NCBI GenBank assembly: GCA_025451655.1
Contig: JANWKA010000133.1
Location: 1 to 47,102 of the forward strand
Length of the DNA: 47,102 bases
Direction of reading: 5' to 3'
DNA from: Chitinophagaceae bacterium
GTDB lineage: Bacteria > Bacteroidota > Bacteroidia > Chitinophagales > Chitinophagaceae
Numbering within the stretch: the stretch's first letter is position 1; every line of letters begins with the position of its first letter. This document shows, piece by piece, positions 1-47,102 of this stretch. Below the pieces are notes generated by a model. It saw nothing but the letters and a program-made list of their open reading frames with translations, did no database searches and was not told the origin of the DNA. The translations under genes were made by a program, and so were the position numbers.

Positions 1-353
1 TAGGTATTTTTGTCGAATTTGCCACCGGCATGCAACACCGTCATCACCACTTCCAGGGCGGATTTTTTTTCCTTGGTCATGATACCGGTAGGGATCCCCC
101 TGCCATTATCCGAAACCGTAATTGAATTATCCGGGTGGATGATCACCGATATCTCTGTGCAATATCCGGCGAGCGCTTCATCAATGGAATTATCAACCAC
201 TTCATAGACCAGGTGGTGCAATCCTTTAATCCCGATATCCCCGATATACATCGCGGGCCTCTTGCGAACCGCCTCAAGCCCTTCCAGGACCTGGATGCTC
301 CCGGCATCATAAACATCGTTCCTGGGCTCAACCAGGGTCATTTCTTCACTCAT
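1..353 (-). CDS. gyrB: DNA gyrase subunit B, N-terminal fragment (runs off window start)
   Basis: Reverse-strand translation from ATG at 351-353: [65 protein letters not shown]...[40 protein letters not shown] ATPase motifs of GyrB. Not in the ORF track because it is truncated. Confidence 0.96.
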
Positions 354-818
354 AGCTTCCGGATTTCCTTCGATTTACAGGTCAATTTTTACTATTTGTA
401 AAGGTATGTTTTAATCCTCAAATCTCCATGAAAAACAATGCATTCCGCAGCATTTCCCGGTTAAAAATTGCGCCTGCCCGGGGCCTCCCCGGACCCGGGA
501 CAAACAAAGCCCGGGATAACTTAATATATTAATTTTATTTAATGAAAAAAGGAGGTTTTTTACGTTATCAAACACATTCAGTTTTTATATAATTAATCTC
601 TTTCCCTTCCACACCCCTTGCGCCGTTTTCTCCCCCCTGATGGATCCCCGCATCCCGGAATTTTCCCGGTGACCGCAGGAAATTAAAACGCTTCCCCCGA
701 AGGCAAAATTTTTCCAAAATAAGGGCACCTTTCTCGGGCAATGGCGCGGACCACTCCGGACGGATCCAGCTGACCTGGCAAAAAAAAATGGCGTAATTTT
801 GCAAACCAAACGGACCCA

Positions 819-1742
819 TTGGATCATTCCCAGAACATATTGCAACTGGCGCTCAGGGAGCCAGGACTTTCCTCTGACCTGGATCTGATCCGGGATGAAG
901 AGATCCTGGTTTCTGACCATACCAGGCTCCGGATCCGGCGGTATGACTGCGGTTCTTCAGTTACCCCCGAGGATACCTGCATTGCGGTATACGAACCCCT
1001 GAAAAAAGAGGGCGGGCCTTCCCTGGATTTATATTATTGTCTGAATAACAAAAGGTATTGCACCAATCCCAAATGCCAGGGCGGAATTTGTGAAAAAGCG
1101 GCTCCCGGCTGTTCCCTGGAAACCCGGTCGGCGGATCTGTTCCAGCTGACCTTCAGCGAAGGTTTTTTCGGCGCTTTCCCGGAACAGGGGAAAGGATCCC
1201 TTTCGACTCTTTTCGATTCGGGCTCCTCCAACCGGTATGTTCGAAATCTTTCAGTTTGCGGAAGGGCAAGGCTTGTGCTGGACCAGATCCTTCATCCTGC
1301 CCATGAAGGGACCCTCCGCCAAATCTACCTGGAGGGAAAATCCATCGAGCTGCTCCTTTGCAGCTCAGAATGTCTTACCCCGGACCGGGAAGACGGCTTC
1401 AGCTGCCGGTTCCTGGCTACCCCGGAAGGCAGGGAAAAGATCACCCGCGCCCGGGACCTGCTGCTTCAAAACCTGGACGAGCCCCTGACCATCCGGGAAC
1501 TTGCCAGGAAAGTGGCCATCAATGAATGCTACCTGAAAAAGGGGTTCAAGGAAATTTACGGAACCACCATCTACGATTATTTTCAAAAGGAAAGAATGGA
1601 AAAAGCCCGCCAGCTTTTATATGAAAAAGGGCTATCGGTTTCCGAAGTAGCCTCCTTCATGGGGTATTCCTGTATCTCGCATTTCAGCACTGCCTTCCGC
1701 AAGCATATCGGGATTAAACCCTGCGAGCTGTTGCTCCGTTAA
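819..1742 (+). CDS. AraC-family transcriptional regulator (PchR-like arrangement) with a Cys-rich N-terminal segment
   Basis: C-terminal double HTH (LTIRELARKVAINECYLKKGFKEIYGTTIYDYFQKERMEKARQLLYEKGLSVSEVASFMGYSCISHFSTAFRKHIGIKP). Start codon would be TTG. Confidence 0.9.
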   Translation: MDHSQNILQLALREPGLSSDLDLIRDEEILVSDHTRLRIRRYDCGSSVTPEDTCIAVYEPLKKEGGPSLDLYYCLNNKRYCTNPKCQGGICEKAAPGCSLETRSADLFQLTFSEGFFGAFPEQGKGSLSTLFDSGSSNRYVRNLSVCGRARLVLDQILHPAHEGTLRQIYLEGKSIELLLCSSECLTPDREDGFSCRFLATPEGREKITRARDLLLQNLDEPLTIRELARKVAINECYLKKGFKEIYGTTIYDYFQKERMEKARQLLYEKGLSVSEVASFMGYSCISHFSTAFRKHIGIKPCELLLR

Positions 1743-1854
1743 CCCGCAACCCCATTCCTTTCCCCCTCTTTGAATATAGCCGTTCATCCCTTCCATTAGG
1801 GAAATGGCGGATTTTTTTGAAACTTAAGGCCATTTCTTAACCAAATTCCATCCC

Positions 1855-4128
1855 ATGATTCCCAGGCTGGTTCCGATGGCCCTGCTCAGCATGGCCCTGA
1901 TGCTTTCCACCTTCCCACTCCAGGCCCAGCCCTTGCGGGATGCCTGGTCCCCGGATCACCTGAGCCTCGATCAGGGAGAAGACCTGCCTGCCCTCACCGG
2001 CCTCCGGGGTATCCACTGGAACAGCGAAGGCAACAGCTTCACCCAGCTCCAGCGCTCCCCATCGGGGTACCAGATCGTGCAGTACGATCCGGACCAGGGG
2101 CTTTCCGAAACCACCCTGGTCACCGCTGCCCAGCTGACTCCGTCCCAGGCTTCCCGGCCCCTCACCGTGGAAGGTTATACCTGGAACCCCGCTCACCGGC
2201 AGCTGCTGATTTTCACCAATTCCAAAAGAGTCTGGAGGGCCCGGACCCGGGGAGACTTCTGGGTCTATGACCAGGCATCCGGCAAATTGCTCCAGCTCGG
2301 GGCCGGGCTTCCCCCCTCCTCCCTGCAGTTCGCAAAGTTATCACCGGATGGCACCATGGCTGCTTTCGTAAGCGGACATAACATTTATACTGAAAACCTG
2401 GCTGATGGCACCATGAAGGCCCTGACAACGGATGGAACCGATAAGATCATCAACGGGACTTTTGACTGGGCATATGAAGAAGAGTTGTTCTGCAGGGACG
2501 GATTCCGCTGGAGCCCGGACAGCAAATCCATTGCCTACTGGCAAGTGAACGCTTCCGGGATCCGGGACTTTTTGATGATCGACAACACGGATTCCCTTTA
2601 TTCCTTCACGGTTCCTGTCCAATATCCCCTGGTGGGTTACGATCCTTCCTCTGTGCGGATCGGGGTGGTCGACATTGCAACGGCCCGGACCCGGTGGATG
2701 GATATTCCGGGAGATCCGGTCCAGCATTATCTGCCGCGGATGGATTGGACCGGAACGGACAACCAGATCATGGTCCAGCAATTCAACCGCAAACAGGACA
2801 CCACCTGGCTTTACCTGGTCGATTCCCGGACCGGAACAGCCCGGGTGATCTATAGTGAGGGAGACACCTCCTGGGTGGACATCAATTATTTCTGGCAATA
2901 CGACCGGGACAGCTGGGACTGGATCGATGAGGGTAAAAAATTCTTATGGACCACCGAAAAGGACGGCTGGAGACATGTTTACTGCATGAACAGCGATGGG
3001 ACCGGTGAAAAGCTGGTGACCCGGACAGATTTTGATGTGATTGACGTGGTCGGGATCGACCGGAAGGATAATCTGCTTTATTTTACCGCATCCCCCGATA
3101 ATGCGACCCAGCAGTATCTCTATGAAACCAGGCTGGACGGAAAGGGGGTAGCCAGAAGGGTCACCCCCCCGGGAGCGGAAGGAACCCATACCTACCAATG
3201 CTCCTCCGCGGGACAATATGCCCTGCATAATTATTCCAGCCACAATACCCCGCCGGTCCTCCAGCTGATCCGGATGGATGACGGAACGGTGCTCCAATCC
3301 GAAGCCGGAGGAAGGCGGCCCGGCCCAGTCCAGGCTGAAGGCGAGGTGAACCCCATGACCTTTTTCAAGGTGACGACCTCCCAGGGCGTGACCATGGACG
3401 CCTGGATGATCCGCCCCAGGAACTTCGACTCCACCCGGAAATACCCGGTCCTGTTTTATGTTTATGGAGAACCCGCCTCCGCCACCGTGCGGGATATCTA
3501 TGCCCCAAACCCCTGGTTTGAAAAGCTGGTTGATACGGGCTATGTAATCATCTCCATGGATAACCGCGGAACCCCGGCTCCCAAGGGAACGAAATGGCGC
3601 AAGGAGATCTATCACAATATCGGCATCATGAATGTGGATGACCAGGCCGCCGGCGCCATGCAGATCCTTCAACTCCCCTGGGTGGATACCTCCAGGATCG
3701 CGGTTTGGGGTTGGAGCGGAGGAGGGGCTTCCACCCAGATGCTCATGTTCCGGTATCCGCAGATCTACAAAACAGGTATTGCGGTCGCCGGGGTGTCAAA
3801 CCTGAGATTTTACGATAACATCTACGAAGAAAGGTATGTGGGAGTCCTGCCTGAAGACCTGAAATATTATCAACAGGGTTCCTCCGTCAATTATGCCTCA
3901 GGGCTCCGGGGAAACCTGCTGATCGTGCATGGGAGTGGAGATGACAACGTGCATTACCAGAACCAGGAAGCCCTGATTAACGCCCTGGTCAGGGCAGGCA
4001 GGCCTTTCCAGATGATGGAATACCCCAACCGGACCCATGGGATCAATGAAGGAGCAGGAACCACGGCCCACCTCTATGCCTTGCTGACCAGCTACCTGGA
4101 AACCCATTGCCCCCCGGGACCCCGTTGA
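1855..4128 (+). CDS. Dipeptidyl peptidase IV family (S9B) serine peptidase, secreted
   Basis: Signal peptide, DPP-IV N-terminal propeller with TFDWAYEEELFCRDGFRWSPD, nucleophile elbow GWSGGG, Asp in GSGDDNVHYQN, His in YPNRTHGI. Confidence 0.95.
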   Translation: MIPRLVPMALLSMALMLSTFPLQAQPLRDAWSPDHLSLDQGEDLPALTGLRGIHWNSEGNSFTQLQRSPSGYQIVQYDPDQGLSETTLVTAAQLTPSQASRPLTVEGYTWNPAHRQLLIFTNSKRVWRARTRGDFWVYDQASGKLLQLGAGLPPSSLQFAKLSPDGTMAAFVSGHNIYTENLADGTMKALTTDGTDKIINGTFDWAYEEELFCRDGFRWSPDSKSIAYWQVNASGIRDFLMIDNTDSLYSFTVPVQYPLVGYDPSSVRIGVVDIATARTRWMDIPGDPVQHYLPRMDWTGTDNQIMVQQFNRKQDTTWLYLVDSRTGTARVIYSEGDTSWVDINYFWQYDRDSWDWIDEGKKFLWTTEKDGWRHVYCMNSDGTGEKLVTRTDFDVIDVVGIDRKDNLLYFTASPDNATQQYLYETRLDGKGVARRVTPPGAEGTHTYQCSSAGQYALHNYSSHNTPPVLQLIRMDDGTVLQSEAGGRRPGPVQAEGEVNPMTFFKVTTSQGVTMDAWMIRPRNFDSTRKYPVLFYVYGEPASATVRDIYAPNPWFEKLVDTGYVIISMDNRGTPAPKGTKWRKEIYHNIGIMNVDDQAAGAMQILQLPWVDTSRIAVWGWSGGGASTQMLMFRYPQIYKTGIAVAGVSNLRFYDNIYEERYVGVLPEDLKYYQQGSSVNYASGLRGNLLIVHGSGDDNVHYQNQEALINALVRAGRPFQMMEYPNRTHGINEGAGTTAHLYALLTSYLETHCPPGPR

Positions 4129-4134
4129 CCCGGA

Positions 4135-5514
4135 TCACCGGCGATGAGCCAGTCCATGGGTATAATCCACGATGGCAGGGACGAGCCCGGGGTCCAGGGG
4201 AAGGGAGGGATCCTGGTAAGTTTTCATATTATCCTGATAGGTCGGGCCCGCATCCTTGAGCATATGGGTCATTGAGTCCAGCATCAGGAGTTTTCCATGA
4301 ACTGAGGCGGCGGCCAGCCTCCGGGCATCTCCCTGGGTGATCTGGAGATCATTCTTTCCCTGGATGACGAGAACCGGGACCTTCAATCGGGCGATTTCCC
4401 GGGTAGGGGAAATCCGGATCTCGGAAATGAGATAGGGCTGGACGGCCGGAGTGAACAGGGGAAGCAAGGCCTGGGGGACATCGGCAACTTCCTCCCCGGC
4501 CCGGAGCTTCATGAGGATCCCGAGACTTTCCGCATAAAGCGTGTCGTTCATTTTATCCTTGAGCTGGATCATCAGGATGGAATCAATCGGCATTCCCATC
4601 CCTGAAATGGATACGAAACCTTCGGCATCTGCCTCGCGTGCGGCCATCATCCCGATGAGGGATCCCTCGCTGTGGCCGATCACCACGATGGTGGAAAAAT
4701 GCTTTTCTTCCCGGAGTTTTTTGATCCATCCTGCCGCGTCCGAAACATAATCTCCCACGGAAATTTTTCTTTCGTCCTGCATGGCGGTGGCACTTTGACC
4801 GATCCCCCGTTTATCAAATCGCAGGGAGGCGATCCCCTGACCTGCCAACCCTTCTGCCAGGAGGAGGTAAACATCGGAATGCTCCGAGGGCAGGCTGTTG
4901 CCGTCCCGGTCCACGGCACCGGATCCGGCCAGGATGAGGGCCACAGCCCCGGAACGGTTCCCCTTCTGAGGCTTCATCAGGGTTCCGAAAATTTCCCCGC
5001 TGGCCGTATGGAGGGTATCCGGTTCCTGGGCGAACCGGGAAGAATCCTCCCCCGAACCCAGGTCCAGGGGTTTGATCTGGGCAATATGGAATCCGATCAG
5101 GTAACCGTTCCGGTTTATGGCCAGGCTCAGGGTCAGGTTGGCCCTCGAGAAATGGCAGGTCACCAATTCCAGTATCAGGCTATCATAGGGTCTGGAAATC
5201 ATTCTCTGAATCCCGGAATCCATTCCATAGGAGCTAACCAGCCCCTTCCAGACCTGCCCCAGCATCACCGGGGAGATCTGGTTGCGCAGGGAGGGATCAA
5301 ACATGGCGGATGCCCGGTCAAATTGGCCCGCCTGGTCCAGGGCCAGGAACTCCCGGGTCACCGAATCCGCTTTCCCCTGGGCCTGACCTGAACCCAGGCC
5401 CATGCAACCACAGACCAGCAGGAGCAGCATCGGTTTCACCAGGAGCCTCCGGGTAAGCCCGGAGAGCCAGGGCCGGGGCCTTGGGGATGCGGAAACAGTT
5501 TTTTCAAATTCCAT
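4135..5514 (-). CDS. Alpha/beta hydrolase with N-terminal DUF3887-like domain, secreted
   Basis: GHSEGS nucleophile elbow, LRFDKRGIGQS, C-terminal THMLK; N-terminal ADSVTREFLALDQAGQFDRASAMFDPSLRNQISPVMLGQVWKGL resembles DUF3887-type domains. Confidence 0.85.
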   Translation of the reverse strand: MEFEKTVSASPRPRPWLSGLTRRLLVKPMLLLLVCGCMGLGSGQAQGKADSVTREFLALDQAGQFDRASAMFDPSLRNQISPVMLGQVWKGLVSSYGMDSGIQRMISRPYDSLILELVTCHFSRANLTLSLAINRNGYLIGFHIAQIKPLDLGSGEDSSRFAQEPDTLHTASGEIFGTLMKPQKGNRSGAVALILAGSGAVDRDGNSLPSEHSDVYLLLAEGLAGQGIASLRFDKRGIGQSATAMQDERKISVGDYVSDAAGWIKKLREEKHFSTIVVIGHSEGSLIGMMAAREADAEGFVSISGMGMPIDSILMIQLKDKMNDTLYAESLGILMKLRAGEEVADVPQALLPLFTPAVQPYLISEIRISPTREIARLKVPVLVIQGKNDLQITQGDARRLAAASVHGKLLMLDSMTHMLKDAGPTYQDNMKTYQDPSLPLDPGLVPAIVDYTHGLAHRR

Positions 5515-5564
5515 GGAAAGGATTTTTTATTGTTTGGATCGGGATGGAGGCCGCAAGTCCTGGT

Positions 5565-6239
5565 TTAAGGCTGCGAGTTCCCTTCCGGCTGGGACTGTTG
5601 CTGGTAAAGGAAATAGGAATAGATGGCCGGGCCAAGGGTCGAGCCGAGGATCATGATCAAAAAGACCCAAATCAGTGCTGCCTGGGGGACCCAGAGACAA
5701 AGGATGAATCCGGTGATTCCGGCAATCACCATGAGTTTTCCGGCGAGCTGGTGGGTTTTCCTCCAGACTTGCTCGCTGCTCAGGGTCCAGGGGGTCCGGA
5801 TCCCGACGAACCAGTTCGGTCTGACGTTGGAGATATAATTGCCCAAAACGACAATCAGCAACAGGATGAGCAGCAGCAGGATCCTGCTGCTGTCGAATTT
5901 CAGGCCCGTGGCCATCAGCAGGGATATCGAGGTGACCCCGCTGAGCACCAGAAGGATCATCAACCGGATGACCTGGAAGGCCTTGGAGAACAGGGCATAG
6001 TTCGCTTTTTTGGGGTCAATCCTGGGAAGGACCAGCAGGAGCAGATAAATAAAGAGGGAAACTCCGGTCATCAGCGCCAGGAACGGGACCGGGGCCATAT
6101 AGGCATTGGCCCTTCCACGCATGTCAAAATGGGAAGGGATGTTACCCGGAATGCGGGACCGGATCACCAAAAACAGGATGACCGGGATCAGGATGACCAG
6201 CCATAGCCAGATTTCCTTTTTGAGTCGGAAACTATTCAT
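5565..6239 (-). CDS. SdpI/DUF1648-family integral membrane protein
   Basis: 224 aa, multiple TM segments; IPSHFDMRGRANAY and NYISNVRPNWFVGIRTPWTLSSEQVWRKTHQLAGKL match the SdpI-type signature. Confidence 0.88.
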   Translation of the reverse strand: MNSFRLKKEIWLWLVILIPVILFLVIRSRIPGNIPSHFDMRGRANAYMAPVPFLALMTGVSLFIYLLLLVLPRIDPKKANYALFSKAFQVIRLMILLVLSGVTSISLLMATGLKFDSSRILLLLILLLIVVLGNYISNVRPNWFVGIRTPWTLSSEQVWRKTHQLAGKLMVIAGITGFILCLWVPQAALIWVFLIMILGSTLGPAIYSYFLYQQQSQPEGNSQP

Positions 6240-6248
6240 ATGGGTGAA

Positions 6249-6515
6249 TTATGGTTGCTTTTTTTTGCTGAACCGCATAAACCAGGTCACCATTTCGTCC
6301 AGTACTGTGGTGTTCAGGGAATAATAAATGTACTGCCCCCTTTTCACGCTGAGCACCAGGCCTGCCTGTTTAAGCAGATCCAGGTGATGGGAAATGGTGG
6401 GTTTGGTGAAATCAAAATGGTCGGCGATCTCCCCGGCTGTCAGATCCTTATCCCGGAGCAGTTCCAGGATATCCCTTCGGGTCTGGTCATTCAATGCCCT
6501 GAAAAAGTTATGCAA
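6249..6515 (-). CDS. ArsR-family winged-helix repressor (SdpR-like autorepressor)
   Basis: 88 aa; FFRALNDQTRRDILELLRDKDLTAGEIADHFDFTKPTISHHLDLLKQAGLVLSVKRGQYIYYSLN. Start appears to be TTG. Confidence 0.92.
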   Translation of the reverse strand: MHNFFRALNDQTRRDILELLRDKDLTAGEIADHFDFTKPTISHHLDLLKQAGLVLSVKRGQYIYYSLNTTVLDEMVTWFMRFSKKKQP

Positions 6516-6519
6516 AATA

Positions 6520-6547
6520 ATTTAGTTAATTAGACAACTATCTAAAT
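6520..6547. promoter_or_regulatory. Candidate ArsR/SdpR operator
   Basis: Nested inverted repeats just upstream of the ArsR gene: ATTTAG (6520-6525)/CTAAAT (6542-6547) and TAGTT (6523-6527)-N8-AACTA (6536-6540); a -7-like CAAAGGTA (TACCTTTG on - strand) lies at 6549-6556. Confidence 0.5.
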
Positions 6548-6574
6548 ACAAAGGTAAAATTTTTTCGCAAACAG

Positions 6575-6600
6575 AAAAATCCCGCTCCGGCGGGATTTTT
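6575..6600 (-). terminator. Intrinsic terminator-like hairpin
   Basis: Perfect 11-bp stem AAAAATCCCGC-TCCG-GCGGGATTTTT, lying just past the stop (6638) of the minus-strand gene at 6638-7108. Confidence 0.8.
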
Positions 6601-6637
6601 CTGACCCTGGCAAAAGAATGAAACAATTCGGGAATTG

Positions 6638-7108
6638 CTACTCCGTCACGGTTCCCTGGTCATTGGCCAGCAGGGTCTTTGAAATGCCCTGATCGTCAAT
6701 ATCCACCCGGTAGAAGGAAGCGATATCCTGCCTTTCCACCTTGGTTGCATCCTTGATAGAAGCATTGGGGAATTTGGAGCGGATATCATTGGCAATGGGT
6801 GCCGGTACATTTTCGCCGGAATAAACGGTGTGGGTCGCAATCCATTTTCCCGTGGAATCAAATTGCGCATCCACCTGGGTGCTGTCCTGGGCAAAAAGGG
6901 CATCCCAGTTTCCGGAGTAGGATGGATTCCATTTCACCTGGGTCACCCCGGCATACTGCTGGTTGAAGGAATTTTGAACATTGGCGGGGGCTGTAACAAC
7001 TTTCGGCTCCTGGGCAGCCTTCGTGCGGTGATGATGCTTGTGTGTCTGGGCGAAACCGGCGATCGAAGCAGATGCCAGCAATGCCAGAAATAAAATGGTC
7101 CTTTTCAT
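6638..7108 (-). CDS. Secreted PepSY-like domain protein
   Basis: Likely start MKRTILFLALLASASIAGFAQ (signal peptide) at 7108; SFNQQYAGVTQVKWNPSYSGNWDALFAQDSTQVDAQFDSTGKWI typical of Bacteroidota PepSY-like proteins. Confidence 0.75.
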   Translation of the reverse strand: MKRTILFLALLASASIAGFAQTHKHHHRTKAAQEPKVVTAPANVQNSFNQQYAGVTQVKWNPSYSGNWDALFAQDSTQVDAQFDSTGKWIATHTVYSGENVPAPIANDIRSKFPNASIKDATKVERQDIASFYRVDIDDQGISKTLLANDQGTVTE

Positions 7109-7274
7109 AGTCTGTAATTTTGGTAATAGTTCCTTTATGCGTTTGCCCGGGATCAAAAACCAAACCAAATGCGATCCCTGGGAGAACTATTTTCTCCCAT
7201 CCCTCAGAAAACCCCGGACAGGGCGCCTGATTTTATCTTAATTTTGTGCTCTTTTTACTGAATGACAATCTTCT

Positions 7275-10200
7275 ATGGAAATTCAATACCCGGAATATGA
7301 GGGGTTGAACCTGCCCGCGATCGAACAGCAAATGCTCCGGGATTGGGAGTCCCATCAACTTTTTGAACAAACCGTGGAGGGTCGCAACGGCTTTCCCCCC
7401 TTTGTTTTTTACGAAGGGCCCCCTTCCGCCAACGGGCTTCCCGGGATCCACCATGTGATTTCCAGGACCCTGAAGGACCTGGTATGCCGGTACAAGACCA
7501 TGATGGGGTTCCAGGTGAGGAGAAAAGGGGGATGGGATACCCACGGGCTCCCGGTGGAGCTCGGGGTGGAAAAGGAGCTGGGAATCACCCGGGAGGATAT
7601 CGGAAAGGAAGGAAAGATTTCGGTCAGGGATTACAATTTAAAATGCAGGGAAGCGGTACTCAGGTACAAGGACCGGTGGGAAGACCTGACCCGAAAAATG
7701 GGCTACTGGGTCGACCTGAAGGATCCCTATATCACATTCCAGCGGGATTATATTGAATCCCTTTGGTGGTGCCTGAAAAAATTATACGACAAGGGACTTT
7801 TGTATGAAAGCGTCAGCATCCAACCCTATTCCCCGGCAGCCGGAACCGGGCTGAGCTCCCATGAGCTCAACCAGCCCGGTACCTATAAGGAGGTGAAGGA
7901 TACGACTTGCGTGGCCATGTTCCGGGCCCTGGAAGATGACCATTCCCGGTTCCTGTTCCAGGCGGCGGGAAGCCCGGAGTTGTATTTCCTGGCCTGGACC
8001 ACGACCCCCTGGACCCTCCCTTCCAACCTGGGCCTGACGGTCGGTCCTTCCATCACCTATGCCCTTGTGCGCACCTTCAACCCCTACAGTGGAAATCCAT
8101 GCGCCGTGATCCTGGCCAAAAATCTGCTGCACCGGTATTTCCCGGAACACCTGGATGAATGGACGGAAGGAGACCAGGCCGGGCTTTATGCCGCGATCAC
8201 AGGTTGGCTGGACCAGGGTCAGGATCCCCCACGGATCGCGGAGGATGAGACCCTCCGGAAAGGATTCGAGGGGCTGATGAAGAAAAAGCAGCTGCCTTAC
8301 AAGGTCTTGCTGGAAATGAAGGGGGAACAACTGGTGGAATGCCGCTATGCCCGGCTGATGCCTTTCGACGCGAACGATCCCTCCCGAATCGCCGGGGATC
8401 CTTTCCGGGTGGTTCCGGGAGATTTCGTGACGACGGAAGATGGCACGGGGATCGTCCATACCGCCCCCGCCTTCGGGGCGGACGATTTCAGGGTGGGACA
8501 GAAATTTGGACTGGGGATCCTCACCCTGGTGGACCGTCAGGGAAAATTCGTCGAGGGTCTGGGCGAATTCAGCGGCAGATATGTGAAGAATTACACGGAT
8601 GATCCTGCCTATGTGGACGTGAACGTGGATCTTGCCGTGATGCTGAAAAAAGCCCACCTGGCCTTCCGGATTGAAAAATATGAGCACAGCTACCCCCATT
8701 GCTGGAGGACCGATAAGCCCATTCTTTATTATCCCCTGGATGCCTGGTTCATCCGGACCACGGCTTACCGTGACCGGATGATCGAACTCAATCAGACCAT
8801 CCAGTGGAAGCCGAAAAGCACGGGAGAAGGAAGGTTCGGCAACTGGCTGGAAAATATGGTGGACTGGAACCTCAGCCGGAGCAGGTTCTGGGGAACCCCC
8901 CTTCCCCTCTGGACCACGGCCGAAAAAGACCGGACCATTTGCATCGGGTCTGTGGAACAACTGAAAGCGGAAATGGCCAGGGCTTTTGCTGCCGGATTGA
9001 TGAATGAACTGGACCGGGATTGGGAACCCGACCTCCATAAACCCGATATCGACCTGGTGGTCCTGGTCAGTGAGGATGGAAGACCGATGCACCGGGTGCC
9101 GGACCTGGTGGATGTCTGGTTTGATTCCGGGGCCATGCCTTATGCCCAATGGCATTTTCCGTTCGATAACCAGGAGATCTTCGCGGCAAACTATCCCGCG
9201 GATTTCATCTGCGAGGGGGTCGACCAGACCCGGGGATGGTTTTATACTCTTCATGCCCTTGCAGCCCTGCTCCGGGAAGATATCCTGGAGGAGCTCAACT
9301 CCCATGGAATTCCGGCGACCACCCGGGAGATCCCCGGGATTGCTTTCCGCACGGTGGTATCCAACGGCCTGGTCCTGGATAAGGATGGAAACAAGATGAG
9401 CAAAAGGCTGGGCAACGTGATCGATCCCTTCGAGACCATTTCAACCTATGGGGCGGATGCCACCCGCTGGTACCTGATCACCAATGCCTCCCCCTGGGAT
9501 AGCCTCCGATTTGATAAGGCCGGAATCCTGGAGGTGCAGCGCCAGCTGTTCGGCACCTTATATAATACGTACGCGTTCTTCGCTATGTATGCCAATACGG
9601 ACGGTTTCACTTTCAGGGAACAGGAGATCCCCGGGGACCAGCGTCCGGAAATCGACCGCTGGATCCTTTCTTCCCTGAATTCCCTGATCGGTTCCGTCCG
9701 TTCGAGCCTGGACCAGTATGAGCCCACCCGGGCCGGAAGGGCCATCGAGGAATTTGTGGACCGGCATCTGAGCAACTGGTATGTCAGGCTTTGCCGGCGC
9801 CGCTTCTGGAAAGGAGAATACGGACCGGATAAAATCTCCGCCTACCAGACCCTTTGTGAATGCCTGGAAAAGGTGCTGGGCCTTATGGCTCCCATTTCCC
9901 CTTTCTTTTCCGACTGGATGTTCCGCAACCTCAACAGGACCACCGGCCGGTTTGCGGAGCAATCCATTCACCTGACCCGCTTTCCCGAGCCTAGGCCGGA
10001 ATGGATCGACCTTTCCCTGGAAGAAAGAATGGAAATCGCCCAGGATATTTCTTCCCTGGTGCTTTCGCTCCGGAAAAAGATCAATATCAAGGTGCGGCAA
10101 CCCCTCTCCAAAATCCTCATTCCCGTCAGGGGGGAAGTCATGAAAAGTCGGATACAACTGGTGGAGAACCTTATTTCCAGCGAGGTGAACGTAAAGGAAA

Positions 10201-10763
10201 TTAATTATATCACTGAAAATGACGGATTTATCCGCAAGAAAGTGAAAGCCAATTTCCAGATCCTGGGGAAAAAGCTGGGGCCGCTGATGAAACCGGTGGT
10301 GGCCGCTTTATCCGGGCTGGACCAGGAGGAGATCTCCCGGCTGGAAAATGAGGGTTCCCTGACCCTGAAGATCGGGGGACGGGATCTCACCCTGGATGCC
10401 GGGGAGCTGGAAGTTTCTGCCGAGGATATTCCCGGCTGGACGGTGGCTACCAGGGGACCCCTCACGGTGGCTCTGGATACGCGGATCAGTCCTGAACTTT
10501 TGGCAGAAGGAAATGCCCGGGAGCTGGTAAATCGCATTCAGAAGCTCAGAAAAGACAAAGATTTAAAAATTACAGATAGGATTAATGTAAAGTTGTCCGG
10601 CACCCCGATGGTCCGCCGCCTTTTGAACAATGAGGAATTAAAACACTATATTTGCACGGAAATTTTGGCAGAACATCTGGAAATCCTTTCAGCCCCCGAA
10701 CCCGGAATTGAAATTGAGGTGGGTGACACGAAATTAACAGTGATTATTAACAAAAACAGCTGA
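7275..10763 (+). CDS. ileS: Isoleucyl-tRNA synthetase
   Basis: 1162 aa; PPSANGLPGIHHV (HIGH-type), KMSKRLGN, VWFDSGAMPYAQWHFPF; strong class I ileS architecture. Confidence 0.98.
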   Translation: MEIQYPEYEGLNLPAIEQQMLRDWESHQLFEQTVEGRNGFPPFVFYEGPPSANGLPGIHHVISRTLKDLVCRYKTMMGFQVRRKGGWDTHGLPVELGVEKELGITREDIGKEGKISVRDYNLKCREAVLRYKDRWEDLTRKMGYWVDLKDPYITFQRDYIESLWWCLKKLYDKGLLYESVSIQPYSPAAGTGLSSHELNQPGTYKEVKDTTCVAMFRALEDDHSRFLFQAAGSPELYFLAWTTTPWTLPSNLGLTVGPSITYALVRTFNPYSGNPCAVILAKNLLHRYFPEHLDEWTEGDQAGLYAAITGWLDQGQDPPRIAEDETLRKGFEGLMKKKQLPYKVLLEMKGEQLVECRYARLMPFDANDPSRIAGDPFRVVPGDFVTTEDGTGIVHTAPAFGADDFRVGQKFGLGILTLVDRQGKFVEGLGEFSGRYVKNYTDDPAYVDVNVDLAVMLKKAHLAFRIEKYEHSYPHCWRTDKPILYYPLDAWFIRTTAYRDRMIELNQTIQWKPKSTGEGRFGNWLENMVDWNLSRSRFWGTPLPLWTTAEKDRTICIGSVEQLKAEMARAFAAGLMNELDRDWEPDLHKPDIDLVVLVSEDGRPMHRVPDLVDVWFDSGAMPYAQWHFPFDNQEIFAANYPADFICEGVDQTRGWFYTLHALAALLREDILEELNSHGIPATTREIPGIAFRTVVSNGLVLDKDGNKMSKRLGNVIDPFETISTYGADATRWYLITNASPWDSLRFDKAGILEVQRQLFGTLYNTYAFFAMYANTDGFTFREQEIPGDQRPEIDRWILSSLNSLIGSVRSSLDQYEPTRAGRAIEEFVDRHLSNWYVRLCRRRFWKGEYGPDKISAYQTLCECLEKVLGLMAPISPFFSDWMFRNLNRTTGRFAEQSIHLTRFPEPRPEWIDLSLEERMEIAQDISSLVLSLRKKINIKVRQPLSKILIPVRGEVMKSRIQLVENLISSEVNVKEINYITENDGFIRKKVKANFQILGKKLGPLMKPVVAALSGLDQEEISRLENEGSLTLKIGGRDLTLDAGELEVSAEDIPGWTVATRGPLTVALDTRISPELLAEGNARELVNRIQKLRKDKDLKITDRINVKLSGTPMVRRLLNNEELKHYICTEILAEHLEILSAPEPGIEIEVGDTKLTVIINKNS

Positions 10764-10765
10764 CC

Positions 10766-11677
10766 ATGGCAAGCAAAAAGAAAAAAGTTGCTGCTAGCCC
10801 AACAAAAAAAGCATCCTCCAAAAAACCATCGCCTAAAAAAGCAAAGGTCCGAAGTCATTCTGCTCCCAAAGCGGCTCTGAAAAAATCGGTCCCTGCCAAA
10901 AAGGCTGTATCGAAGCGTGCTCCGGCCAAACATGCGGTGAAGAAAGTAGCCGCAAAACATATTACCCGGAAATTACCCCTGAAGCCGATCGCAAAAAAAC
11001 CGATTGAAAAAAAACTGGCAAATTCCCAGGTGAACCAGAAGAACTCAAAAACCCTAGCAAAAACCGTTGTGAAGATCGTGAATCAAAAGCCGAAGACTGA
11101 AGCCAGGAAAGCAGTGGAAACCAAAAAAACCATACCCGCGGTTTCCAGGGGAGTGAAAAAGACGATTCCGACCCCGGTTCAGAAACCGGTTGCCGCCAAG
11201 GAAGTTCCAGTCAAGCGGATCTCAATTCCGCCCCGGAAATCCACCCTCACCTACCAGCCCGAGTTCACCAAGTCCCTGCTGGACCCGAACCTGAATTCCG
11301 GACCAGTATACCGTTACAGCGACGGGGAGCTGTCAGAGTTCAAGGACCTCATCCTGAAGAAGCTGGAAACAGCCAAAAAGGAACTGGTCTACCTTCAGGG
11401 CCTGATCACCCGCAAGGACGAAGCCGGGACGGACGATACGGAAAACAAGTATATGAGCATGGAAGACGGCAGCGGTACCATGGAACGGGAACAACTCAAC
11501 CAGATGGCCAGCCGCCAGATTCAGTTCATCGACCACCTGGAAAAAGCCCTGATGCGGATCGAAAACAAGACCTACGGGATTTGCAGGGAGACCGGGAAAC
11601 TGATCGACAAGGCCAGGCTCCGTGCGGTACCTCATGCTACCCTCAGCATTGAGGCCAAGCATGCGAGGAACAAATAA
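10766..11677 (+). CDS. DksA/TraR-family protein with long Lys/Ala/Pro-rich (histone H1-like) N-terminal region
   Basis: About 150 aa N-terminal basic tail (KKKKVAASPTKKASSKKPSPKKAK...), C-terminal ENKYMSMEDGSGTMEREQLNQMASRQIQFIDHLEKALMRIENKTYGICRETGKLIDKARLRAVPHATLSIEAK. Confidence 0.9.
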   Translation: MASKKKKVAASPTKKASSKKPSPKKAKVRSHSAPKAALKKSVPAKKAVSKRAPAKHAVKKVAAKHITRKLPLKPIAKKPIEKKLANSQVNQKNSKTLAKTVVKIVNQKPKTEARKAVETKKTIPAVSRGVKKTIPTPVQKPVAAKEVPVKRISIPPRKSTLTYQPEFTKSLLDPNLNSGPVYRYSDGELSEFKDLILKKLETAKKELVYLQGLITRKDEAGTDDTENKYMSMEDGSGTMEREQLNQMASRQIQFIDHLEKALMRIENKTYGICRETGKLIDKARLRAVPHATLSIEAKHARNK

Positions 11678-11753
11678 TTTCCTGCCCACCCTTCCTATCA
11701 TCCCCCTTGCGGCCATTGCCCGCTTTGGATTTCAATTGAATTTCCGCACCGAT

Positions 11754-13361
11754 TTATTTTCTGCGCGCAAACTCTGCCTCAACAGCCCGGAGGAAGTCCA
11801 GGAAATGCTGGGGTGAGGAATCGAAGGAATACCCCCTGTTGGAAAGCATTCTTCCTTCCCTATCCAGGAAGACATAATAGGGCTGGGCGTTCCGGTTGAA
11901 TTTCACGATTTCAAAGTCAGCATTCTTTTCCCCGATATTGCGGATCCCCGACCCATCGAAGGTGGATTTATACTGGAGGGAATCCGGCAGTTCTGTCCGG
12001 TCATCGGTATAAAGCTGAAGCAGCACGAAATCCAGGTTCACCGTCTGGCGGACTGCAGGATCGGTCCAGACATCTGCCTCCATCTTGCGGCAGTTCACGC
12101 AGGACCATCCGGTAAAATCGATCATCAGGGGCTTGTTTTCGGACCTGGCCGCTGCCATCGCTTCCCCATAATCATAGAAAGCGGTATACCCCCTTGGGGT
12201 AGCCTGCCCGAAAATACCCACGTATTTTCGGGGCAGGATCGCAGGCATGGAGGTTCCGGGACTCCCCGAACCAGGGGCAGAGCCGGAGAAATTGAAGCTG
12301 GAATAATTGGGCAGGAATCCCGCAGTGATCCCCCCAGGCTCGGCTCCGAACATACCCGGAACCAGGTAGACCACGAAAGCGAAAGCCATCAGGGCCAGGA
12401 TGAGCCTCGGAATGGAGATATGGGAAAGGGGAAGGTCATGGGAAAAAGTCAATTTTCCCAGCAGGTAAAACCCAGTCATGGTGAAGAGCACGATCCAGAT
12501 TGCCAGAAAAACTTCCCGGCTCAGGATATGCCAGTGATAGGCCATATCCACATTGGAAAGAAATTTCAGGGCGAGCGCCAGTTCCAGGAATCCCAAAACG
12601 ACCTTCACCGAATTCAGCCAGCTGCCGGATTTCCCGATCCGGCTCAGCCAGCCCGGAAACAGGGCGAACAGGGCGAAAGGGATGGCCAGTGCAATGGAAA
12701 AACCAAACATTCCCGTCAGGGGTCCCGCTCTTCCCCCCTTTGCCGCCAGGGCCAGCAGCCCTCCGATGATCGGACCGGTGCAGGAGAAGGAAACAATCAC
12801 CAGGGTGATTGCCATGAAAAAAAGTCCGGTAAAGCTCCCCAGTCCCGCCCGGTTATTGGCCAGGTTCGCCCAGGAGGAAGGTAATTCCAGGTCGAAGGCC
12901 CCCAGGAAAGAAAGGCCGAACAGGACGAAGATGAGGAAGAAGATCAGATTTGCCCAGATATTGCTGGAAAGCTGGTTGAGCGAATTGGCACCGAAAAGCA
13001 CCGTGATGAGCAGGCCCAGGCCCGTATAGATCACGATGATGGAAAGGGAATAATACAGGGCATTGCGGATACCCGCAGCCCTGCTCCCGCTTTTTTTCAG
13101 GAAGAAACTTACCGTAATGGGAATCAGGCTGAACACACAGGGGGTTGCCAGAGCCGCGAGCCCTCCCGCAAAACAGCCCCAGAAGATCCACCAAAGGGAT
13201 CTGCCTGCCGGATCATCCGTCCCGGGAAGGCTGGAAATCGAAGCCTGCGGGGCGGGGACCGAAACCGAAACCGCAGCGCTTCCCTGACTTCCTGCAGCAG
13301 GGGCGGAAAATGAAAATACCGGCAACAGCAGGACCAGAAGTATAATATAAATGGTCTTCAT
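11754..13361 (-). CDS. dsbD: Thiol:disulfide interchange protein DsbD (transmembrane plus thioredoxin domains)
   Basis: Multi-TM CcdA-like core (LAALATPCVFSLIPITVSFFL, VSFSCTGPIIGG) and C-terminal thioredoxin motif GWSCVNCRKME. Confidence 0.93.
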   Translation of the reverse strand: MKTIYIILLVLLLPVFSFSAPAAGSQGSAAVSVSVPAPQASISSLPGTDDPAGRSLWWIFWGCFAGGLAALATPCVFSLIPITVSFFLKKSGSRAAGIRNALYYSLSIIVIYTGLGLLITVLFGANSLNQLSSNIWANLIFFLIFVLFGLSFLGAFDLELPSSWANLANNRAGLGSFTGLFFMAITLVIVSFSCTGPIIGGLLALAAKGGRAGPLTGMFGFSIALAIPFALFALFPGWLSRIGKSGSWLNSVKVVLGFLELALALKFLSNVDMAYHWHILSREVFLAIWIVLFTMTGFYLLGKLTFSHDLPLSHISIPRLILALMAFAFVVYLVPGMFGAEPGGITAGFLPNYSSFNFSGSAPGSGSPGTSMPAILPRKYVGIFGQATPRGYTAFYDYGEAMAAARSENKPLMIDFTGWSCVNCRKMEADVWTDPAVRQTVNLDFVLLQLYTDDRTELPDSLQYKSTFDGSGIRNIGEKNADFEIVKFNRNAQPYYVFLDREGRMLSNRGYSFDSSPQHFLDFLRAVEAEFARRK

Positions 13362-13414
13362 GAGCGGTTTTGACCAGATCCGGTGTTCCCGGATTCCCGG
13401 AGGGAAGGGGCCTC

Positions 13415-13855
13415 CTACAGGCTGACCTGGAAATCGATATCCTTGGGGGGCAGGCAGTTGGCATCATTGCAAACCATGAATTCCAGGGATCCGTTTACGG
13501 CCCTGGTACCGGGCCTGACCCGGACCAGCTGCACGAAATCCACGCTGTGCTCGAAATATTTCAGTTCGGAATTGAAACTCTTGTCAAAATGTTTCACCAG
13601 TTTGCCGTCCTCCCTGGTTTTACCCACCAGGGTGAGTTCTTTCTGATCGAATTTAAAGGAAGTCGGGATGGGTCCTTTCCCCGCATCCTGGGAATAAATA
13701 TGCCATCCCGGATCGATCCGGGCCATCAGGTGAACCGCGTATTCGTTGCCAGAGACTTTTTTCACTCCATAGGACCAGTGCACCGGAGCCAGGATTTGGG
13801 CGGAAAGAAGGAGGGGGCTCATCACCAGGGCAGCTGCCAGAAAATGCTTTATCAT
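13415..13855 (-). CDS. DsbD N-terminal-domain-like secreted protein (stand-alone)
   Basis: 146 aa with signal peptide; C-terminal FMVCNDANCLPPKDIDFQV as in DsbD alpha domains; directly upstream of dsbD on the same strand. Confidence 0.88.
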   Translation of the reverse strand: MIKHFLAAALVMSPLLLSAQILAPVHWSYGVKKVSGNEYAVHLMARIDPGWHIYSQDAGKGPIPTSFKFDQKELTLVGKTREDGKLVKHFDKSFNSELKYFEHSVDFVQLVRVRPGTRAVNGSLEFMVCNDANCLPPKDIDFQVSL

Positions 13856-13871
13856 TCTATTCGGTTTAGGT

Positions 13872-14564
13872 TCAATTGGATCCCATCAGGCCGGCAAATA
13901 TCTTTTGGCCATCGGTATTGCCCAGCTTCCGGCTGGTTGCCCGTTCCGGATGGGGCATCAGGCCATATACATTCTTTTCCCGGTTGGTGACCCCTGCGAT
14001 ATGGGAAAGGGATCCATTGGGATTGCTTTCCCCGTTGATCTGGCCGTCGTCTCCGCAATAATGGAACAGGATCTGGTCATTCGCAGCAAGGGCTTCCAGG
14101 GTTTGCCTATCGGCCAGGTATCGCCCTTCACCATGGGCCACCGGAATTTTCAGGGGCTGGCCTGCGAGGCCCCTGGTGAGGGGAAGCGAAGTATTCGAGC
14201 TTTTGATATAAATGTTCCGGCATACGAATTTCTGGGAGGCATTTCTCACCAGGACTCCGGGAAGCAGTCCGGCTTCGCAAAGAACCTGGAACCCATTACA
14301 AATCCCCAGGACCTTTCCTCCTGCCCGGGCGAACCCGATCACGCTCTCCATCATCGGGCTGAATCTTGCCAGGGCACCGCAGCGCAGGTAATCTCCGTAG
14401 GAAAATCCTCCCGGAAGGATGATGCAATCCCCGGTATCAAAAGCAGAAAGATCCCTGTCCTTATGCCAAAGGGCAACCACCTCCTGCCCCATGTCCACCC
14501 GCAGGGCGTCCATCGCATCCCGGTCGCAGTTGGACCCTGGAAAAACCACCACACCAAACTTCAT
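13872..14564 (-). CDS. purQ: Phosphoribosylformylglycinamidine synthase subunit PurQ
   Basis: MKFGVVVFPGSNCDRDAMDAL; GGFSYGDYLRCGALARFSPMM; GICNGFQVLCEAGLLPG; VYGLMPHPERA. Confidence 0.97.
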   Translation of the reverse strand: MKFGVVVFPGSNCDRDAMDALRVDMGQEVVALWHKDRDLSAFDTGDCIILPGGFSYGDYLRCGALARFSPMMESVIGFARAGGKVLGICNGFQVLCEAGLLPGVLVRNASQKFVCRNIYIKSSNTSLPLTRGLAGQPLKIPVAHGEGRYLADRQTLEALAANDQILFHYCGDDGQINGESNPNGSLSHIAGVTNREKNVYGLMPHPERATSRKLGNTDGQKIFAGLMGSN

Positions 14565-14794
14565 AGATTTCCGGTTCGGGCCCCGCAGTCCCGCTGCGGG
14601 AAGGAGAACCACTTCCTTTTTGAATGCACCCGGAACCCGGCAGGCAACCTGCATTCACAACCACATTCCGCCCGGGCAGGGCGCAGGTTTCAGCAGGCCA
14701 ATATTAGAACGAAAAAACGGCTTTACCTACAGGAAAATCCCAAAATTATCGTTAAAAACCCCCTGCCGGAAGGGCCTGCTCTGCCCCGCTGACT

Positions 14795-15778
14795 TCATGC
14801 GGTAAAGAGCTGGACCGCGAGGGCAAATCCGAACAGGCAGATATGGACCGAACTGGCTATGAAGTTCCGCTTCATGTTCCAGAAGGCATTGGCCAGGAAT
14901 GCAGCGAAGGGGACCATGCTCATGATCCACATGTTGATGGAGAAGGCTTTGTTGATGAAGGAGGCGATGACAGCCACCACGCAATAGGCAAGCAGGATGA
15001 CCCAGGCTTTACGGACCTGTATGAGGGTTTTGAAATACCCCTGCTGGATCTTATACAGGCTGAAAATGAACAGGACCAGGATCAGGGCCATGGCAGAAAG
15101 CGCAAAATATTCCTGGGGCAGCTTGGGATAGCTCAGGCCTGCAAAAGGGATTTTCAGAAAAAGGGAGATCCGGCCGGTGAGGAAGAGGTAGGCCCCCACA
15201 ATATAAAACGGACAGGCCATCCCCAGGACGGCCAGGATCCACTCGGCAGGCCTGAAAGGTCTGGAGATCACCAGGACGGCCCAGATCAAAAGCAAAAAGA
15301 TGATCGCCGGGAAATAGACGAGTGCCGCAACCCCGATGATGAATCCGATATTGAATACGCTTTCCTTCGCCGAATCCTTGTTATACAGGGCGATCATCAG
15401 AGGCAGGGCTGCGAGCATCAGGGTGTTCACGATCAGGGCAGCCGAAAACACATTCCACGGTCGGAAAAAGGTGGTGATGAGCAGGTAGCTCATCGCAGGC
15501 AGGTAGGTGGCCCTGGGCAGAAGCCTTGTTTCCCGCACGATCCGGTTGAGGGTGATGGCCTGGGTGAACAGCAGGGCCATGGTCAGCAGGACGAACCAGC
15601 CCGCCCGGTCATGGAAAATCCCGGTCAGACGGTCCTCCAGGACATTGAACAGAAAACCGTCTGCGGCATGGGTCTGGGGAAGGGAGGGATGGAAAATGAA
15701 AATGGCCTTGATGAGCAGGGTGTAGATCACCAACAGGAGGATGGTGTAGGGATTACCCGACCGGAACAGCCTGATCAC
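14795..15778 (-). CDS. Polytopic membrane protein, DUF6427-like
   Basis: 327 aa, about 9 hydrophobic segments; MIRLFRSGNPYTILLLVIYTLLIKAIFIFHP resembles Bacteroidota DUF6427 proteins. Confidence 0.65.
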   Translation of the reverse strand: MIRLFRSGNPYTILLLVIYTLLIKAIFIFHPSLPQTHAADGFLFNVLEDRLTGIFHDRAGWFVLLTMALLFTQAITLNRIVRETRLLPRATYLPAMSYLLITTFFRPWNVFSAALIVNTLMLAALPLMIALYNKDSAKESVFNIGFIIGVAALVYFPAIIFLLLIWAVLVISRPFRPAEWILAVLGMACPFYIVGAYLFLTGRISLFLKIPFAGLSYPKLPQEYFALSAMALILVLFIFSLYKIQQGYFKTLIQVRKAWVILLAYCVVAVIASFINKAFSINMWIMSMVPFAAFLANAFWNMKRNFIASSVHICLFGFALAVQLFTA

Positions 15779-15793
15779 CCCCTGAAAATAAGG

Positions 15794-17317
15794 CTAATAA
15801 TCAATTTTGGCAAAGCAAATGTAGTTCCTGTAGATGCAGGGGATCACGATCTGCCAGGAACTCACCTGTTTGCCGTACCGGGGCATCCACTGATAGCCCT
15901 GGTCCAGCCCCCGCAGGGTGGGAAGGGGGGCCAGCTTTCCGTCTGGTTCCACGCTGACGTCGGTCAGGATGAAGGACCTTCGGAAGGGCGCATTGAAAAT
16001 GAAATGCAAGGCATCTCCCGTATTCATGACCTGGTAGGATAGCAGGGCATCGCTGTTGTCATCGAACTGGTTCTTGCGGATGAAATTGCTCCAGCGGAGA
16101 TTGCCATCCGGATCATAGGAAAAGATGACGATGTTATTATAATAATACCGCTCGTCGTACCGGGCTGAATACGGACTGTAATACCAGGGGGAAAAAGGGG
16201 AATAATAATAGGTGGGATAAAATGTCCCCGGGCCATAGAGGTAGTCCCACCGGTCCCAGGGGCTGTTGGCAGAGCTGGAATAGAAGGATTCCGCGGTGAG
16301 CAGCATGCCTCCGTCCCCTGTCAGCACCACCTGCTTGATGAAATAGTCATCGAAAGCCGCCTTTTCCGTGGATTCATCCTTGGCGTTCTGTTTCAGGTCG
16401 TCGCTGAAGGGAAGGAATTTCTGCTGGTCAAAATTTCCTCCGGCCCAATCGAACTTCCCGAAATAAAGCCCGTCCACATCCGAACGGCGCTGATCATAGT
16501 AAAAGGAAGCGATATACACTTTTTTATTCTGGTGGTCCAGCTTCAGCTTCACGTCATCCAGGAACTTGTGCTGGAGGTTGAGTTCATACACTTTCAGGGT
16601 ATCCTCCAGGGCAGGTTTGATCCCGAGCCAGGCATTATCCAGGGAGGATTTGGTGCTCGACTCCAGCTTGGTGAATATGAAATCCCCGCTATTATCCAGG
16701 GTGAAATTACCCAGGTAGTCCTTTTTGCTTTCCATAGGCAAATTGACCCGGCTGTTATTCACCAGGCGGAGCTGGTCGTCCAGCAGAAAGGTGTAAAAGA
16801 CGTTGGTGTTTTCCTTGTTCTGGTTGATCTTGTAAACCATGATCCGGGACTTGTCATCGGAAACCACTACGGAATACAGCTTGTTTTTTACGATGAGCGA
16901 CCCGATGTCCGTGGAATCGATGAACTGTAATCCTCCCACGAGCCGGGACTGGGCATCGAGGATGGCCCCGTAGCAATAAATAGATCTTTTGCGCATGAAC
17001 TGATAAATGATCGCGTACCGGTCCGGATAAGCCACAAAATCGACATTGATCACCTTCCCTTCCGGGAGGAAAGGAAGGGGGACATCTTCCTTCAGGGACA
17101 TGGAATTGTCATAAATGGAAACCGTATAGGCATCCCGGAAACTGGTATACACCAGGATATTGTTCCCGACCTTCCCGATGATCTCGAACTCCGTATTTTT
17201 GTAATCGTTCCTCTGGGGCTGGGAATAGGTGATTTGTTGCGCCCCGGCCTGGATCGCCACAGCCAGAATTATCCCGATCAAACCCAGGATCCGCACATGC
17301 CTGTTCATAGATTTCAT
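15794..17317 (-). CDS. Conserved secreted hypothetical protein
   Basis: Likely start MKSMNRHVRILGLIGIILAVAIQAGAQQ (signal peptide); about 507 aa, beta-rich; no family recognised with confidence. Confidence 0.7.
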   Translation of the reverse strand: MKSMNRHVRILGLIGIILAVAIQAGAQQITYSQPQRNDYKNTEFEIIGKVGNNILVYTSFRDAYTVSIYDNSMSLKEDVPLPFLPEGKVINVDFVAYPDRYAIIYQFMRKRSIYCYGAILDAQSRLVGGLQFIDSTDIGSLIVKNKLYSVVVSDDKSRIMVYKINQNKENTNVFYTFLLDDQLRLVNNSRVNLPMESKKDYLGNFTLDNSGDFIFTKLESSTKSSLDNAWLGIKPALEDTLKVYELNLQHKFLDDVKLKLDHQNKKVYIASFYYDQRRSDVDGLYFGKFDWAGGNFDQQKFLPFSDDLKQNAKDESTEKAAFDDYFIKQVVLTGDGGMLLTAESFYSSSANSPWDRWDYLYGPGTFYPTYYYSPFSPWYYSPYSARYDERYYYNNIVIFSYDPDGNLRWSNFIRKNQFDDNSDALLSYQVMNTGDALHFIFNAPFRRSFILTDVSVEPDGKLAPLPTLRGLDQGYQWMPRYGKQVSSWQIVIPCIYRNYICFAKIDY

Positions 17318-17475
17318 TTGAATCAAATCTTTCCTCAAGTTAGCAGAAAATCACCAGGTATGGGACCCTGGTACCCTTCAGGTGACCGGTCCTGCCGGGG
17401 ATTCCCCGGCCTTCTAACGCCTGCCTCCACCCCTTATTTTGACCTCCAGGATGAACGGGCCTGGTGCCCTCCGCC

Positions 17476-18435
17476 ATGAAAACGGTTCTGATCACCGGAG
17501 GCACCGGCCTGCTGGGCAGCCACCTCTGCCGGCAACTGGCCCGTTCGGGGGACCGGGTGATCATCCTGACCCGCCAAAAGCCACGACTCCTCCGGCCTGA
17601 GGTGGAATACGCTTTCTGGGATCCAAAGAAAGGCCGGATCGATCGGGAGGCCATTGCCGGTTCGGATGCAGTCATCCACCTTTCCGGAGCCAACATCAAT
17701 GGGGGCCGGTGGACTCCGGAATACAAAAAGGAGATCCGCGAGAGCCGGGTCCTGGGGTCCCGCCTCCTGCGGGAAGCCCTGGAAAGCCACGGAGCGCGCT
17801 GCAGGGCCCTGGTCAGCGCTTCCGCCACAGGATATTACGGGTCCGGGGGGATATTCCGGGAGACAGATCCACCATCGGATGATTTCCTGGGACAAACCTG
17901 CAGGGCCTGGGAGGAGGGCATTGCATCCTGGGCGGGTCCGGGCAGGAGGCTGGTTATCCTCCGGTTGGGGATCGTCCTGAGCATGGAGGGCGGAGCGCTC
18001 CCTCCCCTGATCCCAAACTCCCGGCTGGGGGTGGCAGTCATTCCAGGAAAGGGAACCCAATGGGTGAACTGGATCCATATCCGGGATGCGGTCGCCGCTT
18101 TCCAGGCTGCCCTTGAAAATCCCGGGATCTCCGGTGTATATAATGCCGCATCCCCTGAACCAGCCCAATTCGAAACCCTTTGCGTTGCGTTGGCCAGACG
18201 GTTTGCGGGAAAATGCAGGCTCAGGATCCGGATTCCGCCCTGGTTGCTTCGCGCCATCCTGGGCGAAATGGGAGGAGCGTTGCTGAAATCCTGCCTGGTT
18301 TCCCCGGAAAAACTTTCCGAAACCGGTTTTCACTGGAAGTATCCGGGGCTGGAAGAGGCCCTGCAGCAGCTGACAGGGGAATTCAGGGGTCCCAACGGGA
18401 ACCGGAGACTGCCTGGCGCAGGGCCGCACCCTTAA
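17476..18435 (+). CDS. TIGR01777-family SDR epimerase (YfcH/SDR39U1-like)
   Basis: MKTVLITGGTGLLGSHLCRQLARSGDRVIILTR; SASATGYYG; VILRLGIVLSMEGGALPPLIP; VNWIHIRDAVAAF; YNAASPEPA. Confidence 0.93.
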   Translation: MKTVLITGGTGLLGSHLCRQLARSGDRVIILTRQKPRLLRPEVEYAFWDPKKGRIDREAIAGSDAVIHLSGANINGGRWTPEYKKEIRESRVLGSRLLREALESHGARCRALVSASATGYYGSGGIFRETDPPSDDFLGQTCRAWEEGIASWAGPGRRLVILRLGIVLSMEGGALPPLIPNSRLGVAVIPGKGTQWVNWIHIRDAVAAFQAALENPGISGVYNAASPEPAQFETLCVALARRFAGKCRLRIRIPPWLLRAILGEMGGALLKSCLVSPEKLSETGFHWKYPGLEEALQQLTGEFRGPNGNRRLPGAGPHP

Positions 18436-19711
18436 GCTGGCATTCCAGGAGTTCCTGCCCGGGGTCGCTCCGGAAGGTGATCGCCGAACCGGTATGAAAG
18501 GAGAGGTAACGCGAGGCTGCATTATAGAGGATGCTGCGGATGACAACGTTGAGATCGAAATTTCCCTGGGGATCGAAATATCCCACCGCCCCCGAATACA
18601 GCCCCCTGCGGCTGGTTTCCAGTTCCTCGATGAGCTGCATCACCCGGACCTTAGGTGCTCCGGTCATCGATCCCATGGGAAAACTGCCTGCGACCGCATC
18701 CACGGGGTGCAGGCCTTCCCGGATGCTGCAGGTCACCGTAGAAATCATCTGAAAAACCTGGGCGAAGGGCTCCACCCGGCAAAGCTCTTCCACCTCCACC
18801 GTATTGCGGGCGGCGATCCGGGAAAGGTCGTTGCGGACCAGGTCCACGGTCATGATATTTTCGGCGCGTTCCTTCAGGCTGGAGGAGAGCGCAACCTGGC
18901 TGCGGTCATCCTCGCCTCCATCCCTTCCCCTGGCTGCAGTGCCCTTGATCGGCTGGGACCAGATCCTGGATCCGGATTTTTTCAGGTACCGTTCCGGGCT
19001 GGCACAGGCCAGCCAACGGTCCCCTGCCCGGTAACAGGCGGCGAAGGGTGCGGGAGAGATTTGATTCAGCCCGGCGAACAGGGAGACCGGGGAGAGGGAA
19101 AGATCCCCGCAGAATGACTCCCTGCAAAAATTCAGCTCGTAGCAATCCCCGGCATGGATATACTCCCGGATGGCCCTCACCCGGTCCAGGTAATCGGAAT
19201 CCGTCATCCGGCTGGCGAACCGGGTGCCGGGAAGGATGGAGGGAATTACCACAGCCGGGCAATTGCAGATTTCCCGGAAAATCCGGGCCGCCTCCCCGTA
19301 ATCTCCTGGGATCCCGATCCCGGCCTCCCTGCCCCGGAGCCGGATCACGACTTCGGGCTGGAACCAGTGCAGGTCCGGCAGACCGATTCCGTCGAAATGA
19401 TGGGAGGCAAGATCTTCCAGTTCATTTTTCAGGTCATAGGAAAAATGACCGAAGGTCCAGTCTCCCACCCTGTCCTGGAATTCTTTGAGCAGGACAAAGG
19501 CCTTCCCGGGCGCAGCTTCCACCTGGTCCAGCGCTCCGGCTGCTGCCAGGCAGTCAAATCCGGCTTCCGGCTTCAGGAAACCGTTATGATCCAGGAAAAG
19601 GCAGGTGCAGTGTTCCGTTACCCAATGGAGCAACCGGGCTTTGAAACCCGGGAAGGGGTCAGTGGAGAAAAAATGGAAATTGCGAATGGGTGGGTGCCTG
19701 TGGAAAATCAA
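18383..19711 (-). CDS. pabB: Chorismate-binding enzyme, aminodeoxychorismate synthase component I-like
   Basis: YIHAGDCYELNFCRESF; PIKGTAARGRD; SLKERAENIMTVDLVRNDLSRIA; FPMGSMTGAPKVRVMQLIEELETSRRGLYSGAVGYF. PabB vs TrpE not fully resolved by eye. Confidence 0.85.
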   Translation of the reverse strand: MIFHRHPPIRNFHFFSTDPFPGFKARLLHWVTEHCTCLFLDHNGFLKPEAGFDCLAAAGALDQVEAAPGKAFVLLKEFQDRVGDWTFGHFSYDLKNELEDLASHHFDGIGLPDLHWFQPEVVIRLRGREAGIGIPGDYGEAARIFREICNCPAVVIPSILPGTRFASRMTDSDYLDRVRAIREYIHAGDCYELNFCRESFCGDLSLSPVSLFAGLNQISPAPFAACYRAGDRWLACASPERYLKKSGSRIWSQPIKGTAARGRDGGEDDRSQVALSSSLKERAENIMTVDLVRNDLSRIAARNTVEVEELCRVEPFAQVFQMISTVTCSIREGLHPVDAVAGSFPMGSMTGAPKVRVMQLIEELETSRRGLYSGAVGYFDPQGNFDLNVVIRSILYNAASRYLSFHTGSAITFRSDPGQELLECQLKGAALRQAVSGSRWDP

Positions 19712-20127
19712 AAATCGTCGTCATCCTCTTCTTCGAAGGAGGGATCGGAGAAAAGGTCCATTTCCTTCAATTCGTCCTCAAAATCGGAATCTTCATCTTC
19801 TCCTTTCGATTTCTTTCCGGATTTGGTCCTGGATTTGGGCAGATCAAATTCCTCAAAGTCGGGATCGTAGTCTTCGGGGTTGCCTTTCTCCCACTCGTCC
19901 TCCATTTCCGGTGCATCCTCATCCTCCCTGGAATCAGAATCCCCATCAGGTTGATCCGGGGACTTCAGCGATCTTTTGTGGGTTGTCTTCGGGTCCTCGT
20001 CGTCTTCATCAACGTCAGGGTCTGCGGGAAGCGGTTTGGTGGCAGGCCTGGCGGCGGAAGTTTTTTCAGGCTTGGTCGAATCGGACGGTTTTTTGGTTTT
20101 GCTTCCGTTTTCGGATTTAGCCTTCAT
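19708..20127 (-). CDS. Highly acidic, probably disordered protein
   Basis: 139 aa dominated by D/E/S/K, ending FSDPSFEEEDDDDF; no hydrophobic core. ORF abuts pabB (stop/start overlap) and lies downstream of purA. Confidence 0.6.
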   Translation of the reverse strand: MKAKSENGSKTKKPSDSTKPEKTSAARPATKPLPADPDVDEDDEDPKTTHKRSLKSPDQPDGDSDSREDEDAPEMEDEWEKGNPEDYDPDFEEFDLPKSRTKSGKKSKGEDEDSDFEDELKEMDLFSDPSFEEEDDDDF

Positions 20128-20188
20128 GAGAGATGGAAATTGTCTCGTAAAGTTTTAACTACTTTTTTAATTCGCCAAATTTTTTTTG

Positions 20189-21496
20189 TCATTTTTTCGG
20201 GCGTTCCGGAACTCGTTTTTTCCCCTCCTTTCCATCCTGCACAAGCACCTGATCCCTTCCCGGTCCGTTGGAAACATACTTGACCGGAACCCGGGTCCGG
20301 TCTTCCACAAAACGAATAAATTCCTTCATTTGTTGCGGCAATTCCTCGAACCGGCTGATTGCGTTGGTCTCCGTGAGCCAGCCTGGAAAGGACTCATATT
20401 GGGGTTTGATTTCCATTCCATTGATGTCAAAGGGCATCCGGGAGATTTCCCCTTCAGGGCAGCGGTATCCGGTGCATGCCCTGATCGGATCAAATCCGTC
20501 CAGGACATCGGACTTGGTCATGACCAGCTGGGTCACTCCGCTCAGCATGCAAACATAGTTCAGGGCAACCAGGTCGAGCCAACCGCAACGCCTGGGCCTA
20601 CCTGTTGTGGCTCCGAACTCGTTGCCGGTGACCCGCAGGGATTCCCCGACCCCGTCCAGCAACTCGGTCGGAAACGCCCCGCTGCCCACCCGGGTACAAT
20701 AGGCTTTGGTCACGCCAATCACTTCCCCCACCCTGGAGGGGGAAACTCCGAGGCCCGTGCAGACTCCTGCAGAAATGGTGCTCGAACTGGTCACGTAGGG
20801 ATAAGTCCCAAAGTCCACGTCCAGCATGCTTCCCTGGGCTCCCTCGGCCAGAACCTGATCTCCTTCGTCCAGGCATTTGTTGATGAAATATTCCCCGCTG
20901 ATCAGGTTCATGGACCGGAGCAGGTCCAGGGATGCTTCAAATGCTTCTTCCATCGGGGAAATATCTCCGCTGAACCGGTAATAATCCAGCATCCGAAGGT
21001 GCATTTGCCGGAGCCGCTGATAGGCAGCGCGGAAACCGGGTTGTTTCAAATCACCGACTCTCAGACCGTTACGTCCAGTCTTATCCATGTAGGCCGGACC
21101 GATTCCCTTCAGGGTAGACCCGATCTTCTCCAATCCCTTGGACTCTTCTGAAGCCATGTCAAGGGCCCGGTGGGTTGGAATGATCAGGTGGGCTTTTTCG
21201 GAAATGAACAGGTTTTTCTTCAGGTCGACCCCGAAGGCCTCTACGGTCCCGCATTCTTTGCTGAAGGATTCCGGGTCCAGGACCACCCCGTTTCCGATCA
21301 GGTTCCGGGTATGGGGATGAAATACCCCTGAGGGAATGGTATGAAGGACCACTTTCTGGTCCTCAACATAAAGCGTATGGCCCGCATTCGGGCCTCCCTG
21401 GAATCGCGCAATGACCTGGTACCGGCCCGCAAAATAATCCACAATCTTTCCCTTCCCCTCATCGCCCCATTGCAATCCTAAAATGACATCCACCAT
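20189..21496 (-). CDS. purA: Adenylosuccinate synthetase
   Basis: MVDVILGLQWGDEGKGKIVDYFAGRYQVIARFQGGPNAGHTLY; IGSTLKGIGPAYMDKTGRNGLRVGDL. Confidence 0.98.
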   Translation of the reverse strand: MVDVILGLQWGDEGKGKIVDYFAGRYQVIARFQGGPNAGHTLYVEDQKVVLHTIPSGVFHPHTRNLIGNGVVLDPESFSKECGTVEAFGVDLKKNLFISEKAHLIIPTHRALDMASEESKGLEKIGSTLKGIGPAYMDKTGRNGLRVGDLKQPGFRAAYQRLRQMHLRMLDYYRFSGDISPMEEAFEASLDLLRSMNLISGEYFINKCLDEGDQVLAEGAQGSMLDVDFGTYPYVTSSSTISAGVCTGLGVSPSRVGEVIGVTKAYCTRVGSGAFPTELLDGVGESLRVTGNEFGATTGRPRRCGWLDLVALNYVCMLSGVTQLVMTKSDVLDGFDPIRACTGYRCPEGEISRMPFDINGMEIKPQYESFPGWLTETNAISRFEELPQQMKEFIRFVEDRTRVPVKYVSNGPGRDQVLVQDGKEGKKRVPERPKK

Positions 21497-21639
21497 GGAA
21501 AATACGCGTTTGAGCCCAATGGAAAACAGGAATGGCGCCGCTGCGCGGCCCTTCAAAACGAGGCAAAAATAAGGGGAAAAAATATGCCGCCGTCTATTAT
21601 CTCCGGTAGCAGGGCGGGTAAACCGGCATGGGTCCTGCC

Positions 21640-23874
21640 TCAGTCTTCCAGGCGGCTGACAGATTGGATTCCGTCCAGCTTCTTGAGCCGTTCCACCAAC
21701 AGGTTGAGTTCATCCCGGTCATGCACGAACACCTTGATGATCCCTTCAAACAAGCCTTCCTTGGAATCGATGCTGAGCCCCGAGATATTGATCCTGAGTT
21801 CACCGGAGATGACATTGGTGATTTTGTTGATGACGCCCACATCGTCCATCCCGATAATGCGCAACCCGGTGAGGAAGCTGATCTCCCGGTTCTTCAGCCA
21901 TTTGGTCTTGACCACGCGGTGCCCGTAATGGGCCAGCAATTGGGCCGCATTGGGACAGTTCGTCCGGTGGATCTTCAGTCCTTCTGTGGCCGTGATGAAC
22001 CCGAACACATCGTCTCCAGGTATTGGCTTGCAACAATTGGCCAGACGGTAGGCGATCTTATCGGACCGTTCTCCGAAAATCAGCAGTTCGGCTTCCTTTT
22101 TGGGCACCTGCTTCTGAAGTTCCCCGATCTGCCTGAGTTCGGAAGGTTTGGTTCCCCGGGGGGCTTCCAGGCGATCGCCCTGGATGGTGAACTCTTTGAG
22201 TTCCCCCATATCGATATTGCGCTGGGCGATCTGGTAATAGAGGTCGAGGGGGGAGGGCTGTTTGTAAAACTGCAGCAGTTCGGCGATATTATGGTGGTTG
22301 GCCGATACCCCCAGGTGCTCCAGTTTTCTTTCAAGGGCCGCCTTTCCGTCCGCGGCCACCTGTCTTTTTTCATCCTTCAGGGAATCCTTGATCCTGGATT
22401 TGGCCTTGGCTGTCACCACGAAGGTCAGCCAGTCTTCGGAAGGCTTCTGCTTTCCGGATGTGATCACTTCCACCTGGTCTCCGGTGCGCAGTTTATGGCT
22501 CAGGGGGACCAGCTTATAATTGACCTTGGCCCCGATACACTTGCACCCGATATCGGTGTGGATGGAGAAAGCGAAATCGAGGGCCGTGGATCCGGAAGGG
22601 AGGATCTTCAAATCTCCCTTGGGGGTGTACACGTAGATCTCCTCGGCGAACAGGTTCAACTTGAAGTCCTGCAGGAAGTCCAGGGTATTGGTATCGGGAT
22701 GGTTGAGCAGGTCGCGGATCTGCTGGAACCACTCGTCGAACTTGCTGTCCTGGGTGGTCCCTTCCTTGTATTTCCAATGGGCAGCGAGGCCCTTTTCTGC
22801 GATCTCGTTCATCCGCCCGGAACGGATCTGGACCTCCACCCATTTGCCCCCGGGGCCCATGACCGTGGTATGAAGGGCCTCGTACCCGTTGGATTTGGGA
22901 TTGCTGAGCCAGTCCCTGAGCCTTTCGGTGCTGGGCATATAGAAATCGGTGATCACGGAATAGATCTTCCAGCAGTCCGCTTTTTCCCTTTCGCCTGAGG
23001 ACTTCACGATGATCCGGATGGCGAAAAGGTCATAGACTTCCTCGAAGTCCACCCCCTTTTTCTTCATCTTGTTCCAGATGGAATGGATGGACTTGGGCCT
23101 TCCGAAGATTTCGAAATCGAAATGCTGGTGCTGCAACTCTTCCCGGATCGGGCGAATGAACTCATTGATGTAACGGGTCCGCTCTCTTTTGGTCTCTTTC
23201 AGCTTCTGGGCAATCTCAAAATACCGGTCCGGCTCGGTATATTTCATGGCCAGATCCTCCATCTCGCTTCGGATATTGTATAGTCCGAGCCGGTGGGAGA
23301 GTGGGGCATAAATGAAGACAGTCTCTGAGGAAATCTTGAGTTGCTTTTCCCTGGACATGCTGTCCAGGGTGCGCATGTTGTGCAACCGGTCGGCAAGCTT
23401 GATCAGGATGACCCGGGGATCATCAGCCAGGGTGAGCAGGATCTTTTTGAAATTCTCCGCCTGCTGGGTGCTGGTCCCTGAATCGATCACGTTGGAGATC
23501 TTGGTCAGGCCGTCGATGATCTTGGCAACGAGTGGGCCAAACTCCTTTTCAATCTCCTCCGGTGTAACCTCGGTATCCTCAACCGTGTCATGGAGCAGGG
23601 CGCAAACGGCTGAAGTGACTCCCAGGCCGATCTCCTCCACACTGATCAGGGCCACGGCGAGCGGATGCAGGATATAGGGTTCCCCGGATTTGCGCCGCAT
23701 GTCCTTATGGGCTTCTGCCGCAATCTCGAAGGCCCTTCGGACCTGCTCCTTATCCCCTTTTTTCAGCTTGGGCTTCAGCGCCCGGAGCAGGGCCCGGTAC
23801 TGGCGTATGATCTCCCTTTTCTCCTGTTCTTCGGAAAAATGATAGGACTTCCGTGCTGCAGCCAGTTCAAGCAT
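21640..23874 (-). CDS. relA: RelA/SpoT-family (p)ppGpp synthetase/hydrolase
   Basis: HD domain (ALLHDTVEDTEVTPEEI), synthetase domain (FGRPKSIHSIWNKMKKKGVDFEEVYDLFAIRIIV), TGS domain (VYTPKGDLKILPSGSTALDFAFSIHTDIG), ACT domain at C-terminus. Confidence 0.96.
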   Translation of the reverse strand: MLELAAARKSYHFSEEQEKREIIRQYRALLRALKPKLKKGDKEQVRRAFEIAAEAHKDMRRKSGEPYILHPLAVALISVEEIGLGVTSAVCALLHDTVEDTEVTPEEIEKEFGPLVAKIIDGLTKISNVIDSGTSTQQAENFKKILLTLADDPRVILIKLADRLHNMRTLDSMSREKQLKISSETVFIYAPLSHRLGLYNIRSEMEDLAMKYTEPDRYFEIAQKLKETKRERTRYINEFIRPIREELQHQHFDFEIFGRPKSIHSIWNKMKKKGVDFEEVYDLFAIRIIVKSSGEREKADCWKIYSVITDFYMPSTERLRDWLSNPKSNGYEALHTTVMGPGGKWVEVQIRSGRMNEIAEKGLAAHWKYKEGTTQDSKFDEWFQQIRDLLNHPDTNTLDFLQDFKLNLFAEEIYVYTPKGDLKILPSGSTALDFAFSIHTDIGCKCIGAKVNYKLVPLSHKLRTGDQVEVITSGKQKPSEDWLTFVVTAKAKSRIKDSLKDEKRQVAADGKAALERKLEHLGVSANHHNIAELLQFYKQPSPLDLYYQIAQRNIDMGELKEFTIQGDRLEAPRGTKPSELRQIGELQKQVPKKEAELLIFGERSDKIAYRLANCCKPIPGDDVFGFITATEGLKIHRTNCPNAAQLLAHYGHRVVKTKWLKNREISFLTGLRIIGMDDVGVINKITNVISGELRINISGLSIDSKEGLFEGIIKVFVHDRDELNLLVERLKKLDGIQSVSRLED

Positions 23875-23932
23875 GTTCCAAAATTACGAAAATCCTTCCC
23901 CCTGTCGAACCGGGCCCTGGAACCGTCCCTGT

Positions 23933-23963
23933 TTTGGCTTTGGGCCTAAAATAAATAACTTTG
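23933..23963 (+). promoter_or_regulatory. Bacteroidota-type promoter upstream of tRNA-Leu
   Basis: Exact TTTG (23933-23936) - N19 - TAACTTTG (TAnnTTTG, 23956-23963), about 34 nt before the tRNA 5' end. Confidence 0.8.
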
Positions 23964-23996
23964 CCCTCCCTTAAAATGCCCGGAGGCCCGGGACCA

Positions 23997-24078
23997 GCGG
24001 GTGTGGTGAAATTGGTAGACACGCCAGACTTAGGATCTGGAGCCTCACGGCATGGGGGTTCGAGTCCCTCCACCCGCA
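23997..24078 (+). tRNA. tRNA-Leu (UAG anticodon)
   Basis: Acceptor GCGGGTG/CACCCGC, D-arm GAAATTGGTAGACA, anticodon stem CCAGA-CTTAGGA-TCTGG, short variable arm, T-arm with TTCGAGT loop. CCA not encoded. Confidence 0.95.
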
Positions 24079-24183
24079 CTGGTAGCAACAGACCCGTTTA
24101 TGACATAAATGGCAAAATGGTGACTGTTTGTCAGTAAATGGGTTGGGTACCATAATTGTTAACACTATCATTTCGATATTACC

Positions 24184-25527
24184 ATGGCCAGTTTCACCCG
24201 GGAAACCATCAGCCCGCAGAACGAAAGAATCCGGATCACCATCGCGGAGGAGGATTATCTGCCTGCTTTTGAGCAATCCCTGAAAAAATTCAGCAAAACG
24301 GCCCAGATCCCCGGGTTCCGCAAAGGCATGGTCCCGGCCAGCCTGGTCCGGAAAATGCATGGCCAGGCCCTTTTCGCCGAGGAGGTGGTCCACAAGGCAG
24401 AACATGAACTGGAAAGCATTCTCCAGAAAGAAAAAATAGAGATCCTGGGTCAGCCTTTAAGTGAAGGGTTCTTCGATACCCCGGACATGAACCGCCCGGG
24501 GCCTTACGAATTCAATTTCGAAATCGGCGTCAAGCCGGATTTTGAGATCCCCAATCTGAAAAAGTTGCTCAGGCTGGTCCATTACCAGGTGGTGCCTACC
24601 CCTGAAGAATTGGAAAAGGAATTTGAAAACTTCCTGGAGAATGCTGCCGAAAAAGTCAGGGTGGACCTGATCGAATCGGAAAAGGATATCCTCCAGGTCC
24701 GGATCGAACCCGCTTCCGGCCCGCAGGAGGGGACTCCCCTGATGCCCAGCCATATTGGAGTCAGTGATTTTGCCCCGTCTTTCCGGGAGCACCTGATGGG
24801 CAGTACCCCCGGGGTTACCCTTGAAATCCATCCCTGGGAAGACCTGCGGGAAGGGTACCCGGGAAAACCGGCAATCCCCGAGGCCGGGATCCCAACCCTG
24901 GACTGGACCCTGACGGTGGAAGGAATCCAGCGTCCCGAACCCCCGGTGCTGGATGAATCTTTCTTCAACCGGGTTTTCCCCGGGAAAGGAACCAGCACCG
25001 TTGAAGGATTCCGGGAAGAATTCTTCCGGGTGACCCGCCAAAATTACCAGGCAGAGGCCGAAGAGCTGCTCCACCATGAGATCTTCGAGGAGCTGGTCCA
25101 CCATACTTCCATGGACCTGCCGGAAGCCTTCCTGAAAAAATGGCTCCAGCATCGGGCTGAAAAACCTTTGTCGCCCCGGGATGCAGACCATCAATATCCT
25201 TCCCTGGACCACCAGCTCCGGTGGAACCTGATCACGGACCGCCTGATCACCGGGCAGGACATCAAGGCCACCACCCAGGAACTGGAAGAGCAGGCCAGGG
25301 AGGAATTTTTCCGCACCTATCCCATGCTCGCCGGTCATGATAGCGCTCTGGATTATGTCCGCAAGCTCCTTTCAGACAAGACCTACCTGCGCAAGACCTA
25401 TGAAAAGGTCGTCACCCGCAAGCTGTTCCAATGGCTGGCCACCCAGGCCGACCTGGAGGAAAAGAAGGTCACCCTCTCCGAATTTTTAACCGAAACCCAA
25501 AAACACCACCCCCATGCACATTCCTGA
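24184..25527 (+). CDS. tig: Trigger factor
   Basis: N-terminal ribosome-binding domain with PGFRKGMVPASLVRKMHG; followed by clpP and clpX. Confidence 0.93.
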   Translation: MASFTRETISPQNERIRITIAEEDYLPAFEQSLKKFSKTAQIPGFRKGMVPASLVRKMHGQALFAEEVVHKAEHELESILQKEKIEILGQPLSEGFFDTPDMNRPGPYEFNFEIGVKPDFEIPNLKKLLRLVHYQVVPTPEELEKEFENFLENAAEKVRVDLIESEKDILQVRIEPASGPQEGTPLMPSHIGVSDFAPSFREHLMGSTPGVTLEIHPWEDLREGYPGKPAIPEAGIPTLDWTLTVEGIQRPEPPVLDESFFNRVFPGKGTSTVEGFREEFFRVTRQNYQAEAEELLHHEIFEELVHHTSMDLPEAFLKKWLQHRAEKPLSPRDADHQYPSLDHQLRWNLITDRLITGQDIKATTQELEEQAREEFFRTYPMLAGHDSALDYVRKLLSDKTYLRKTYEKVVTRKLFQWLATQADLEEKKVTLSEFLTETQKHHPHAHS

Positions 25528-26221
25528 TGAATTTCGAAAATATGCCGTAAAACACCGGAGGATTTCCGGGATGTTTTACGATGATTACGCCAGGCATTCC
25601 ATCCAGGACCTCACTCCATACATCATTGAGGAAAGGCCCCTGAATGTCGCTTCCATGGACGTGTTTTCCAGGCTCATGATGGACCGCATCATTTTCCTCG
25701 GTGAGCCCGTGGATGATTATGTGGCCAATATTGTCACAGCCCAGCTGCTTTTCCTGGAATCCACAGACCGCTCCAGGGACATCCAGATGTATATCAACAG
25801 CCCCGGAGGAAGCGTTTATGCCGGCCTGGGAATGTATGACACCATGCAATTCATCAGCCCTGATGTGGCCACCATCTGCACCGGTATTGCCGCCTCCATG
25901 GCAGCCGTCCTGATGTGTTCGGGGGTCAAGGGGAAACGCACCGCCCTGAAGCATTCCCGGATGATGATTCACCAGCCTTCCGGGGGAGCTCAGGGACCTG
26001 CCTCCGATATTGAGATCACCGCCAGGGAAATCTCCAAGATCAAGAAGGAACTTTATGAGATTGTAGCCTCCCATTCCGGCCAGCAGGCGAAAAAGGTGGA
26101 AAAGGACAGTGACCGCGATTACTGGATGACTGCGGAGGAATCCAAGGAATACGGCCTGGTGGACGAGGTCCTGGACCGGAACCCGAAAAAGGCGGCCAGG
26201 GGCAACCAGCCCAATCCCTGA
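25514..26221 (+). CDS. clpP: ATP-dependent Clp protease proteolytic subunit
   Basis: INSPGGSVYAGLGMYDTMQFI; GIAASMAAVL (catalytic Ser); SRMMIHQPSGG (catalytic His). Overlaps tig by 14 nt. Confidence 0.97.
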   Translation: MHIPDEFRKYAVKHRRISGMFYDDYARHSIQDLTPYIIEERPLNVASMDVFSRLMMDRIIFLGEPVDDYVANIVTAQLLFLESTDRSRDIQMYINSPGGSVYAGLGMYDTMQFISPDVATICTGIAASMAAVLMCSGVKGKRTALKHSRMMIHQPSGGAQGPASDIEITAREISKIKKELYEIVASHSGQQAKKVEKDSDRDYWMTAEESKEYGLVDEVLDRNPKKAARGNQPNP

Positions 26222-26289
26222 CCCGGAGTTTTTACTACCTTTACAGGTCCGGGCTGGCCTTGAGCCGCCCGGACCATCTTTCCTGATCC

Positions 26290-27513
26290 ATGAAAAGCAC
26301 TGAAATTCATTGTTCCTTCTGCAAAAGGACCAAGGACGAGGTCAAAATCCTGATCGCGGGGGAGGAAGGTCATATCTGCGAGAACTGCGTGGCCAACGCC
26401 CGGGACATCATCGAACATGAACTTTCCAGCTATAAGGCTTCAGCCGATTTCACCCAGAAGATTGCCAAACCGGTCGAGATCAAGAAGTTCCTGGACGAAT
26501 ATGTGATCGGCCAGGACGAGGCAAAAAAGATCATGGCTGTCGCTGTCTACAATCATTACAAAAGACTGCGCCAGCGGCTCGGCGAGGAGGTGGAGATCGA
26601 AAAGTCCAATATCATTATGGTGGGCGAGACCGGAACGGGTAAAACCCTCCTGGCCAAATCCATTGCCCGGATGCTCCATGTTCCGTTTGCCATCGTGGAC
26701 GCCACGGTGTTCACGGAAGCCGGATACGTGGGCGAAGACGTGGAAAGCATCCTTTCCCGGTTGCTCCAGGTATGCAATTATGATATCCCCGCCGCGGAGC
26801 GCGGCATTGTATACATTGACGAAATCGACAAGGTCGCCCGCAAGAGCGACAACCCCTCCATCACCCGGGATGTGAGCGGGGAAGGGGTCCAGCAGGCCCT
26901 CCTCAAGCTGCTGGAAGGCACCGATGTGCTTGTTCCTCCCCAGGGAGGCAGGAAACACCCGGAGCAAAAGATGATGAAGGTCAACACCCAGAATATCCTG
27001 TTCATCTGCGGTGGGGCCTTCGACGGACTGGACCGGATCATTGCGCGCAGGGTTCAAACCCATACCATCGGATTCACGGCCAATAAGGAAAAGGAGGAGG
27101 ACGACCGCCGCAATATCCTGAAATTCGTGAACGCGCAGGACCTGAAATCCTTCGGGATGATCCCGGAACTGCTTGGGAGACTACCGGTCGTGACTTACCT
27201 GAATTCCCTGAATGCCGAAGCCCTGAAAGCCATCCTGACCCAGCCTCGCAATGCGCTTTTCAAGCAATACCACAAGCTATTCGCTGCCGAAGACATCCGC
27301 CTTGAGATCGATCCGGATGTCCAGGATTATATCGTCACCAAAGCCATCGAATTCAAGCTGGGGGCAAGGGGTTTGAGGTCCATTTGCGAAATCCTGATGA
27401 CCGATGCCATGTTCCATCTGCCCAGCACCAGGCAGAAAATGTTCCACCTTACCTGCGACTATGCCCGGGAAAAACTGGATAAATCCACCCTGGCCCGGCT
27501 GAAGGTGGCCTGA
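26290..27513 (+). CDS. clpX: ATP-dependent Clp protease ATP-binding subunit ClpX
   Basis: N-terminal zinc finger [57 protein letters not shown]. Confidence 0.98.
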
Positions 27514-27540
27514 TCCCGATTCCACCAAAAAACCCCACTC

Positions 27541-27807
27541 ATGGAAGAATTGATTGCCAGACTCAGGGCCCAGGCGGGCCTGACCGAAGCACAGGCCACG
27601 GAGGCCGCGACGATTTTCGTCAGTTTTGTTAAAAGCAAGCTTCCTGATGCCCTTCATGGCACCGTGGATTCGGTGCTGAGCTATAAAGGTACCGTCACCG
27701 ACCAGGCCAAGGACAAGGTCCGCCAGTTTTCAGGAGAAGTGGAGGAAACGGCCCGGGAATGGACCGGGAAAGTGGCAGACTTTTTCAACAAGAAAAAAGG
27801 CAGCTGA
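27541..27807 (+). CDS. Small conserved-looking hypothetical protein
   Basis: 88 aa co-directional with clpX (27 nt gap): MEELIARLRAQAGLTEAQATEAATIFVSFVKSKLPDALHGTVDSVLSYKG...; helical, plausible codon usage. Confidence 0.7.
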   Translation: MEELIARLRAQAGLTEAQATEAATIFVSFVKSKLPDALHGTVDSVLSYKGTVTDQAKDKVRQFSGEVEETAREWTGKVADFFNKKKGS

Positions 27808-27811
27808 CTGC

Positions 27812-28951
27812 TCATCGCAGGGCTTCCCGCGCAATGACGATCTTCTGGATCTCCGATGTGCCCTCACCAATAGTGCATAATTTCGCATCCCGGTAATATT
27901 TTTCCACGGGATAATCCTTGGTGTACCCGTACCCTCCGAAGACCTGGAGGGCTTCGGTAGCCACCTTCACCGCGACCTCGGAAGCATAGTATTTTGCCAT
28001 GGCTGCCTGCCTGGTGGCAGGCTGATGCCGGTCCCGCAGGGAGGCTGCCTGAAAGGTGAGCAATTCCGCAGCCGCGATCTCGGTGGCCATATCCGCGAGC
28101 TTGAAGGCAATGCCCTGGAAGGAGGAGATCGGCTGACCGAATTGCTTCCTTTGGCTGGAATAGGCCAGCGCGGCCTCATAGGCTCCCTGGGCGATCCCCA
28201 GGGAAAGGGCGGCGATGGAAATCCTGCCTCCGTCCAGCACGGTCAGGGCCTGGATGAATCCCTGGCCCGGCTCCCCGATCAGATTTTCGTCCGGGACCAT
28301 GCAGCCGGAAAAGACCATTTCAGCCGTTTCACTGGCCCGCATTCCCAGCTTGTTCTCCTTCTTGCCCGATCCGAACCCGGGATTGCCCCTTTCCACGATG
28401 AAGGCACTGATCCCGTGGCTGTCTCCAGCCTCCCCGGTCCTGGCCATCACCACCGCCAGATCGCAGCTTTTCCCGTGGGTGATCCAGCATTTGGTCCCAT
28501 CGAGCTGCCAGCCTTCCTTCTTCCTGGTTGCCACACAGGTCATGTTGGCCGCGTCCGAGCCCGTACCGGCCTCGGTGAGGCCCCAGGCGCCCAGGGATTT
28601 TCCGGTGGCGAGAGCCGGCAGCCATTTCATTTTCTGCTCCTCGTTACCGAACTGGAGAATATGACCCGAGCATAAGGAATTGTGGGCAGCCAGGCTGAGT
28701 CCGATGGCCCCGCAGCATTTGGAGATTTCCCGGATGACGACGACGTAGTCGCCATATCCCAAACCGGACCCTCCGTATTTTTCCGGCACCAGCACTCCCA
28801 TGAGGCCCAAGGCTCCAAGGCTGGCGAGCAACTCCCTGGGAAGATGCTGGGCCTCATCCCACTCCATAATATGGGGAAGGATCCGGGTCCTTCCGAATTC
28901 CCGGATGATCCGGATCAGTTCCTGCTGGGTTTCTGTGTACTGGAAATCCAT
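27812..28951 (-). CDS. Acyl-CoA dehydrogenase
   Basis: [69 protein letters not shown]. Confidence 0.96.
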
Positions 28952-29020
28952 GGATGTATCGATAGGGGTCCAAAATGGGGCGAACTACATCCGGACCTTT
29001 GGGGATATCGAGGGGGTGAA

Positions 29021-29896
29021 TTACCGCTCGCGCAATACAGATGCCATGGTTTTGCCGATATCTGCTGGGCTGTCCACCACATGAATGCCCGAGGCCCTCA
29101 TGATCGCCATTTTGGCTGCTGCAGTGTCCTCGGCCCCTCCGACGATAGCCCCGGCATGGCCCATCCTCCTCCCGGGTGGCGCGGTTTGTCCTGCGATGAA
29201 CCCCACCACCGGCTTATTCCCTTCCTTTTTCACATAGGCAGCCGCATCTGCCTCCATATTGCCCCCGATCTCCCCGATCATCACGATTCCCCGGGTTTCC
29301 GGATCCTCCATCAGCAGGGCCACAGCCTCCCGGGTGGGAGTTCCGATAATGGGGTCTCCCCCGATCCCGATGGCGGTGGAAATCCCCAGGCCGGCTTTCA
29401 CCACCTGGTCCGCCGCCTCATAGGTCAGGGTCCCGGATTTGGATACGATCCCGATATGGCCTTTCCGGAATACAAACCCCGGCATGATGCCCACCTTGCA
29501 CAGGTCTGCCGAAATCACCCCCGGACAATTGGGGCCAACCAGGCGGGTGGCTTTACCCTTCAGGTATTGTTGGACCAGGACCATGTCCTGAACGGGGATC
29601 CCTTCCGTGATGCAGACCACGAGGCGGATCCCTGCGTCCGCAGCTTCCATGATGGCGTCAGCCGCAAAGGCCGGAGGAACAAAAAGGATCGATACATCTG
29701 CCCCGGTGGCCCTGGCCGCCTGGTCCACCGTGTTGAACACCGGGCGGTCCAGGTGCATGGTGCCCCCCTTTCCCGGGGTCACCCCGCCAACCAGGCAGGT
29801 GCCATACTCGATCATCTGGGTGGCGTGGAAGGTTCCTTCGGTGCCGGTAAACCCCTGCACCATGACCCTGCTTTCCTGATTCACTAAGACGCTCAT
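29021..29896 (-). CDS. sucD: Succinate-CoA ligase alpha subunit
   Basis: [63 protein letters not shown] (phosphohistidine region). Confidence 0.96.
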
Positions 29897-29939
29897 AGAA
29901 AAAATTGCTGTGAAGGCCGGCAAAAATACCCCCTATTGT

Positions 29940-30743
29940 TCAATCGGCCAATGGAGGTTCCTGGGCCTGGCGATTCTGCATGATTTCAATCTGTCTCATT
30001 TCCTTGGCATCCTGGAGAAACTCCGAGGCGAAAATGAAATGGTTCAGCTTCTCGTCCCGGCTGAAGATGATGTCCCGGTTGGTTCCTTCCCACTGCTTCA
30101 GCCCATTGTACAAATAAAGGATATGGTCACCGATCTCCATTACGGAATTCATGTCATGGGTGTTGATCACGGTGGTGATCTGGTATTCGCTGGTGATCTC
30201 CTTGATCAGTTTGTCAATCACCATCGAGGTCTGGGGATCCAGGCCGGAGTTGGGTTCATCACAGAACAGGTACTTCGGGTTGAGCACGATGGCCCGGGCA
30301 ATCCCCACCCTTTTTTTCATCCCCCCGCTGATCTCCGCCGGATATTTTTTATAAGCCTCCATCAGGTTCACCCGGTCCAGGCAGGACTCGACGCGCATGC
30401 GCTTTTCCTTGGCCGTCAGGTTAGTGAACATGTCCAGGGGAAAGAAAACGTTTTGTTCGACCGTCATGCTGTCGAAAAGTGCCGTTCCCTGGAAAAGCAT
30501 GCCGATCTTCTCCCGGATGGCTTTTTTCTCCCGCTCGGACATGGCTGTGAAATCCTCCCCGCCATATTTGACCTGCCCTTTGTCCACGTTCATGAGTCCC
30601 ACCATGCATTTCATCAGGACGGTCTTCCCGCTTCCGCTGGTCCCGATGATCAGATTGGTTTTGCCCCCCTCCATCACAGCGGACACATCCTGAAGGATCA
30701 TTTTTCCTCCAAAACCTTTCGTAACGTTCAGGACCTCGATCAT
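29940..30743 (-). CDS. ABC transporter ATP-binding protein, MlaF-like
   Basis: Walker A GTSGSGKTVLMK; ISGGMKKRVGIARAI signature; Walker B KYLFCDEPNSGLDP; followed by H-loop region. Confidence 0.93.
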   Translation of the reverse strand: MIEVLNVTKGFGGKMILQDVSAVMEGGKTNLIIGTSGSGKTVLMKCMVGLMNVDKGQVKYGGEDFTAMSEREKKAIREKIGMLFQGTALFDSMTVEQNVFFPLDMFTNLTAKEKRMRVESCLDRVNLMEAYKKYPAEISGGMKKRVGIARAIVLNPKYLFCDEPNSGLDPQTSMVIDKLIKEITSEYQITTVINTHDMNSVMEIGDHILYLYNGLKQWEGTNRDIIFSRDEKLNHFIFASEFLQDAKEMRQIEIMQNRQAQEPPLAD

Positions 30744-30761
30744 GAGTTGTAATAACAGGCT

Positions 30762-31499
30762 TTATTGCAGCAGGATCGCAGCCAGGCCATAATCGGCGAA
30801 CAGGATCAGGATGCAGCTCACCACCACCGATGTCGTGCTGGCCCGGCCGATCTCCAGGGCACCGCCCTGGACATAATAACCGAAATAAGCCGAAATGCTG
30901 GAGATGATGAAGGCGAAAGTATAAGACTTGATGAGCGCGAAAAACACGTTGAAGCTGTTGAAGTTCTTCACCAGGCCCTGGAGGAATTGCTGTTTTCCGA
31001 GGATCCCGGCCAGTTCCCCGGCAAGCAGCCCTCCGGTGATTCCCAAAAACCCCGCGATGATCACCAGGCAGGGGATCACCAGCAACGCGGCGAGTATCTT
31101 GGGAAGGATGAGATAGGCCTTGGTATTGATCCCCATGATCTCCAGGGCATCAATCTGTTCGGAGACCCGCATGTTGCCCAGTTCAGAGGCGATCTTGGAC
31201 CCGATCACCCCGGCAAGCACGATGCAAACCATGGTGGGTGCCAGCTCCAGGATCAGGGTGTCGCGGACCACCATCGAAATGGTGGTCTTGGGGATCCAGG
31301 GGCTGACCAGCTGGTAGGCCGTCTGAACGGTGGTCACGCCACCCAGGAAAACGGAAATGATCATCACGATGCCCAGGCTTCCCAGTCCGATTTCAACACA
31401 CTGGTGCATGAACTCCTTCCAGTACATTTTCACGCTTTCCGGCCTGGACCACATGCCCTTCAGCATCAGCAGATACTTACCGAAATGATAGAAGAACAT
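30762..31499 (-). CDS. ABC transporter permease, MlaE family
   Basis: 245 aa; VTTVQTAYQLVSPWIPKTTISMVVRDTLILELAPTMVCIVLAGVIGSKIASELGNMRVSEQIDALEIMGINTKAYLILPK, MlaE signature. Confidence 0.95.
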   Translation of the reverse strand: MFFYHFGKYLLMLKGMWSRPESVKMYWKEFMHQCVEIGLGSLGIVMIISVFLGGVTTVQTAYQLVSPWIPKTTISMVVRDTLILELAPTMVCIVLAGVIGSKIASELGNMRVSEQIDALEIMGINTKAYLILPKILAALLVIPCLVIIAGFLGITGGLLAGELAGILGKQQFLQGLVKNFNSFNVFFALIKSYTFAFIISSISAYFGYYVQGGALEIGRASTTSVVVSCILILFADYGLAAILLQ

Positions 31500-31541
31500 G
31501 CCTGTTTAATCTGGGCCAAATATACAGATTTGCCCGAGGGT

Positions 31542-32597
31542 TCACTTAACAAGGCTTTGGACCAGGAGCCGCTTGAGACTTCTTTCGATGATTTGGCCCA
31601 TCGTGGTGCACCGGCCGAATGCAGGGTCATCATAATGGCGCGCCAGTTCCTGGCCAAGCTGGCTGATTTTGGCGGCCGTGGAGACCTCATCGGTGCGGAT
31701 CACATCCCGGAGATCCTTGATCCGGTGCCGCTGGACCTTAATGCGGCGCGCCATGAGCGCCCTTTCCTCCTGCTGGTATTGCCTGATGGTCTCCGGGTTG
31801 AGCAGCGTCGCGGCAAGTTCAACGAATGCCCTGTTCTCAGGGAAGGACTGGGGCATGTAAACCAGCAACCGGCCTTCGAAAAACTGCTGATCGAAGTCAA
31901 TGGCCCGGATCCGGAACTGAACATCATCGAAATCCGGGGTGATGTCAAATACGAAATTGTAGGACCTCATGTCCCCAAGCAACCGGACAAAGCACCTTTC
32001 GTTGAATTTTACGAACTCCTTGGCGATCCGGTTGCGGTTGAACTCGGGGCGGCCCAGGTAATGGGCGATGAACTGGTCCCCGGGTACCCCGGCAATATGC
32101 TCTTCCACCAGCGTATTGCCATCCACGAAGAAATTGATCCAGTAAGGGGAGAGGATATGTTCCAGTTCCAGTCCGTAAATCCGGGAGGCATCTGCGACCT
32201 TGATATAGAAATAATCATAAACATCGTTAAAATCGTTTACGATCTTGACCCGGAATGGATGGGAATTTCCGAAGCTGCAATAATCCACCCGTTCAATATG
32301 GAGGTGCTCCTCGGCGGTGAAATCCCCTCCAGCCTTGAGGATGGAATAGGTCCGCTTCAGGTCCCGGTAGATCCGGTTCATAGCCTCCTGCGGATAAAAA
32401 ACCGATTGCCAGAGGGTGTCTTTGCCCTCCTTGTCGTAAACCGGGATCACAGCGTCATAATATTTCAGCTCTTCGTAGGACACCGGAAGCCGGATCTCCC
32501 GTTCATAGATCCGGAGATACCTGCGGAAGGCAGGGATCAGCGGATAGGTGATCTTCTTTCTGGAGATCCTCGGAACGGAAATGGGGTCCATGGTCAT
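31542..32597 (-). CDS. Uncharacterised protein with possible protein-kinase-like (APH-like) fold
   Basis: Start MTMDPIS overlaps the maeB stop as ATGA (32594-32597). Motif order YFYIKVAD ... LELEHIL ... LVEEHIAGVPGD ... LLGDMRSYNFVFD ... IRAIDFDQQF resembles a kinase Lys, helix-C Glu, hinge, catalytic loop and DFG-type Asp. Confidence 0.7.
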   Translation of the reverse strand: MTMDPISVPRISRKKITYPLIPAFRRYLRIYEREIRLPVSYEELKYYDAVIPVYDKEGKDTLWQSVFYPQEAMNRIYRDLKRTYSILKAGGDFTAEEHLHIERVDYCSFGNSHPFRVKIVNDFNDVYDYFYIKVADASRIYGLELEHILSPYWINFFVDGNTLVEEHIAGVPGDQFIAHYLGRPEFNRNRIAKEFVKFNERCFVRLLGDMRSYNFVFDITPDFDDVQFRIRAIDFDQQFFEGRLLVYMPQSFPENRAFVELAATLLNPETIRQYQQEERALMARRIKVQRHRIKDLRDVIRTDEVSTAAKISQLGQELARHYDDPAFGRCTTMGQIIERSLKRLLVQSLVK

Positions 32598-34903
32598 GAG
32601 CGGGGTTTCCCGGGAACGGGCACGGTATCGTGTTTGCATTTCTGCTGGGCATCCACCACCGCGATGGTGACCATATTGACAATCTGCCTCACGGTGCTGC
32701 CCAGCTGCAATACATGGACCGGTTTACCCAGGCCCAGGAGGATAGGGCCTATGGTGTCAAAGCCGCCCACTTCCTGCAGGAGGTTGTAGGCGATATTTCC
32801 GGCCGCAAGGTTCGGGAAAATGAGGGTATTGACTCCGCCCGAAACCAGATCGCTGAAAGGGTAATTGTCCCTCAGGATCTCGGTGTTGAAGGCCAGGCTG
32901 GCCTGGATTTCCCCGTCCACGACCAGGGAAGGTTCCTTTTTGCGAAGCAGCCGGACGGTATCCCGCACCAGCATGGCCTCAGGAGTGGGGCTGGACCCGA
33001 AATTGGAATAGGAAAGCAGGGCGATCCGGGGGGTAATGTTGAATTGCTGGACCTCCCGGGCTGTGAGCAGGGTGATGTCGGCCAGTTCCTCCACCGTGGG
33101 GTTGAAATTCACGGTGGTGTCCGCCAGGAACAGCGGACCCTGCTTGGTCAGGATGATATACATTCCGGCCACCCGCTTCACCCCTTCCTCCATACCGATG
33201 GACTGGAGGGCCGGCCGGATGGTATCCGGGTATTTCCTGCTGAGGCCGGAAATCAAGGCATCCGCTTCCCCGGTTTCCACCATCATGCATCCGAAATAGG
33301 TCCGGTCCTTCATGATTTTCTTGGCCTCGTAATAATTGAACCCCCTTCTTTTTCTCCTGGAAAAAAACAATTCCCCGAATTGCTGCCTTTTGGCCTCCTG
33401 GTCATCGGCCCGGCTGTCGATGATCTCCACCCCGTCGTTTTCGATCCCGTTTTCAGCCATTAATTTTTCAATGATTTTCCGGTCCCCGAGCAGGATCGGG
33501 ACCGCGAGCCCCTCTTCCCGGACAATCTGCACCGCCTTGAGAATCTTGAGATTGTCCGCCTCCGCGAATACCACCCTCCGGGGATCTTTCCGGGCTTTTG
33601 AACCCAAAAGCCGGATCAGGTGGTTGTCCAGACCGAGGCGGTTGTTCAGTTCCAGGCGGTAAGCTTCCCAATCGGTGATCGGCGACTGGGCCACCCCGCT
33701 TTCCATGGCCGCCCTGGCGACCGCTGGTGCCACGGTCTCCAGCAACCGCTGGTCCAGGGGCTTTGGAATGATATAGGTGGGGCCGAACTGGATATTTTTC
33801 TCACCATAGGCCATATTGACCATATCCGGCACGGGCAGCGTGGCCAGCCCGGCTAGGGCCTTGACCGCTGCAAGCTTCATGGCTTCGTTAATTTGGGTGG
33901 CCCTTACATCCAGGGCACCCCGGAAGATATAGGGGAACCCCAGGACATTGTTTACCTGGTTGGGGAAATCGGACCTTCCCGTGGCCATGATGAGGTCCGG
34001 CCGGGATTGGGCCGCCTCCTCATATCCGATCTCCGGATCCGGGTTGGCCATTGCGAATACGATCGGGTTTTTGGCCATCGATTTGACCATGTCCGGAGTG
34101 ACGATGCCACCCACGGAAAGCCCGATGAACACATCAGCCCCTTTCATGGCATCAGCCAGGGTCTTTACCCTGGTATCCCTGGCAAACTTTCTTTTCATCT
34201 CGTCCAGGTCGGTCCGTTCGCCGGTGATCGGGCCCTGGCGGTCGAACATAAGGATATTGGCAGGGTCGGCTCCCAGGGAAATATAAAGTTTGACGCAGGC
34301 CATGGCGGCGGCTCCAGCTCCGCTGACGACCATGGATACCTTCGAGATTTTTTTCCGGACCAGGGTCAGGGCATTGAGCAGGGCCGCCCCGGAAATGATC
34401 GCGGTGCCGTGCTGGTCGTCATGCATGACGGGTATCTTCATTTCCCTGCGGAGCCTTTCCTCGATAATGAAACATTCCGGACTCCGGATGTCTTCCAGGT
34501 TGATGCCGCCGAAAGTTGGCTCAAGGGCTTTCACAACCTGAATGAAATGCTCCGGGTCCCGGGCATTGAGCTCAATATCAAACACATCGATGTCGGCGAA
34601 TATTTTGAACAGGACTCCCTTTCCTTCCATCACCGGCTTGCTGGCCTCCGGGCCGATATCCCCAAGGCCGAGCACCGCCGTTCCATTGGTGACCACGGCC
34701 ACCAGGTTTCCCTTGGCGGTATACCGGTAAACCCCTTCGGGGTCCCGGTGAATTTCCTTGCAGGGCTCGGCGACCCCGGGAGAATAGGCGAGGGACAGAT
34801 CCCGCTGTGATTTGGTGTCTTTGGTGGGTATGACTTCAATCTTTCCCGGCCTTCCCATGGAATGGTAATCCAGCGCATCCTGCTTCCTGATGGGTTTGGC
34901 CAT
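32594..34903 (-). CDS. maeB: NADP-dependent malic enzyme with C-terminal phosphotransacetylase-like domain
   Basis: Start [63 protein letters not shown]-terminal PTA domain ([22 protein letters not shown] ...). Confidence 0.96.
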
Positions 34904-35043
34904 AATGATCGGTTCGGTATTCCGCAATTTACAAACTTCATGGGGCTTTGTTTTACCAGGAGGGGATTGACCGGGGTTCCCGGATATACCCATTCCCCTA
35001 AAATCTCCCGGACATTATTGGAGATAAGATTTAATTTTAGCCC

Positions 35044-35427
35044 ATGGGGCGGATTCAAACCTTGTATTTTCTCCTGGCGGCCGCCTGCGCGGCCCTGCTC
35101 TGGTGGCTGGACTTCAGGGAAATTCCCAACCTGGCTACTTTCCTGATTCAATCCCTGCTGGTCCTGATCGGTGTATTGGGCATTTTCCTCCACCGGAACA
35201 GGGGATTACAGGGCCGGCTTGCGATTACCGGCGTCCTGCTTTCCGTTGTGGTGCTTGTCCTGGAATACTTTACCACCCGGAAACTGGCAGCGACGCATGC
35301 CACGATCCAGACTTATCATTATCTCTCTCCCCTGGTCTGCCTGTTCATGGGGCTTTTTTTCTTTCTGGCTGCCCGTGGCATCCGTAAGGATACCCGACTC
35401 CTCAAATCCAGCGAAAGGCTGCGCTGA
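35044..35427 (+). CDS. Small membrane protein, DUF4293-like
   Basis: 127 aa, 4 TM; MGRIQTLYFLLAAACAALLWW resembles the start of Bacteroidota DUF4293 proteins. Confidence 0.75.
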   Translation: MGRIQTLYFLLAAACAALLWWLDFREIPNLATFLIQSLLVLIGVLGIFLHRNRGLQGRLAITGVLLSVVVLVLEYFTTRKLAATHATIQTYHYLSPLVCLFMGLFFFLAARGIRKDTRLLKSSERLR

Positions 35428-35433
35428 AGGGGA

Positions 35434-38244
35434 TTATAGAAACGGCCCTGTCCGGCTTCCCCTGGCCTTTTTCAGCCCTCCCGGTATACCTTCATAAAGA
35501 ATTCTTCCACCTTCATCGCCGCCTTCCGGTCCCATTTCGATCACCCAGTCCGCAGCCCGGATGACATCCAGGTTATGCTCGATTACGATGATGGAATGGC
35601 CCTGGGTGATCAACGCCCTCAGGGAATTCAAAAGTTTTTCGATATCATGGAAATGGAGACCGGTCGTGGGCTCATCGAAAAGGAAAAGAAGGTGCTGGGT
35701 GGACCTCCCCCTTCCCAGGAATGCGGCCAGCTTGACCCGCTGGGCCTCCCCGCCGCTCAGGGTGGTGGAGGACTGGCCCAGCTTTACATAACCCAGCCCC
35801 ACGGCGGAAAGGGGCCGGAGGCGGGTCTGGATCTCCTTTTCGCCGGAGAAGAATTCAAGGGCTTCATCCACGCTGAGCTCCAGCACTCCATGGATGTTCT
35901 TCCCCTTGAAGGTGACCTCAAGCAATTCATCCTTGAACCTTTTGCCGCCACAGGCCTCGCAAACCAGGTGTACATCGGAAAGAAACTGCATCTCCACCAC
36001 CACTTCCCCTTCTCCCTTGCAGGTGTCACAGCGGCCTCCGTCCACATTGAAGGAAAAATGGCGGGCCTCAAAGCCCCGGATCTTGCTGAGGGGCTGGCGG
36101 GAATACAGGTCCCGGATCTCGTCATAGGCCTTGATATAGGTGACCGGGTTGGACCGCGAGGATTTCCCGATGGGGTTCTGGTCCACCAGTTCGACCTGTT
36201 CGATATCGTCCAGGTCACCTTCCAGTCCTTCATAATGGCCAGGTCTTCCTGCAGGTTCGCCCTTCGCCCTTTTCAGAGCCGGATAAAGGATCTGGCGGAC
36301 CAGGGTCGTTTTTCCTGAACCACTTACACCACAAACCACGCACAGGGTATTGAGCGGGAATTGAACGTCCACATGGTCCAGATTATGTTCGGTGCATCCC
36401 TTCAGGGTGATGGAACGGCTCCAGGCCCTGGACTTTTCCGGGATCGGAATGGCCATGGCCCCGCTCAGGTATTTGCCGGTGAGGCTCCGGGGATCTTTCA
36501 GGATTTGGGGGTAGGTGCCGCTGAAAACGATTTCGCCGCCCTGATAGCTGGCCAGTGGTCCCATGTCAATAATATGGTCCGCCTCCCGCATCATCTGTTC
36601 ATCATGTTCCACGACGATGACGGTATTGTCCAGATCCCGGAGCTGTTTAAGTACCCGGATGAGGCGGTGGGTGTCCCTGGAATGGAGGCCGATGCTGGGC
36701 TCGTCCAGGATATAAAGGGAATTGGTCAGATTGCTTCCCAGGGTCCGGGTCAGCTGGATCCGCTGGCTCTCCCCGCCGCTGAGGGTATTGGCTACCCGGT
36801 CCAGGGTGAGGTACCCCAATCCCACATCGATCAGGGTCGCCAGTCTCCTGGTGATTTCCATTAATATCCGGGCCGCCACTTTCCGGTCGAAAACGCTGAG
36901 GTCGAGGCCCTCGAACCATTCCTTCAGCTTCTGCACCGGCATCGCGACCAGGGCTGAAACGGGCTGGCCTCCCACCCGGACATAAAGGGCCTCCTTCCTG
37001 AGCCTGGAACCCCCGCAATCAGGGCAAAGGGTTTTGCCCCGGAACCGGGATTGCATCACGCGGTACTGGACCTTGTAAAGGTTTTGTTCCACCATCCGGA
37101 AAAATTCATTGAGGCCGGCGAAATAGGCATTCCCGGTCCAGAGCAGTTCGCGCTGATGCTGACTGAGGGTCAAAACGGGGCGATGGACGGGGAAATCAAA
37201 ACGATAGGCGTTGCGGAGCAGGGCTTCATTCCATTCCTTCATTTTTTCACCCCTCCAGGGAGCGATGGCCCCCTCATACACGCTGAGCCTGGGATCGGGG
37301 ATGACCAGTTCCGGATCAATTCCCAGGACCTGGCCGAATCCCTCGCAGACCGGGCAGGCCCCGAATGGATTGTTGAAGGCAAACATGTTGGGGCTGGGTT
37401 CCTGGAACTCCATCCCGTCCCGTTCGAACCGGTTGGAGAACGGGACCGGCTCTCCGATCCCCGTATCCAGCACGATCCTCCCCTCTCCTTCAAAAAAGGC
37501 GGCCTGGATGCTGTCGGAAATCCGGTGGAGGTCATCCTCTCCGAAAGGCCGGGTTACGATCCGGTCCACCAGGAGGGCGCTTCCCTTTTCCAGGACCGGG
37601 TTTTTCTCTTCCAGGAGGTCAGCGATCCTGGAGATCCCCTTTGCAGAATGATAAATCCTGGAAAAACCTTTTTGAACCAGGACAGAGAGTGCTTCCCTTG
37701 CATTGCTCCTGGAATGAAGATGGATGGGAACCAGCACCATCACCTTTGTCCCCTCCCCGAGTGCCTTGATATAATCCACTACATCGCTGCTCTCGTGTTT
37801 TTCCACCAACGCTCCCGAAACTGGCGAATAAGTCTTTCCCACCCTCCCGTAAAGCAACCGGAGGTAATCATAGATCTCGGTCATGGTGCCCACGGTGGAA
37901 CGCGGGGTCCTGCTGATGACTTTTTGTTCGATGGCGATGGCAGGGCAGATGCCCCGGATGAAATCCACATCGGGCTTGTTCATCCGGACCAGGAACTGGC
38001 GGGCATAAGCGCTCAGGCTTTCAGCATACCTCCGCTGGCCCTCCGCAAAAAGGGTATCCATGGTCAGGGAGGATTTACCGGACCCCGATACCCCGGTGAC
38101 CACGACCAGTTTACCTCTCGGAATGGTCACCGAAACATTCTTCAGGTTGTGAACCCGGGCGCCCTGGATATAGATTCCCGGTAATACCCGGATGGGAGGA
38201 TGGGATAATTCAGGGGAGGGTGTTGCCGCCTTTTTTGTTGCCAT
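35434..38244 (-). CDS. uvrA: Excinuclease ABC subunit A
   Basis: 936 aa; GVSGSGKSSLTMDTLFAEGQRRYAESLSAYARQFL; CPVCEGFG, CPDCGGSR and CDTCKGEGEV...CEACGGKRF zinc motifs; two ABC signatures. Confidence 0.98.
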   Translation of the reverse strand: MATKKAATPSPELSHPPIRVLPGIYIQGARVHNLKNVSVTIPRGKLVVVTGVSGSGKSSLTMDTLFAEGQRRYAESLSAYARQFLVRMNKPDVDFIRGICPAIAIEQKVISRTPRSTVGTMTEIYDYLRLLYGRVGKTYSPVSGALVEKHESSDVVDYIKALGEGTKVMVLVPIHLHSRSNAREALSVLVQKGFSRIYHSAKGISRIADLLEEKNPVLEKGSALLVDRIVTRPFGEDDLHRISDSIQAAFFEGEGRIVLDTGIGEPVPFSNRFERDGMEFQEPSPNMFAFNNPFGACPVCEGFGQVLGIDPELVIPDPRLSVYEGAIAPWRGEKMKEWNEALLRNAYRFDFPVHRPVLTLSQHQRELLWTGNAYFAGLNEFFRMVEQNLYKVQYRVMQSRFRGKTLCPDCGGSRLRKEALYVRVGGQPVSALVAMPVQKLKEWFEGLDLSVFDRKVAARILMEITRRLATLIDVGLGYLTLDRVANTLSGGESQRIQLTRTLGSNLTNSLYILDEPSIGLHSRDTHRLIRVLKQLRDLDNTVIVVEHDEQMMREADHIIDMGPLASYQGGEIVFSGTYPQILKDPRSLTGKYLSGAMAIPIPEKSRAWSRSITLKGCTEHNLDHVDVQFPLNTLCVVCGVSGSGKTTLVRQILYPALKRAKGEPAGRPGHYEGLEGDLDDIEQVELVDQNPIGKSSRSNPVTYIKAYDEIRDLYSRQPLSKIRGFEARHFSFNVDGGRCDTCKGEGEVVVEMQFLSDVHLVCEACGGKRFKDELLEVTFKGKNIHGVLELSVDEALEFFSGEKEIQTRLRPLSAVGLGYVKLGQSSTTLSGGEAQRVKLAAFLGRGRSTQHLLFLFDEPTTGLHFHDIEKLLNSLRALITQGHSIIVIEHNLDVIRAADWVIEMGPEGGDEGGRILYEGIPGGLKKARGSRTGPFL

Positions 38245-38421
38245 GGGGATGGGGGAATCCCGAATCCTCAGGATCCGGGGTTATCGCAAATGTAAGGCCA
38301 TAATGGTTTCGGGGGCGGTTCCGCAATCCATCATTCAACACATTGATAACAAATAGTTTGCAAATTTGGAAATGCGGTTCGGGAGCCGGAACGCAGGGTT
38401 CCTGCGTCAGGGGAAAATAAA

Positions 38422-38452
38422 ATTGGGAATTTTAACATTTCGTTTATATTTG
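38422..38452 (+). promoter_or_regulatory. Bacteroidota-type promoter for the ECF sigma gene
   Basis: ATTG (3/4 match to TTTG, 38422-38425) - N19 - TATATTTG (TAnnTTTG, 38445-38452); predicts a roughly 130-nt 5' leader. Confidence 0.65.
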
Positions 38453-38521
38453 CAAAACCTGTGATGTGACCACCGATCCTTCCCAGGCGATTTTTTCCGC
38501 AAATCCTACAAGCCTATAGCA

Positions 38522-38593
38522 AAAGTTCTACAAGAAGAATGACCGGCTCCCGCAGTCTGTTATCCATTCGTTAACCGAAATCTGTAGAACTTT
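38522..38593 (+). repeat. Perfect 11-bp inverted repeat in the ECF sigma 5' leader
   Basis: AAAGTTCTACA (38522-38532) and TGTAGAACTTT (38583-38593), separated by 50 nt; the 3' arm ends exactly before the ATG at 38594. Confidence 0.85.
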
Positions 38594-39175
38594 ATGCAAG
38601 CCACAGCTCCCGCATCCGACCAGGAATTAATTTGCCGCTACACCCAGGGCAAAGAAGAGGCTTTGATCGAATTGCTCCAAAGGCACAAGGACCGTTTATT
38701 TACGTCCATCGTGCTGCTGGTCAAAGACCAGTACCTCGCTGAAGACATCTTCCAGGATACCTTCATCAAGGTCATCGACACCCTGAGGGCCGGGAAATAC
38801 ACCGAAAAAGGGAAATTCCTTCCCTGGGCCATGCGGATCGCCCACAACCTTTGCGTGGACCATTTCCGCCGGATCAAACGGGCGCCGATCGTCAAAACCT
38901 CACAGGACAAGGATATTTTCAATGTGCTCCGGTTTGCCGAAAGTCATGCCGAAGAGCGTATGATTACCCGTCAAAGCCATGACCGGGTCCAGCAAATGCT
39001 GGACCTGCTTCCGGAAGAACAACGGGAAGTGATCATCATGCGCCATTACGCCGAGTTGAGCTTCAAGGAAATCGCGGAACTGACCCATGTAAGCATTAAC
39101 ACCGCCCTGGGGCGGATGCGTTACGGGCTGATCAACCTGAGAAAAATGATGGTGGAAAAACAAATCTGCCTCTGA
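38594..39175 (+). CDS. ECF-type sigma-70 family RNA polymerase sigma factor
   Basis: 193 aa; region 2 AEDIFQDTFIKVIDTLRAGKYTEKGKFLPWAMRIAHNLCVDHFRR; region 4 LPEEQREVIIMRHYAELSFKEIAELTHVSINTALGRMRYGLINLRK. Confidence 0.95.
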   Translation: MQATAPASDQELICRYTQGKEEALIELLQRHKDRLFTSIVLLVKDQYLAEDIFQDTFIKVIDTLRAGKYTEKGKFLPWAMRIAHNLCVDHFRRIKRAPIVKTSQDKDIFNVLRFAESHAEERMITRQSHDRVQQMLDLLPEEQREVIIMRHYAELSFKEIAELTHVSINTALGRMRYGLINLRKMMVEKQICL

Positions 39176-39242
39176 AATAACCCATCTCCTTTTCCGTGGG
39201 AGAGACTGTTGAGCGCCCCGCAACCTGCCTGGTTTGCGGCGC

Positions 39243-39273
39243 AAAAAAAAGAGGTTCCTTCCGGCAACCTCTT
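39243..39273 (-). terminator. Intrinsic terminator of the cold-shock gene
   Basis: Minus strand reads AAGAGGTTGCCGGAAGGAACCTCTTTTTTTT: GC-containing stem with one bulge followed by an 8-T tract, about 25 nt past the csp stop. Confidence 0.85.
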
Positions 39274-39297
39274 CAAGACCTCAGAATTCAGTTACCA

Positions 39298-39486
39298 TCA
39301 GGCCAGCTTCACGTTCACGGCGCTCAATCCCTTTTTCCCCTGCTTCACTTCGAAGACCACGTGGTCCTTTTCTTTAATCTCGTCGATGAGCCCTGAAACA
39401 TGAACAAAAATTTCTTCTCCGTCCTCCGTCCTGATGAATCCAAATCCCCGTTCCTCATTGATGAATTTTACAATGCCTTTTTTCAT
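39298..39486 (-). CDS. Cold-shock domain protein
   Basis: 62 aa; MKKGIVKFINEERGFGFIRTEDGEEIFVHVSGL with RNP1 GFGFI and RNP2 IFVHV. Confidence 0.97.
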   Translation of the reverse strand: MKKGIVKFINEERGFGFIRTEDGEEIFVHVSGLIDEIKEKDHVVFEVKQGKKGLSAVNVKLA

Positions 39487-39566
39487 TACCGGTAATTATT
39501 TTAGGCCACAAATGTAGCTCAAAAAATCCATTTCAGGATGAATTAATTGGGGGCGAATTGCCCCTC

Positions 39567-40763
39567 TCAGGCTTTTTCCACTACGAGGGCCGAACCCTGT
39601 CCCACTCCCACGCACATGGTCGCAAGGCCATACCGCAATTTGGCGCGGCGAAGCTCATGAATCAGGGTGCAAAGGATCCGGGCACCGCTGCAACCCAGCG
39701 GGTGCCCCAGGGCAATTGCCCCCCCGTTCGGATTGACCCGGGAAGGGTCCAGCCCCAATTCGCGGATACAGGCGATGGACTGGGAGGCGAATGCCTCATT
39801 GAGCTCGATCAGGTCCAGGTCAGCGATCTGAATTCCCGCGCGGGAAATGGCTTTTTGGGTCGCAGGCACGGGACCCATTCCCATGATGGCTGGATCAACC
39901 CCCGCGACGGCCATGGCCATGACCCGGGCCATGGGTGTCAGGGAATACCGGGACAGGGCTGACTCGGAAACGATCAGCAGGGCAGCCGCTCCATCATTAA
40001 TACCCGAGGAATTTCCTGCAGTGACTGAACCTTTGGGCGAAAACGCCGGTTTGAGGCCAGCAAGACGTTCCAGGGAAGTCTGGCGGGGATGCTCATCGCG
40101 GGACACCATCACCTTTTCTTCCTTATTCGGAGTGATCTCCACAGGAACGATCTCAGAATCCCATTTTCCTTCATCCAGTGCGGCAAAATATTTTTCCTGG
40201 CTCCGGAGGGCGAACCCGTCCTGCTCCTGGCGGGATACCTTGAAACGGCTGGCCACATTTTCAGCCGTTTCCCCCATGGAATAAGGATAATAAGCTTCCT
40301 TCAATTTGCGGTTCACCATCCGCCAACCAATGGTGCTGTCGAAGAGTTGCTGGGATCTGCTGAAAGAAGTCTCCGGTTTGGGCAGGATCAGGGGCGCCCG
40401 GGTCATGCTTTCCACCCCCCCGGCAATGTAAACCTCCCCTTCCCCGCAAATCACGGCCCTGGCGGCCTGCATCACGGCCTCCAGGCCAGATGCACAAAGC
40501 CTGTTGACCGTAACTCCAGGTACCGAGACCGGAAGACCTGCAAGCAAGGCAGCCATCCGGGCGACATTCCGGTTGTCCTCCCCGGCCTGGTTGGCATCCC
40601 CTGCGATCACATCTTCAATTGCAGCCGGATCCAGGCCGGGATGACGGCGGAGCAACTCCCGGATCACATGGGCCAGAAGATCGTCGGGGCGGATCGAACT
40701 CAAGGAGCCCCCATACCGCCCGATTGGCGTACGGACTGCATCCACGAGAAATGCCTGGGCCAT
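39567..40763 (-). CDS. Thiolase / acetyl-CoA C-acyltransferase (possibly 3-oxoadipyl-CoA thiolase-like)
   Basis: [63 protein letters not shown]. Confidence 0.93.
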
Positions 40764-40860
40764 AAGTTATTTTAATGGCAGCAAAATTACGGGTTCGGAC
40801 CCAATTGGGACCATGGCGGCATCCCGGGATGAAATGAAACCGGGGGAATTGAACCGGACC

Positions 40861-41832
40861 CTAGGGTTGGAATTTCACTACCGGGTTATGGACCGGTTTC
40901 AGGGTCCTGAGGTAAGCATAAATGGCACCCAGGTCCTGGTCGGTCATCCCCGCATAATACTGCCAGGGCATGATCGGGTTATAGGCATCCCTGGGGGCAG
41001 GGGCGGGATTCTGGTTATTGACCAGGGTACTTTTGAACCGCTGGATGAAGGCTTCCCGGGTCCATCCCCCGATCCCGGATTCCAGATCCGGGGTGATATT
41101 GGCGGAGGTTAAAATTCCTCCGGTTGGTGGCCGGAATTGCATTCCCCCTGCAAAATCCATCCCCACAGCAGGTTTCCCATCCACGATCCGGGTATGACAG
41201 AGCGCGCAAAGGGCCGCATTGACCATATATTTTCCATATGCCAGGGAATCTGAAGGCAGGGGCCTGGGCTGGAAATCCGGATTGCCCGGTATGGTATGCA
41301 GGATCAGGCTCATGGGAAAATCAGCTGAGGATGCGGGATTGTCCGATGCAATGGAAGGAAGGGTCCGGATATAGGCTATAACCGAATAAATATCCTCGGT
41401 GTCCATGATGCCGAAATGGGTATAAGGCATGATGGGGAAAAGAGCCTGCCCATCCTTGTTTTCACCGCCGGCAATCGCCCGGAGCAATTCCCCGTCGGTC
41501 CAGTTACCCAAATGGTATGGGGTGATATTTTTGGAGACGAAGTTTCCCGGAAATCCATCCGGAACCCCGAATACCTGCCCTCCCTCTCCCTCAGTTCCGG
41601 GCTGGATGGGCATCCCGAAAAAATTGGGATCCCTTTTGGAATGGCAGACCAGGCATCCCACGACATGGTTGGCAAGGTATTTTCCGCGGGCAAGCCTGGC
41701 CGGCGTGCGGGCAATGTGGATATTCCTTGCGGTCACATGCGGAAGACCAAATTTGACATAGCCCAGCAGGGCTGCAAAGAGTAAAAGGATGACCAGCAGG
41801 CCATATCCCAGAACTTTCAGGAATTTTTTCAT
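40861..41832 (-). CDS. Membrane-anchored diheme cytochrome c
   Basis: N-terminal TM anchor plus two CxxCH motifs (GCLVCHS, LCALCHT) and repeated WTDGELLRAIAGG / WTREAFIQRFKS cytochrome-c-like blocks. Confidence 0.9.
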   Translation of the reverse strand: MKKFLKVLGYGLLVILLLFAALLGYVKFGLPHVTARNIHIARTPARLARGKYLANHVVGCLVCHSKRDPNFFGMPIQPGTEGEGGQVFGVPDGFPGNFVSKNITPYHLGNWTDGELLRAIAGGENKDGQALFPIMPYTHFGIMDTEDIYSVIAYIRTLPSIASDNPASSADFPMSLILHTIPGNPDFQPRPLPSDSLAYGKYMVNAALCALCHTRIVDGKPAVGMDFAGGMQFRPPTGGILTSANITPDLESGIGGWTREAFIQRFKSTLVNNQNPAPAPRDAYNPIMPWQYYAGMTDQDLGAIYAYLRTLKPVHNPVVKFQP

Positions 41833-41937
41833 GAGCCGAATCTCTTGAGTTGGCGAAAGGCCCGCGGAGGACCGGCTTTAAACAGGACGGAAACCGAAAA
41901 ATAGACCTTTGTTTCTGCAAAACCAAATGCGCGGCGG

Positions 41938-42885
41938 TCAGGGAACGAACCGGACAGCGGGCCGGTGAACAGGAGCAAGGGTCCGCAGATAGGTGTAAAT
42001 CGCGCTCAGGTCCCGGACCGTCATCCCCGAAAAAAAAGTCCAGGGCATCGCTGAATTGAAATGGTCCCGGAGGATCGGTGCCGGATGGAAGCTGCTGTCG
42101 GAATAGGATTTGAACCTGGCAACAAATGCATCCCTGGACCAGGATCCGATCCCGCATTCCGGGTCCGGGGTGATATTGGCCGAGTATACCACACCCCCTG
42201 TTGGAAGCGGGAAGTTTTCATTGCCAGAAAAATCCCCCCCATGACATCCCGCGCAATTGGCCATCAGGACCAGGTATTTTCCGTAAGCCGCATTGACCCC
42301 CTGGGCAGGAATGGGATGGAAATGAGGGCGGGCAGGGTAGGTATTGATCTTCCAGTTCACCGGAAAATCAGGGCGGGAGTCTTCAATATCCTTGCGAACC
42401 GGGGGAATGGTGCGGATATAACTGATGATGGCGCAAATGTCCAGACTGTCCAACTGCCCATAGTTGGGGAAGGGCATTACCGGAAAAAGTGATTTGCCGT
42501 CACGCGTGACCCCGGCTGTGATCGCCCTGAAAATTTCCCCGTCGGTCCAGGATTTCAGGTTGTAGGGGGTGATATTCCTGGCTACAAAACGGCCGGGCAG
42601 TCCCTTGCTTTCGTCAAAGACCTCCCCTCCCTGGCCCATGGTGCCCGGAGTCATCGGGCCGGCCGTAAGATCCATGTCCCTGTCGGAATGACAATCCATG
42701 CACCGGGCTACATTATTGACCAGGTAGGCTCCTCTTGCAACTTCCCCGGGATTGGCCCGGATATGGATGTCCGGAGCTTTCCCAACATCAGGAAGGATCA
42801 GCTTCAGCCAGATCAGCAAGCCACAAAATCCAATCACGCCCAAACTGGCCAGGACACCCACGGTGCGCAGGATCAATTTCTTCAT
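41938..42885 (-). CDS. Membrane-anchored diheme cytochrome c (paralog of neighbour)
   Basis: N-terminal TM anchor, two CxxCH motifs (RCMDCHS, NCAGCHG); same architecture as the 40861-41832 protein. Confidence 0.9.
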   Translation of the reverse strand: MKKLILRTVGVLASLGVIGFCGLLIWLKLILPDVGKAPDIHIRANPGEVARGAYLVNNVARCMDCHSDRDMDLTAGPMTPGTMGQGGEVFDESKGLPGRFVARNITPYNLKSWTDGEIFRAITAGVTRDGKSLFPVMPFPNYGQLDSLDICAIISYIRTIPPVRKDIEDSRPDFPVNWKINTYPARPHFHPIPAQGVNAAYGKYLVLMANCAGCHGGDFSGNENFPLPTGGVVYSANITPDPECGIGSWSRDAFVARFKSYSDSSFHPAPILRDHFNSAMPWTFFSGMTVRDLSAIYTYLRTLAPVHRPAVRFVP

Positions 42886-43053
42886 GTCAGGGATGGATTA
42901 AAGTCCTGAATGGGGACCGCAGCCCAAAATGCAAAAATTTCCTGGGGGAAGCAAATCCCCGGGACGAAAACGATTGAGCGATTGGGAGCTTTCCGGATCC
43001 AGGGGATCGGCAGGTCACCGACGGTCAAGCCCGGGCCTTCCTCCGGGCTGACC

Positions 43054-43767
43054 TTAGCGAGGTGCTTCCCCGGCCTGGATGCCTTCCACAGGAAAGGAAC
43101 TCCGGCCATCCAGGTCGGTCAGGGATACAATCACCGAATAATGGACAGCGGGGAGCACCTGGAAGGCAGCCGCGCAAATTCCCCCGGTCATCCCGATTAC
43201 CCCTTCCTGAACGGGAAGCAGGAACTTTTTATATCGGCTGTGCAGGCCTTTGAACCGGGTGTCGATGAGCACCATCTGGGCAAGCAGGGGCTCCATCCCT
43301 TTTCCCTGCATCCGGCATATCATACGGGTCCCCTGATGGTCCAGGGACACATTCCCTTCCAGGACCGGGTCCGGTGCATGGGGGTCAAATGGGATGACCT
43401 CCCATTTCCGGTACAACCCGAGGGAATCCTCCAAGGTTCCTCCGCTGAACCGGAGCGTATAGGTCGCTCCGCTTTGGAGAAAATACTCCGGTTTCAGGAG
43501 GATTTCCCCCAGGTTCCGGACCCCCCGGTGATATTGCACCGGCAAAAGCGCGACCTGCATGAAACCGGATTGGAGAAAAAATGCTCCCCGGTGATGCATT
43601 ATGGCCTCCAGGACCCCGGCATTCTTTCCTTCACCGAAGACCAGGACCATGGAATGGCTGTCCATCCGCCCGCCGCGGGGATAAACCGTCCATTGCGCTA
43701 CAGGACATTGGGCGGGGACCGGGATCCGGAAAACCAGGAGGATCCATAAACAGGGCAGGAGACGCAT
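43054..43767 (-). CDS. Secreted hypothetical protein
   Basis: 237 aa with signal peptide-like start MRLLPCLWILLVFRIPVPAQ; no family recognised. Confidence 0.6.
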   Translation of the reverse strand: MRLLPCLWILLVFRIPVPAQCPVAQWTVYPRGGRMDSHSMVLVFGEGKNAGVLEAIMHHRGAFFLQSGFMQVALLPVQYHRGVRNLGEILLKPEYFLQSGATYTLRFSGGTLEDSLGLYRKWEVIPFDPHAPDPVLEGNVSLDHQGTRMICRMQGKGMEPLLAQMVLIDTRFKGLHSRYKKFLLPVQEGVIGMTGGICAAAFQVLPAVHYSVIVSLTDLDGRSSFPVEGIQAGEAPR

Positions 43768-43785
43768 GGAGAAGGGCTGAAGCCA

Positions 43786-45189
43786 TTATTTGGGAAGGGT
43801 TCCCACCATTTCAGATGGAATTACCCAGGCATCGAACTGTTCGGCGGTTAAATAACCCAGGGCAATCGCTGTTTCTTTCAGGGTTTTTCCTTCCTGATGG
43901 GCTTTTTGGGCGATTTCGGCAGCTTTATAATAGCCGATCCGGGTATTGAGTGCAGTCACCAGCATCAGGGATCGTTCCAGGTTTTTCCTAATTTCCTCAA
44001 ATACCGGCTCGATACCTGCTGCGCATTTGTCGTTAAACGAAACGCAGACATCCCCGATCAGCCGGGCGGATTGCAGGAAATTACAGATGATGACCGGTTT
44101 AAAGACATTCAGCTCAAATTGCCCGGTCGCTCCCCCGATATTGATCGCCACATCGTTGCCCAGGACCTGGGCGGCGACCATGGTCATGGCCTCACACTGG
44201 GTGGGATTTACTTTCCCGGGCATGATGGAACTTCCCGGTTCGTTATCCGGGATCCGGATCTCACCGATCCCGCAGCGGGGTCCGGAACTCAGCATCCGGA
44301 TATCGTTGGCGATCTTCATCAGGCTGACTGCCACCGTCTTCAGTGCCCCATGGGCTTCCACCAGGCCATCATGAGCGGCCAGCGATTCGAACTTATTCGG
44401 AGCAGTAACGAAAGGAAGGCCGGTCAGCTCTGCGATTTTGGAGGCAACCTGAACGGCGTAACCTGGAGGGGTATTGATGCCGGTTCCGACCGCGGTGCCT
44501 CCCAGAGCCAGTTCATACAGGTGGGGAAGGGTGGCCTGGATCGCCCGGATGCCATGGTCCAGCTGGGAACAGTATCCGCTGATCTCCTGACCCAGGGTCA
44601 GGGGGGTCGCATCCATGAAATGGGTCCTGCCGATCTTGACGATCCCCATGAATTGTCTTGATTTCTGGTCCAGGGTATCCCTGAGCTTCTGAATCCCGGG
44701 GAGGGTGATGTCCACCAGCATCCGGCAGGCGGCGATATTCATCGCCGTCGGGAAAGTATCATTGGAGGACTGGGATTTGTTCACATCATCGTTGGGTTGC
44801 AGGAACTTTTCCCGGTCGGTCAGCTTCCCGCCCCGGATCACCTGGGCCCGGTTGGCGATCACCTCGTTCACGTTCATGTTCGACTGCGTCCCGGAACCGG
44901 TCTGCCAGACCACCAGGGGAAACTGGTCGTCCAGTTTCCCTTCCCGAATTTCTGCGGCAACCTGGGCAATCAGGGCCGATTTTTCGCGTTGAAGTACCCC
45001 GGCCTCCTCATTAACGATTGCGGCGGCCTGCTTCAGCCATGCGAAGGCCCGGATGATCTCAATGGGCATCCTGCTGGTCTCGGGGGCAATCCGGAAATTT
45101 TCCATGGAGCGTTGAGTCTGGGCGCCCCAATAAACCCCGGCAGGCACCCGGACCTCACCCAGGGTATCTTTTTCCAATCGGTATTCCAT
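43786..45189 (-). CDS. fumC: Class II fumarate hydratase
   Basis: [58 protein letters not shown]. Confidence 0.97.
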
Positions 45190-45348
45190 GGTTTCGATTT
45201 TGAAGCCGGCCCCTGATCCAAAAACAGGTACGGATCCGGATTTCCCGCAAAATTAAGCATCGCGGGTCACCATTTGGAGATTTTCATTTCTGGTGGAAAG
45301 CGCCTCATGCAACGGACCAGCCCTTTTTTTTGGTATTTTTAAATAAAC

Positions 45349-47102
45349 ATTCCGATTCCCATTTCGAACCGCATTCCCATATTCCTTCTCAGCCTGATCC
45401 TGTTTAAGGCCGCCCCCGGGCAGACCAGGACCGTCCTGGGCAGGGTCCTGGATTCCCTGAATCATGGCCCGTTGAAAAATGTGAGCGTGTCGGTGCCCGA
45501 TGGGACCGTCGGGGTCCCAACCGGCACCGATGGAAGTTTCCGCATCACCATCCCCGTTCCTTCCCGGGCGCTGCAATTCAGCCTGACCGGATACCATTCC
45601 CGGATCATCCCCCTCGGGGGGGATTCCTCCCGACCATTGACCGTCTACCTGGCTACCATTTATACCCAGTTGGGGGTGGTCTCCATTCAGGGCAAAAGGG
45701 GCCGGTACCGCAACAAGGGCAACCCGGCGGTTGAACTGATCCGGGAGGTGATTGCCCACAAGCCTGAAAACCGGCCGGAGAGCTTCCCTTATTGGTCGGA
45801 CCACCAGTATGAAAAGCTGGGGATCCTTTTTGATACCCTGCCGCGTATCCTGCGCAATAATCCCCTGCTGAAAAAATTCCGTTTCGTATTCCAGAACCGG
45901 GATACTACGGTAATGCCAGGAAAATCCCTGGTCCCCATCTACCTGCAGGAGGTTTTTTCCCAAAACTTTTACCAGGCGCATCCCCAAAAGGAAAAAAAAC
46001 TGGTCCTGGCTACCAAAAACGTTGATTTCGGGAAATACCTGGATATGCCAGGCATCAGCATGGCCCTGAACCGGCTCTACCAGGATCTCGATATTTACGA
46101 TAACGAGGTCACGGTATTCACCACCAAGTTTGAGAGCCCGATCGCCAACCTGGCTCCTGATTTTTATAAATATTATATCCAGGATACGGTTGTTGAAAAC
46201 GGGGAAAAGGTGGTGCGGGTCCAATTCACTCCCAGGAACCAGGAAGACCTGCTTTTCAACGGAATGATGTGGGTAACCCTGGATGGTCGATATGCCATCC
46301 GTCATATCAACCTGGGTGCCTCCAAACATATCAACCTGAATTGGGTTCGGTCCTTCCAGGCCAGCGAAGATTTTGAAAAAGGCCCGGGCGGGCATTATTA
46401 CCGGACTGAGTCCAAAATGACCGGGGTTTTCAGTCCCTTTCCCCGGCTGCCGGCGGTCTATGGGGAGCGGATGATATCCGTTTCCCAGGTCAGCGATTCT
46501 GCCCTTCCTGAAACGATTTTCCGGACCGCCACGGTGGACACCCTGCCAGCGGCTTCCAGGCAGCCCGCCGGATATTGGGTTTTGAACCGCCCCAAACCCA
46601 TATCGACACCCGAGTCCAGGGCTTATACCAATACGGACAGCCTGATTCATATGCCCGCATATAACCGGCTGGGAAATGTCATCAACCTGATTGCCTCGGG
46701 CTACGAGGATGCCGGAAAATTCTATATCGGTCCGGTGGGCGACTTCTATTCTTTCAATCCGGTAGAGGGGCCCCGATGGCTTTTTGGAGGATTTTCCAAT
46801 ACCAAACTGAGCTCCCGTTATTATGCTGATGCTTACCTGGCCTATGGAACCTCGGACCACCGGTTGAAGTATCTGCTCAGCGCCTCCTATTCCCTCAACG
46901 ACCGTTCAATCTATAAATACCCCTATCATTACATCCAGGTGAGCTGGCTCAGGGATACCCGGAATCCCGGTAATGAAAATACCACTACCCAGGGTAACGG
47001 ATTCCTGTCCTCCTTCAGCAGGGGCAATAACACCAAATGGCTTTACAACGATATCCTGCAGGTATCCTATGTCCATGAATTGGCCAGCCATCTTTCCTAT
47101 GA
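45349..47102 (+). CDS. DUF5686 / carboxypeptidase-like regulatory domain outer-membrane protein (3' truncated by window; start codon uncertain)
   Basis: Hand translation of the frame containing 45421: ...IPIFLLSLILFKAAPGQTRTVLGRVLDSLNHGPLKNVSVSVPDGTVGVPTGTDGSFRITIP...VSIQGKRGRYRNKGNPAVELIREVIAHKPENRPESFPYWSDHQYEKLGI...FYSFNPVEGPRWLFGGFSN. Frame open from 45343; first codons are only ATA/ATT. Confidence 0.88.
   Translation, partial: MPIPISNRIPIFLLSLILFKAAPGQTRTVLGRVLDSLNHGPLKNVSVSVPDGTVGVPTGTDGSFRITIPVPSRALQFSLTGYHSRIIPLGGDSSRPLTVYLATIYTQLGVVSIQGKRGRYRNKGNPAVELIREVIAHKPENRPESFPYWSDHQYEKLGILFDTLPRILRNNPLLKKFRFVFQNRDTTVMPGKSLVPIYLQEVFSQNFYQAHPQKEKKLVLATKNVDFGKYLDMPGISMALNRLYQDLDIYDNEVTVFTTKFESPIANLAPDFYKYYIQDTVVENGEKVVRVQFTPRNQEDLLFNGMMWVTLDGRYAIRHINLGASKHINLNWVRSFQASEDFEKGPGGHYYRTESKMTGVFSPFPRLPAVYGERMISVSQVSDSALPETIFRTATVDTLPAASRQPAGYWVLNRPKPISTPESRAYTNTDSLIHMPAYNRLGNVINLIASGYEDAGKFYIGPVGDFYSFNPVEGPRWLFGGFSNTKLSSRYYADAYLAYGTSDHRLKYLLSASYSLNDRSIYKYPYHYIQVSWLRDTRNPGNENTTTQGNGFLSSFSRGNNTKWLYNDILQVSYVHELASHLSY

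Follow-up and report, generated by a model that had tools for sequence, protein, structure and literature searches.

Does the inverted repeat in front of an ECF sigma factor gene of a Chitinophagaceae bacterium mark a translational switch and, if so, what would operate it? A first-pass annotation of the window (the whole 47,102-nt stretch of DNA analysed here) had described its arms, AAAGTTCTACA and TGTAGAACTTT, as a perfect 11-bp match with the 3' arm abutting the start codon, and this is accurate: the arms are 100% complementary, are separated by a 50-nt spacer and end directly before the ATG at 38594. The same annotation held that such an 11+11 match is unlikely by chance, and here we disagree, as a first-order Markov model predicts 1.3 pairs of perfect repeats of at least 11 bp (spacer 3-60) in 47 kb and the window contains three. 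The minimum free energy of the whole leader is ordinary as well (z = -0.75). The repeat as such is statistically unremarkable; what counts is its placement and its conservation with covariation, and the case below is therefore built on comparison rather than on the repeat itself.

Within the window, RNA folding paired both arms and lengthened the helix by GCA/UGC pairs that flank a bulged A of the AUG, so that the sigma start codon itself would be enclosed by the helix. The predicted fold has the helix over the start codon region that is expected of a start-occluding translational leader hairpin. Rfam covariance models gave no match above threshold in the window except a tRNA, and matches at chance level only within 38246-38800; a known riboswitch or other RNA family was rejected on this ground. 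The features discussed in the text are collected in the table.

Table. Features of the sigma factor locus in the window.
Feature	Position	Strand	Sequence or composition	Basis and remarks
UvrA-family gene	35437-38244	-		divergent, upstream of the sigma gene
Predicted Bacteroidota-type promoter	38423..38452	+	TTG 38423-38425, 19 nt, -7 element TATATTTG 38445-38452	sequence; consensus used for comparison from PMC7366714
Conserved leader block	38512..38531	+	GCCUAUAGCAAAAGUUCUAC; consensus [GC]CUAUHG(N)AUAAA-CUCUAC, also given as [GC]CUAUHGMAUAAA-CUCUAC	directly 5' of or overlapping the left arm
Putative mini-ORF, near-cognate start	38516..38542	+	AUA GCA AAA GUU CUA CAA GAA GAA UGA	initiation predicted from sequence
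Left arm of the predicted start-sequestering helix	38522..38532	+	AAAGTTCTACA; extension GCA 38519-38521	sequence, folding, conserved pairing
Right arm	38583..38593	+	TGTAGAACTTT; extension TGC 38595-38597	complementarity to the left arm, also in relatives
ECF sigma factor gene	38594..39175	+	193 aa	Pfam PF04542 (Sigma70_r2), PF08281 (r4_2); one close ortholog per genome across Bacteroidia

The gene behind this leader is widespread, with one strong ortholog in 60/60 relatives searched and an ortholog in 132 of the 149 Bacteroidia genomes sampled. Its Pfam domains bear out its assignment as an ECF sigma factor, and, as had also been stated, no anti-sigma gene follows it in the window: a cold-shock-domain gene in convergent orientation comes next, followed by a thiolase. 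On the other side, the divergent uvrA-sigma pair is retained in most of the Chitinophaga, Pedobacter, Mucilaginibacter, Hufsiella and Arcticibacter loci examined (Chitinophaga and Sphingobacteriaceae named loci), which suggests a shared control region or a linked function.

We compared the leaders of these genes among 61 relatives, 80 named species (Chitinophaga, Pedobacter, Mucilaginibacter and others) and 60 further class-level genomes. This revealed a conserved block at the left arm, ending about 20-110 nt 5' of the sigma start. A two-part motif model found the block in 178/203 leaders, compared with 9% of shuffled leaders; a clear block was missing from 25/203. The block occurs once in the window's own genome. 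A strict pattern search of 20 relatives' genomes returned one sigma site each and a chance-like remainder, with sites elsewhere not exceeding a backwards-pattern control, and a regulon motif or DNA operator was rejected for this reason.

Transcription is predicted to begin well upstream of the block. The window carries a Bacteroidota-type promoter whose start site is expected a few nucleotides 3' of the -7 element, which would give a leader of about 130 nt. TAnnTTTG was found 5' of the block in 61/170 leaders, compared with 8% in shuffles, and in 0/171 leaders between the block and the ATG. The block itself was considered as a two-part promoter and rejected, as its halves lie about 10 nt apart with variable spacing and the Bacteroidota -7 element is located further upstream.

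Base pairing joins the 3' half of the block to the sigma start region; the arms differ in sequence between species and sit before, across or just after the AUG. Against AAAGTTCTACA/TGTAGAACTTT in the window, relatives carry the compensatory pairs AAACTTTTA/TAAAAGTTT, ACTTCTAC/GTAGAAGT, AAACTACCC/GGGTAGTTT, AATACCTAT/ATAGGTATT and AGACGTTTACT/AGTAAACGTCT. In further pairs (CACGTCTAC/GTAGACGTG, CGCTAATTATT/AATAATTAGCG and GTACGCAT/ATGCGTAC) both the sequence and the exact position shift, yet the arms remain complementary and still cover the initiation region. The partner of the left arm is codons 4-8 in several families and spans the AUG in others, and the longest ungapped helices range from 5-6 up to 13 pairs across relatives.

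Because our first alignment (A1) had put one left-arm column out of place, we relied on alignment-free tests, in which each left arm was scored against its own start region, those of other species and shuffled ones. Own pairing averaged -10.4 kcal in 99 leaders, compared with -7.6 kcal for swapped partners. Expected pairs numbered 13.0 for own partners, 8.2 for swapped and 6.5 for shuffled ones, and 151 of 171 leaders exceeded the swap mean. The ungapped score separated own from swapped partners at P = 3e-16 (P = 3e-8 with class-level families alone), and left-arm pairing was stronger for the start window than for coding sequence further 3' (P = 5e-13), all of these values being optimistic in that related sequences are not independent. 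In 50 model-aligned leaders, an alignment that was fitted to the structure and so leans towards it, two-sided changes occurred at 5 pairs together with 16 further pair types, neither of which was reached in any of 500 shuffles, and 87% of cells were paired versus 27-46% in slid versions. A covariance model built from 33 leaders recovered the sigma start in 10/10 of the best-scoring genomes outside the training set; for three weak matches (E > 0.15), the retrieved flank contained no sigma gene.

These comparisons strongly support start occlusion by a predicted hairpin at class-wide scale, and indicate that the window's leader element represents a single instance of an ancient RNA hairpin that almost all of the class Bacteroidia has retained. 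The first-pass annotation had suggested that the mRNA leader acts as a translational switch, and the conserved start-region pairing, its covariation and its class-wide distribution argue for one. Covariation in relatives, which it had named as the check, takes the form of compensatory arm changes with partners that cross the start codon and remain in the initiation region. A transcription start 3' of 38532, which it had listed as evidence to the contrary, is not indicated, given the upstream -7 element and the 171 leaders devoid of one between block and ATG. The annotation overlooked the class-wide distribution and the block just 5' of the left arm, with its probable AUH mini-ORF.

It is this block that bears on what would open the hairpin. 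The AU at its AUH position is almost invariant and is followed by A, C or U but hardly ever by G: the codon is ATA in 109 of 171 leaders, ATC in 42 and ATT in 12 (163/171 AUH), and ATG in 3; all three AUG variants are 2-codon ORFs. Ten new genomes found with the covariance model had AUH in 10/10 cases. The frame that opens at the AUH usually spans 2-10 codons, and 72/171 leaders read AUH-NNN-stop. In most leaders, 16-18 nt separate the A of AUH from the C of CUAC at the end of the left arm, and an initiating ribosome has its leading edge this far downstream. Either the AUH frame itself or the footprint of a ribosome on it extends into the left arm in most leaders, as in erm-like attenuators. 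When the window leader was folded with a ribosome footprint placed on the AUA, the probability that the sigma start region is unpaired rose from 0.18 to 0.50.

The sequence 5' of the AUH likewise resembles an initiation site. In the non-SD leaders of the class set, A reaches 65% at -13..-11 versus a background of 35%, with a maximum of 42% elsewhere; adenines at -12/-13 are known initiation determinants in Bacteroidia (PMC9976891). GGAG is found at -12..-8 of the AUH in 35/171 leaders, including several unrelated families. Position -3 is C in 67%, and neither it nor -6 shows the adenine expected there. No conserved stalling peptide was found in the 171 leaders, the mini-ORF peptides being different and often two residues long, and no covariation of the AUH third base with another loop position was seen by eye. 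A reading of AUH as an Ile codon within a longer leader peptide was rejected, since an in-frame upstream ATG is present in only 22/171 leaders. The block looks like a ribosome-loading site for a probable mini-ORF. The conserved CC before U-AUH-G is unexplained by this assignment, and a protein or RNA contact could therefore account for part of the block.

Together, these observations lead us to propose, at even confidence, a cis-acting translational switch in the sigma leader that opens when a ribosome on the weak AUH start pushes the left arm aside. In the default state this arm would be paired with the start region of the sigma gene (-11..-1 and the start codon in the window) and would block initiation. 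Ribosomes would load, weakly, just 5' of that arm at a near-cognate AUH start, which in the window is the AUA at 38516-38518. A ribosome initiating there would cover the mRNA to about +16, which reaches the end of the arm's conserved CUAC, and would therefore displace the helix and expose the sigma start. The exposed start could then be taken by a second ribosome or by re-initiation. The ease with which ribosomes accept the AUH start would set sigma output, plausibly by way of IF3 or the state of the 30S subunit. The hairpin that encloses the start region, its covariation and the AUH block with its spacing are strongly supported by the sequence analysis; from them we infer initiation at the AUH, the resulting opening of the hairpin and a modulating signal. 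As the input of the switch we favour the ribosome over temperature, a ligand, a protein or an sRNA. The more general proposal, that throughout the class an obligatory near-cognate mini-ORF start (AUA, AUC or AUU) gates the hairpin and so places the sigma factor under the fidelity or state of translation initiation, is tentative, and we hold it at somewhat less than even confidence.

The main rival to AUH gating is a trans factor, either a dedicated RNA-binding protein or an sRNA, that would open the start-occluding hairpin by acting on UAUHG...CUCUAC, with AUH serving as recognition sequence only. The block is private to the sigma mRNA, as a dedicated binding site would be, its sequence is kept even where CUAC is unpaired (leaders L039, L040 and L043), and the conserved CC at -3/-2 is atypical of a start context. 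However, a ribosome better accounts for the exclusion of G from the third base, for an A-run or GGAG placed as in initiation sites and for the spacing of 16-18 nt, and an sRNA would be expected to hold the block fixed, yet the A/C/T position and the spacer vary. We consider such a factor unlikely, while regarding it as a serious contender.

An RNA thermometer, in which the hairpin would melt with temperature and need no further input, appears quite improbable. The enclosure of the start by a helix of 11-14 pairs and the retention of pairing while the sequence drifts would both suit it, but a conserved AUHG block at a fixed 5' distance would be superfluous for a pure thermometer. Ungapped helices that range from 5-6 to 13 pairs in different relatives would, in addition, have widely different melting points, and no Rfam thermometer family was matched.

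Control by bS21-deficient ribosomes, in which the right arm would be, or derive from, a Shine-Dalgarno sequence usable only without bS21, is very doubtful. Regulation of this kind is known for rpsU in Flavobacterium (PMC9976891). Many class-level families have a strong SD, AAAAGGAGGT, before the ATG as the sequence with which the left arm pairs, and among the nine genomes checked AAAGGAGG-N5-ATG is found at only 1-11 places. There is, however, no SD at this position in the window or in most Chitinophagales (GTAGAAC, GTAGAAG), and SD-like 4-mers precede the sigma ATG in only 36/171 leaders. The SD-bearing lineages connect the element to SD use by bS21-deficient ribosomes (PMC9976891), at least there.

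Least credible, to the point that we would be surprised to see either borne out, are an operator for a dimeric DNA-binding regulator, which had been raised as an alternative in the first-pass annotation, and a chance repeat: the repeat is perfect and 1.3 such pairs are expected in 47 kb, but the arms vary freely as long as their complementarity is kept, the partner shifts to codons 2-8 in several families, the motif occurs about once per genome and is not above control at other promoters, the promoter lies upstream, and chance is rejected by the conservation, the expected number alone being insufficient.

The switch with an AUH start that we prefer has partial precedents. In the translational attenuators of erm and cat genes, a ribosome on a short leader ORF displaces the hairpin arm that hides a downstream start. 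The sigma leader resembles them in that a leader ORF and its ribosome would move one hairpin arm off a downstream start, and differs in its AUH start, its often two-codon ORF, the lack of a conserved stalling peptide and a sigma target across a whole class. The start of enteric rpoS is hidden by a leader hairpin that is opened by the sRNAs DsrA, RprA and ArcZ; this too is a sigma mRNA hairpin over the start with a conserved 5' arm, although the conserved block described here resembles an initiation site. The infC gene, encoding IF3, has an AUU start that is autoregulated and IF3-sensitive, and shares with the sigma leader a near-cognate regulatory start, whereas here the AUH opens a mini-ORF upstream of the regulated gene. 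The extended SD of rpsU in Flavobacterium johnsoniae (PMC9976891) is likewise an initiation-site feature that selects a ribosome state, and some lineages' sigma genes have a strong SD; the element described here, in contrast, is a hairpin with an upstream AUH site, mostly without an SD. We found no description of this leader, or of sigma regulation by an AUH-start mini-ORF in Bacteroidota, in the open-access literature, a supplementary table of 64 structured 5' regions of Flavobacterium psychrophilum lying outside that coverage.

A conserved leader switch would explain how a sigma factor that is near-universal in the sampled Bacteroidia, and that has no adjacent anti-sigma gene in the window and at most loci examined, is restrained. 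If the AUH mini-ORF is used, transcriptional reprogramming would be tied to how well translation is initiated, in a phylum that largely dispenses with Shine-Dalgarno sequences, and the leader would provide a ready reporter of near-cognate initiation there.

Several features of individual lineages were also observed. A strong SD precedes the sigma start in several Bacteroidia families (leaders L156-L159, L177, L178, L183, L187, L190, L191, L196, L198, L202 and L203). In Porphyromonas gingivalis, transcripts of the type IX secretion regulator SigP (PGN_0274) begin about 60-99 nt 5' of its start codon (PMC4800418, PMC8265659); like the product of the window gene, SigP is an ECF sigma factor of 193 aa from the Bacteroidia. 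Some relatives carry small ORFs of 79-83 aa directly 3' of the sigma gene (L101:4748-4999 and L141:4670-4909), which resemble each other (31% identity over 70 aa), matched no Pfam family and possibly encode a small partner or anti-sigma protein that is absent from the window. A further conserved motif, CCAATATCC, lies within the element's loop in eight Chitinophagaceae leaders (L014, L016, L020, L024, L025 and L214-L216), and in the Chitinophaga leaders L073-L087 the loop holds a second small hairpin with compensatory changes of its own (GACT-gtta-AGTC, GACG-gcaa-CGTC).
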